Shown: in pieces, positions 1 through 64,000 of the stretch | Numbering within the stretch: position 1 is the first letter of the stretch | Layout: each line of letters begins with the position of its first letter | DNA from: Rhizophlyctis rosea | Lineage: Eukaryota; Chytridiomycota; Chytridiomycetes; Rhizophlyctidales; Rhizophlyctidaceae | NCBI GenBank assembly: GCA_027596075.1 | Contig: JADGJC010000184.1 | Location: 1-64,000 of the forward strand | Length of the DNA: 64,000 nt | Direction: 5' to 3' | Notes under the pieces: model-generated | Told to the model about the DNA's origin: nothing | What the model saw: the letters and a program-made list of their open reading frames with translations, nothing else | The model's database searches: none | Made by a program: the position numbers and the translations under genes

Positions 1-307
1 TAGTATCGTATGGCTATCACGAGTCCTATTAAGTTAGTTGAGCTAGTTATTCCTTTAACAGACCTGCGCTATCAACATCAACAATGGTGATGGTGATGCC
101 GCAGAACGTTGGGAAGACAAGCAGGCAAAGTTTATGCGGCAAGTGCTTTGAGCAACGCACCACAGCACGGTGCAGCTATTTGCATGATCGGTTGCGAAGC
201 AGAGAGTGGTTGGAACGATGTGGAGGCAGTCTCAAATAACACTGTTCCGAAACCTCTGAAAGCCCGTCCTGAAGCCACCTGCAATGTCGACTTGGCAATC
301 CTCACAT

Positions 308-1240
308 TTATTGTGTTCCAACATCTGACAAGCCATTGAAAACAACCTGGACGACACGCGGCTCTCCTCTTCTAAAGCAGGTCCAAATAGTATTGATGAG
401 AAGACCTTCATCTGTGATGTCAAGGCCGTGGCCACAAAGAACATCTGGGGTTTTGGACCGGTCTTCTGGATCAATATTCATGGTGTAGCGTGCCGTCACA
501 CACTCAATATCCAATCCACCCACGAGCTTATCCCGACGATCGACTTTGGCCTTAGCCGTCACCTTTGACGTGCAATACGCCCCATCATTGACGGTTGCAC
601 TCAACTCTACAGATAAACCTGGAGCCAAAACAGCACCCCCTCCACGAACTCTTGGCAAACGTCCCCTCCCGTCTAATGATTCACAAGGTAGAGCTCGAGC
701 ATGTCTTTGTCGGGTGGAGTGGGATTCATAGCAATGCGTTTGATGATCTTTGGTGTTTCTTCAGAAAAGGCGTCTAAGGACTCGCATATGGGCACGATTA
801 GGCAGCTAATGAGAGAATACTCCATTTATTCACGGACAGCTGCTTCTGTGAACATACCACTTTGGATGCATGTACGTAGTATTTGCTGGTGCTGGTGGGG
901 ATTTGATATGTAACTGTAACGTCTCATGGTCAATCCCATTTGTGCCCAGCATACCTTCGATACTGCAACATCACCGAAACCAGACAGCTCTTCGAAATCC
1001 CAATTGCCTAGCAAATGCATCCTACATTGACTTTGTCGACAGCCACGGACTCCAACCCGCCTTAAGGCCTCTCTCACAGTATTCATATCCACATCGGACT
1101 GCATGAGTTGCAATTCTGATGAGCTTGTCACAATGTTCATGCTCTGGTACCTCCCTTTTGGTGGGGAGGACTACGGTGTTGGAGAATGGGTCATCTTCCG
1201 TCAGGATGGCGTGAATGATAGGTGTAACACTATGGTGCAT
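308..1240 (-). CDS. Unresolved hypothetical locus, possibly a degenerate gene
   Basis: I do not recognise this protein. Three open minus-strand stretches lie in order: about 1240-1150 (ends in ...VVLPTKRE), about 1098-953 (SDVDMNTVREALRR..., ending ...FGDVAVSK) and about 660-308 (APGLSVELSATVNDG... to ...FNGLSDVGTQ). The first two can be joined by a 52-nt GT-AG intron (gtaccagag...catgcag), and the second ends at a good donor (gtatgctgg). The link to the third stretch is not clean: candidate exons near 660-850 change frame or hit stops. The third block contains alternating polar/hydrophobic residues like a beta-sandwich, which is only an impression. It could be a real gene with a splice pattern I could not settle, or a decayed copy. 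Coordinates are the outer limits of the open stretches, not a gene model. Confidence 0.25.
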
Positions 1241-1309
1241 AGGAGCCCTGTAAGGAACTTGGCGTTCATTGACTTGCTTACCATTGTGGTGAACTTAGGA
1301 TGCTGAAGG

Positions 1310-2853
1310 GTGTGTTGTTATTTTTTCATCATGGACATGATGTCTGCTAAGCTGGCGAACTTTAAGTCAATGTGGGGTCAATATTTTCAATTTTTCAGAG
1401 TCGCCAACCACTAATACCCCAAAAAGTGTCAACGATTTAGTGTGCGTTGGTTTGTGAGGAGTGACGCGCGGGTCCATGCCATTGCAGGCACAGCATTCAA
1501 GCCTTCGATGGCTGTGTAAAAGCCACAAGCCCCAATCTGTGGCACAGCTCCGAGGTGTACATCGTGGATGGCAGAGCGCGCCAGCATCCTCATTCTCCTT
1601 CCCCAGTTTCCATCACACTTCTGGTGGATCTGGGAGAATTGGACATTCTCTCAACACACGCATTTTCAATTCGGGAAGTATCAAGTCTTTTCTCTTCCAT
1701 CATTCATCCATCCATCCTCACTTCTTCTCTCTTTCAGACCGTCGAGTCGCTGCATGCGCAGCATGGTCAATCCCCCTTTGGCTCACTCGAGAGTTCCCCT
1801 TCCCCTTTCTATTTTCCCTTTTTTATCCCACACTTCGGGCTCCCTACGATTCGCTTCTCGCTTTGGGGCGCCGGAAGCAAGTGGAGACCTGTCTGTCTAA
1901 CGGAGGTCCCGCCGCTGCAAGAAAGCGTCCTGGGCGATCGAGGAAACCCTTCCCTTCAGCACCCACATCAGGCATGGTAGGCCTGGTTCAATGTGAGGCC
2001 CCGAATAGGACACATGCACGCGCTCCGCTGGTTGTATGTGCGAATCAACTCTTTTGAGTTGTGTGTGCATGCAACTGGATCCTTCCTTAAGTGGTTGGGG
2101 GAAACCTGTTTTCACGGTGACGCGATACTTTGGGGGGGTGGGATCTCCTCAAATATCGCAGAGTGAATTCGTCGAGCGGAGCGTCCATGTGTTGGGGTAA
2201 GGGCCGCGTGTGCTGTTGGTTCAAGGAAGTATCTGCTTTCCTCTGCGGGATGCTCAGCCAGCATAGTAACCTGCCTTCTATATCCCTTCATAGAACCAAA
2301 CGGACAAGGAGCAGCGGGGGGCAGAAGACGAAACGGAAAGTAACACTTCGTAAATAAACATAATATAATATAGACACCACATACTATCAACTGTCTGCCT
2401 TGTGCTGTGTTTCGAAAACTCGGAGTCTTTATCTGTCCTAGTTTCATGTCTTCTGCTATTGCTACCGACCACATAAATGCCTCATATAGTGCACAACCAT
2501 TCATACGTGCAATTGTCTTTGACGCTCCGCCTCTAGCTCTTCGCATCATGATATTGGTAACACTTGGCGAGGTTTTTTCAAGCTTGATGCATATTGGTCT
2601 TCCAAGGTCCTCCTGATTGAAGTTCGCGCACTCACCTGCACGACGGTTGTGGGGACAGGTAGACTATCATAGTCGACATGTTTGTTAAAAGATCTGACAC
2701 AATGGAGATATCTCGTCTCAGTAATTGAATGGACCTTGGTCCACCGAATCATCCCTCGAGCAGAATTAAAGATATGATACTGTTTGAAAGATATTTGCTG
2801 ACTTGCGACATGATGCTTTGCAATGTATTGCACATATTTGTAACATTCACCCC
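1310..2853. other. Intergenic, no supportable gene
   Basis: Both strands carry only overlapping short frames of low-complexity composition. A pyrimidine-rich stretch lies at about 1600-1840. No domain, RNA gene or clear repeat is visible. The right end is the 3' flank of the Csm1/Pcs1 homologue. Confidence 0.5.
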
Positions 2854-5761
2854 TCAATCATCCCCCTGCACATAATTACACACCCTCCAGAAGAACAATC
2901 CCGTCATGTTGCGCGGGAACGACATGGCGTCCTGCAGGTATTGCGGCAACTCCATCATGGCCGCATTGGCTCCCCCTGCGCCGGCGGTCGTGACCATCCC
3001 GCCGATTTTGGTGTCGCCGCCGCTGCTGCTGCCGGATGCCGAGGTGGACTGTCGTCCGGCGGGGACGTAGGTGTATTCGGTGGAGGCCGTGATGCGTTGT
3101 GGGATGTAGAGGTTGAAGTTCAGGACTAATTAGAGGAAAGAATTGGTGATGAGTGATTCTGGGCGGATGTCACAAATTACACGAAAAGACGCATTTACTC
3201 ACCCCCCTTCCTCCCCTTCATAACACACTTGTAAATCTCAATCGCCTCCTCCTCTTCCTCCGCCTTCGCCCCACCCTCCCCGCCGTCCCTCTCAACAACC
3301 TGCCGAGCATCCTCAACACCCTGCATAACGACCCCCGTCAACTCCTCATACATCCGGATCCGGCTCTCAAGCTGCCGCAAGTACTGCTCGCTCCCGACGG
3401 CGCTCGCGGACTCTTTCATCCGTTCTTGGAGGGCCGTGTATTGCGCGTGGAGGGAGGAGAATTGGTGGCGGGCTGAGTCGGCGTCTTGTTTGGTGGTTTT
3501 CACTGGGTGAGAGGAGGGGACGAGTAAGAAATACTGAAGACGTGTGGACGGAAAATTTTGATAGCAGGACTGACCTTGTTCTTCCCAAAGCTTGACATCG
3601 TCGTCGATCCTTCCGGCCTTCTTCTTCCACTCCTTGGCTTCGCTTTCAACCTCCGCGGCCTTCTTCTTCCACGCCTTGACCTTGTCTTCAAGCCCGCCGG
3701 CCTTCTTCTCCCACTCTTCAGCTTCCGTCTTGTACGACTGAGCCTGATCCTTCCATTCCCCCACCTCCGCCTCCAACTTCACAATTTTTGCGTCCAAGGC
3801 AGCGGTCTGTTGCTCCCACTGCTTAGCGGCATCCTCCTTCTCTTTCTTCGCCGCCGCCCGCTCCCTCGCTCGTTCCTTCTCCATGTCCGCCAATTTCTTC
3901 TTGCTGCCGTCCTCCTCGCGCACATTTTTCCCACCTCTTGCCGTATCACTCTCTTCCTCGCTGCCCCGCTGATCGCTTTTACTCTTCGCCTTGACTTCCT
4001 TCAACGTCAGCCTCAGATCCTCCGCGGCCTTCTCGGCCGTCTCCGCCCTCTTGGTTGCCGCTCGGGTGCCTTTCTCCGTCTCCTCAAGCTGCGCTTCCAG
4101 GCTTTCGTACTGCTCCCGGACATTGGTCAACTCTTCACGCGCGGATTCGACGTCCGTTTTCAATCTGGTGATCAGCTCTTGTTGTGCTGAAGGACACGGG
4201 TTTGAGTGACAAATGCATCCAAATATGTGAGGGAAGGCCACCAATGATGTACCTTTTTGGCTCTGTTCTATCGATTTCTTGTACGTTTCAAATCGTGTGT
4301 TCGCCTCGTCGATAGTCCGCGTTTTTAGCGCGTCGTATCGGGCCTGTAGGTCTTCCTTCTCCAAACGTAACTATTTCGAATAATCTTTTGTCAATGATAT
4401 TGAAATTGGTTACGATAGACGATGTGCCCCGGAAGCTTACCATCTCGTGATCATGTGCAGAAACAAAGCCTTGTGGGGCTTGAGAAGTCGATGCCATTTC
4501 ATCTCCGCTTTCGTTCTCCGCCGTGGGCGCCGAGTCCTTTGCTATCGACTTCCTTGTCTGCTTGGAGCCCCGTCCGCTTGGTGCACTTTGCTTGGCCGCG
4601 GGCTCGGGTGCAGGTTCAGGTTCGTCTTGCTGAGCTACATCGTCTGCCTCCGCGTGTGCCGCAATTTGGTCTTCTTCGGGCCCTTCTGCAGGTTTCGCCT
4701 TCTTGGTTGATCTTTGCTTGGTTGGGACGCTTTCTTTCCCCTTGCGTTGACGCTTCGCAGCGGGCGCTGTTGCAGGTACAACGTATAAGGGTGAGTAATA
4801 CTTGCAAAAAGAATAGTTCCAAGAATTACCATCGGTCGTTTCCTCATGTTCAGATTCCGCTGACGTGGTGTCTTTAGAACTGCCCTTTTGGTGCGATTTA
4901 GCTTGAGCTTTTGGTGGTGTGCGGTCTTCATCCGTCGTTGCTGATTGAGCGGCTATTGTGACACTGACATGATTAGCCTTGACATCATTATGAGAACATC
5001 TCCATCATCAACGATGAACAGCCTTCGGTGAGAGGGTTGAAGAACATACATTTGGATTTCCTCTTATGCACATTACCCACTCCTCCACTTGTCGCGGTGT
5101 CTGTCAAAAAGATGAATGTCAGTACCAAACATGCGAAGAGAGTATTTTGAAGACAGCCGTACCATTGGACGCCTCGTTGGGTGATGCGCTCTGACCCTGC
5201 ACCGCCCACCACTGATTAGGCGGATGACGGGTCCTTGAGGATCTCCCACCAACAGACTGCTCTTCTGCCGTAGTCGGTCCTGAAACAGCTTTTTTCGACC
5301 CAATCTCGTCCCCAGACTGCTTTGATTTTCCGCGCTTGCTGTTGGTCGATGATAGTCTGGATCTTCCCTTCCCTTTCGTTGATGCGGAGGACTCATTTAG
5401 TTGCTCGTCCACCCCTCCTTGGTGTTCTGTATCTTCTGCCTCCCCTTCGGAACTCTCAGACCGTTTCCGTTTGGGCTGCCGTTTGGCTTTGGGACCCGCA
5501 TTCGCTATTGGCAGGTCCTGACGTGCGTCACCACTCAACATGTCGAAGGAGTCTTCCGCTTCATACTCGGCAGGTAGACCCTTTGCTTTCTTTCGCTCAG
5601 CGGACGTCTCCTTTCCGTTTGCCCCTGCCTTTGACGGTGCCGCCTTTTTTGTGGTTGAGTTTGCTGCCTATCAAGTGCAAGTGACGATTTAGGCGCCAGC
5701 AGCGCCTGCATAATACATTTGACAATCATACCGATTTTGTGCCTTTCTTCGTCTGTGCCAT
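2854..5761 (-). CDS. Csm1/Pcs1-like monopolin (chromosome segregation) protein
   Basis: A multi-exon gene starting MAQTKKGTKS at 5761, with a 5' intron right after ten codons. The N-terminal half (about 5650-4440) is basic, Ser/Lys-rich and disordered. It carries a short motif RSSRTRHPPNQWW at about 5250-5200. A long coiled coil follows (about 4364-3200), rich in Glu/Lys heptads. The final exon (3128-2854) encodes a compact domain starting VLNFNLYIPQRI and including LPQYLQDAMSF and a Phe-rich GLFFWRV end. That order, coiled coil then a small globular C-terminal domain ending in an LP.YL..aisF segment, is the layout of Csm1/Pcs1 proteins. Those dimerise through the coil and cross-link kinetochore or rDNA partners through the globular head. 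Introns are short: gtaagcttccgg at 4440, and one ending ctgacag at about 5104. It is divergent from the alpha-actinin gene. Family assignment is from motif and layout, not a search. Confidence 0.72.
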
Positions 5762-6541
5762 TGCGGTCAAAAGCTTGCGTCAGAAGATCTTGTGGTGGCT
5801 TTTACGAAAGCAGCGCTAGCAGAGAACCGCAGGCATTGAAAGGGGAAAGTCTCTTTTTGTGGTGATCTCGCGATCGTTGCGCGTCGACTTTTCGGGTTTG
5901 GGATCAATAGCGTGAGAAGTGGGGATGGCAAACTATGGCACGACGTGGGCCAGAGCAGCGCTGGAATCAATGTTTGGCTGCTGGTCGTCCTTCAATATTG
6001 CACCAGATCGCCTTTATCAAATTCGATTCCACAAGGTAGCGTATTGGTAGTGTGACTTTTTCCCACGATAGTGTTCAGGCTGTCAAATATGGTGGTAGTC
6101 TCCCTCTCTGTTATGGTCTCCCTCCACCAATGAATTATGAACTGTCTCACACCAACTCTTGTTGTGTGGTGTTCAGTCAGACGGGGAGGTTGTTTGACAT
6201 CCAATAAGCACCTGATATGGAAAGTGGGACAGGCGGGCCCCCAAAGCAATTACAGCCCTGGCCCTTGGGTACAGTAGGCCCCAGCCAGCCCCCTGATGAG
6301 AATCATGAGATGACCCTGGCATCGTGGCGTCATTACAATGGGCTCGCGTAAGCCACCATCATCATGCATCCCCCTTCATCACAATGCAACCCAATGTTCT
6401 TCACATGAATGGGATTGACACTGCTGGCGACTTTTCACACTAGACCACTTCCTACCCAAATATCATACACTCACACCATTCTGTCACCATCTACCTCAAT
6501 ACTCCTCCGTCTAACCCTTCCCACAATACGAAGTCCTCAAG
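5762..6541. promoter_or_regulatory. Shared 5' region between divergent monopolin and alpha-actinin genes
   Basis: About 780 bp separate the two divergent start codons. Short open frames here have no recognisable domains. The two upstream regions must lie within it, but no specific motif stands out. Confidence 0.4.
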
Positions 6542-9500
6542 ATGGCACACTACGGGTCACAAGATTTTGCCCCTTCAAAGGCTTCACAAGAATCCGCTCA
6601 AGGCGATTACAGGTAACTAGGTGACGTTCTCAGACATAGGCTTGTGAGACCTTCTTCTCGGGTCCTTGTTCCGGAGGGTCTAAGGGAGCACTAGCGGCGT
6701 GCTACCCATATGTCTTCAAACAACATTACTCTGCTACATCTCAAACGTATGTCTTCCTTTCATAGGGTTATGGATAAGCAATGGGAACAGATTCAGAAGA
6801 AAAGTAGGAGCGCAAAGTGCCGAATCTTCGCATCGTATCTTGCTGCTAACTTTGATGGCCTGTAGCGTTTACCAACTGGATCAACAATCAACTGAAGAAG
6901 AAAAATCATTCCGCTATCGGTGACCTTTCGAGTGAATTGTCCAGCGGAGAGAAGCTTATCGAGCTTCTTGGTAAGTTGACCAGGGTGTTGCACATATCGG
7001 AGTCACGCTTGAGCCCTTACATCTGGTTTTCCGATAGAAATTATTGGAGACGAGTCCCTTGGCCGCTATAACAAGAATCCCAAACTGCGAATCCAAAAAG
7101 TCGAAAACCTCAACAAAGCATTGGATTTTGTCCGGCGCAGGGGTGTAGCGCTCACCAACATCGGCGCAGAGGTACAGAACTGGCGCATCAGCGCTCTCGG
7201 GTTGCTGGTGATTAAAGCATCCGGCCATAGGACATCGTGGATTCAAATGAGAAGCTGATCCTGGGTTTGATTTGGACTATCATCCTCCGGTTTACCATTG
7301 CCGAGATTAGGTATATTCAGCAGTCTCGTACTCGATTAGCTATATATAAACTTCTTCCTGCCAACAGCGAAGAGGGTCTTTCTGCAAAGGAAGGGCTACT
7401 GCTATGGTGTCAAAAGCGGACCATCCCCTACGCCGCCGATTTCAAAATCAAAGACTTTACGTTCTCCTGGCAGGATGGTCTTGCTCTTTGCGCTCTGATT
7501 CACCGCCATCGCCCAGGTAAACTACTGTCAAACCATGATTCAACGCGATGAACCCCATCACTGATCAACACGCGCAGACTTGTTGGACTACTGGGCCTTG
7601 GATAAGGCAAGCGTCCAGCCGGCAGAAACCCTGTCATAAGGAAGCTCATACATTTCAATGCAGAGCAAGAAACATGAGAACACTCGTCTAGCTTTCGATG
7701 TCGCCGAGCAGCAACTTGGAATCCCCAAGCTTTTCGAAGTCGAAGATATCGTCGACGTAGTCAAGGTGTGACATGAGCAATGAAGAGTTACATTGATCAC
7801 AAACCTGACTCCCTCTAAACAGCCGGATGAGCGGTCCGTCATGACTTACGTTGCCCAGTACTTCCACGCTTTCTCCACGCAAGGTAAATGTGATGGCACA
7901 AAGGATGCGCGTTGACATATTCGGCTCACCTGTTGACTGTACTCAATCGGTTACGCACATTTACAGACAAAGTCGGGACTGCTGGTCGGCGCATCCAACA
8001 GTTCGGCACCGTCGTTCAACAGGCGTGGGAAATGCAGAATGACTACGAACGCAAGGCCCGTAAATTCATTGGCGACACCGGCAGCATGCAAGGGGTGTGG
8101 AGCCAATCGCAGTTCAATGGCTACTTGGACGCCATCCGGCAGCTTCGTGAATTTGAGCAGTACAAGAGGTATGGAGTTTTGCGTGGCGCGCCACTGATCC
8201 TTGCTGATGTCTTGCCATAGTACTACCAAGCGCGGATGGGTACAAGAGAGGCGCGAGTTGGACAGTGTATGTTGGATGGTATGATGTAGATTGATAACTA
8301 GTTCAGTCGCTGAGCGTCCATCGTGCAGTTGCTCGGTAACATCCAAACAAAGCTGAAGACCTACAACTTGCGCCCCTACCACCCTCCGGCCGGCCTTGCC
8401 ATCGCGGTATGTGATGAAAACCATATGGGACGACCGCACATTGATTGACATACTTGAAATCAGGACCTCGAAAACGCCTGGGCACAACTCATCGACGTCG
8501 AAGCAGCGAGGAAGCGGGGACTTACCGCATACATCCGAGAGTGAGTCATGGTGACATGCTCATATTTGATCGAAGACAAGTTGGTGACCGTATATTGTTT
8601 TATAGTATCAAAGACGAGTTGCGCAAGAAGTACGCCGACGCGGCCAACGGCTTCCAAGCGTCGTTGAACAGCATCTCTCACGACCTTGCGTCGTTGGAGG
8701 GCGATCTTGACGTGAGTTGATGGATATGGTCCGGTTGCTTACAATGCCAAGTCTGACGTCGTTTGAAGGCCCAACTGGAAACCGTCCAAGGCTTGATCTT
8801 GAAGCTGGAGCCGCAGAACGCTAAGCTCAAGGAAATCGAAAGACTGGATGCGCAGTGCCGTGAGGCCAACATCGATGGTGAGGGCAAGTGAAGGCTTTGG
8901 TGTTTGTGTGCACCGTATTGATTGGTTTATTTACATAGATAACGAGTAAGTAATAGCCGACGACATGCCATGTTGGGCCTCCTTTTGTGTTCTTTGTTCT
9001 TTTCTTGTTCTCCTTCTTCTTCTTTCTCCCTTTCCTCCTCCTCTTCTTCTTCTCCTCTTTCTCTTCTTCTTCCTCCTCCGCCTTCGTCCATCTCGTCCTT
9101 CTTTTTTTTTTTTCTTGTTCTTCTTTTTTTCCTTTCGTGTTTCTGTCTTTGCTTTTTTGAAAACCTGTTCCTACTTTCTATATAGTCTTATGATTTATAT
9201 GATATGCTTGTTTATAGTTTTCTTCAGTGTTTGGTTGCATCATCGCTAACATAGTGGTGTTCGTTGCAGATACACAATCTACTCCGTAGACGACCTATCA
9301 TTCGATTACGGTATTCTCACGCAAAGCGTCGTCAAGAAGAGCGCTTTCATCGAGAACCAGATCGTTGCACGGGGCGTCACCAACATCACCCCGCAACAAC
9401 TTGAAGAGTACTCGGAGGTACGTCACGCCTTCGCATACGGATATGCGATGTTGTCCGATTGCATATGGTCATGGAGACGTCATTGATGGACATCATGCAG

Positions 9501-10086
9501 ACCTTCCGCCACTTCGACAAAGATAACACCAACTCGCTCAAGCCGGACGAATTCAAGGCCGCCTTGGCAGCGCAGGGATTGGTGTTGGCTACGGTAAGTC
9601 TTTGGATGTTGTAGCACATCAACAAGACATGGCACCACGGCTGACCACCAAATGCAGGACGCCGAATTCGACAAGGTCTTCCAGACCGTTGCCAAGGGAC
9701 GGGACAACATCATCTTCGAACAGGTATGGTGCATCGTGCATGGTGTCTGGCAATATGGGTCTGACCTTCACCATTCCTTGCGCTGCAGTTCATCGACTAC
9801 ATGAAATCTCAACAAGAAGACCGCACCAGCCCAGACCAACTCAAGGTGTCCTTCCAGACGTTGGCCGGTGACAAGGTATGTTTGAGAGATGCATGCATGG
9901 CTTTCTCGTCTTAAGTCTTTCGACTGATGACGATACTCTCCATCGATGCAGCCATACATCACCGAGCAGGACATGTACCGCGGCGGACTGCCGCAACAGG
10001 TTGTGGACTACTTCAAGCAGGTGTTGCCTAAGAAGGACGACGGGTACGACTACGCGCAGTTCGTGGAGGGATCGTTCGTTGTTTGA
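6542..10086 (+). CDS. Alpha-actinin (actin cross-linker)
   Basis: About 630 residues over many exons; start MAHYGSQDF at 6542, stop TGA at 10084. Order: CH1 (from [20 protein letters not shown], about residues 25-140), CH2 (about 145-250, [15 protein letters not shown], then [14 protein letters not shown]), a rod of about two spectrin repeats (about 255-490), then calmodulin-like EF hands. The best EF loop is [12 protein letters not shown], with acidic residues at positions 1, 3 and 12; the later loops look degenerate. Animal alpha-actinins have four spectrin repeats; the short rod matches known fungal forms. It bundles actin filaments as an antiparallel dimer, in fungi mainly at the cytokinetic ring. 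Two splicing oddities are reported separately: a 7-nt exon at 8939-8945 and a GC-AG intron at 7607-7663. The gene is convergent with aconitase. Confidence 0.95.
8946..9269 (+). other. Long pyrimidine-rich intron of alpha-actinin
   Basis: This 324-nt intron is several times longer than its neighbours. From about 8975 to 9170 it is an almost uninterrupted T/C tract on the coding strand. It directly follows the 7-nt microexon and ends at cgttgcag. The open frames across it are low-complexity Ser/Leu/Phe artefacts. Confidence 0.85.
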
Positions 10087-10922
10087 GTGGGAGGCTGGTG
10101 GGTGGAGTGAGGGGAGGTTGGGTTTGGGATATGTATGTGCAGTAGCATGTTAGAGATTGAGGCGTGGTGGGTGGTGGCGTTCTGTTACTTTGAGTGTTAT
10201 GTTTGTGTGTGGAAAGGATGTATTGCCTGAAAAGTTTGTCAAAATAGACTACGTTGCCATACTTGTTGGCGGTAGGTGGGGGAGGTGAACCGTACTCCGT
10301 CAGCATGCCATTTTCATGGCCAACACCAACTGTGGCCATGAGATAGACGTTGATGCATGGAGTATTCATTGTCCATGATGCCTACCGTGACCGACCACCT
10401 CATTCCCACCCGGAAGCAAAAAACCGAAGGAGGAATGTCGAAGGCGGGGTGACGGTTTCGAACCGAGAAATACAACAAGCGTGGCTAGGGAGTCGAGGGA
10501 TCCAGTTGGGTGGATTTTGTGCCCGCAAGGAAGTGTAGGATGGTGTATATGGTTCTGCGGGTATTGTCTACATGCATGTATAGCGAGAGCAAGGAGCACG
10601 CGTTCTTGCTTTTGTTTGTTTAGTTGATGTGAAATGCAGAAAAACATATTTGTAAATTCGAAGTCTAAGTATTATCCATTGCGAATGGTGTTGTTTTATA
10701 TGTCTGGACTGGTGAACATGTATGGACTTGTAGTTGCAAATGTGGACAAGGAAGGGCGTCCTCTAACATAAATGACATAAAATTACAGTGCGGCAATAAA
10801 AAACAGCAGCAACAACGGGGAAAAGTCCCCGAAATGAACTATCTAACCCTACAGAAAGAGAACTACATATCTACCTGCACGCCCCATCTACCCCACTCTA
10901 CCTCATCCACCCCCACAACAAC
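10087..10922. terminator. Convergent 3' intergenic region (alpha-actinin / aconitase)
   Basis: About 840 bp between two stop codons facing each other. It must hold both 3' ends. An A-rich stretch with cataaaattacag and gcaataaaaaac lies at about 10770-10805. A box-B-like gtttcgaacc at 10454 was examined and rejected as a tRNA. Confidence 0.4.
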
Positions 10923-13900
10923 CTACGCACTCTGACTCGCAATCATATTCAACGCACTCCCCGCCTTAAACCACTCAATCTGATCCGCGCTCATAGTATG
11001 CTTCGCCTCAATCTCAAAGCTCTCCCCGGCAGGCGTATGTACAACAATCGAAATCTTGCTTCCCGGCGCGATGTTGCTCAACCCCTTGGTATCAATCACG
11101 GCGCCCTGCGGGATGCGGTCGTAGTCGGCGGGGTTGGCGAAGGTGAGGGGGAGGACGCCTTGCTTTTTGAGGTTGGTTTCTGGTGAGGTTGTGGGAGTTA
11201 GGTTTTGGTCGATCTTCGGAAGGTGTTACGGGATGTACATACCGTGGATACGGGCGAAGGACCGGCAGATGATGGCCTTACCGCCCAAATATCTTGGCTG
11301 CAGAGCGGCGTGCTCACGCGCGGAGCCTTCACCGTAGTTGGAGTCGGCGACGACAATCCATGGCACGTTCTTGGACTTGTAGTACCGTGCAACGTCCGGG
11401 ATGGAACCGTCCTGATATTGACGCATTAGCCAAGGCACTCCGACGAAGTGAAGAACTTATCCAGCTGCAAGTTACCTCGCCGTTGAGCTCATTCTTAACA
11501 ACATTGACTTGTCCGTTGAACGCGTTCAAGGCGCCGATCAACCTGCACAACGCATTCAGCAAGGAATCAAGCAGTCGAAAACTCAAGATCTCCAAATCCA
11601 AACTCACGTGTTATTCGCAATGTTCTCCAAATGCCCCTTGTACTTCAACCACGCTCCAGCCGCACTAATGTGATCCGTGGTGCACTTGCCCTGCACCTTG
11701 ACCAAAACCTTCATACCCGTGAACTCCTTCCCGTCCCATGGTGCGAACGGATCCAAAAGCTGAAGACGGCTAGACTTGGGTTCAACGGAGATTTGGATGG
11801 ATTCATCGGCGGTGGCGGTGATGGGGGCGAAGCTTTGGCGGCCTAACTGTATGCGTGAGCGAGAGAGTAGATGCACATGCGCCATGGAGTGTAGGTTTCT
11901 TACCTGGAATGAAGCCGTCGGAAGGAAGGTCTTGGCCTTGAGGAGGGGAGAATTTGAAAGGTTTTCCGGAAGCGTCGGTGAGGGTGTCGGTGACGGGGTT
12001 GAAGGAGAGGCGACCAGCAAAGGTCATTGCGGTTACGATCTAGGTTTCAGATATATTAGCTATGTAGGACCAACTAACATGGACGCACATATGAACTCAG
12101 GAAATCCATTCATACCTCAGGAGAAGCCAAGAAGTTCATAGTCTTGGAATGCCCATCGTTACGGGATCGGAAGTTACGGTTGAACGACGTCAAGATGGCA
12201 TTCTCCTCGTTCCTGTCAATGTCCGTTCGCTTCCATTGTCCAATGCCTACAATCGAAAAACTCAGTCCAATTCTCCCATCACGTCAATGGAATCCGAATG
12301 GTCCACGACTTACAAGGCCCGCATGCATTAGCCAACACACTTCCTCCAACAGACGCTAAAATCTCACTTTGACCGTCCCGCTCAACAGTCGCACGGATTT
12401 GCTCAGATCCGGGCGTGATGAAGAATCCAGCCTTGACTTGGACGCCGGCGTCACGAGCTTGTTGTGCAAGGGAAGCGGCGCGTGACCTATAGCCATTATG
12501 TCAGAGAGGGTGTTCCATGAGAGCAACGGAACGGGATTGCCAACACATACATGTCTTCGTAGGAGCTGTTGGTGCAAGAACCGATCAACCCAACCTTCAC
12601 TTCATCCTTCCAACCCTTCTCCTTCACCAAGTCCTTGAACTTCGAGATCGGGGTGGCCGCATCTGAATGAAGTCAATGAACAGTGAGACGAGCTGCGACG
12701 CCACGATATCTCAGATTGGCCATACCTGGGGTGAAAGGGCCGTTGATGTGCGGCTCCAAAGATGACAAGTCGATTTCGACGACATTGTCGTATTGGGCGC
12801 CCTTGTCTGCAACGAGGAAACCGGCGGCAGCAGCCTTGTCGGCAGCATCAGCGACATGGGAACGCCTGGTGGCACGCAGATATTTGGCCATGGCGGGGGA
12901 GTAGGGGAATGTGGACGTGGTGGCTCCAACCTGGGACAAACGCAATGAATCAGGTTTCTCCTGGACAACAACCAAACAAGATGATAGTTACCTCAGCACC
13001 CATATTGCACATGGTGGCCATACCGGTACAGCTCAAACTTTCAGTTCCGGGACCAAAGTATTCAACAATGTGGTTCGTTCCTCCCTGGACGCGTGAATCA
13101 GCGAACCGTCCAATAGTGGTATGCCAAGTGTGCATCATACCTGCACGGTCAAAAGACCAGCAAGCTTCAAGATCACATCCTTAGGCGACGTCCAACCATT
13201 CAACTGTCCCGTCAACCGCACACCCAGAATCTTAGGCGCCTTCAACTCCCACGGAATACCAGCCATGGCATCCACCGCATCGGCACCTCCAACACCAATA
13301 GCAAGCCCACCCAGTCCGCCAGCGTTGGGAGTGTGCGAGTCCGTTCCCAACATCAACAATCCGGGCGCGGCGTAGTTCTCAAGAACGATCTGGTGAATGA
13401 TACCAGATCCGGGCTTCCAAAAACCAATGCCATACTTTGCTGCTGCCGTTTGCAAGAAACTGAAAATCTCTTCGTTGGTGACGAGAGATCGCTCGACGTC
13501 TTTGTCTCCTCCCTGGAAAGCTTCGATCAAATGATCGCAATGAATGCTACTTGGGACTGCGCATAAAGGTTAGTGTGAGCCCTTTCCCACCAACTGCTGG
13601 AGCAGCATACCAGCTGTTGTCTTCCGTCCCGCAAGCATGAATTGTAGAAGAGCCATTTGAGCACTAGCGTCTGAGTGAGAGAATCATCGCTCAATCAGTT
13701 TTGAATCATTTTCGTTTTGTTTACTGATGGTAAACAAACCTTGCATCGCCACTCGGTCTGCAAATACCAGCAAAAACTGGTCAGTAATCGGCCATTGCGT
13801 TCGAGTCATCATGCAATGTACCTGGGTTCAATTTCAAGTAAGTCTCTCCCCGCACGGGCGCAGAAGACTTGGGGTCGGCCAAGTGGGAATATAGGATTTT

Positions 13901-14168
13901 CTCCGCGAGGGTCATTGGCCTTGCTCCCAACTGCTGTTTAACAACCTTCAAGTTGTTCAACAGCTTTTCATATGGCGGGGTGACGGTGTCAGCACCCTCG
14001 ACTACTGATGCAAAGCGACGGGAAGCGCATTTAAGTGCCTTGCCCTAAGTGTGTTGGGGAATGTGGACTTTTAGAATTCTGCGAAGTGTGATAAATATGG
14101 TCTGCACACATTACCGTGCTGAGTTGCACCGACCGGGTCGATAGCGGAGACCTCAATAGAGCAGACAT
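10923..14168 (-). CDS. ACO1: Aconitate hydratase, mitochondrial
   Basis: Isomerises citrate to isocitrate in the TCA cycle in the mitochondrial matrix. Start [18 protein letters not shown] at 14168, an Arg/Ser-rich, acid-free leader typical of a mitochondrial presequence; stop TAG at 10923-10925 after ...MIASQSA. Introns are short and frequent. Family hallmarks are all visible: [16 protein letters not shown] (about 13375-13310), the 4Fe-4S motif [10 protein letters not shown] (about 12585-12550), the second cysteine motif ACGPCIGQW (about 12330-12230) and the active-site loop [14 protein letters not shown] (about 11330-11290). The serine motif has Ala where many homologues have a second Ser (GSSREHA). 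The 5' leader exon is 14115-14168. The symbol follows the yeast name for the mitochondrial enzyme. Confidence 0.96.
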
Positions 14169-14637
14169 TATGCTTCGTATTGACTCTGTTCAAGTATATA
14201 CGGACACCACTCCGTCTCTATTGAGATTGCCAGCACCGTCGGCTACGAAATGGGCCAGCAGGAGCGTGAGAAAGTGGAAACCTTTTGATACGCCCCAATT
14301 CCAAGGACCCACACGGTCAGTGGGTCACACCCAAAATCCGACACACACAGCGAGTCCCATTGCGTAATCGAGCATGATTGGGTAAGCCTCACAAGCCATT
14401 TGCCACATCGCAATCTGCCCCGTGGGGCCTCATGTCTCATCTCATTCATCATCACACCATCACATGCCTTTGCCCCTGCTTCAAGCTTGTCCCTTCATTA
14501 CCCGACCAGACTCGCTTGGAATCCGTCAATTCGTTTCCCAGTCGTACCCTGCCGCCGTCAAATAACCTATTGCCATTGTTTGACTCGTTGTTTTGCATAT
14601 CAGTGGATCGTTCTTGTTTGATATCTAGGGCCAAAAA
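14169..14637. promoter_or_regulatory. Divergent promoter region, aconitase / SAP-domain gene
   Basis: About 470 bp between two outward-facing start codons. No gene fits here. The sequence gattgg occurs at 14376 on the plus strand, a weak CCAAT-box-like match facing aconitase. Confidence 0.35.
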
Positions 14638-16260
14638 ATGCACCCACCTGAATTCAGCCGCTATCCAATATACACGGACCCTGCCGCGAGAGGGATGGTT
14701 CTGCCGCCGAGACCTATGTACGGCATGTACCCTACACCACCGCTACCACCGCCTCCAGGGCCATTCTATGCCATGCGGCGGGCCATGCCTCCGATGCGCT
14801 GGGACCATCCTGCCTACTACGAGATTCGACCTCCAGTGGATCCTGCAACGGAGCAGGGATATAGAATGTTGACACAGTCTTTGAGCAGTTCTGTTCCGGA
14901 TCTGGTGGGACCTCCCGCTCGTTGGGAGGACGAGGGACGACTCTCAACAGCGGGGCAGTATCCTGGTCTGGAAAAAGGGGATTTGGAATCGAAGACAGGA
15001 TATGTTGAAGGCGTGGATATCTCCTCAAGGCTCGCGGCAGTGAAGCAACGATGGACAACAACCAGTAAAGGCAACGGCGCTGGAGTAAACGGCGAAGTCC
15101 TCAACTCTTTTGGGCCAGAAAATGAACGGATTGCATCGTTGGAGGGACATGGCCATAATGGGTTGTCCAGGAGGAGTTCGTTCTCAACGTAAGTTTGGCC
15201 ATGCACCAGTGAGACTCAAGTTTGATCGACTGCTTCCTTCTTGACGTCACTTCTATTCCGACTATATACTTTGCGCCTTTTTGCAGCAATGGAACTTCAA
15301 ATCATCACGCTCATTCACCAATTTCATCAACACATCGGCCAGTTGCGCGCGATAACGATGTGCTGGACCTCGATCAAATCCGAGCAGAACTTGCCAACAG
15401 AGGACTCTCAACCGAAGGGGATTATGGAGAATTGATGGATCGGCTTAGCACTGCTATCGATAACAATCCTATCATCGATCTGACGGGCGATGATAGCCAA
15501 AATTCAAATGCTGCCGTCATCATCCATTCTCGAACCCCAACCCCTGAGAAGGCGCCTCAAACATCTTCCAAGAAGCGCTCGGCGCCAGCCAATGTCGATT
15601 CAGATGCTCCTCCGCGCAAAAGGACCATGCTGGACGCACCAGCCTTTGCTAGTGAAATATCCGGCAGCCATTCCACCACATCGGACCCGTTTTTCCAACA
15701 CTTCGAACATGAGCCGGCACAGCAACTCGGCTGGGGCCATCCCCCACCGCAACAGGTGCGCGACCATTCAACACATCTCATCCCTTGTGATGCGCTATCC
15801 CCGCCATCACTCTTAGACAATCATTCTTTCCAGACCTATGCACCAGCCCGCGGCCAGATCGCCATCAACCCAAAGTTCTTCAATTGCTACGTTGGACCCT
15901 CACCGGCAACACCTCCTCCGACGTCTGCACATCCTATCACACGCCCCCCGTCAGTACCGTCAGCAACCAATCAACAGCGCCCTTCTCCGCCGTCAAATAG
16001 GGTGTCTCCGCCTCGCAAATCAGCCACACCGCCGGAGCCCTTACGGTGGCCGGGACCGCGTGAAGTCGAGACGAATGGGAAGAAGGAACGCATCATCTTT
16101 GCGGAAGCGCACATTACGCCTGTGAGTGGGTCCAAAAGTCAATTTCTGAATTGTTATATATATATGTGTGCTTGTCTTGCCTCATCGCATTCCAATCTTA
16201 CTCCCACAGGAGGAACTGCGAGCCAGTCTTCCACGATACAGAATTGACAACAGTCCATAA
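14638..16260 (+). CDS. SAP-domain, proline-rich protein
   Basis: Start MHPPEFSRYPIY at 14638. Exon 1 runs to 15188 (donor gtaagt). A long exon 2 ends at 16132, and a final exon (16210-16260) ends ...RYRIDNSP. The N-terminus is Pro/Met/Tyr-rich. After the first intron comes a helix-turn-helix stretch, LDLDQIRAELANRGL...LMDRLSTAI, which fits the SAP fold (about 35 residues; DNA or RNA binding in nuclear proteins). A basic patch PPRKRT is a likely nuclear localisation signal. The rest is Pro/Ser-rich with several TP and SP sites. An optional 79-nt intron-like segment (cag, gtgcgcgac ... ttccag) lies near 15756-15834 but the frame is open without removing it. The exact role is unknown. Confidence 0.7.
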
Positions 16261-17143
16261 CCATCCCTCAGCAATCTCTCCAACAAACTCCACGTTAGTA
16301 CATTGCACGTCGCTTGTTGCATTTGAGTTTGCATGTTTAGAAGAGCAATCTATTGCACGAACACAGCGGAGAGATGGGGGTTAGAAGAGGGGGGGGGGAG
16401 ATAGTCATGTAGCATAGTCGTTAGGTATTAGCTATACCCTTTTTATCATTTCTGGTGTTCCGGGGCACATGTCTGTGTTTGATGGTTGCTTGTGCGCGTT
16501 CAGTGTGTTTGGCTGGCGTGTGCCGCGGGACATGGTTGCGTTTTTCTTTGCTTGCGAGAGGTGTAATAGAAGATACCATGCTCTGCTTGAATTCGTGCGT
16601 TTGTTGATTGGTTGGACTTGTGTCGCGCTGGATTATTGCTGGTAAATAGATGATGCATTTTGAAAGAACCCTAAACAACTGAAGGGCCGTTGCGATCCAT
16701 CTCGAGCATTACAGAGTCCGAAAATGTCCGACCCGACCGAGAAAACAGCCACAAAGTCCAGAACCCGTGGCGCCGATCCCAGAAATGTGCCTCCGAGTCT
16801 CCCAAACTTTCGAAGAGTCTCCAATGTACTCCACATCCTCGTATCCACTCCATCATCACCCACCACTAGAAACTGATCATAAACGTTCGCGAACGTGGAA
16901 GGATACATAGAGGGACGCCGATATATACGCGACTCCCCCGGCTCTCACGTGCATACTCTGTCCCCTCAGCCTGCCTATCGCCCACATACTCGTGTGTCGA
17001 TTTCCTCCGTCATAAATCTCCGTTGAGCGCATCCCCATGGCCCGATGAGTCGCATCAGAGGCGGATAGATACTAGATTGCCTGATCACTTACTTTAGAAT
17101 TCTCCGTACATAATACTCCAAGTTACTACGCAACCCCGCCATC
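16261..17143. other. Intergenic, no supportable gene
   Basis: 3' flank of the SAP gene and 5' flank of the LRR gene. A G run lies at about 16388-16400. Open frames on the minus strand lack recognisable domains. Confidence 0.4.
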
Positions 17144-19051
17144 ATGCCGCCCAAAAAGAAAGGCGGCAAGGCGGCTTCGGCCAAAAAGAAGAAAGAAGCC
17201 GAGTTAGAAGCCGCGGCTCAATTACGAATCACGGAGTTGAAAGCCTTGAGAATGTATGTTGTTTTATTATCCCCCTTCGCAGTTGCAGAAAAATTAGAAA
17301 TAATTCACTTATTCTTTTACGGGCCCTTGGAAACAAACCATTTCAAATACCTTTCATACCCGAAAAATAGATCATATGGAAACAACTGTAAACACTTCAT
17401 CACGGAGCCCATACCGGCGGTTGTGAAGCGGATCGACAAGGCCGTGACGGAGAAAGAGGATATAGATAAGGTAGGAATGTGGGGTGTGTTTGAATGGTAA
17501 GCATTTTTGGTTTGGTGTCCCGAGTTGGGTATGAAGTTCGATGGCTTGCCAAGGATGGGGCCTTGAGACGCCGTATGGTATTTTCCTGAAGAAGAGCGTG
17601 GAACGGCTGAAACTCGGCCACCTCATAGTATTTCATGGTAGTGTAGATGGCATGATCCTTAGATGGTATGCTCCTTCAGCCTGCAGATGAGGATGCCCTC
17701 AGAGGGAGACTTCTCGCATAGGTGTTAGAGATGATCATTATATAGTCATGTCATGAGCACAGTTGATAGTGGAGAGCAGCTAGTTCGGCCCATCATCAGT
17801 AGTCATAGCAGATCCAGCTCACGTCAACGAAAACGGGCTGACAAAAATTGCCATTCCATCCTCATTGCAGGTCATCCTCAACTCCATGACGCTGACACTC
17901 AACGACATGTACTCCTTCTCCACGACATTTCAAGCGTACAGCGCGCTGGGATTCGTCTGCTTTTGGATGACGCGGTTGGACGCGAAGGGGCTGGCGGCTT
18001 TGGTATGTGTTATATGCACAGATTGTGCATTTTTGCTTGCAGACCATTAAGCTTGGCTGTTCCGTATTCATATCCTCGTGACATCGAAACAGGCAAAGTT
18101 CTTTGAAGTCCATCCGAAGGTATCCACGCTACATCTAATCGATTGCGGTATCACGCCTGCGACTGCTGGGTATTTGGCGAGGATTGCTTCGGTATGATTA
18201 TCAACTTGCGCTTTTGTGGCCGCCGCTTCGAATCTCATTTTTTGTCCAATCTTTCCACAGATGTCGCCAAGTGTATCAACATTAGTTCTGGATCACAATC
18301 CATTGGGGTCTGCGGGTATCAACGCCATTTTTGGTGGAATTCGAGAGAATAAGGGAACGGTGCTGAAACGGGTCAGTTTACGGTATTGCGAGGGAGGGGT
18401 GGAGGGTGCGGAGGGAATAGGTGTGACATTGGCGGGGAATATCACGATAACGTAAGGACTGTCATTTATTGCCCTATCGCTCAGGCGACAGTCCCCACTA
18501 ATGAGGTCCATTCATCCAGAGAAATGGACCTTACGGGAAACACAATCACCGATGACGGACTGATACCCTTCGCCACATACCTCCCACAAAACACCACCCT
18601 CCAAATCCTCTCCCTCGCCGCAAACCAAATCCAAAACCGTCCATCCCCATCATTCACCCCACCGCTGCCCGCCTCCTACCCAACACCACTCTCCCAACCA
18701 CCCCCCCTCCTCACAATCCCCGGCTCAACCCCCGACCTACCCCCCCTCCCCGCACCCCTCCCCACAACCCCCTTCGCCCACTTCTGCATCTCCATCGGCT
18801 CATTAAATTCCACACTCACACGCCTCGACCTACGATCCAACCACGTCGGCGACGCTGGAGGAGAATGTATTGTCGAGATGCTGAAAGCACGGAAGGGGTT
18901 GGTGGCTGCTAAGAGGGGGGCAGGGATGGAGGTGTTGATTAGTGAGCGGATGAGGGAGGAGATGTTTGATAGGATTTGGGATTTGAATGATGCGATGGCT
19001 GTTGCGGGGGGGAAGGGGAAGAAGGGGGGGAAGAAGATGGGGAAGAAGTGA
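17144..19051 (+). CDS. Leucine-rich repeat protein with lysine-rich ends
   Basis: Start MPPKKKGGKAASAKKKK at 17144; end GGKKMGKK at 19051, so both termini are strongly basic. Exon 1 ends ...KALR at gtatgttg and joins ...YGNNCKHFITEPIPAVVKR. Later exons carry ribonuclease-inhibitor-type LRRs: VSTLHLIDCGITPATAGYLA, VSTLVLDHNPLGSAGI, MDLTGNTITDDGLIPFA, LTRLDLRSNHVGDAGG. A Pro-rich insert (about 18640-18780) separates the third and fourth LRR. Such LRR proteins with KKK/GGK ends often belong to cilia or flagella of zoosporic organisms, but this is only a suggestion. The intron between about 17470 and 17870 is long (400 nt) and may hide a further exon. Confidence 0.65.
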
Positions 19052-19429
19052 GTGGGGTTGGGGTTGAGGGTAGATGGAATAATAGAGAGGTGTCGTTGTG
19101 TACAGCACTTTGCTTTTGAGCACGGCTCAAGGCAAGACTTTGGTGAGGGAGGGAAGCTCAAGAGCGGTTCCCCTACAGTGATGGACGGCATTTGGGCAGG
19201 GGTGATGAAGCGCCATGAAGATATGCGTTGGGCGATACAGGTCTTCAACATTGCGCCCGCCTGACGGCAGCATGCTGCACAAAACCAGTATCAGTGTCAT
19301 TCAGTCTTTAGACAGATTCTCGACCAGGTTGGCGTAGATGAGAATCTCCTGCAAGCCAAACATATAGCTCACAGCACTATGATTTGATATCTACGTCTGT
19401 CATGGGGAGTTTCACACAGTCACTACGAG

Positions 19430-19900
19430 TATCACTTCACAAGATCAGTTTGAACAAGTGTTTATTGCACACACCGTATGAAGAACTTCGTCCTACATTT
19501 GCGCAACACCCAAACACCCCCCTCTGCCTTTCAACCTGACTTGGGACAGGCATATACCGAGTGTTTTCGATATATGGTGGCATTAGGGTGCAAGTCACAG
19601 AGGCAATAATCCTCTGCACGAACACATGGACCCAACTCTGGTTCACCCACGCCGTAGCTGGTAACCGCCATCCGCATAGACGACCGACTCCCAGGGAATC
19701 TCTACCCGCCTCATTGCAGGTCCTGGAGTAATGGTCTGGGAGAGTCCCCGTTAAGGAAAGTCTATGCGTCAAAACGACTCGGAGAGGTAGCGGATGATGT
19801 CGAGTGGGTGAAGAAGAAAATTGAGGCAGGGAAGGGGGGTCGTATTTATGGTATTTGGGTGGGCGATCTTGTGGGGCTTGAAATGACAGTTGGTGACTCA
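19430..19900. repeat. Dispersed element R, copy 1
   Basis: Resembles a second segment at about 54250-54720 in the same orientation, block by block. Shared blocks, in order: ctctgcctt, the hairpin cctgacttgggacagg, a block around ggtggcattag, ctctacccg, aggtcctggagt, and a G-rich end. Spacers differ in length and sequence. One short open frame runs through on the minus strand but is not shared by copy 2. It may be an old transposon remnant or a structured RNA gene. Confidence 0.6.
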
Positions 19901-20122
19901 GATGTCAATCACAGCCAACTTCACCTCATTTCTCAATTTCACTTCCCCATCTTGGGACTTTCTTGGTGAGGACCATAAGGTATCCTTTCGTTTATCTACC
20001 CTACTTTGCCGAACTTTTTTGTTCCTACTATTCGAAGTATCAATAACTTGGGATAAAGGGTCGAACGGAAAAGTATCCTCTATCAAGTCCAATAATCTTT
20101 GCGGACTAGCGGGGCTGGAGAA

Positions 20123-23100
20123 ATGACTGCCGCGTGGTTGAGGGCTCGCACATGCTCTTGCCGAAGGACAAGCTGGACGCCCCACTTGCAAAAATCCCAC
20201 AACCATACACCCACACGCAGACTCGGCTCAATAGTATCATGCCTCCCTTCGTCCGTCCCGTCACCTACTCCACTCCGCCCTGCAAACCCTCTGCGCTGTC
20301 GGCCAGTGCTCCCTTCCGGAAAAGTTGTCCTGAAAGCGCCCAACCGTTCCTGGGCAAACTGGACGGAAATACATCACAATCAACCTCCACCACATAAGGC
20401 AAAAGCAGCGGAAACCAATAGCCAGTTTGCACACGGAATTAAAGATCCTCCCACACGGCAGGTGACTGCCTTTCGTAAAAACTACACCCGACACCCGGAA
20501 ATCTGGGAATCCTTTGCCAATAACTCATACTACATCACCGACACAACACATCGCACTCTCAAAGCATTAGCAAACGTTCAACTATCACCTTTACACGCGG
20601 GCAAAAACATCATTCTTGCAGCACCACATCCGGGATCGACAAATCAGCTGGAATTTACCGTCCGCGCTCTCGCAAATGAGGTCGGGGCGGATGTATTAGC
20701 ATTGGACTATGCCACTCTGTTGAGCGCGGCAAGGGAGTTGGACGGGAAGCGGGAGGGCGGCAAGGATGATAAAATTGGCGGTAATCGTAAAGGTGCTCCT
20801 GGGTCACCGAACGCAACGTCTGGGAAGACCAGCTCGGAAAGAAAAAGTAAGTTGATGCGATCAAGACACCTGTAAACACATCGTGAAGACTGATGATTGA
20901 ACTCAACTAGGATTGTTCAAGCTGGAAAGTTTATCGACAATGCCTCTACCATTCGCACCCTTCGCATACGTTCCCTACGACGCCCAAAAAGCTGCAGACA
21001 TTAGACGGATGGAGGAGGAAACCGGCATTGACATGGACGAAGAATTCTCAGATGACGAGGAATACGAATCCGATGACGACTTTGATCCGCAAATCGTCAG
21101 TTCCCAGCCTTACTACATGGCCCATCGATATCGGCCGGATGCTGCTGATTATTACCAAAATCACATGGGAGTGCGTCCGGAAGGGAACGGACAGGTGACT
21201 CGGAAACCTGCGGCTCTCGAGGTGCAGCTTGTTCCGGAGAGTAGATCTGGTGGACGGGAGCACGATCGCGAGGGAGGAGGCAACAATGCAGGGGTTGCGC
21301 TAGGGAAGGTGTTTTTGAAACTACCTGCACCGGCACCGGTACCGCACACACTCCCCATTTGGTATACCCGCGGAACACATTATGAGGAAGAGATTAGCGA
21401 AGCGCGGTTGCAAGCCATCAAGGATTCGTTGTTGGAGTTTGCCGTTCTTAGCTGTGGGGGGATACACAATGACAAGTTACCGAGCAATTTGCGGAGGGAT
21501 CGAAGGTTGATCATATTTTTGAAGGATACGACGGATATTTTGGAGATGGGAACGGATGGGGCTAAACGGACGGTGCTGAAATTGCTGGAAGCCGTACATG
21601 ACGCTCGCTATCAATATCGGTTGCCCATTACGTTTGTGGCTGGGTGCACGCCATCATTAGTGAACCACGAGAATTTGGGAAAGGAAACGAAGTTCTTCCA
21701 GAACTTGTTTGATGGGGCGGTTGCTGTTCAGGGCAGTCGGGGAAACGCAGTGGAAGACATGTGGGAGTCCGGACGGCCGTTCCGCACGGTTTTGGATGGC
21801 ATGACGGATGATTTCGAGAAGGTGGAGATGGTGCCTCCCGCGCCAAGCTTGTTGCCCAATCCACGGAAGACGAACGATAATGCACCGACTGAACAGAAGG
21901 AGGCTGCGGAACAGCGGTTCACGGAGTGGTTGGAGCAGATGGGGCGGGATGAGAGGGACCGGGTGATGACGATCAATTGGACGAATACGGAGGCGGCGTG
22001 TCAGGCAAGGGGAATACAAACGCGGGGGATTGATCCGGCAGCTGTCAGTCGGGATACGGTAGATAGGAATACGGTTCCGGACACGCTTCAACCTCTCATT
22101 GATAGTATGTCAAAGAATATCTGGTCCGCGAAGAAGATTGACCGGCTAGTGACGTTGGCTCTGGGATGTCGGTTGGATGTACCGGCCGGGGCCGGATTTG
22201 CGGCGGCAAAGGCGGATGAGAGTTCGACATTGGACTTGACAGCACGGCATTTTGCGGAAGGGATGGCGCTCATGAGGGATTCGGAAGCTATCAAGGCTGT
22301 TAAATCGGGGACGAAGGTTGTTGTGCCGGCCAAACCGGGAGATGGAGATGGGGGTGATGGAGGGCAGGAAGTGCAAGTAGCCACTTCCGAAGATTCCACG
22401 GACTCTATACAAACAAGTCACCCTTCCGCCGCACATCCCACCACTCCCGGCACCAACCAACCAAACACCGAAGACGACACCACAGAACCCACCGAACCCT
22501 TGAAAATCCCCACAGACGAAAGCATCCCCAAACTCCTCAAACGCCTCGGCGCCCAACTCAACACCTACGAAAAACGCCTCGTCTCCACCGTCGTCAACCC
22601 CTCCGCCATCAAAGTCGGTTTCCAAGACCTCATCCTGCCCCCCAGCACCAAACTCCTCCTCCAAACCCTCGTCTCCCTCCCCCTCCTCCGTCCCGACCAC
22701 TTTGCAGCGGGCATCCTCTCCCGCCACTCCATCAACGGCGTCCTCCTCTTCGGCCCGCCCGGAACGGGGAAAACCATGCTCGCTAAAGCTGTAGCCAAAT
22801 CGTCGGGCGCGCGGTTCATGAATGTTGCGCTGTCGGATATATTTGATAAGTATGTTGGGGAGGGGGAGAAGAACGTTAAAGCTGTTTTTACGTTGGCGAG
22901 GCGGTTGAGTCCATGTGTTGTGTTTTTGGATGAGGTTGATGCGCTTTTTGGAGCTAGGAGGAGTGATGGGTTTAATTCGACGAGGAGGGAGGTGATTAAT
23001 GAGTTTATGAGTGAGTGGGATGGGATTATGAGTAATAATAAGGGGATTATTTTGATGGGAGGTTGGTATTCCTTTTCTACTTACTGCGCTTTCCTTGTGA

Positions 23101-23953
23101 ATTTGTAGTTTTTGTCGTACTGATGTGGTTTGTCTAATCCTAGCTACAAATCGACCGTTCGACTTGGATGATGCGATCTTGCGGAGAATGCCGCGACGAG
23201 TATTAGGTATGTGCAGCTTGCTGTTACGTTCAATATCCTTTGATGGATTTGATTTGCGAATTGTTCACCGCTTCCCATCTCCCCCCAGTTGACCTCCCCA
23301 CCGAAGCACAACGCCAAAAAATCCTCACTCTCCACCTCCAAGACGAAAAACTCGACCCCTCAATAAACCTCCAAGACCTCGCACGACGAACAAACTTCTA
23401 TTCAGGGAGCGATCTGAAGAACCTGTGTGTTGCTGCGGCGTTGGCGCGGGTGAAGGAGAGTGTGTTGCGGGAGGCGTTGATACAACAGAAGAAGGGTGTG
23501 ACGGAGGGTGGAGGTGACGAGGCGGCTGCGGCGGTGAGTGGGAGTGACGGGGTGGAGAACATGAGCACGGAGGAGGTGTTGAAGATGTTGAGTGATGTGG
23601 ATGATTGGAGTAGTGTTTTGGGGAGGGGAGTTGGGAGGAAGGTGGGGGGGAGGCGAGGGGGACGGGCGGGCGTGGTGGGTGGTGGAGCTCCTGGTGGGGG
23701 AATCACATTAGGACCGATGACGAGTGCCCATTTTGATATCGCTTTTAAGGAGGTTCCACCGAGTGCTACGGAGGAGATGCAGACGCTTATTGAGTTGCGG
23801 AAGTGGGATGAGTTGTATGGGGATGGGGCGCACAAGAAGAAGGGGGTTAAGAAGGGGTGGGGGTTTGATTTGGGGAAGGGGTTGGAGGCTTTGGCGAGTG
23901 GTGGGTCGGTGTCGGTAGATAGTGGTAGTGTTAGTCCTGCCAGTGTACCATAA
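20123..23953 (+). CDS. AAA ATPase, probably mitochondrial, with degenerate first AAA module
   Basis: I chose the start MTAAWLRARTCSCRRTS at 20123 because it gives an Arg-rich, acid-free presequence. The frame then continues to about 20848 and is spliced (gtaagt ... ctag) to the long exon beginning before 20913. The C-terminal half is a complete AAA domain: Walker A GPPGTGKTMLAKAV (about 22755), Walker B CVVFLDEVDALFG (about 22915), second region of homology ATNRPFDLDDAILRRMPRR split by an intron at about 23060-23142, and an arginine-finger region. It ends at 23953. This is most like the Msp1/spastin-type AAA clade. Upstream, residues about 150-200 read ILAAPHPGSTNQLEF then LALDYATLL, the shape of a Walker A region with its catalytic residues lost. 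The linker at about 22400-22500 is Thr/Pro-rich and disordered. Confidence 0.85.
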
Positions 23954-24239
23954 GCGATAGGGTTGTGTGTATATGTAGGGTTTTTTTAGAGGGGTAGTTT
24001 TTCCCCCCTCTTTGTAGAATATGTAGACATTTAAATATTGTAAGCATTTTTTGCAAATATGCAACTGTGAAACATCTCTTCTTTGAACGACAGCGGGATG
24101 GCGTTGTGCTGTACGTTAAGGAAACAATGGGGGTGACGTATCATACCTTGTCATACATCCTCTTCATTTCGTACCGATGTTGCTGTGAATCCATAACTGA
24201 CCGGAGAAAACCAACTGCCAATGCAGCAGTCACTAAAGA

Positions 24240-25100
24240 CTTCATTTAGATATGATTAGTACTTTTAGTGATTGACATGTGGACCCATCTGGCCGATCAG
24301 ATTGTTTTCATTTTGATACATTGTTCTCAACGTCGATCATCGTTGATTTACATCAGCTGATATTGGTGAAACGTGTTTTCATCGTCAATCGTATTTGATC
24401 TCCATGAGATGGGCGTCGATCTTTGAATTGGTCTTTACTGTCGATTTTACATCAGCCATGCCGGAGTTACGCGTGAAGGTGATTGACAACTTGGGCTGGA
24501 TTGAGGAGAATTCATTAGGCTGAGAAGATTTTCATAGGATTAACTGTCCATCCTGCTGACAGAGCAAAAAGATTTACGGGAGTGACCGTCAATCTTGATG
24601 TAAGCTTGATAAGATTGACGGGATTGACCGTCGATCCTGCTGTAAGCCCGACTATATTCACAGCATTGACTGTCAATCCTGCTGAACGCAGACCAGATTT
24701 ACGGGATTGACAAGAGCACGAGATTGACAAGAAGATCTGCAACACTTACGAGATTGACAAAGGATTGACAGTGTCATGAAATTAAAGATTTACAACAGTT
24801 ACGAGATTGACAAAAGATTGACAGGGTAACGGGATTTACAAGATTGGCATAAAACCTTGGTCGATCCTGTAAATCTTGTAAATCTTGTTATCCCAGCTAC
24901 GTCAATCAACCTTGCTGCTCTTGTCAATCTTGTCAATCTCATCAGGTGCCTTGTCAATCTTTCACATCACGTCAATCTTGTTGATCTCGACAATCTCATC
25001 ACATTTGTCCATCTCGTCAGGTTGTTTGTCGATCTTTGAGGTCTCGTCACTCCGTCAATCTTGCGGATCTCCTCAATCCTATCATGTCCCGTCTGCGAAT
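24240..25100. repeat. Foldback satellite A (GATTGAC / GTCAATC)
   Basis: From about 24480 to 24850 the plus strand is built from degenerate copies of GATTGAC with filler such as gggattgaccgtcaatc and aagatttac. From about 24855 to 25090 it switches to the complement, GTCAATC, with cttgtcaatcttgtcaatc. The switch point is at about 24848-24858 (aaaaccttggtc), and the flanks there are inverted copies (gggatttacaagatt against aatcttgtaaatcttgttatccc). The left shoulder (24240-24480) has another word, cgat..ttacatcag, also seen in satellite C. No coding function is apparent. Confidence 0.85.
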
Positions 25101-25421
25101 CTTTCTATCCCGTTTGTCACTCTGTTAAAATGGAATATGTCTCTCGTGTGTGCGTGTTAGTATCGCACTTTCGTTCCGCCGGCATAGGACCCTGACACCC
25201 CGGTCTTGTCGAATTCCGCCATTTGATTACATAATCCCCATGTCATCATCTTGCTCCGAACCTCCGAGTGGTGGGCCATGGCTGCATACTGTAGGTATGC
25301 AATTCCCCAAAACTTTCCCACAACCCCCTTCCTTGTCAAGGGAACTTCCCTGGTTGCAATCCACATCGCCGTGACAAAGTCTTCTCAGCATCTCATCTAG
25401 TGCTGAACTTGGCAAGTCATT

Positions 25422-28400
25422 ATGCTCCCGACAGGAAAGAAAGCCCCGAAGGGACTAGGCCGTCCCCGGAACCTACACGATGCCATCTTCGCGATCCCGG
25501 CTATTGATGCGCACTGTCACCCTTTGCTGCTGAAGTTGGACAATAAGAAGTATGCTTTCCAGTCTATTGCATCTGAAGCCAAAGGTGAAGCGCTTCAGCA
25601 TGCGACGAGCTCGCTGGTTTTTAAGCGAGCGGTCCGGGAAGTACGTTATAATTCCGGCTGTCAAACTTGAAAGTGTCGTGCGACCTTATTCACAAGGACT
25701 TGATAGATATCAACCTGGCTTGGAGTTAATGCGTCGGTGGAAAACATTTTGGACGCAAGGTACGAAAATGCGGGAGAATTCACTTATCGGACCGTCATAA
25801 CTATTAAAGTTGCAGAAAATGTACTGAAGCAGTACCCTATGTCGAGCGGATAGTGAAGGCTTCCAAAATTCATGGCCTGCTCATCGATGACGGACTTTCT
25901 CCTAATGGTCAGATAGTAATGAGCTTGGAAGAAACCGCAAAGATCCTTCCCGTCAAACGCATTCTGCGACTGGAGACGACCGCCGAAGCCGCGCTTCGTG
26001 AAGTGTGCGCCGATTCCCCAGAGATGGACTTCGCCACATTCAAAAAATTTGAGAATCGCTTCCTCTCTCTGATCAAAGATGACAGCGTGGTGGCATTCAA
26101 ATCCATAGCGGCGTATCGGTGTGGATTGGATCCTGGGTCGGGAACACCACATGCTGTGATTGATGCCTTTGCAGAGGCGCACAAAATCCTCATCAAAGCT
26201 GATGCCGTCGCAGCCAGTTGGAGATTGCAGAATTCCCACCTGATAGGAGTAGTCCTGCATTGGAGTCTTCAGGAGGCAAATAGCCGGAAACTGCCTGTTC
26301 AGTTTCATGTGGGAATAGGTGATAAGGTATCCTGTTCCATCTCATTGACCGACGATCATCAATCAACATAACATCTGACATCCTGACCTCAGGATCTGGA
26401 TCTACGACATGCAAACCCACTGCTGCTACGCCTAGTGTTCGAGGCTTACAAAGATGTGAAATTTGTCCTGTTGCATGTGTACCCAGTGGGTCCGGCTGTC
26501 CATTTCTTAGCCCCGAAACAGCTTAATTGATCAGAGTAATGACGTTAGTTTACTCGCGAGGCGGCATATTTGGCTTCTGTCTACGAGAATGTTTATGTCG
26601 ATTTCGGGTAAGCTTTGCCATTGAATGCTTCCTCGGAGTTTGGAGGACAACATAACTCAAAAGATCTTCGGGCATCAGGTTGGCTGATCTTGTCCTGTCC
26701 GCTGACGGTGAGGTCACAATATTGACAAGCACACTGCCAAAGACGCCGGACTAAACATGACAAAATAATGTGCAGGTCAAAAGGCAACCATTCGAGATCT
26801 TTTGCATCTGGCACCCACGTCGAAAATTCAATTCTCAACCGACGCGCACTTCCATCCGGAAGGTCTCTACCTGGCGAGCAAATGGGGTCGTGAAGCATTA
26901 GCTCAGGTTTGTATGTTCCTTCACTAATGCAGGTCTGCAGTGACTGCAGCTGAATACCATTTGTCCGAATAGGTTTTGATGGAGTCGGTCAAAGTAAATG
27001 AACTTGATGTGGGGGAAGCCATCCAGATCGCCTGGGATATATTATTCCACAACGCAAACGATCTGTATCGTTTGGGATGGGTCGCGACACAACAGAGCGA
27101 GACTGCTGGTCGTCGACAGGCGGATTTCGGAGTGATTGATGCCGTTAAGGAGCAGGGGGTAAAAGCTGTGCGGGTGACTTGGGTAGATAGCACGTGAGTG
27201 ATGCCAATGGCTCCTTCATTCCCGCGCATATCTTTCTAACGTCACCTCTTCCACATCAGCAACCTAACGCGCACAAAACTCATCCCCATCGCCAAATTTC
27301 CGTCCATAGCGGAAAAGGGCGTCGCGGTTGTCTCCGCAGTACTAGCATTTCCGATGATGTGGGATGTCGTGCAGGAGCCTACGGAGAGTATCAGTGTGAC
27401 AAGGGATATTAATTTGGTACCGGATTTGAGGACGCTTAGACAGTTGCCGTATCATTCGGCGCATGCGGTGGTGTTGGGTAATTTTGTGGATGGGGATGGG
27501 GTTGAGTGTGCTGCTTGTCCGAGGGTGAGTTGATGGAAGACGACAGGATTGGAAATTTTCCGGCTTTAGCTTGATTCTAGCCACAACCCATATTTTTTGT
27601 TACCATTGCCATGCTCACCATATTCATCCCTACAGGCTTTCCTCCACCGCCAACTCGACCGCCTCCAGACCGACCACGGTCTTACCCTCTCCGCAGGATT
27701 CGAGATCGAATTCCTCCTCCTCGAAAAGAACGCAGACGGAACACCCGGGGTGCCGGTAGATGGAACAAACTACGCCGAATGGGGATCACTGGAGCCACGA
27801 ATCGCGACGGTGCTGGATGAGATTGTGGAGGCGTTGGAGGAACAAGGGTGTGAAGTTGAGCTGTTCCACCCGGAGGCGGCGCCTGGGCAGTTTGAAGTTG
27901 TGTTGAAGTTTTGTGATGCGAAGGAGATGGTTGATAGGGTTGTTTTGGCGAGGCAGGTGAGGACGGTTGATCATGGTATGCTGCTCGTGCAAATGTATAC
28001 AACGATGTTGATGTCCTTGGCGCTTTCTGACAGACAATTTACAATATTCCGACGTTGCATGGACTGAAAGCCAGTTTTGTTCCGAAGAGTTGGGAGCATC
28101 ATGGTGGGTTCATTCCAGCAAGATCACTTCCCCGTTCAACTTACTCAAAATGCAATGAAGCTGGAAATTCGATGCACGTGCACCTCTCACTTTCTCGCAA
28201 CGGGACAAATATTTACGCAGACGACAACGGCGCAGATGGCATCGGGGAGGAGACTCGGCATTTCATGGCGGGGATATACACCCATCTGCAGTCGTTGGTA
28301 GCCATAACGACGCCGAGCGTGAATTCGTTTGCGAGGTTGCAGCCGGGTTGTTGGGCGGGAGCGTTTCATTGTTGGGGGTTGGCGGTAGGTGCATTATGCC

Positions 28401-28958
28401 TTCTCTTCAGAGGAGATGAGGCAGTTTTCGCTTCTTGATTGGTCTAATCCGGCTGCTGCAGAACAAGGAGGCGCCGTTGAGGGCCTTGAAGGACAATTTT
28501 GAGTATAAGGCTATGGATGTATGTTTTGGGGGTCGATTGCTTCCAATGAGAGCCCCAATGGTTTTTTGACTTCTTTACATAGGGCACGGCAAATCCATAT
28601 TTGGCTCTTGGGGCGTTGATTGCTGCTGGAATTCATGGTTTGGAGGCAAAGTTGGACCTTCCTCCCCCGACACATGGTACGTTCTTCGCAGATCTATTCA
28701 ATCATTGTTACAATGTTCAAGAAAGCTTGACCATGTGCAACAGTTGATCCAGCAACCCTCCCCGCCGACAAGGCACCACCGCGTCTGCCGACGGATCTCA
28801 AGACGGCGCTGGGTAATTTGGCCGACGATAACAAGTTGCGGGAGTTGATGGGGGATGAGATTGTGAAAGCTTTCTTGGCTGTGAAGAAGGCGGAGGTGGA
28901 AGCGTTTGAAGGGAAGTTGTTTGAGGAGATTAGGGATGCGGTTATGAGGAAGTATTAG
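25422..28958 (+). CDS. FluG-like: amidohydrolase fused to glutamine-synthetase-like domain
   Basis: Start MLPTGKKAPKGLGRPRNL at 25422, stop TAG at 28956. The N-terminal half is an amidohydrolase-2 TIM barrel: metal-site DAHCHPLL (about residue 28-35), FVLLHVYP, VYVDFGLADL and TDAHFHPEG. The C-terminal half is GS type-I-like: SAGFEIEFLLLEK, RQTIYNIPTLHGLKASF (across an intron), NSMHVHLSL, NSFARLQPGCWAG and NKEAPLRAL. That two-domain fusion is the FluG family, known from Aspergillus as a developmental regulator; similar fusions occur in plants and bacteria. About 12 exons. Two introns sit inside GS motifs: gtgaggacgg...tctgacag after VLARQ, and about 60 nt inside WEHH...AGNS. Foldback satellite A ends some 300 bp upstream. 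Confidence 0.92.
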
Positions 28959-29153
28959 GTCTGCAGGGCGGAAGTTCATAGATTATGCGAGCAGAATTGA
29001 AGCAAGACATAAAGACAACACACTGAGTGAATGAGTTGTGAAACAGGGTTGTGGACGTGTTGTTCCCGAAAGTTTCTCCTGTGAGAAGGACAGCGTTGTT
29101 GGCGCACTTATAGTTACATATATGTACAACTTTGAATCAGGGTTAAAGATCCT

Positions 29154-30203
29154 TCATCTTCGCCTATCAGGCGAACGATCATAATGCCTTCGGTACGAAG
29201 GCGACCTACTCCGACTACGGCCGCCCCTGCCATGTCCATACCGATCGTGCCTACGGTCAGGAGACCGGGAGCGACTTTTCCGCCGGCCTCCGTGGTATGC
29301 GCGAACATATCCTTTATCCCTTTCCCTGTCCCCATATCGCCTCTCCCCGTGCCGATCCTCCCGTCCGTGCTCTCCAGTTTGGTAGTCACCACCACCCCGT
29401 CCAGCCCAGTAATCGTCATGTGGCCGGCGATGTCTGTCGCTTGGGTGGTCGTCATGTCTTCGATCCCGGGGTTCTGAACTGGGACGACGAGGTAGAGCGT
29501 GGTCGCGGCTGGATGATGGTTTTGCGGGTGCTGGCTCCGTCTTTTCATCTTTTCCCTCTCCTTCCCCATTCTGCTCCCCCGGCCCTATGATGTCCGCCCA
29601 GGCATCCCACCTCCCGTCATCGTCATCTCCATCTTCGTCGTCGTCCCCGCCTTCATCATCCGGTTTCTTTGTCGATTCAGCACCGTTGTCGTCACTCCGG
29701 CCTGATTGGGAGGAATGTTTGGTCTTCTTCTTTCTTCGCCCGAAGTCGTCGTACTCGTTATCTGATTCGTAACGGGTTTCTCGGTACTCCACTTCTGGCT
29801 CTGTATGGCCGCGGATGGAAAGTGAATGTTGGTATTGATGGGGATATTTGTCAGGTGGACAGGCGGGACGGATTTTGCTTTCTTGAGCTCGCGTTGAAAT
29901 GGAACTGTACCTCGATCCATAAACCCGCCCCCAAAACCTTCTCTGTTAGCGTCAACGCCACTGCCTGGCTTGGGCGACTGACATTGGTTACAGCTTTGAC
30001 GACGAGCCCAGTTGATGTTGGAACAGAATTTGCATTTCCAGTCCTGCGATAGAAGGTTGGCAAGTTTGGCACGGGGGAGTCACACTTCCAAACTTGAGCA
30101 GTACCTTTTCACTGAATAGACCTGCAAATTTCCGTGCTCCTTCCTTGCCTATCTCGAGTTCGTCTGTTTCTTCGTTACGGCGTCCTCTCATTGGTGGCGG
30201 CAT
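29154..30203 (-). CDS. ZRANB2-like RS-domain zinc-finger splicing factor
   Basis: Start MPPPMRGRRNEETDELEIGK at 30203. An intron follows SEK, then DWKCKFCSNINWARRQSCNQC, a RanBP2-type zinc finger (W-x-C-x2-C ... C-x2-C) with the Asn and Arg residues used to read GGU in RNA. After the finger comes EGFGGGFMDRE, then VEYRETRYESDNEYDDFGRR and a long acidic stretch and an Arg/Ser/Asp-rich tail ending RSPDRRR. The segments flanking the finger (EIGK..ARKFAGLFS before, GGGF..RE..EY...EYDDFGRKKK after) match ZRANB2 around its second finger, so orthology is well supported. The usual first finger is absent. Ends 196 bp from the convergent FluG gene and is divergent from SCAI. Confidence 0.88.
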
Positions 30204-30523
30204 TGTGCGCTCAGATATCTGCTGACTTCACACGACCTGTGTGGTTTAAAACTTGAAGATCTTGGCAAGAGAAGGTTTTGATGGTGGACCACCAACCCAA
30301 CCGGCCCAAATCATTGCAACCCAATCCAATGCACACTGATCCGATTGCGTTGCATCCACCTCGTGGTGGCGAACTGCTCAACGAGTTGTTGCCGACAACT
30401 CTGTGAACTCATCTTCACTCCACCCACAACTCATCTGGATTGCACAGTGGCATTTGAAGAGACTTTCCCACTAATATCGAGCACGCGCATTCTAGTTTCC
30501 GCTTATCAACACCCTTCTATACC
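30204..30523. promoter_or_regulatory. Divergent promoter, ZRANB2-like / SCAI
   Basis: A 320-bp interval between two outward-facing start codons. It contains repeated caaccca/caatcca-like words at about 30290-30340. Confidence 0.4.
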
Positions 30524-33208
30524 ATGGCGGAACCTAGTGTCGGAAACGCGACCTTGAGTAATCCTCCCGAAATGGAGGTTGGGGAGAGCAGCGGCCCAGT
30601 CCAGGCCGCGGGATCTGGTGGACCTAACCCGAATGCTACGAAGACCGCTGAAGGTGGGAATGGGAAAGTGAGTTTTCCACTCACAAATCCGTCAGCTAAA
30701 TACGCGCTTGTTCCATAGAGTTCCAATACCTACTGGAGAAGTCGCAACAATTGTTTGCGGGCCTACGGTATGCTGGTGACTCTTGCAGATCCAACTTACT
30801 GCACACTCACTTGCGTATCAACATAGCGACTTGCCTCCAACTGGACGCACTTGGCAACCTCACTTTCAGCGAACTTTCGAAGTGTACACGAAACTCTGGA
30901 AGTTCCAACAACAGCACAGGTATGAGCTTTGCAGATACCCGTACTACCCGTTGAGGTAATCTTCATTATTGACGCGCTTTTTATCAGATCCATTTTAGAA
31001 AACAAGGAATACTATGGCCTGAAACGATGGGAGATTGGTGAAGTGGCATCGAAAATAGGACGTGAGTCATGAGTGACAATCAACCGCAACATCAATGACC
31101 TGCAATGAGGTCGTTCTTACGATCTTTCCCAGAACTCTATTATCATTACTATCTACGAACTAGCGAAACTAATTACCTATGCGAGTCGTATGTGTTTTAC
31201 GAAGCGATTCGCGAGCGTCAATACTTCCGAGACGTACTTGATGCCAAAAGGTGGGGATCGACACTCTTTCTCAAGTTATCATGCTAGACGCCCTAAAGTT
31301 TGTCTTGCAGTCCGGCACTCATGATCAAGAAGCTCCGATACTATGCGCGATTCATTGTTGTGTGCCTTCTCCTCAACCGAAATGATGTCATCAAGAAGTT
31401 GATGGATGAGCTGACTGCACTTGTTGACGAGTACACGAAGGTGTTCAAGCCCAGCGATGCAGCGGAATGGAATGTCGTACTGTCCGAAATTTCCACGTTT
31501 TTGGAGGTAATCACATGTGTCGCAATCATATGCATGGCTACATGCTGATATGGTTCGTGCAGGCGGAGAAAAAACTGGCTCCTGTCGATTTTGAGGGAAA
31601 TATCCTGTCTGTGCCAAACCGCCTGCAAATAGAACGAACGGCGAAATTCGATAAGGATGGCATTCCGAAATTGAAGCTTCAGCAGGCGATTTTGGTTGGA
31701 AATTACCAAAACCAGGTAGGTCACACTTCCACTTGAAGTGGTTGATGAGGTCCGTATTGACATTGACATTGTTCCGTATAGATCAAATTCTCAGAGCTCA
31801 CGCTGGACATGTACCGGATCTTGCAATCGCTGGAACGGGAACCAACCAATCAAACGGGCGGGATTCGGCCACCTTCGGATCAACCTCCGCTTTCCGAAAA
31901 GAAGGAGGGAGAAGGGGCTGCAGAGGATGGCGCGACTACTGCAGGAGGGGCCGGCGATAAGAGCACCACGCGGAGAAGTAATCCGCAGAAGTATCTGTTA
32001 TACCGGCCTACGTTCGCACAACTCATGCTATTCGTCGCTACGGCTTTCAAGGTACAAGGAGGCGGTTGAAAAGTGTCAGTGGACGCATACTGATTGCGAT
32101 GATTGCTACAGGATATGTCTGATGCCTCCGCCATGCTATTATATCTATCGGCTGACGGATCAAAGCACGTACCAAAGCCTGAGCAGGGACAGTCTGCCGG
32201 TGAGTTCATGCGTGCTAAGATGCACTCGCTCTTCCGATTATGACCGAACTCTCAGGATATACCGGTGGTGTGTCTACTGCGGTGAACTACGCGCGGAAGC
32301 CGCCAGAGAACAAGGAGGCGGACCAAACGTCTTTGATACATTGTTTGCACCCGCAAGATCTCGTTCCCTTTACACGAAAGCCCATGTTCCTTATTGTGGA
32401 CAGCACCAATAGCACAGCGTTCAAGGTACGGTGCAATTGCGTCCAGCAGGCTAGGACGGCATGACCTGATGATCTATGTAGGAGTTCTCCAAGGTATTCA
32501 ATCAACCATTGGTTTGCTTGTTGAGTCCCACGGAGTACCCGTCAACAATAAAAGGTGAATGAACTATTGCCGCCTGAGATTGTTTACTTTTGCTGGCCTA
32601 ACCTATCTTCAAAATAGACACCACGCAAATCGGCAGTCTCTTCACCTTGTTCCTACACGCGCCCGTGAAAGCATTTGCGTTCGTGTCGGACACCACTGAA
32701 ATGTCTGCGGAAGTCTGGAACAAGTGTGTGGTGCACATCCAAGGGGTTGAGAAGACGATTGCGGACATCTTTGAGAAGGAGGCGAATAACCTTGGTATGT
32801 CGCGAAATGTCCCCGTAAACATCGTAAATTCAGAGACTAAGAGTTATTGGTGCAGACAAATCGTATCGAAGATTCCTACAGGACGACTTCCTACGGCAAT
32901 TCCTAGTGCGCTTCGTTCTTGCAGATGCCATTCTCCACTCGCATAACAGTTTCAAGGAAGCTCAGGTATGTGGCGCTCTCTGTTGCACTGCACAATCCGC
33001 TGGCCTGCAACTAAGTTGACAATTTTCTTCATTGCGAAAATAGCACTTCCCCACATCCTTTCCACCACTTCCCCCATCTCTATCAACCGCTCCAGAGCTC
33101 CTCACGAAAATCCAAGAGCTGACGCAAATCGCCAACGTTGCCAATTTCTACAGCTTCAGTGCGCCAGCTGCAGGGAATGGGGCGGCGCCTGCGACCGTTG
33201 CTGAATGA
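30524..33208 (+). CDS. SCAI: SCAI-domain protein (suppressor of cancer cell invasion homologue)
   Basis: Start MAEPSVGNATLSNPPEM at 30524; end APATVAE and TGA at 33206. About 14 exons. Diagnostic stretches of the SCAI family are plain: EFQYLLEKSQQLFAGLR, FEVYTKLWKFQQQHR, YGLKRWEIGEVASKIGQLYY, HYYLRTSETNYLCES, LMIKKLRYYARFIVVCLLLN, EWNVVLSEISTFLE and FLRQFLVRFVLADAILH. Animal SCAI is a nuclear cofactor that restrains MRTF/SRF transcription and acts in double-strand-break repair. MRTF partners are not expected in fungi, so a repair or general chromatin role is the better guess. A low-complexity insert (about residues 310-350, Glu/Gly/Ala-rich) is specific to this copy. Confidence 0.92.
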
Positions 33209-35288
33209 GTTGGGCAACGGACTGGGGGAAGGGGGGATGATTGTTTTGTCTCTTGCTCTTTTTGTTTGTACTTGCCCCGTCGAGGCGTCGGCGTTACCCC
33301 GCTTGGCATGATCGATTGACAGCGGGCCAGTCTATTGGTGCTTTGAGCTTGTGAAGAGGGTGTGACGTGGGCAAGGTCCATACCTTGCAGGGGCTGGCGT
33401 GTAGATTTGTTAGATTGGGATTTTTAGTTGTTAGTGGGTGTTTTGTAAACGAATTTATAACACTGCGTGAAGTTGTCTGTTGGTTTTTGTCTCTTGGTTC
33501 ATGCAGAAATTCTACAGGACAGATCAAGACACATTGATCCGCGCCGCTGCATGGTATTAGGGACGAGCGGCACTATAAAAAAGGTGGTACAGGTTGATGT
33601 CATGCCCACTCGTCCTTATGCGATTGTTGATACCTGCTCAGGCACCAGATAGTATGCTGGGCTCAAGAAGTTCAGGCTATGATGAACCGGATCTCCGAAT
33701 CCTCAAACATGCCGCTTGGCCATGAACATCGCCAAAGCAGGTCTTCAGCGATAGATGAATCATGAAGAAAAATTCACCGTTTGCCATATGCAACGCCGTG
33801 GTCTGGTTGGTGGCGGCAGGTATGGTAGGAGAGTGGCCTGAGTTTTTAGTTATGTGTGGCTCAGGTCAATTTTGTACCATATATGGAAAGCAACGCGCGT
33901 TTGCAGGCGCACATTCCGGTAGGGTTGGGTTGCGTTTTGTCAACTGACGGAGTTGGCGAGGGTCTTCGTGACGGCATGCTTTGGAAGGGGGAAGTGGTAT
34001 TTGCTTAGGCTAGGGATCATGAATCATGGAAAGGTTGTTGGGACGGAGATGGGCGTGATCGATAGGCGGTGTGTTCCCGTGTAGCCTGGGATGGGCAATG
34101 CTACAAGCCAAGATCTTGGTTTTTGGTTTTTAAAAAATGGGAAAAAAAAATCTCCGTATATGCCGACTAGCACATCCTATGGATGTGGGTAAGCCATACA
34201 TTGCCCCTATCCCCCTTGCTGAACTGAATCCGAATGATCAGAAGAACCACGAGTGTCAAAATAGGCAGGCGGGCGAGTTCAGCTTGCTCCGTGAAACCCA
34301 AGATTTGTGGACGTTGCACTCGCCCGCGGTCGTGCATCAGACACGGCGACTATGAAATTCCCACTTGACGGGAAATGCTTTCTTGGCGAAACCGTTGGCG
34401 AGTGCGACCCGTGGGCGAGTTTTGTCTTTGCTCCGAAAACCGACGTGTTGGGGCGAGTGCAACGACCTGCAGGGGAGTCTAAAGTCTCTATTGACGCAAT
34501 AAAGGGTCGGTTAGAGGAGCCGAAGACGCTTTGGTTTCGTTGTTCCTTGGGTTGAGCGGTTTGGGTGAGAGCGACGGTTTGTCGCTTCTTCTCTTTCCCG
34601 TTCTGATAACCATTTCGCGATCTCGATACGAGCAGCTTAATATTTGCCACTTCCCAATTCCGTTTACGCATCTTCTTCACGATAAAGGTGTGTAGGAGGG
34701 AAGCCCATACAACAACTGTTTTTGGGGGCAGGAAGGGGTTCGCGCGTCACTTCGAGTCAAGGACTCAAGGTGGCCGCTGGCCTATCCTCGGAGCTCCACC
34801 CCCCTTCATCCCTGACAGTCTGACGGCAGTGCTAACAATTTTCACCTTCAACCCCGACCATATTTCTCTCATAGCATCCAACGCATATTGGAGGGATCAC
34901 GATACCCGCACGAACCAAGCGACAGCACTGATATCCGCCATACCACGAGTTACAGAACACCTAGTCTTCTTCGCACAAAAAAGCGAAAGAAAAACTTCAC
35001 AAACAGCTCTTCTATGCCCATTCACACCCACGGCTACCCAACAGAAATAAACAAAACCCTTCATTCTGGCCCCGACAGGGCCCGCCCTTATCCCACCCCG
35101 ACCACAACCCCATAACCCAATCACCCTAAAAGCGGTCGACACGTCTGATCACGAACTTCTTACATCCTCTCCTTTCCCGGCCGCTCTCGCTCTCTCATAC
35201 CCACACAACCACTTGAGCGCGACGCACCCCTATCAGAATAACTCACGACTGAGCATATACCTGTGCATACCATACTGCTACTACCACC
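33209..35288. other. 2-kb gene-poor interval
   Basis: No frame over 135 codons and none with a recognisable domain. A segment at about 34270-34470 has repeated gggcgagt/gcgagtgc words. The right end (34800-35280) is C-rich and is the 5' flank of the calcium sensor gene. I see no RNA gene. Confidence 0.4.
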
Positions 35289-36404
35289 ATGGGGAAAGCT
35301 AGTAGTAAACTGACGCAGGAGCAGGTTCTGGAACTGCAGCGGTGCACATACTGTAAGTCGGAAATGTACGTGGGAACGTTGAATGAGCGTTAAACTAACC
35401 ACATTCCAAAATGCCGCGTTATACAGTTGACAAAAAGGAACTACAACAATGGTGAGTTTCGGATTCAAAAACTGCAAACGTTGGTGGTAAAATGGATGGA
35501 AACGTGTTTGGTTGAAGGAGATCACTTGGGAAGCTCATTCCACCCTTGCACACCTACAAAACTCCATACATTCCCATCACATCCACATACTCCTAACAAA
35601 AACGCGTAAGCATACACCCGGAACTCACACACCCATCTTCTTCCCTCCAGGTACAAAGGATTCATGAAAGACTGCCCCTCAGGCCTCCTAAATCGTGAAG
35701 AATTCGCCAAAATCTACAAACAATTCTTCCCGTTTGGAGACTCGGCAACGTTCGCGGACTACGTCTTCAACGTCTTTGACGAGAACAAGAACGGAACGAT
35801 TGATTTCAAGGAGTTCATTTGTGCACTGAGTGTTACATCACGGGGGAGGTTGGATGAGAAGTTGATTTGTGAGTATGCGACGTGTGGTGGAATGTTTCTG
35901 GGAGATTTGGAACGTGGGAAGGGGAGGAATGAGTTGTACTTTGTTTTTTCAGCGGAGACTGAATCTGACACTTTCTTTCCCTCATGTCAACCTTTGTAGG
36001 GGCATTCCAATTATATGACATAGACAATGACGGCTTCATCACGCGAGACGAGATGCTGCGAATAGTAGAAGCAATATACAAGATGGTGGGGAGCATGGTC
36101 AAGCTACCGCCAGACGAGGATACACCAGAGAAGCGAGTGAATAAGATTTTCGAGTTGATGGATTTGGTGAGTTTTGTTGGTTTTGATACGCGTTTTTGGG
36201 GAGGATTCGCGCCCTCTAGGAATGGAGTGTGACCCTAGAAGGGATGCAATTGTTTACAGTTTTACTCATCATCTCGGACTTTCCCCTTACAATCATTATC
36301 TACAGAACGGAGACGGAAGATTAGACTTGGACGAGTTCCGGGAGGGATCAAAGAAGGACCCAACAATCATCCAGGCACTAAATCTGTACGATAATCTAGT
36401 ATGA
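35289..36404 (+). CDS. NCS1: Neuronal calcium sensor 1 (frequenin) homologue
   Basis: Start [18 protein letters not shown] at 35289, with Gly2 and Ser6 fitting an N-myristoylation signal. Reads on as [19 protein letters not shown] (degenerate first EF hand with Cys-Pro). It has three intact loops: [24 protein letters not shown] and [12 protein letters not shown] (the last across an intron). It ends ALNLYDNLV at 36404. Length about 190 residues, as in the family. Introns lie after RCTY, after QQW, within KLIWAF (phase 2, ttgtag acceptor) and between DL and NGDG. It is a membrane-tethered Ca2+ sensor; in yeasts it activates phosphatidylinositol 4-kinase and affects Ca2+ tolerance. Confidence 0.96.
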
Positions 36405-37166
36405 CGAAGAGGTGGGGGAATGGCGGTGGCGAGAGTTATCAGTCTGAGGAGAGAACGGTAATGCGAAGGGAGGGCGGGAGGTGTCGGTCACCCTGCAGGA
36501 CGGGGACGGAATGTCCGAAGGGAGAGTAGGGAGGGGAAGGAAGGAAAAACCAAGAGGAGGGCGACAAAACCCAGAACAACACGTGCTCTCCACGTCGGGA
36601 GGGCGAAATTAGTCAAGAAACAAGTAGTTACATATGACCTCAACCAAATTCTATGTGTTTTGGGGACACCCCTAGATGCACGCTATGATTCCCTTTTTGT
36701 TTCCTTGTTTTTCTATCACTCGTTGGAGCCCGTTTCCCCTTTTTTTTATTCCCCCTCCTGTCAGGAGATAATAACGGTTTCTATACTTTATTATGTTTTC
36801 TTTGCTTCTTGTGTCTTGTTTTGTCTTGTTTTGATAACCAAATGAACAAAGATTTCCGACTCCATGAACATATCGGCGCTTATTTTGGCTGCATACACCA
36901 TTTGTCCTCTCAAACTAGTGCTGACGACGATCAAATCGAAGGACCCATGTAATGGCATCCGACAACGTTACAAGTTCCTTCCGCCAAGACTTCAACCCGC
37001 TCCTTGCAATGTCCCAATTACGCTTTATTGTGCTTTGCTTTACATGTTACGAACTTCGACTACTTGTGCTAGGTGTCCTCCACGTTCCGTATGTCGCACC
37101 TTTGTCAAACACCCACAATCATCCCCTGCCTCAACTTCTGAAGTCCATCTCCGCCAAGGACGTTCT
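36405..37166. other. Convergent 3' interval, no gene
   Basis: Between the stop codons of NCS1 and the minus-strand Pro/Ser-rich gene. A T-rich block (about 36690-36830) is the likely 3' end region of NCS1. Confidence 0.4.
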
Positions 37167-38075
37167 TCACCGCGTTGGCCGCGGAGAAATATGGATAGAG
37201 TGCTCGGGCACCCGCATCACGCACTTTTCGCAGTCTCTACGGTACCCCATACTGAATGGGATTTGTGGATATCGAGGTGAGGAGAGGCTGGCGTTGAATA
37301 ATTGTGGTGCTGCGGCTGGGGAGCATGCGGGTGTAGTTATTGAGAGAGAGTACGATGGGGATGTGATACTGTAGTAATGGCTGTGAGTTGTGGGCATGTA
37401 TTCGCGAGTGGGGCGTTGGGGTGTTCGATTTGGGTATGTGTCGGGAATTGGGGTGGATGTGTGCTGGTATGGACGTGGTGGTGTTGTGAGGTTGGACAGG
37501 GGCTGCATTACAATTGCGTGTGAAGTGGGATTAGATGCATGGGAAGTCAAACACAGTTTAGCAGAGCCAGCTTACCGCGTCCTCCATCATTGTGTCTTCC
37601 GGTCCAGCACTTCTGAGAAGACTTTGGATTTGATGAACGTCGCGCTGATCCACCGGCGAAGGTTGCTCCATAGTGCCTGCTGCCGAGATTTGGGGTATCA
37701 CTGTGTTTAGTGACGAGTATACTGGCACGTTCGAGTTTCGTGAGGTATCCGAGAGTGGGTTTGGCAGGAAGTACAGGGAAGGTTGTTGTTCTGGCAATGC
37801 GTTATCAGGACGCGGTGGAAAGAAAGTTGGTTGAGAGCGTCGTTCGATTTGGTGTCGTTTCTGGTGTTCATAATATGGTGAGCTTTTATGATCTCTGACT
37901 TTCACTTCTCACTGCGTTTCTTCCGGCCAACTCGACGAACTTGGCGTCCACACGCAAAAAGGTAACAACTCACTGATGAAATGTCTGTCGCTTCGTCCAA
38001 CTTTCGTTTTCGTTGAGGTGACGTCGTCGGAAACGTTACATCACTCGGCGCCGGGTCCGCAAAGAGAAATTCCAT
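37167..38075 (-). CDS. Pro/Ser-rich protein with C-terminal GYRxDCxxC motif
   Basis: The last exon ends IPFSMGYRRDCEKCVMRVP EHSIHI..., resembling a C-terminal signature, GYR.DC.KC..RVP.H, that I recall from uncharacterised fungal proteins. It is joined by a convincing intron (gtaagctgg ... aatgcag, about 37577-37506) after ...DTMMEDA to an upstream exon rich in Gln/Pro/Ser/Asn. The most likely N-terminal exon starts MEFLFADPAPSDVTF at 38075 and ends DEATDISS at a gtgagt donor. The junction between exon 1 and exon 2 does not settle to one frame, so the N-terminus is uncertain. The two Cys in DCEKC could bind metal. No function is assigned. Confidence 0.55.
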
Positions 38076-39293
38076 CTTGTTTCTGAGTTTTCCAAAGAGC
38101 GTAGATGTTTAGATGAACCGTAAGAAAGGGAGCGAACAGGCAGTTGCTTGGATGGTACTGCGGAATCCCCTTTGGGTTCCTCGCACAGTGACGACACATC
38201 GCAGCAAGCCACAACGCCACGCTGATCACGACCACCAAAACCCACCACCAATGTCCAATGATGCTTCGCTGCCTCGCCTTTCCCTCTAAAATTCTTCAAT
38301 TTAGCTGTTCCGTCATGGTTCATCCTCCCTCTATGCTCCAGGGGGGGCTGTAATGTCGCCATGACTTGCAAAAGCCATGAGGGTGGCAAGCCCCTGTAAA
38401 GACAGAGCCAACTTCCTCATACAAGGTCGAGACGGTTGACATGATGCAGCGTACCGGGATGCATCGTAGCGCGACCCTCTTCATCTTTGTTTTCATCCAT
38501 CATCCTCAAGCTTCATCATGACAGCGGTTGGATATCTTTGCAACCCAGGCTACCCCAATTCATCACACTCTGTGTGACGTGCAGTGGTAGTCTTGTTTGC
38601 CGGGATGCCCAACGACGTCGCCATCCTCCGACCCCAAGCTCCCGCTTTCATCCGCTAGTCCGAGCAAATGGATGGAAGTGGTGGTTGCTCCATCAGCGCA
38701 AACTGATGGCTCTTTCTGATAGGCTAGCCTCAGCTGATTCAGAAAGGTTTGGGTTGGTGATGGTATCCGACAGTGCAAGCCCAGCAAATTTGAGGGCTGC
38801 ACAGTGGAAATTGTGGAGGGAGAACAGCTCAGCAAATTCGAGGGCTGTCAAGTCTAACCACTCAAATCTAGATCGCTTAGTCCTCCAACCTTCCGCATGC
38901 GCTTTAACTTGGTTAGCCCGAGTCAGGTGGTTGCGCAATGCACATTTCCTGTTGGTTAGTCCAGCCTTTAGGAGTTTGGTTGGTGACTTCGCGCACACTG
39001 CTTCGATGATAGCTTGCGGTGCGCCTGCATTGCGTTCAGCGTAATAAAGCTTCACATGTCTCCAACATACCAACGGTCGGGGGGCGTACGCTGACTTCCG
39101 GAGGTCCCTGGGAGCAACTTGTGCGGGAGGTTGCACGCTCTGTCATTCGTTTGCTATGAGGCCTTTGATCTTCCTGGCCGACTACTCAAGAATCTCTTCG
39201 TTTCCGAGGGAGCATTACATTTAGGGATACAAGTTTGGCCGTCGTTGACTCGGTGGTCCCCCGTCTCTGGTTCCGGGACGTCACTTTCTTGTA

Positions 39294-39349
39294 GTCTCCG
39301 CTGTGCAGGCAACCCACGGTTTGAGCAGGTTCAACTCCTGCCGGAGACA
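39294..39349 (+). tRNA. Truncated tRNA-like structure
   Basis: Positions 39294-39300 (GTCTCCG) pair perfectly with 39342-39348 (CGGAGAC), followed by A as discriminator. The T arm (GCAGG, TTCAACT, CCTGC) abuts the acceptor strand exactly as in a tRNA. Between them is one 5-bp arm (CTGTG/CACGG with a 9-nt loop) and TTTGA. At 56 nt it lacks one arm, so it is either a tRNA pseudogene or a relic. A second 5' acceptor match, GTCTCTG at 39263, would give 87 nt but without clear inner arms. Confidence 0.35.
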
Positions 39350-39439
39350 TAACAATTACAGCAAACGAGTCAAAAGCAATTCTACACTTTGTTACATAGA
39401 TCTCACGGTCACTTGAACATGATGCACTTGACGAATTAT

Positions 39440-39518
39440 GACTCCGAAAGGGATTCGAACCCTTCTTGCGCCAGTGCATCTCCCACACTGACGCAATCCC
39501 CCAAACGGGACCGGAGCC
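39440..39518 (-). tRNA. tRNA-like cloverleaf with extended anticodon arm
   Basis: Read on the minus strand, GGCTCCG at the 5' end pairs with CGGAGTC at the 3' end (one G-U). Next come a D-like arm TCCC/GGGA and a long 11-bp arm TTGCGTCAGTG/CACTGGCGCAA with a 9-nt loop TGGGAGATG. The T arm AAGGG-TTCGAAT-CCCTT contains a consensus B box (GGTTCGAATCC). Total 79 nt. The long middle arm and lack of a normal U33 loop make a working tRNA doubtful; a pseudogene or SINE head is likelier. Confidence 0.35.
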
Positions 39519-40773
39519 GGGTGTCCTAACAGCGGCAGGGTTTCTCCTTTGAAAAACTCACTGCCTATCAGCCGAAAGTGGCACTCTATTCCATCCATTC
39601 TTTCCATTCTCAAATTCATCGTTGGAAATGATGGACCATTTATGATGTGCCAACGTGTCGTTATGTTTGAAATCTATTTGGGCGCGGCGAGTGTACGAAC
39701 GAGCAGGTGAAGGGGTCTGTGCCTACGAGCCTAGCACGAGGAAACGTTTGATCAGTCTCTCTCGCATATCAAGTGTTTGAAGCTATGCAGATTACACCTG
39801 ACGAAGAAGGAATGAACATGCCCCAACATAATCCAAATCACAATCCGCTGGATTATATTCAATGCTTGTGGCCACTTGCGCAATTGATGGTGAGGATTCG
39901 GAGATTTGGTAGAAAAAGTGGAAGGAAGATCAACGATTGTCCAGCTGATGAAGACTGCGAGGCACCACAAATGTAAGAGTCTCAATACAACCCGAAGAGA
40001 ATGCCACAGATGTAGATCGTACCTGTTATAGCTCATTTGAAACGGACGAAGGCGGTTTCCGGCTTGTTGGCTTGAGATGGTCTCGATTGTTGACCTGAGA
40101 ACAAGCGTTTGTTCAATGACACTCATTTAGGAAAGCGTAACATGGATTGTACGAAACTCACCTCCAGATTTTAGTGGAGGTTCGTCTTGCCGAAGCCCCA
40201 TTGGGGGCTCGAGTCAGCTTCTAAAAGCAACGCAGAATCAGTCCTACTAAATAAGTTATATGTGACGAAACGAGAGTAGCATCCACTGGACACATGCAAG
40301 GTGCTCCAAAAAGGATGGCACCGTGAAGGGGGAAGACAGCGAGATTCCCTCTCAAAACCGCGGGTTACCCGGTTTTAGTCCTCGGAAAACGCTAGCTAAG
40401 CCGGCACTAGTCAACTATTTCGTTTGCGAGTCGTGGGTATGCTCCTCGTCTCGTCACCTCGGACAACAGCGTTGGTCACTTAACTGAATGTGGAGACGGA
40501 GGAAGCCCAAGATCCAAAGATGTTGGGGTAGATGTTGCTTGTTAGGAAGGAACTCGAGAGGATATTGTATATTCATGCCGATCGCGGGACTTGCAGTGCA
40601 CAATGCAAGCTGAATTGTTGAGGGAAAGGAGGCAGCGGGGGCTTCTCCGTCATCGGACTCATTGCGAATTTGCGCGTGAGTTGGTGAGGTGGACATGCGC
40701 GGTGGCTGCACCTTACCGGTCAGAAGCACACTGCACATGCACATCCTCGCCCAAGTCCAGGGAGTCCTCTCTC

Positions 40774-43421
40774 ATGTCTTCAGCTACAAAAAGTTGCAAA
40801 AAGCGAGCACGCAGGAAGGTACCTTTTCTGATAACTATCTTCACTTGCAACAGCAGCCACTGCAAAATGGCAGAGAACTTGCCTCTGGAGCTATTTCCCA
40901 CCCTTTCCACTACATGTTGTCTGCAATCAGTCGGTCGGCTTCGCCAACTCTCAAAGCGCCACCACAACTTCCTTACCGCCCGTGAGGTCATATCTCCCCG
41001 CCTCGGAACAGTTGCTTACCTTTGCTGGTCCGCATATCACGGTTACGCCCAAAATATTGAACGTCTACAGTCAGAAATTGAAACTCTCAAGCTTTGTGCG
41101 GACGAGTATGTTAGCAAGCTGGAAAAGCTTGGGGTGAAGCTCCTGGATCCAAGTCATCAATATTACCTGCGTCCCTGGTCTGTCGATGCTTAGGACCTAT
41201 CACACAACAGTTATGCTGTACTCATGTGGGTGGCGATTCACGGAGCTGAAGCACACAACGGATCAAAGTTTACGGATTGTCTCGCAATAATCCACCTCTG
41301 TGCAGCACACTTCCCAACACTAAGCTCCGAACCCTACCCTTCCACTTCCAAGTTGCTGAAGTTCCTGCAGATTCGCAAACATCCCTCTCCACACGTCCTC
41401 ACCGTGGAAGAAGTGTTGTATAGAGCAATAGAACTCACGACCTCCCCATCCGTCCATCCTCTCCTGAATCAACTCATCTCACTTTGTCCCGATGAGTTCG
41501 GCGCTCTGGTCAGCATGGCCTCAGCAATCCGACAGAACAACATTATAGCGGTCAAAGCAATTCTAGCCCGCAACTATGTCTCCCATCCCTCATTCTATTG
41601 GCATTCACTCCTTTCTCAGCCTAGAACCCACCACTTCCTGACAATAATGACANNNNNNNNNNCACGACCTCCCCATCCGTCCATCCTCTCCTGAATCAAC
41701 TCATCTCACTTTGTCCCGATGAGTTCGGCGGTCTGGTCAGCATGGCCTCAGCAATCCGACAGAACACGACCTCCCCATCCGTCCATCCTCTCCTGAATCA
41801 ACTCATCTCACTTTGTCCCGATGAGTTCGGCGGTCTGGTCAGCATGGCCTCAGCAATCCGACAGAACACGACCTCCCCATCCGTCCATCCTCTCCTGAAT
41901 CAACTCATCTCACTTTGTCCCGATGAGTTCGGCGGTCTGGTCAGCATGGCCTCAGCAATCCGACAGAACACGACCTCCCCATCCGTCCATCCTCTCCTGA
42001 ATCAACTCATCTCACTTTGTCCCGATGAGTTCGGCGCTCTGGTCAGCATGGCCTCAGCAATCCGACAGAACAACATTATAGCGGTCAAAGCAATTCTAGC
42101 CCGCAACTATGTCTCCCATCCCTCATTCTATTGGCATTCACTCCTTTCTCAGCCTAGAACCCACCACTTCCTGACAATAATGACACACTTCCTGAACCAT
42201 GGCGCCAGTGTAAACCACCTTGTTCTCGGCCCGGCATCCTGCATCCATGGACCCTCTCCATGCTGGACCTATATACGGACACCTCGCAATCACGAATGGT
42301 TGTTGCAGCTGAAAAAGTTGCTTGAGATTGGTAGTGACATAGGTGTGATCCTGGAAGAACAACTTGATATAGCTGTTTCATGGAAAAAACGTGATGTCCT
42401 TGAGATACTCCTGGCACAGGGGGCACGGAGCTCAGCCATATTGACCAGGAGCATTGGGTGGAAGGATTACGAGATGCTCAAATTGGTTCTTGGTTTGCCT
42501 GGGGTACACCCAAATGAGCGACGGGGTTTTAGATGGAAGTGGAAGTTGAAGGGACGGGAAGATATTGTGGACTTAATCCTTGATATGGTTCGCAGTGGTG
42601 GTTCGGAAGGGCACGCACATGAACGGTGGTACATTCGGGCGGAACTACTACGCTTTGCCATTCGCAAAGGGCATGATCATCTGATACGGCGGATTTTCCA
42701 GGATGGGTTGGATGAAGCGGTGAAGCCCAAGGTGCTCATATGGAGTGTTACATCCGGACGGGGTGATTTGGTCCGCACGCTTTTGGACCAGCACGGGGTG
42801 GCTGCCAATCTGGACAATAGCGCTGCACTGGTGGCGGCACTTGATCACGTGCAATGTGATTTGAGGATTGTGCGGTTGCTGGTTGGTGCTGGGGCAGATG
42901 TTAGCACTCGGAAGGGGGCAGTATTGCTGAAGGCTGTTCAACGAGGGAACGTTAGGGCTGTAGAGTGGTTACTTCGAAATGGCGCGGATGTCAATGCTCG
43001 GCAAGGGGCGGTTTTGCTGGAAGCTGTTCAACGATGGAATGTTAGTGCTGTTGAGTGCTTACTTCGTTCTGGGGCGGACTTGAAGAGGGGAAGAAGTGTC
43101 GGACAGGGAAGCAGATAGGTCGACGCTTTAGTGTACGGTGTGCAGAATGGGGCAGGTTTGAAGACGGTAGAAGAGTTGGTCAAACGTTTGGTGCGGTACG
43201 GGGGGCGGGAGTGGTTGGGTCCGGTGCTGGAGGAATCCATCAACCATCACCGCAATGGATTGGTAACTATGTTGGTGCAGTTGGGCGTTCCTTTGCCCAT
43301 CGGGGACTCTTTGGGCTCTTTGGAGAAGATGGGCAAAATCTATGACCCCATCCGCCAAGCACTTGCCGCACGGAACGGGATCCACTTCGTCTCATCAGCT
43401 CGTGTTGTTAGTAAATCATAA
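40774..43421 (+). CDS. F-box-like / ankyrin-repeat protein with tandem 34-residue array and assembly gap
   Basis: The N-terminal part (MAENLPLELFPTLSTTC... at 40867; an in-frame upstream Met at 40774) looks like a short F-box followed by helices. An in-frame TAG at 41191 is removed if a 60-nt intron (41134-41193, gtgaag...gcttag, phase 0) is spliced. Then follow 34-residue repeats (TTSPSVHPLLNQLISLCPDE...), one before and four after ten Ns at 41653-41662. After the array come about eight ankyrin-type units (e.g. VRLLVGAGADVSTRKGAVLL). A second in-frame TAG at 43116 ends one form. A 78-nt candidate intron (43041-43118) would instead continue the frame to 43421. F-box proteins with ankyrin repeats usually pick targets for ubiquitin ligases. 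The true copy number is unknown because of the gap. Confidence 0.6.
41436..42070 (+). repeat. 102-bp coding tandem repeat
   Basis: Near-identical 102-bp units start at 41436, then (after ten Ns) at 41663, 41765, 41867 and 41969. Each encodes 34 residues in the same frame. The first and last units read ggcgctctgg; the middle three read ggcggtctgg. The 217 bases at 41436-41652 appear identical to 41969-42185, so the sequence before the gap repeats that after it. Confidence 0.92.
41653..41662. other. Assembly gap (10 Ns)
   Basis: Ten unknown bases inside the tandem array. Flanked by duplicated sequence; likely a failed overlap of contig ends rather than a real gap of 10 bp. Confidence 0.98.
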
Positions 43422-43857
43422 AGTTATCAAAGTCTGCTTATCCCTGTCGCCTGAAAAGACCGCATGAATTTGAATCAGTCGCATGTTATTGGGTTTCTAT
43501 GCTGCCACGATAATGAGGATTTCGATGAGAAGTCTTTCGGCCTGAAAATCAACGCAATAGTGTAATCGCACCCACACCGGGGGTGCTTGCTCATCGCTGA
43601 CCAAGCAGATCTCATGCTGTGTAACCCTTCTGGATTGGCATGAAAGGAAGACGTGGCAGCTTCAGGGCTTTTCGTCCAACTAACCTTTCTCCCCTCAAAC
43701 CCATCTCAACCTTTGATTCTGGACTTTGACCCATTTCCTTCATTTTTACATAAATAACGCTTTACGATCCACCCTTCTGTCGTGACAGTCATCATCAACC
43801 CATCTTCAAATCTCACCCTGAACCGGCATCCGTTCCCCTCCCGTTCTCTTAACCAAC
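43422..43857. promoter_or_regulatory. Intergenic, ankyrin gene 3' end to SDR start
   Basis: About 440 bp with no frame of interest. A T-rich taaataacg element sits at 43750, about 110 bp before the SDR start codon. Confidence 0.35.
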
Positions 43858-45149
43858 ATGACGTCACCAACCCAAAAGGTCGCCCTCATCACTGGAGCCA
43901 CCCCCGGAGGTATCGGCTTCGCTCTCTGCAAAGAATGGGCACGTCGTGGCTTCAAGGTTTACGGAGCGGTGCGACGACCAGCTGTTGCAGAGGAAATTTC
44001 AAACGGCGGATATGGTTTTGAAGCCATTGTTTTGGATGTAACAGATCAGGATAGTATCAAGAATGGTGTCGAGAGGATCATCAGGGAACGTGGGAGAATT
44101 GACGTGTTGGTGAGTGTGGCTACTATATGTTGGAAATGCTTTTGCAGTGCAGCAGTGGGACCACATTGAGAGCAGGCAGGAGGCCAAGGCCGCAGCATTT
44201 TGTTTGTGGCGCAGTAGAGTGAAGGCACAGCCATCATGAAACTCAATAATGTACTTGCGAGCTCTAAAAGAATTTGCCAAGGTCTTCTCGATTATGATGA
44301 CCACACTCCATTGGAAAGCGATCCCGAAAGTTTACTACGCGCATGGACTGCATTAACCGTATGCGTTCACACTTAGATCAACAATGCAGGAGTATCTTAC
44401 CCGAATCCCATCACCGAAACGGACCTGCAAGGCATCAAATCTCTCTTCGAAGCGAATGTCTTCGGCCTCATAGCCATGACACAAGAAGTCTTCCCGCACA
44501 TGGCATCCAGTCGCTCGGGCCTCATCATCAACATCGGTTCCATTACGGCTTATGTGCCTACACCATGGGGTGGAGCGTATGCCGCTTCCAAGGCTTCAGT
44601 GAAATCATTGTCAAGCATCATGTGAGTGCAAAAAGATCATCTCCATTTGCAATCACATTGTATCAATACAAGTTCCGGTATCAACATACAGGCGCATGGA
44701 AATGAAACCCTTCGGTATCAAGGTGCTACACGTTGCTTTGGGAGGCGTGACCACAAATCTTCCCCAAGTAAGATCTGCCCTTTCCAGTACTTAATTGTTA
44801 AACATTCACCCACACCCTTCCGCCTCTGACCGCACAGAACTCCAAAAATCAAACCGAATCGCACCCAAACACCCTCAACTACTACCGTCCCTATCATGCC
44901 ACGGCACTTGCGGTGCGCGCAAAGACCAATGCCGGCGGCGGGACATTGCCCGATGACTTTGCGCGCCGCTTGGCAAGGCGGTGCTATGATTCTTGGTGGT
45001 GGCTGCCTACTTCGTGGTGGGTGGGAGCCAAGAGCACCTCTTTATGGTTTCTGAGCGCGTTGCCTGAGGTGGCTATGGAGTTCTTGGTGGGTTGGTTGTA
45101 CGGGTTTCGCAGGCGACCTGAGGCTATTCAAGGTGGAAAGAGGGAGTAG
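43858..45149 (+). CDS. Short-chain dehydrogenase/reductase, AYR1-like
   Basis: Start MTSPTQKVALITGATPGGIG at 43858 with the Rossmann TGxxxGxG; then LDVTDQDS and GRIDVL. A 260-nt intron (about 44110-44373) joins INNAGV. The catalytic serine lies in NIGSITAY and the YxxxK pair in YAASKA. The exon after 44700 has PFGIKVLHVALGGVTTN. The C-terminal part (to 45149) has a Trp-rich stretch SWWWLPTSWWVG and WLYGFRRRP that may touch membrane. The closest known type is the yeast 1-acyl-dihydroxyacetone-phosphate reductase (AYR1), NADPH-dependent, in ER, lipid droplets and mitochondria. The TGATPGGIG motif fits this subgroup. Substrate is not proved. Confidence 0.85.
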
Positions 45150-45803
45150 AGGGAACTGGCTTTTTCAGAGTAGGAACATCACGACATCCAAGTGTAGACC
45201 TTCTCAGTACTATAGAATATTCAGCGCGGTCCTGGGCAGGACCGACGTGCTTGGCCGCAGACACTGTCCAATCGTGCATGACCATGTTGCGCGCATTCTG
45301 CATACCTAGCCTCCAGCCGTTTCACAGTGCAAGTCGGCACAGATCCTGCTCGAAGATGGGTGGCTTGGTCAAGGACCTGCGCGATTTTAGCCGCCTGTGA
45401 TCTGAACTAATGGGTATCCCACGTCGCCGCTGGCCAACACCTCACACAGACATCTTGCACTTCACATCCAAGCACCTACCAAACAACGTCAAGGGACAGA
45501 GTTTGCCAAATCCCAATACTGTGACACGTGACCTTTGGGTTTGGTTCAGTTGGTTTTGCAATGTGCTGCGTCTGCCGTGCAACATGGGCCTGGCGGAGGC
45601 TCCGATGTTGTAGAGAGATGCTCAGCCTTTGTGTCACAACAGCCGAGCCTCCTTCGACAAGCACCAGAAGTTTCTTCCGCTCTGTCAAAAACCCGCCCCC
45701 TCCGGCCCATTTGGTTCTTCTCAATGAATATAGCCACGAAAGTTACGAAGTTGCGAGGATTGATTGGAAACGAGGCCGTATCGCAAGTTCCTGATGGTCA
45801 AAT
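45150..45803. promoter_or_regulatory. Intergenic, 5' region of the kinase-Sel1 gene
   Basis: About 650 bp. A perfect 7-bp hairpin CGGTCCT-GGGC-AGGACCG at about 45219-45236 lies just downstream of the SDR stop. Open frames across 45535-45800 have no recognisable domain. Confidence 0.35.
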
Positions 45804-48800
45804 ATGTCGTAAGTCAGCTGTCAATTTTGATTCTCATACACAGTCGTGTGGAAAGTTGGCTGATACAGTCAATTGTCCTTTAGAGAATCGGAGCAACATA
45901 TTGAGTTCCACAAGGAGATCGAAGCTGCTGTATCGGATATAGAGGTTGGGTCCACAGCAGCTATATTGGAGCGCATCCGACTAGCTCTGGATAATGCATC
46001 CGATGTGTCAAAAGTCCTCTACCATGCCCGTTTCAAGCGCCTCTGGATGCTCCTCGACGAAGTGCATACCGAAACTCCTGATGATGTTGACGTCAACGAG
46101 GCAGCGGCCTTAGAACATCTCGTCCATTGCGCAAACAACACCGGTTGGCTCTTACTTCACGTGAACTTGCCAGTTGAACTTCACAAATTGGAACAAGGAT
46201 ATCAGATCCCAGATTATATCCATGATGACATTGCGGAAACCGCCCGGAGGGAACTCCAAAGCATGCAGAGAAATGTCCAGCTTGCTGAAGCACTCATCAA
46301 GTCCGGCACCCGTGGGGACGCGGACGTTTCAGAACTGGATTCATCAGATGTCAAAATCTATTACGATCGTTCCTTCGGAGGTGGCGGGTTTGCGCGCGTT
46401 TACGCGGGAACATATCTGGGGAGACCTGTGGCGGTGAAGCAAGTGTTGAAAGGACTATCTGCGAGCTTTTATCGACCTGGCATTACGGAAGAAGAAAGTC
46501 TTTCGATCCTGGCAGAAGAGGCTCGTCGTGAATGTGCGATTCTGGACAAGCTGCAGCCGTCGCCTCACACGATTGCGGTGGAGGGCTTCTGCATTAAGGA
46601 TGGCAAGCCATGTATCATAATGGAAGAAGCTCATATGTCATTGGCACAAAGATTGGAAACCGTGCCCCTGCTGAAATGGAGAGAGAAGATGACATTGCTA
46701 CGTGATGTTGGCTTGGCATTGGTTAGTCCTGTGCATTCCCTTTCTGCTGGTGAGGGATCATGAACTAACACTCTCGCCCAATGTCAGGACTATATGCACT
46801 CCTGTCAACTCATTCACAGGGATCTCAAACCCAAGAATATTCTCATTGACAGACGTGGCCGCGCTAAGATTGCGGATGTCGGGGGTGAGTTCAATGAACA
46901 GCTTTTGATGAAATGGTGCGTATCCCTGACCGAATTCTCGTTCGTAGGTGCCGCATCCACCGTATCCATCGCCCATCAGACACCTGTTTACACTCCAGGC
47001 TATGCGCCTCTTACTTCGTCTGCCACCTTTGGGAACGACATCTACGCCTTCGGCATGATTATGGGAGATATCGCGCAAGGTCCGCTCCCGAACCCACTTG
47101 GCATAATACAAAGAGCTTGCTTAAGTCAAAGCATTGATGCTTCCACATTGACGGCTGCTTTGATGACTGTGCATATGGACCACACGAAGTGGGATCAAGC
47201 AGCAGAAACACCACTGCCGAGGAACACGCGACCCAGGAGTACAGTATCAGTTCTGAGCCGTGTTGACTTCGGTAAATCCAAGGTATGAAAGCTATGCTGC
47301 ATTCCAAGAAGGAACGCTCGTCAAAGATGAAAACTCACATGCAGCTATTTCCATAGATTCGATATGGAGCGCGTCTTTCTTCATCATTCACTACTACCTC
47401 CCATGCCAGTTCCGTCGTTGATGACAATTCGTGTCCCCGCACCGATTCTGCGTATGCGCCAGCAGGAGTCTCGGAAGTGCAATCAGCTGCTTTCGACGAA
47501 GTGCAATCATCAACTTCTGAGGAAGTGCAACCGCCGCCTTCTGAGGAAGTGCAACCGTCCACTTCTGAGGAACCAGATGAGGAGGATGCCGAAACCCTGT
47601 ACCAGACAGCTCTAAGTCACGACAAAGCCATGGATTTCGCGAAGGGTTTCGAGCATTTCCATAAAGCAGCAGAACTTGGATGTGCTGATGCCCAGAACCA
47701 ACTCGGAAACTGTTATTATCACGGCAAGGGCGTGGAGAGGGATGAAAGACTCGCCGCTATATGGTATCGAATGGCGGCAGATCAGGGTTGCGTGAGGGGC
47801 ATCCGCAGCTTGGGCGACTGTTACCGATTTGGTGTTGGTGTTGAAAAGGACACTCATCGAGGGGTGAAGCTAATTCAACAGGCGGCTGATCGTGGTGATG
47901 GTGTGGCTATGTGCTCTCTGGCATTTGGGTATCGGAACGGATCGGGGTTGATCAAAGATCCGGAGAAGGGCGGGGCGTTGTTTCAGCAAGCAATGGAGGT
48001 TTTGGAGAGCACGGCAAGTGAAGGCGATCTGGAAGACATGCAAGCGTTGGGCCATTGCTACCGCTTCGGAGGGGATGGGACGGATGTAGCTAAGCTCAAA
48101 GCAGTTGAATGGTATCAGAAAGCTGCAAATCGAGGGAGCGTCGATGGGATGATTGCATTGGGAGACTGGCTTTGTTTCGCGTGGTGCCCGTATGAGGGTC
48201 GTGGAATGGATGTGGTGAAGGGAGTGGAGTGGTATCAACAGGCGGCGAAGCTTGGGTTCACAAACGCCTATATCGCTCTAGGCGGCTGCTATTATTATGG
48301 GGTGGGTGTTGAAAGGGATCTCATGATGGCTGTTGATTGGTGGCGGAAGGCGGCCGAATGCGGCAAAACTGAAGCGCAGCACGAACTTGCTTTCTGTTAC
48401 TTCAAGGGACACGGCGTCGTAAAAGATCACAAAGCGGCGGTCAAGTGGTGGTTGAAGGCCGCCGCAGGGGGGAGCGAAAAAGCACGGTATCAAATGGCTC
48501 TTCGCTACTATTCCGGAGAAGGTGTGAGGAGGGATACATCAATGGCGATTCAGTGGTGGCAGACAGGGGCGGAGCGTGGGTTCGCGCCCGCTCAACGGGA
48601 AATCGGACGACGGCATCTGTCTGGAGATGGAGTAGCACCGGATTCTCGATTGGCAGCCAAATGGTTTCGGAAAGCGGCCGATCAGAAAGACAAATTTGCT
48701 CAGTATGAATTAGGACGTTGCTATCTCGATGGGAAGGGTGTGGAAAAGGACGAACGGAAAGGGTTGGAACTGCTCAGAGCCGCAGCGGACCAAGGGAATG

Positions 48801-49768
48801 GAAAAGCCCAGATTTATCTAGGAAATCTCTTTTTCGAAGGGAATCGAGTGGGAAAGAATTATGAGCAAGCGGTCCGTTGGTACGACAGGGCTGCAGGAAA
48901 CGGGAACATGAATGGACAGAACATGTTAGGTTGGTGCTACCAGCATGGATATGGTGTGCAGCAGGACTACGGAAAAGCCGCTGTGTGGTACCAAAGGGCA
49001 GCGGATCAACAATACTCTACTGCGCAGAACAACCTGGGTCATTTATACTTGATTGGAAACGGTGGGGGGGAAAACTATAGGAAAGCTGTCGAATACTTCC
49101 GGAGGGCCGCCGATCAAGGGAACCCGAGTGGACAAGAAGGGCTCGGTTTATGCTATCAGTACGGACACGGCGTCGAACAAGATTATGTTAAAGCCGTTGA
49201 TTGGTTTTCAAAGGCGGCGACTCGGGGAAACGCGAGCGGACAGAGCTGGCTTGCAGCGTGCTACTTTTACGGAAAGGGTGTAGACAGGGATTATGCGAAA
49301 GCCGTTAAGTGGTACCGGAAGGCCGCAGATCACGGGAATTTGGACGCTTTGTTTAGTCTTGGTCTTTGCTATCTGAAGGGCCAAGGGGTAACTAAAGATG
49401 AGAAGATCGCTATTGAGCTTTTGCAAAAGGCTGCAGATCTTGGCTTGGAGAATGCCCAGCGTTGGTTAGCACGCCGAGCAAAAAGCGCGGAGAATAACGG
49501 TCAACAGCGCGAATATGCCGGTAACAGAAATGTACCAAATCCCATACTTACGCAGCCGGTTCCTTCTCGCACGACACCCACTCCCCAACGAAACAGTGCC
49601 TCTATCATCTCGTCGCCACTCGATTCCCCGCCCTATTTAAAGTTCTTGTGGAGTTGCCCCAGACCATCATGTTCGGCTTATAATTTCCGGACCAAAAATG
49701 TGTGCGCCCAATGTGGTACGCAACAACCCCCAGAGTCCACCGTCGATGTCTTTTCAATGCAGGAGTGA
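45804..49768 (+). CDS. Protein kinase - Sel1 repeats - RanBP2 zinc finger fusion
   Basis: The first coding exon is only five bases (ATGTC, 45804-45808, donor gtaagt) and joins AGAATCGGAG at 45883 to give MSESEQHIEF. Residues about 1-130 are a helical domain of four predicted helices. Then a protein kinase: glycine loop GGGGFARVYAGTYLGRPVAVKQV, catalytic HRDLKPKNILI, and IADVG in place of DFG. A Ser/Glu/Pro linker with short repeats (about 47490-47580) follows. Sixteen Sel1 repeats run from about residue 430 to 1090, of the type AAVWYQRAADQ...LGHLY. A C-terminal RanBP2-type finger WSCPRPSCSAYNFRTKNVCAQC ends the protein, stop at 49766. TKL-type kinase-Sel1 proteins are expanded in some early-diverging fungi. 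The helical N-terminus recalls, but is not shown to be, the four-helix domain of MLKL-type proteins. Confidence 0.85.
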
Positions 49769-50457
49769 TGGGTACCATTCCGGTGACATTGGGATTAACG
49801 GTGATGGGTGGAAGAGACTCAAGTCCGCAAAGGAGTCAGGAAAGTCAGGCAAAGTGGGGATGGGGGGAATAGTGTAACGGGCTCGCAGGGCTTGGTAAAT
49901 TTCGGCCTCACTGTGTCTATCGCAAGGTGTACTTCATGCACTGGCAGTTGTGGAAATTGCATCAACGTCATGCTTCATCCATGTCTGGGTTGGGCGAATT
50001 TTGTGGGGCGCCAGTCTCTGGAACTAAACATACAAATATCGTGCATGTATAAGAATACCCATTTCGGTTCCAAGACTCCGGAATTTCGGTTTTTTATCCC
50101 ACGATTAGATTGTTCATTTACTTATTTTCGGGTGTAGGCCCGTGAAATGCATATATCTTTATATGTAATGCTTGGGGTCTAATGCGATGGTCGGCATTGT
50201 GCCGTTTGTGTGGCTTGGAAGACCCGCACGGTACCAAGAGTCCGCCATCCGAGTATGTTCCTTTCAAACGCCATCTTCATCAACTCATCGTGATAGACAG
50301 CGATCCTACTTTTCTTTTCGACTGCTGCTGCAGGTTGCTACGTACTTCATAGATCACTGTCAATTCGACTCTTACCCGCGGGTCATTTACGCCACTCCAA
50401 CTTGGCTTTCAGTCTGTACCGATCATATTCCACCTGTCGTCCACCACGAAGCAAACC
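49769..50457. other. Intergenic, no supportable gene
   Basis: About 690 bp. T-rich 3' flank of the kinase gene, then the 5' flank of the ankyrin gene. No domain-bearing frame. Confidence 0.4.
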
Positions 50458-51606
50458 ATGGTTCCCACAGAATCTTCGACGTCCTTGGATACCTGGTATC
50501 CCGTCTGGGCGTCTTTGTTTGAGCAGGATGGAATTCCCCCACCATCACTTCCAACGGTCCCTCTCACCCCCTTTCCCTCTGGCTTTCCGCAAGAAATCAT
50601 TCGGATGATCGCCCGCACCTCTGGTCCAAAGACCTCCAGGAAAATACGCCGGACCGACAAAGCGAACCTCTGTCTCATTTCTCCAACCGACCTGACCTAC
50701 GCCGAAGCCGGCTGGCGCACCTCCGAATACGGTCTCCGTGAATGCTGGTTTTGGGCAGTCAACAACGACCATTCCGTCATCGTCAATGCATACATCCGTG
50801 ACGTTTCGAAAAGCGACCTGGCTTGCGCGCTGATACTCGCTTGTCAAAACGGCAACCTGTCTCTGGTGCAGTACTTTCTGAAGGCTGGGGGGTCAGAACT
50901 TGGCAAACGGCTCAATACGGCGTTGTGGTTTGCGGCTTGGAAAGGTCACGCGGAAGTGGTGGAAACCTTGCTGGGCAGTGGAATTGTGCGGCACGGCCAA
51001 GCTGACCTCAATGTGGCCCTTCGAGACGCCGCGAAAGGCCACAGATTTGGTACAATTTGGGCTCTCGTTTCAGCAGGTGCAGATGTTCAGATTCGTGGGA
51101 ACGACGCGTTGATGGCAGCAGTCAGGGAATCCCACATCGATGGACTGAAAGTGCTTCTGAAAAACGGATTTAGCCGTTTCGCCTTTGGGCGGTGGGACAA
51201 TATCTTTGAGAGGGACCCTTTGGCGTATGCAGTAATGAAAGGGCTTGTCGATGTGGTGCAAACGCTTTTGGAAGCAGGGGGTGGATCGTTCTGGGGTTTA
51301 CGCGGTCTACTTTCTGACGCAGCATTTCACGGCCATGTCGGAGTTGTACGCCTGCTGTTGGAAAGCGACGACCATGACTCGTCGGATCTCATTTGTGCAA
51401 CGGGGAAGGCGGCATGCAATGGCCATGCGGATATCGTGAAGCAGCTCCTAAAAGCCGGGGCGGATGTTCGGGACCCGGGTACAGGTTATGCTCTCGCCGT
51501 CGCCGAAGCTGGCAAGCACCACAAGGTGGTGGAAGTGCTTTTGGCGGCTGGGGTGGAAGCTTGCGAAGTCATGGATGTCATTGGGGGATTCGGTCTTGCT
51601 GCGTGA
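50458..51606 (+). CDS. Intronless ankyrin-repeat protein
   Basis: Single 382-residue exon, unusual here because neighbours are intron-rich. Start MVPTESSTSLDTWYPVW at 50458. Residues about 38-60 (PSGFPQEIIRMIARTSGPK) look like an F-box remnant. From about residue 120 follow some eight ankyrin units: LACALILACQNGNLSLVQYFLKAGG, TALWFAAWKGHAEVVETLLGSG, VALRDAAKGHRFGTIWALVSAGAD, and so on to the end, LLAAGVEACEV. It has the same F-box/ankyrin plan as the gene at 40.8 kb, so the two may be paralogues. Likely a protein-binding adaptor. Target unknown. Confidence 0.85.
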   Translation: MVPTESSTSLDTWYPVWASLFEQDGIPPPSLPTVPLTPFPSGFPQEIIRMIARTSGPKTSRKIRRTDKANLCLISPTDLTYAEAGWRTSEYGLRECWFWAVNNDHSVIVNAYIRDVSKSDLACALILACQNGNLSLVQYFLKAGGSELGKRLNTALWFAAWKGHAEVVETLLGSGIVRHGQADLNVALRDAAKGHRFGTIWALVSAGADVQIRGNDALMAAVRESHIDGLKVLLKNGFSRFAFGRWDNIFERDPLAYAVMKGLVDVVQTLLEAGGGSFWGLRGLLSDAAFHGHVGVVRLLLESDDHDSSDLICATGKAACNGHADIVKQLLKAGADVRDPGTGYALAVAEAGKHHKVVEVLLAAGVEACEVMDVIGGFGLAA

Positions 51607-52066
51607 AATCGCCTATGGAAGTTTGGCTCATCCAATACCCGAGCGCATTTCGACATGTGCTTCCCTTCCTGCAAATAGTGGCATTTCATAACATTTCTTT
51701 TTGCACTCGCCATTCACATTAGCACCCCGAGACTAGAATGTTCGGATCAGCTTGAACCGTCGCGAATCGTGACATGGGAAAGGAAGGAAGCAAAAAGTTG
51801 GACGTTGCTCATTTGTATCATTGTTGTGATTGCTGTGTTTGAATTAGTACCATCGTTTTCATTGCATTCTGCCGTTTGGAAGCGACCGTTGTGATTGTTA
51901 ATCGAAATTACATAAAGGGGAAGGATGAACCACCGAATCGCCCGCAATTCGGGGGTGTAATCTCACTGCCTCCCCTACTATTCACAGGATGTTCACAACT
52001 TACACTCTGCGAAGCAATCAAAGGTACATTATACACACAACTACAAGATCATGATACATACATACA
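51607..52066. other. Convergent 3' interval
   Basis: About 460 bp between two stops facing each other. T-rich, no gene visible. Confidence 0.4.
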
Positions 52067-53834
52067 TTATTTGGGGATAAGTCTTTCTTCCGATTGACTT
52101 GCCCGCAGTCCAGATCCTCCCGCAACCTCCAATCCAGACGACAACGAAGCCGTCTCCCCACCCGTCGACATCCCACTCGTCGTGTATGTCGACGACGTAG
52201 TATAATCCGAATCATACTCCGAATCATAGTCCGAATCAAACTCTCCCTCCTCCACCCCACCAATCCTCTCCTCCTCCTCCTTCATCGCCCCACTGATGTC
52301 CCCACCACCCGGAACCTTCTCAGCCACAGGTCCAGCCGCAACCCCCTCATCCCCACCCGCATCCGCCGCAGTCCCCAACGCAATAGCGCCAGCCGCCGCA
52401 CTAATCCTCGCACTCTTCCTCGTCTTCTTCCTCCCCTCAGCACCACCACCACCACCCTCACCCTTCTGCTTCCTCCTCGCACTCTCCTTCGCATGTCTCC
52501 TCCTCCTATTACTCCTCACAATCCCCGGCGCCTCCTTAATATCATGCAAAAAGTCATGCGGACTAAGTGCATCCCCCATAGCCAACAACACCGGCGTCTT
52601 CAACTGATACTCCAACTCCCCACCTCCCTTCGCCTCTGCACCTCCCACTCTCCCTTTGCCCTTCCTCCCATCCGTAGACCCAACAGGTCGCAGCACGAAT
52701 TCCCTCCACCCAAAGGCTTTCAAGTGGATGCCGGCCGCTACGACCATTTCGAAGCAGACTAGGAAGTTTTGGATGAGTGTTGAGACGTCTTCGGCGGATA
52801 TTTGGCCGATGGGTTTTAGGACTCCGGCGGTGTTGAGGAGGGAGAGGACGATGGATTGGAAGAAGGCGAAGAAGATGACGAATTTTACTGCTATCATCTG
52901 GGTGTTTTCGCACAAGTTGGTCAGTGGTAAGTTAATCATGTCGAAGGTGTGAAGTGTGGTATTTGGTGGAGTAGTCTTACCTTCCACAGCGGTTGGTGCT
53001 CCTTGATGTCATTGTGAATAGTGAAATAGAACGTGAAGAGACCGTACACAGCTACGGTGGAGGAAATGAAGTTGATGGCTGTGATCCAGAACTGGCCGTG
53101 CTTTGGGGAACCGGAAAGAGGGCAGAGCGCGTGGAAGTAGTTCAATATGAAGGCAATGATGGTTGCTGTGGGACTGTCATTGAGGCATTAGTATCAGGGT
53201 TTGTCGATACTTCTCGTACAATGCACTGCTAGCTTTAACTTACCGCAATGCGACATACTGCAAGCACAGCAGTCTTACGGTAACAAGGAACGTCTGTCCA
53301 CTAGGGTTGATTGAAAAGCAACAAAAGGGTGCCAGAACCTTTTGTTTTGGTTTGCCCTTCAACCTCTTGACCTGCTCCTGGAAGCTGCCGGCAAAGTAGT
53401 TCTGGAGAAGCACAAAGAAGGCGTATACGACAAATGCTTCGTAGCAGTCTCGGACAATGTCAATGTATGGAGCGAGCCAGAAAAGGCGGAAGGAAAGGCA
53501 GGAGCCTATGGTGTAGATGGGAACCATGAGGAGAATGCGGACAATCCATGCTTGATATTTTGGTTTCCAGTAGTATTGGAAGTGTTTGTACTGTTGCGGG
53601 AAATATGGAGGAAACGGTCATGAGTCAGTTAATAGGGTTCGGAGTGGCTACGAGCTTGACGAACAAAAAGTTGGGATGGTAACGTACACATAGCCAGAAG
53701 GATAGACCCGAGGAGAGCACTGAGAGAACGACAGTAATATAGAAGCCAATTTCAAGTGTGGAGAACCCGCTTTGGTCTTTGTCCCAGGAGGGACCGTGTA
53801 AAGGCTCACACTCATCGTGGCCTGGCTCAGACAT
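52067..53834 (-). CDS. TMEM184 / OST-alpha family membrane protein
   Basis: Start MSEPGHDECEPLHGPSW at 53834. First membrane segment IGFYITVVLSVLSSGLSFWL. Exons then give HFQYYWKPKYQAWIVRILLMVPIYTIGSCLS, RDCYEAFVVYAFFVLLQNYFAG, FLVTVRLLCLQYVALR, PTATIIAFILNYFHA, FWITAINFISSTVAVYGLFTFYFTI and MIAVKFVIFFAFFQSIVLSLL. About seven membrane helices in all. The IVRIL.MVPIY and RDCYEAFVVY signatures are diagnostic of this family (DUF300). A long cytosolic C-terminal tail (52680-52067) is basic then acidic, with repeated Asp/Ser/Tyr (DSDYDSEYDSDY). Family members are in organic solute transport (animals) or vacuolar/endosomal membranes (fungi, plants). Ends at 52067. Confidence 0.9.
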
Positions 53835-54249
53835 ATTGGGTCGAAGTTAAACTTCAATGCTAGGTGTTGGAAGTAGCACAGACAGAGTGCTTAATGCTCG
53901 GACGTAGTTATGGTCCGTTTATAGAAGATTGCAGTCTTCCATCCGGATGAGTGGAGTTTATGGAATGCCAAGAGGCCATGGAAGGAGGAGGTGAGGAAAG
54001 GGGTTTCATAGTGGCGGTGCAGGTGTTGACTTTGGTGTAACGTGTCGCGCCGTTTGGTGAAGCCTTTGAGTCAACGACTTTGATACACCACCATCTCTAA
54101 GCTGCATCCTTTACCCTTTCCACTCCGCAAGCGTGACTTGTACAGCTGCAATCTCAGGTGGAGTGAGGTTAAACGGAAAACGGCCTGGTCCGCACATTAC
54201 TAGCAGCTTCAGAAGGGTATAATATCCGGGGAGGTGAACCGTGTTGACA
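53835..54249. other. 5' flank of TMEM184-like gene
   Basis: About 410 bp with no gene. Upstream region of the minus-strand gene, ending where element R copy 2 begins. Confidence 0.35.
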
Positions 54250-54720
54250 TGGGGTTCAAAAATCCGTGCAAGACACCCGATTCAAATGCCACACCGTCAA
54301 CACATTCGCTTCAACACTGGACAGGCTACTACATATGCTCCCCTCTGCCTTTTTCCTGACTTGGGACAGGCACATGTTGCACGTGTGGTGGCATTAGAGC
54401 ATACGTGTGGACAACAGCCCAAAATTCTGAGGTCGCTGATGGATTCCACCTAACACCACTTAGTTCGTCAACAGCGCATCAACAGGGAACCTCTACCCGA
54501 ACCGGAATTTAGGTCCTGGAGTCTTTGCCCGTTGAGACTTCCCCAAGAGACTGAAGTCTCTCGTGAAAGTTAACGCTATCAGTGGGAGGGCAGGTACCAT
54601 AACTACTCAAAACACGCGTACTGAAAAGTGAGCAAGGGGCGAAGGGGGTGGTGGTTCTTTTATAGAGTTTGGGATGGGTCGGTGGGGCTGGTGATCCGAC
54701 TGCGCAAACAAAATTAGGGG
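54250..54720. repeat. Dispersed element R, copy 2
   Basis: Matches copy 1 (19430-19900) in ctctgcctt, cctgacttgggacagg (a CCTG/CAGG hairpin), ggtggcattag, ctctacccga, aggtcctggagtc, and the G-rich tail gaagggggtggtgg. Same orientation as copy 1. It stops just before the foldback satellite B. Confidence 0.6.
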
Positions 54721-54829
54721 TCGTGGCGAAGGCATGATCACCTGTGGACCTGCCAAACACAAACGTCATGGATGGACCTGCAATCACAGCTAATCACGGA
54801 CGTCATGGATGGACCACGAAATTGCTCCA

Positions 54830-55640
54830 TGACCAGAGTAACGCGATTGACAAAGCTACAAGATTTACGAGATTGACCTGAGAGAAGCAGAGGAAGCAGT
54901 TGGCTTCTTACTCTGCCATGATATAGCGCTATTTGGAAAGAAAGGGGGGTATAAAAAAGTATCGCACATGCCGATCTTCTCAACCCAACATACCCTCGAA
55001 AATCTCTGAGATTGCCATCCATTCATCAACCAAAACTGACCAATCGCAGAAAGAAGGGATTGACATGGGGAACATATGGTCAATCTTGGTAATCTTGTCA
55101 ATCCTCGTTACTTTTGTCAATCTTGTCAATCTTGACAATCCTTGCCACCTGTGTCGGTCAATCCCCGTTACTTTTGTCAATCTTATTATTCTTGTCAATC
55201 TCGGCAATCCTTGCTGATTGTGTCAATACCGTCATTCTCGTCAATCATGGTAATCTCATGGCTTGTCAATCTTGAGATTCTTGTTGATCCGGGCAATCCC
55301 GTGTGGTCCGTGTCACTCTCGTCAATCTTGGCCATCCCATGTTACTTCCGTCAATATGGGCAATCCCATGTTACTCTCGTCAATCTTGGCAATCCCTTGT
55401 CACTTCCGTCAATCTCACCAATCCTGATGATCTTGAGAATCAAGATTGACCAGAGTAACGGAGATTGATAAGATCACCAAGATTGACGACTGAAAAGATT
55501 GTCAAGAGGATGAAGATTGACGAGATTGCTAAGAGTTGACGACAAATGACATGGTTCAGATTGCCAAGAGTCCCAAGATTGACGAGATTAACAAAATCAA
55601 CGGGATTGACAGGATTGAAGGGAATAGATCGACAAGATTG
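54830..55640. repeat. Foldback satellite B (GTCAATC / GATTGAC)
   Basis: A short GATTGAC patch (54845-54880) and a unique spacer precede a block of GTCAATC words (about 55075-55430, e.g. cttgtcaatcttgtcaatc). At 55432-55444 the palindrome CTTGA-GAA-TCAAG marks a switch, and 55443-55640 is built from GATTGAC. Thus its two arms are inverted copies, as in satellite A but with the opposite arm order. Confidence 0.85.
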
Positions 55641-56081
55641 ACGGAATTTTGATTCCTCAAAGGCATAAAAGCAAGGCTCTGCCCTTCCTCAATCAACCGA
55701 ACCCCACCTGCTGGCACACATGTCGTCCTATGGCTTCAGAGACTGCATCTATGACAAATCTGGAGATGCTACTTAAAGAGATCATATCAACACTCAATGT
55801 CTATAACTGTCGGGACGGGGCGGAACGACGCATCTCCCGTTTTGTAATATAGCCACGTCATCATTTGAAGCTCGACTACTCGTTGCGAATACGTCCATTA
55901 ACAAGGGCAAAGGGTTGTCTGTGACAGTGGTACCAGCCCACAAAGGTATATCAAACATAGGACCTTTCACGTCTGCAAAAACCATCCAGCAACAATGTGC
56001 GTCTCCATAAATCTACCACAAATCTACCAATCGGAATCCAATCGCCAATCGCTCCATCACTTTATCTATCCCTGTATGATT
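55641..56081. other. 3' flank of the GH26 gene
   Basis: About 440 bp between satellite B and the GH26 stop codon. Short frames here have no recognisable domain. Confidence 0.35.
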
Positions 56082-58134
56082 CTAAAACTTGCCCGCCAAA
56101 TACAAAGTTAAGTCCTTCGCCACCTCCGCCAAATACGCCCTGACTTTTGCCAACCGCTTGGCAATGACTGCTTTGACCTTCTTTGGATCACGGGGCTTGG
56201 GAGCGGGAGGGGAGACACCCAAATCAACGAGGGCCTGGATGTCCTCAAGGTTGAATGTCTTGTTGTGTTGGTACTGCCGGATGAGTTCTGCGTGAGAGTT
56301 CTGTTTTTGGGAAAGGATGAAGTCGCCGTTCCATGTTGCCTGCACACATCGAGACGGGAATTTTGGATTAGCAAAAACCCCGGCATGATATCGGGACAAA
56401 TCAAATAAAGTCTAGGCACGCAATACTCACAAAGTAACCCCACAAAGCCCCCGTCTGAACCATCAACTCCACATCCGGCAACGGTCCATTCTCCGCCATA
56501 ACCTGAATCTTCGTCGCCCCCGTAATAGCTTTCAACCGATAGAAATCACTCGGGTACGCATCATACACCCCAGGTTGCGAATACCTATCGACCGACACCA
56601 AATCCACCTTTGCATTACCCGGGTACCACGCAGCGTCCGGCGCACCCGCATAGTTGTGCAACCAAATTACGTTATGGACGTTCGCTTTCTTGAACTCGCT
56701 CTGAATCAAGTCCCATAGCTTCAAGTACGGTGCCGCACCCTTGGCACCCCACCAGAACCAAGCACCGTTAGGTTCGTGAAGCGGACGGAAAATGATGGGC
56801 ACGCCGGCCTTTTCGAGGAGTTTGACTTTACTGATAATAACACTGATATCCTCCACAGCGTATTGATACTCCTTCGTTCCCTTCGTAGTCGCATTCACAA
56901 TGTCGAAAGTCGTTTGGGCGGCATAGAAACTGGACCCATACTCCTTCCTCGGTCTCCAATGCCACTGATACTGCACAATCCCACTCCGATTCTGATACCA
57001 CTCAATCGCCCTCTCCACACTCCCATCCTCAAACGCCACATCCCCAACATAGAAAATGAAATCCATCAGCCGGACGGCGGGTGTCGCGCCAGTGAGGTTA
57101 GCGATAAACTTGAACTCGCCGTCGCGGTCTTGGGAGGTGTCGGCGGTTTCGGCTTGGCCGGAAAGGACTTTGCGGCCGAAGGAAAATTTGAGGGAGTCGT
57201 AAAGGAGTTTGGCGGGTTTGGAGAGTTTTTTGTCATAGGGGGTAGAGAGTTTCCAGGTTTGGTTGCGGGGGGCGTAGGTGGGGCAGGCTTTGCAGGTTAC
57301 CTATTATGATAAGGTGTACATGATTGGCCCTGGATACCGAAAAATTTGACGGATGACATTGGAGCCTTACCTGGCAATAGCCCGACATCCAGGGGTTCTC
57401 TGTAAGGTTGCATTTACCCCACCCGGCTTGCTGCTCACAAGTGTAATCCGCCGATGGAGCAAGGTCCTGGCACCACTGTTCATTGGCAGGGTAGGTCGGA
57501 TAGGTGTCAGGGACAACGTACGGGGGTTGCGGGGTAGCGGAAAGCTTGATGTTGGAGAGGTAGATGGTGTTGGTGGCCGCATCGGTGTTTTGGAAGTCTA
57601 CTCGGTTCCAGGTGCCGGCGGGAACAGCCGAGAGGTCGAATGTGCAGGTGGCGTACGCTCCTGCGGCCCAGGGAGAGCAGTTGCTGGATGTGGAGAGGGC
57701 AGCGGTTGAACCCGAGCCGGCATCTTGAAGGAAGACGTTGAAGTTTGGGTTGGCATCGGCCTAGATTACCAATACACTATGAGCGTTGTTTTGTCGAAAA
57801 CATTTGTCTCAAGATTCATCGCTCCAATTATTGAACTCACCGCAAGCAGCAAAGACAAAGTCTTAACACCCGCGAAATCATTGTTGTTAGAATGCAAAGA
57901 CAATGCACCCCACTGCGTCACAGACGTTTTAAGGACAGGCTTAGCATCCGGTGCGGTCGGAGGGCCGGTGTACGCGAAGTTAGTCGACCCATCCAAGCCC
58001 CACGACCATTCGTCCCATCCACTAGCCAATGCGCCATCGAAAACGCTGATATCGGCCAGCTGGGCTAACGCCCTCGACGCGAGGAGCGATGCGGCGACGC
58101 CTGTGAAAGTAACTTTGCCCATCATTGGAGGCAA
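56082..58134 (-). CDS. Secreted GH26-type glycoside hydrolase (beta-mannanase)
   Basis: Starts at 58134 (three in-frame Mets, 58134/58125/58122). The signal peptide is MGKVTFTGVAASLLASRALAQ. Next is a beta-sandwich carbohydrate-binding region (about residues 25-160; DISVFDGALASGWDEWSWG to YLSNIKLS). A cysteine-rich module follows (WCQDLAPSADYTC...KCNLTENPWMSGYCQ, then VTCKAC; six Cys, ShKT-like spacing). Then the GH26 barrel: FSFGRKVLSGQAE, VQYQWHWRP, IIFRPLHEPNGAWFWWG with the acid/base Glu, VIWLHNYAG, and QVMAENGPLPD with the nucleophile Glu. End at 56082. Family GH26 cleaves beta-mannan (some beta-1,3-1,4-glucan). The gene is bracketed by satellite B and minisatellite C. Mannan cleavage is inferred. 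Confidence 0.9.
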
Positions 58135-58869
58135 TAACTCTTAGAGGAAGTAGAGCTTACGAAGGGAATTGGGAAAGGGAAGCAGTATTTATGCGTTTGT
58201 TGCTTCCTTTCGCGTTCTTGTGTTCTTGCGTTCCCGTGTTCTGTGATGTTGACAAGCGCGTGAAGCGTGGAGGTGCATTGCATTGCTCACCCTCGTGTAA
58301 CACTCGTGAAAGAGTTGCCCATTTTGTAACAGGATTCTTCTAATGCGGAAGGTGCAGCCCAATCAGTTCGACCACGCGGGAAAACTTTGTGCCACAATCC
58401 TTTTGTCGTGGAGTTTGATTTTCCCATTCGGCAAAACCCGTCACATTTGTAACATCTGCCCCGCTTCATAATTGAAAACAGGCTTCAAAAGCCTTCATCA
58501 GCATATAAGTTACCTATGAGTAGGTCTTAGGTACTGAGTACCCTTCCAACTGTTGGTTCGGAGGCCAGCACATCCATGCAGCTCAGCAGGAGAATGCACA
58601 AGCCAGCCAACACAAACGAACAAACTCAAATGACATAAGGGAGTTCAACTGGAACATTTCAACTAATGAAGCGTGAATGTTCCCAACTCAATGTTGCACC
58701 AGCTGTCAGTGTGGTCCCGGCTAGCTTACTTAGCTTCTCTTCCGAACACCTCTGTTTAGCAAATTTAGCACACCATCCTCAGTGTTCCCACATCGGCAAT
58801 CACTGCGAGCATCCCATCTTGGGTCCCTCTCATCGGACTCTCATCAATTTATCTTTTCGGCGTCTCGTC
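58135..58869. promoter_or_regulatory. Upstream region of the GH26 gene
   Basis: About 730 bp with no supportable gene. A gcattgcattgctc stretch is at 58275. The right end borders minisatellite C. Confidence 0.35.
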
Positions 58870-59510
58870 AGTCCCATATAAGTAAATGTTGTCAACGACA
58901 TTTTTCATCCTCTTCGGCGATCACTACTATGTTGCTAACAGCAATCTGTCATCACCCCGTCGATCCACATCCCATCTACAAAGTCAAATGCTGTTAACAA
59001 CATTTTCTTTTTGTTCGTCAATCAGTAGCATGTTGCTAGCAGCATCGTTCGTCATTTCGGCGATCTCATCCCACCTTTGATAAGCCAAATGCTGTTAACA
59101 ACACTTTCTTCACATGTCAATCTTACATCACCACCAGTTGTCAGCAACATTTTCTTTTCCCCGTCAATCTTTCTGTATATCAACCAAAATGTTGCTAACA
59201 GCAATTTTCTTCCTGGGCGATCTTTATGTCAGCCGAAATGTTGCTAACAGCATTTTCTTCGTCGTCATCAGCCAAGATGTTGCTAACAACATTTTCTTCC
59301 TCGTCGATCTCACTTGCCGAATACATCACATCCTTGTCGATCTTACATCATGCGTCCAACAAGCTGTTGCCAACACCATTTCTCTTCCGTCGATCTCGTA
59401 CATGGTCGAGTGTTGTCAGCAACATGTTTTATTTTCAGCAATCTTACATCATCCAGAGGTGGGATCAGCAGGATTGCCGCGCAGCAACTGTCGATCTTAC
59501 ATCAGCAAGT
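58870..59510. repeat. Hairpin minisatellite C (TGTTGCTAACAGCA)
   Basis: Eleven copies of a unit of about 40-85 bp. The core is atgttgctaacagcattttctt or its near-palindromic variant atgctgttaacaacattttctt. Joining stretches contain gtcgatcttacatcag. Core positions: about 58886, 58927, 58989, 59030, 59090, 59136, 59188, 59237, 59276, 59362, 59411. Each core can fold (TGTTG...CAGCA). The shared ttacatcag word links it to the left shoulder of satellite A. Long plus-strand frames here are by-products of the repeat. Confidence 0.9.
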
Positions 59511-60046
59511 CAATACCAAATGTATATATATACGTGCAATACTCCTCGACATACATTTCCATTTCCCACCTAATCACCCTGCCACGCAAGTTCTTGTCCT
59601 TCGCCTGCTTAAGACTAAGACCACGAACAAGGCCGTACATGCATCGATGGATATGGCAATGATTAGCATTGACGTTCATATTTCCCAAATCTACTACACA
59701 AGGGGGGCCACGAATAAGAAGCCAACGTTTCCTACAAGGGTTCAACGCCAACCCTGGTTATTCAATTGTCACTAAAACCCGACAACATTTCAAAGTGGAA
59801 TGAGAAGCCGAATGGGGTTGGTATGCGATCTAAATGGGCGTTTCAGTGGGGAAACAAACGTTGGGAGTACGCTTCCATTTCACAAATGCAATACCCGGCG
59901 GCGGCCATTAAATCACTTCACTCTCAGAAATCACGATCCAGAATATATACACCAATCACGGTATCAAGAAAAGAAACATCAAACACTCATCACCTATCAT
60001 CATCCCCATCTCCCATCGTCAATCTCCACCTTACTCAACCTACACC
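59511..60046. other. Intergenic, no supportable gene
   Basis: About 540 bp between minisatellite C and the carrier's stop codon. The right part is C-rich. No gene is visible. Confidence 0.4.
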
Positions 60047-62004
60047 TCACCTACTCCCCTCCTTAACCTCCGCCCCCCCACCCTCCCCCGTCAACCCCCC
60101 TCCCTCCCCCCCACCAACCCCCTTCCCCCCCTTCTCCCTCCCATCCCCCTTCCCCCCCTTCTCCCGCCCACCCCCCTCCTCAACCCCCCTCCCAAACTCC
60201 TGCACCAAAACCTCATAAGTCCACAAACTAAACGCACTAGCCGGCACCGTCCGCAAAAGATTCGTGCTCAACCCTTTATACAGTGCTCTTAACCCTTCCT
60301 CTTTCGAAATAACCTGAATAGCGTGTATTAGGCCGTGGTACTTGGGTTTAGCGGGAACGATTTTCGGCGGGTTGTGGAGGTCGTGGAGGTGGTGTTCGGG
60401 GGTGTGTGGGGGGTAGGGGTTTGGGTTCGGGGAGGGGATGTGGGTTATGTTGGGTTGGGTTTGGAGGCGGGTGCGGAGGACCTGTTGCGTAATTTATTGT
60501 TATTTGAGTGTGAGTTCATGGAAGTGCGCTCAAACAACGAACGAACGCAAACGACTTGCAGACAGGATCCTTGCCCTTACCTCATGAGGATACGTAATCG
60601 TACTCGCAATAACCTTCGATGCCGAACTCGCCAAAAAGATGTGGTACGCACTCAGGTCCTTCCGTGAAGGGTCTTTTTCCTGTTCCCTGCCTGTATACAG
60701 AACAATTCAGCAAAAATGATTAGCTTACCTTCCTACATCAAGCACTTCAAAAACTCCCACCATGCTTCCACCCCATAACATACTTCCTCCAAACACTCCA
60801 AAACCAGCCAACACTCACGCTTCAAAATAACCTTAAACTTCTCATAAAGCGGAAACTGCACCGCCACATGACTAATCCCCAACAAACTAGGCATAAAACC
60901 CTTATACAGAGCCGTAAATCCCTCGTCTTTAATGATGGTTTGCACGGCATTGGGGATGGAGGTGTAGTAGTAGGAGGTTTTGCTGCCGGCGAGGTTGCTT
61001 TGTGTCTGGAAATGGTTTCAGATCAGTATCGAGGGAAAGAGATGAAGGATAGTGCAAGAGGAAAAGCATAATACCATCATGCGTGTTCGGATGACCCAAA
61101 GAGGGTTGACGATGGTCATGCAAAGGAGGGAGGAGGAGACGGAGGAGGTGAGGTTTATTGCTGTTGTAGTGTCTTCTACGTCGACGCCTGGTCATGGTAC
61201 AGACTTGGTGTTAGTCTTCCATGCATCTGAGAACCCTCTTGACGATGAGTGCACGATGCGCAGTCACAAAGTCCCGCATTTGGCCCGTCACCACATGGAC
61301 TAACTGCCACGGGTGACCTTCCTGAACTGTTGCCACCTGCGCGCCGCCAAGGCAAATATGCGTGCCACTGCCGTCGTAATGTCCAATATTGGGATTCGTC
61401 CGTCATCGAAGTGCTTGCAGCCCAACTCATACATTCACATCTCCCGCTCACATATCTTCCCACTTCGCCATTCCATTCCATCCCATATTACCTCATACCT
61501 CTCCACACATTCACTCATATCCAACCCACCAACACCCTGCCATCTTCGGAGACTCACCAGCGCTCTTAGCCAACCCCCTCTTTATGTAGTTGTAGCCCGC
61601 AAACCAAATCGCACGATCCATGATGTACGCAATGGTCGTCACGCCCAACCCCCGAAACAATCCGCGTATTCCTTCCTCGTGATGAACAAGCTTCAGTGAT
61701 TGGTATGTGCCATGGTATTTGGGTATTTGGCCCTCCGGCACCGGGCCTTGGTTTTGGAGGCGGACTTTCACAACGTCGAGTGGACCTATATTTAGGCGTC
61801 AGTCGAATTCGAGACGTATGCAGTGGGCAGGAAACCTGGAACAAACAACCAGCTGCTGGCAGGAGCGTACTCACATACACTTATTGCGGATGCTAGCCCG
61901 GCGCCTGCACCTGCTAGTGTGTGCCGTAGATTTTCATCCTTACTAGGATTGCAGAGAGAAGCAAGAATTGTAGAAAAATCGTCGTTAGCAACATGTTGGG
62001 ACAT
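60047..62004 (-). CDS. Mitochondrial carrier (SLC25; NAD/pyrimidine-nucleotide type)
   Basis: Start MSQHVANDDFSTILASLCN at 62004 (an in-frame Met lies at 62013), followed by HTLAGAGAGLASA, the first carrier helix. The three signature motifs are GPLDVVKVRLQNQG (about 61760), NPLWVIRTRMM (about 61100) and YPHEVLRTRLQTQP (about 60590-60430, split by an intron). The Trp in NPLW and the third-motif YPHEVLRTR are typical of the NAD+/folate/pyrimidine-nucleotide branch (YIA6, RIM2, SLC25A32/33/36). The C-terminus is Gly/Glu/Lys-rich low complexity (about 60200-60047), encoded by a C-rich plus strand. It moves a cofactor or nucleotide across the inner membrane; the substrate is inferred from motif class only. 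Confidence 0.88.
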
Positions 62005-62192
62005 CCATTCCAAGTTTCACTTTGAAGACCGACTTAGATGTACCAACATCTGCAGTCTCACAGCGTCCATCCAATCGTTCGACACAATTGTTCCAGACCG
62101 TGCCGGTCCTTCACAACTTCATTCCCATGAATAAATCAACTGCTTTCCGCTGACATCTTTAAAACCTTGAGCCCACCAACTGATCCCACAAC

Positions 62193-62444
62193 ATGTTTCC
62201 AAAACCTGCTACTTTCACATACATTGTCAAAAAGGGGATTTTCGGTGGTGCTGGTGGGTGGGATAAGGCATCGAAGGCCTTGCTGGCCACCGAAGGTGCG
62301 GACATCGGAGTTTTACAACAAAAACTTTTGGAGTACTGGCTGGTGGTCCGCAAGAAACTGAGGCAAAAGGCAAAGCGTCTCTTCCGCTTGATAAGTAAGG
62401 TCAAGTACACGTGGGAAAACGAACGTTACGCGGCGCGGCAGTAG
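62193..62444 (+). CDS. Small 83-residue ORF, hypothetical
   Basis: MFPKPATFTYIVKKGIFGG... ends ...KYTWENERYAARQ. It has a Gly-rich turn, then a helix with basic residues (VVRKKLRQKAKRLFRLISK). It reads like a small basic helical protein. No introns and no family that I recognise. It could be chance. Confidence 0.35.
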   Translation: MFPKPATFTYIVKKGIFGGAGGWDKASKALLATEGADIGVLQQKLLEYWLVVRKKLRQKAKRLFRLISKVKYTWENERYAARQ

Positions 62445-63122
62445 CAGGATGAGGGTGTGGATGCGGTTGGTAGGGATTAGGGACGTTGTTCAGGGTCCTT
62501 CACAGTAACAATGACGAGGCTTCTATCCCCCACCGCACCCGCGTCCAACAATGTCTTATGACCCCGGGTATTGGCTAAGCGAATATGAGATGACGGATTG
62601 CAGAAAACTGGGTGTTGAAGCAACTTTCTTTTGAAGGGGAGAGGACACAGCATGAGAACGAAAAAGGAACCCAAAAAATTCGTCATTCTGGGCACCGGGC
62701 CAGGGAGCATCCGACCATCACCATCAGATCACACGAGGGGATGATTAGCTGTAGTTTAGCTGCCAGAAAGCAAGATAACCCAAATAACAGCCAGTGACTC
62801 ATCATGACAGATGTGATCTCTCAAAATTTTGGGTTTTGCAGTTGACCTTTTCCATTTGTGATCCGCCCTTCCACAATCCATCCTTCCATCACTGCGCCAC
62901 CCCCTCCTTCAATCTCGCCTGGTGTCACGCGCTCCTCGATCGCTATCACAAATTTCCCACCTTTTGCAGGAAACGCTTTCAACATAGCTACAAATATATA
63001 GAATACTGGTCGCATATTAAGTCGCCAATACGATAGTCCTACTCGTTGGGCATACTGTTCATCGGATTCATTCACATATATAGATATATAGTTGGTCACT
63101 CATATAGTCGACTGTGCACACT
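62445..63122. promoter_or_regulatory. Intergenic, 5' region of the IML2/TTC39-like gene
   Basis: About 680 bp. Contains a TA-rich stretch (catatatagatatatag) at 63074-63092, some 35-50 bp before the start codon, a plausible TATA region. No gene seen. Confidence 0.4.
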
Positions 63123-64000
63123 ATGGCTCGCATAGGCTCGCTTTTCAGAGCAGCTAGTTTTGCCTCTACTTCAAGTCATAAGCAGACTGAAGAGTCAACA
63201 TCGAAAGCGGATAATGTGAATCCCAGCCAGAAGGATGTTGTAGAGGAACCAGAAGAGTTTGATTCAGGAGACGAGTTCGATACTCCCATAGACTCTCCCG
63301 CCCCACCATCAGACGAACTCTCCTCTGCCCCACTCCCCTCCGTCGATATCTCAAAATCAAACCTCAAAGCCCTAGCACCCGTCGCGGCTGAGAACCTTGC
63401 CGCCGATTTGAAACAATCGCAAACAGCCTTAACCCATTTCCTCAACTCCCAGTTCACCGCAGCGGATCAGGTGTTGCGACCTAGCTATGGGACATCCTTA
63501 TACCATACCTTGGGATTGGCTGTGATTCGTACTATTAAAGCCGGTATGACGTTTGAGCCAGCAGACATTGCGCAAGCGATCGAAGCCATCAACATCACTG
63601 TGGAGATGGCTCAAGCATGGAGGAAGAAGGAAGCAGGCATGGTTGCATCACTGGCCGGTTCAGTGGTGGGTCTCGTTTGGAGTTCCGGTGGGAGCAGCAG
63701 TTCAACAGACAAATCCAAACGACCTGATCCGACCGGTCTCCGTTCCATGACCAATCTACAACGTCACGCTGAAATCGTCTTCGCAGAGGCTTTCCTCATG
63801 AAAGCAATGTTGTCTCTCCTCACCGATACCAACATGATCGCCTTTGTTCGCGAAGGGATGAACATCCGCAATGCATACAATGTTTATAAAACCTGCTATA
63901 AGTTCCTTGAGACTGAACTCGAAGAAGTGGGCCCTGAGGGATTGCGTGCAGAGGGAGTGGATGAACACTTTGCCAGCGGTGTTCTGCTTGGTATTGGTGC
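63123..64000 (+). CDS. IML2/TTC39-family protein, 5' part
   Basis: Start MARIGSLFRAASFASTSS at 63123; the frame is open to the window edge, so it is partial. The first 75 residues are acidic, Ser/Pro-rich. Then a helical repeat domain: LTHFLNSQFTAADQVLRP, YHTLGLAVIRTIKAGMTFEP, IAQAIEAINITVEMAQAWRKK, LQRHAEIVFAEAFLMKAML, FVREGMNIRNAYNVYKTCYKFLE. This order, with a MTFEP turn and AEAFL..AML, is the start of the TTC39 / IML2 domain (DUF3808). In yeast IML2 is an outer-mitochondrial / lipid-droplet linked protein for clearing inclusion bodies. No intron yet. Confidence 0.82.
   Translation, partial: MARIGSLFRAASFASTSSHKQTEESTSKADNVNPSQKDVVEEPEEFDSGDEFDTPIDSPAPPSDELSSAPLPSVDISKSNLKALAPVAAENLAADLKQSQTALTHFLNSQFTAADQVLRPSYGTSLYHTLGLAVIRTIKAGMTFEPADIAQAIEAINITVEMAQAWRKKEAGMVASLAGSVVGLVWSSGGSSSSTDKSKRPDPTGLRSMTNLQRHAEIVFAEAFLMKAMLSLLTDTNMIAFVREGMNIRNAYNVYKTCYKFLETELEEVGPEGLRAEGVDEHFASGVLLGIG

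Follow-up and report, generated by a model that had tools for sequence, protein, structure and literature searches.

How monopolin holds on to kinetochores outside budding yeast is partly known. A gene of the chytrid Rhizophlyctis rosea raises the question of whether a monopolin subunit may grip centromeric chromatin by itself. The window analysed here is a stretch of 64,000 nucleotides (contig JADGJC010000184.1, positions 1 to 64,000), in which a sequence-only reading had described a monopolin homologue carrying a motif like those by which CENP-C binds nucleosomes. We examined the gene, the motif and its prospective partners in the source genome (44.1 Mb, 634 contigs). The gene and its parts are listed below, with positions counted in the window.

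2854..5761, minus strand: Csm1/Pcs1-family gene, nine exons, 778 amino acids (exon model and Pfam).
4441..5761, minus strand: low-complexity tail rich in A, S, K and E, exons 1–5, residues 1–345 (composition).
5293..5382, minus strand: basic cluster, residues 106–135, net charge +7, upstream of the motif (candidate DNA contact).
5206..5244, minus strand: CENP-C-type motif RSSRTRHPPNQWW, residues 152–164 (comparison with solved CENP-C chains).
5050..5068, minus strand: basic patch HKRKSK at the end of exon 3, downstream of the motif (sequence).
3348..4370, minus strand: predicted coiled coil, residues 346–640, about 295 residues (simple heptad count).
2908..3257, minus strand: Csm1 globular domain, residues 671–761, split by the intron at 3202–3126 (Pfam).

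The gene is a predicted one, its exons lying at 5761–5732, 5667–5163, 5100–5050, 4952–4830, 4766–4441, 4370–4253, 4186–3575, 3502–3203 and 3125–2854; the eight introns, each 62–97 nt long and bounded by GT and AG, were picked by eye at such sites. In a Pfam scan of the 778-residue protein, PF12539 (Csm1/Pcs1) matched residues 671 to 761 with 34.5 bits against a curated cut-off of 22.6, covering profile positions 19–84 of 84. By this C-terminal domain, the predicted protein is a member of the Csm1/Pcs1 (monopolin) family, as the earlier reading had proposed. The same profile gave no match in the six-frame translation of the genome, a search that goes exon by exon and is not evidence of absence; the miss probably arises because an intron splits the Csm1 domain. 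A PDB search with the domain returned four chains at E values of 0.45–0.72, none of which is Csm1.

The predicted coiled coil contains no proline, and its a and d positions are hydrophobic in up to 8 of 8 cases per 28 residues (with alanine scored as hydrophobic), as befits a member of the family; a weaker heptad stretch lies at about residues 455–482. Within the coil, a 14-residue repeat places tryptophans at positions 529, 543, 557, 571 and 585 (3755–3585, minus strand), and tryptophans so evenly spaced look unusual for a coiled coil. Residues 1–345, 48% of which are A, S, K or E, are inferred to be disordered. A divergently transcribed neighbour runs from 6543 onwards on the plus strand and appears by eye to be alpha-actinin-like, with calponin-homology and spectrin-like sequence.

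The motif lies in the tail of residues 1–345. The segment RSSRTRHPPNQWWAV is encoded by exon 2 at 5244–5200 on the minus strand, within the interval 5195–5255 where such a motif had been noted. The pattern had been written as RxSxRxxxPxxWW, which is one place off; the actual order is R152, S153, one residue, R155, four residues, P160, two residues, W163 and W164. The true spacing, RSxRxxxxPxxWW, contains the published core of the CENP-C central region, RxxxxPxxWW, the counterpart in the CENP-C motif being RxxxxPxxYW (Kral, PMC4830207, after Kato 2013). Residues R155, P160, W163 and W164 thus fit the RxxxxPxx[W/Y]W core exactly, and the arginine anchor, the proline and the tryptophan pair that had been likened to CENP-C do agree with it at the published spacing. 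By analogy, R155 would be the arginine anchor, and W163 and W164 the putative tail-binding pair.

The stretch combines traits of both human CENP-C sites, each of which contacts the nucleosome at the acidic patch and at the hydrophobic tail of CENP-A (PMC7475651). Its upstream half resembles the CENP-C motif (human VRRTKRTRLKPLEYW), sharing an R-S/T pair two to three places before the anchor, and its downstream half resembles the human central region (R522 ISRR P SD WW VV), sharing WW-x-V. The central region runs from R522 to W530 and W531, the same +8/+9 spacing as from R155 to W163 and W164, and the arginine, the proline at +5 and the aromatic pair at +8/+9 are common to both CENP-C sites and the present protein. 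By contrast, the RSSRTRHPPNQWW stretch lacks several residues of CENP-C motifs, namely the first arginine of the RR pair, the leucine next to the proline, and the R and E that follow the tryptophan; the extended CENP-C motif, with PL before and R-x-E after the aromatic pair, is replaced by PN and AVQ. The human central region likewise lacks PL and R-x-E.

Counting against a CENP-C-type anchor, a phmmer search of the PDB with the motif stretch found no CENP-C chain at E values up to 10 and returned one ribosomal protein (E 0.16); the sole match of the stretch in the genome was its own site. Scans of bacterial, archaeal and viral contigs found no relative, which is no surprise for a gene of fungal origin. 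When CENP-C motif peptides from human and yeast were used as queries, they matched nothing in the genome; since these queries miss even the RSSRTRHPPNQWW site, they prove little.

The strongest competitor to a nucleosome-binding site is a coincidental match in a fast-evolving, low-complexity tail, devoid of function, in a protein that, like its yeast counterparts, is brought to the kinetochore by Dsn1 and CENP-C alone. We weighed the match against several backgrounds. W163 and W164 are the only two tryptophans in residues 1–345, and 300,000 shuffles of this segment placed the two side by side 1,647 times, yielding 7 WW cores, 24 cores with any aromatic residue before the second tryptophan, and 2 full forms ([RK][ST]xRxxxxPxxWW). 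For a protein of 778 residues, independent draws of residues predict 7.7e-4 occurrences of the WW core and 1.3e-5 of the full form. A background sample of 200 kb, drawn from two contigs of this genome (234,816 residues in six frames), contained a single WW core (RTFPPPGWWW) and not one full form. By chance, about 6 WW cores would be expected in a proteome assumed to comprise 6 million residues, which leaves room for coincidence.

Position-specific scoring gave a similar picture. With a matrix built from four solved CENP-C motifs (columns 2–17), the stretch ranked third of 306,609 six-frame positions, two unrelated ones scoring above it, and it ranked second of 306,609 when the human central region was added. 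On the seven anchor columns, none of 318,918 background positions scored as high, despite a G for R at one of the seven. On columns 6–18, 22 of 325,076 unrelated positions scored as high as the stretch, whose score of 8.89 compares with 5.02 for the left-out human central region, a proven binder that 130 background positions match or exceed. When the profile was restricted to vertebrates, 4 of 306,602 positions scored as high, and the left-out yeast Mif2 reached 26.18 as against 11.43 for the stretch. Since the choice of the motif and of the seven columns (the latter from the known motif) was made with the stretch already in view, these figures flatter the match somewhat; a fair chance level is about 1e-5 per position and below 1% for the whole protein, before allowing for the free choice of motif. 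Taken as a pattern in sequence, the match is unlikely to have arisen by chance, and the family of the protein acts at kinetochores, a setting in which such a motif would make sense. We nevertheless give the functionless coincidence an appreciable probability, somewhat short of even.

The genome encodes a CENP-A-like histone, a likely partner (G000:C112:295499-296189), which matches PF00125 with 131.7 bits on an exon join made here. Its tail ends in RRIRGPWGGLG, which is hydrophobic and bears a tryptophan, compared with RRLRGERS at two H3-like loci (L008 and L013); its loop 1 is by eye several residues longer than that of H3, and a human CENP-A query matched the last 31 residues of the histone at 61%. 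These features bear on a second alternative, in which R155 and its basic flank would dock on the acidic patch of nucleosomes in general, with or without CENP-A, and the tryptophans would contact something else, such as a partner protein or DNA. Arginine anchors are common to many nucleosome binders (PMC5472775), so that one in a chromatin protein does not by itself confer CENP-A specificity; basic clusters lie on both sides of the motif, and the basic tail of Cryptococcus neoformans bridgin reportedly gives it unspecific binding to DNA and nucleosomes (PMC9252888). Against this reading stand the tryptophan pair, spaced exactly as in CENP-C, and the hydrophobic, tryptophan-bearing tail of the CENP-A-like histone in this genome, and we regard it as improbable. 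A point that counts against the docking proposal is the R522A mutant, which in human cells is reported to bind nucleosomes still, in a perturbed mode, and to localize (PMC5472775), so that the site must comprise more than its arginine.

The sequence-only reading had also asked whether CENP-C itself is present in the genome, and the reply is in two parts. An N-terminal part, fungal in type, is present at the extreme end of contig C602, where two stretches match Mif2_N (49.4 bits against a cut-off of 23.5); the gene was read as N-terminal exons only, and the contig ends there. The CENP-C motif and cupin of this CENP-C were not found in the genome searches, and the Pfam profiles CENP-C_C and CENP-N gave no match in an exon-by-exon search of the genome, which is not evidence of absence. 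That the 778-residue protein is CENP-C itself, or that its motif stands in for a lost CENP-C, can be dismissed, as its Pfam scan holds no Mif2_N or CENP-C_C at E values up to 1, the CENP-C N terminus is encoded elsewhere, on contig C602, and the genome thus has at least a part of CENP-C.

The Mif2_N module of this CENP-C is duplicated in tandem as adjoining exons, VTVKPNIKKDSLGNDDIEEFFTLPKKVTPA and VTVKSNIKKDSLGNDDVEDFFTTPKKVTPA, identical at 82 of 90 bases (L002, G000:C602 about 680-100, minus strand), and the predicted CENP-C may accordingly carry two Mis12-binding sites. Searches for CENP-T_C gave two weak matches below the cut-off (L043, C30:10363-10446; L044, C226:26105-26191), which may be other histone-fold proteins.

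A likely partner for the opposite end of the monopolin subunit is also encoded. Dsn1/MIS13 is present in the genome (132.4 bits). Plowman et al. describe the Dsn1-N motif bound by Csm1, on the Mis12 complex, as an acidic–FF–basic sequence (PMC6823300), and the candidate counterpart near the N terminus of the R. rosea protein, ESDRGFLHRPVNKKK, has one of the two aromatic residues that they report.

Over the alternatives above we favour, at even odds, the proposal that RSSRTRHPPNQWW docks this Csm1/Pcs1-family protein on CENP-A nucleosomes, a judgement drawn from sequence comparison. In such a complex, R155 would insert into the acidic patch of H2A/H2B, the W163–W164 pair would pack against the hydrophobic tail of CENP-A (the candidate tail being RRIRGPWGGLG), and the flanking basic clusters would hold nearby DNA. 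The parallel coiled coil of residues 346–640, up to about 44 nm long if continuous, would dimerize the protein and thereby give every clamp a pair of nucleosome anchors. The C-terminal heads would engage Dsn1 in the Mis12 complex in the manner of known Csm1 heads. Centromeric chromatin and the outer kinetochore would then be joined by a second bridge resembling CENP-C, which would also crosslink adjacent attachment units. Its plan would be that of CENP-C, in the form of a dimer that contacts chromatin through one end and the Mis12 complex through the other. More tentatively, and with less than even confidence, we suggest that monopolin in this fungal lineage acts as a second CENP-C, a dimeric bridge from CENP-A nucleosomes to the Mis12 complex that runs parallel to the CENP-C linkage and crosslinks neighbouring centromeric nucleosomes.

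If this proposal is correct, monopolin equipped with its own nucleosome anchor could connect chromatin and the outer kinetochore independently of CENP-C, and the anchor would provide a concrete mechanism for joining the several attachment units of one regional centromere. To our knowledge, two kinds of protein use a CENP-C-type motif, CENP-C and KNL2/M18BP1; monopolin would be the third.

A comparison with known systems places the protein between several kinetochore linkers. Like Saccharomyces cerevisiae Csm1 and Schizosaccharomyces pombe Pcs1, it has a Csm1 C-terminal domain behind a coiled coil, and it is distinguished by its 778 residues and long tail. The kinetochore contacts reported for these proteins are those of the head with Dsn1 (PMC6823300; review model in PMC7614391) and of Pcs1 with Cnp3/CENP-C (PMC3701701), and the available text of PMC6823300 and PMC3701701 describes no nucleosome motif of their own; Pcs1 is located mainly on the central core of S. 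pombe centromeres (PMC1931489). In the open-licence literature, as far as its text was accessible, a CENP-C motif in Csm1 or Pcs1 was not found, and where the motif and monopolin occur together, monopolin stands only in the reference lists; searches of that literature for Csm1 together with CENP-C and basidiomycete found nothing, and the words CENP-C, CenpC and basidiomycete are absent from the accessible main text of Plowman et al. (PMC6823300).

A precedent for the motif in a second centromere protein is KNL2/M18BP1 of plants, chicken and frog, with its CENPC-k motif, which in chicken binds CENP-A nucleosomes directly (PMC11879092, PMC4830207); the plant CENPC-k and CENPC motifs are reported to need basic, DNA-binding flanks for centromere targeting (PMC11879092). 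KNL2 differs in that it has a SANTA domain and helps to load CENP-A, whereas the present protein is a monopolin subunit. Bridgin is likewise a proposed second link between the outer kinetochore and centromeric chromatin, but it is an FHA-domain protein that uses an unspecific basic C-terminal tail (PMC9252888). CENP-C carries the same arginine, proline and aromatic pair, and what sets the present protein apart is its Csm1 domain together with the lack of any Mif2_N or CENP-C_C match.
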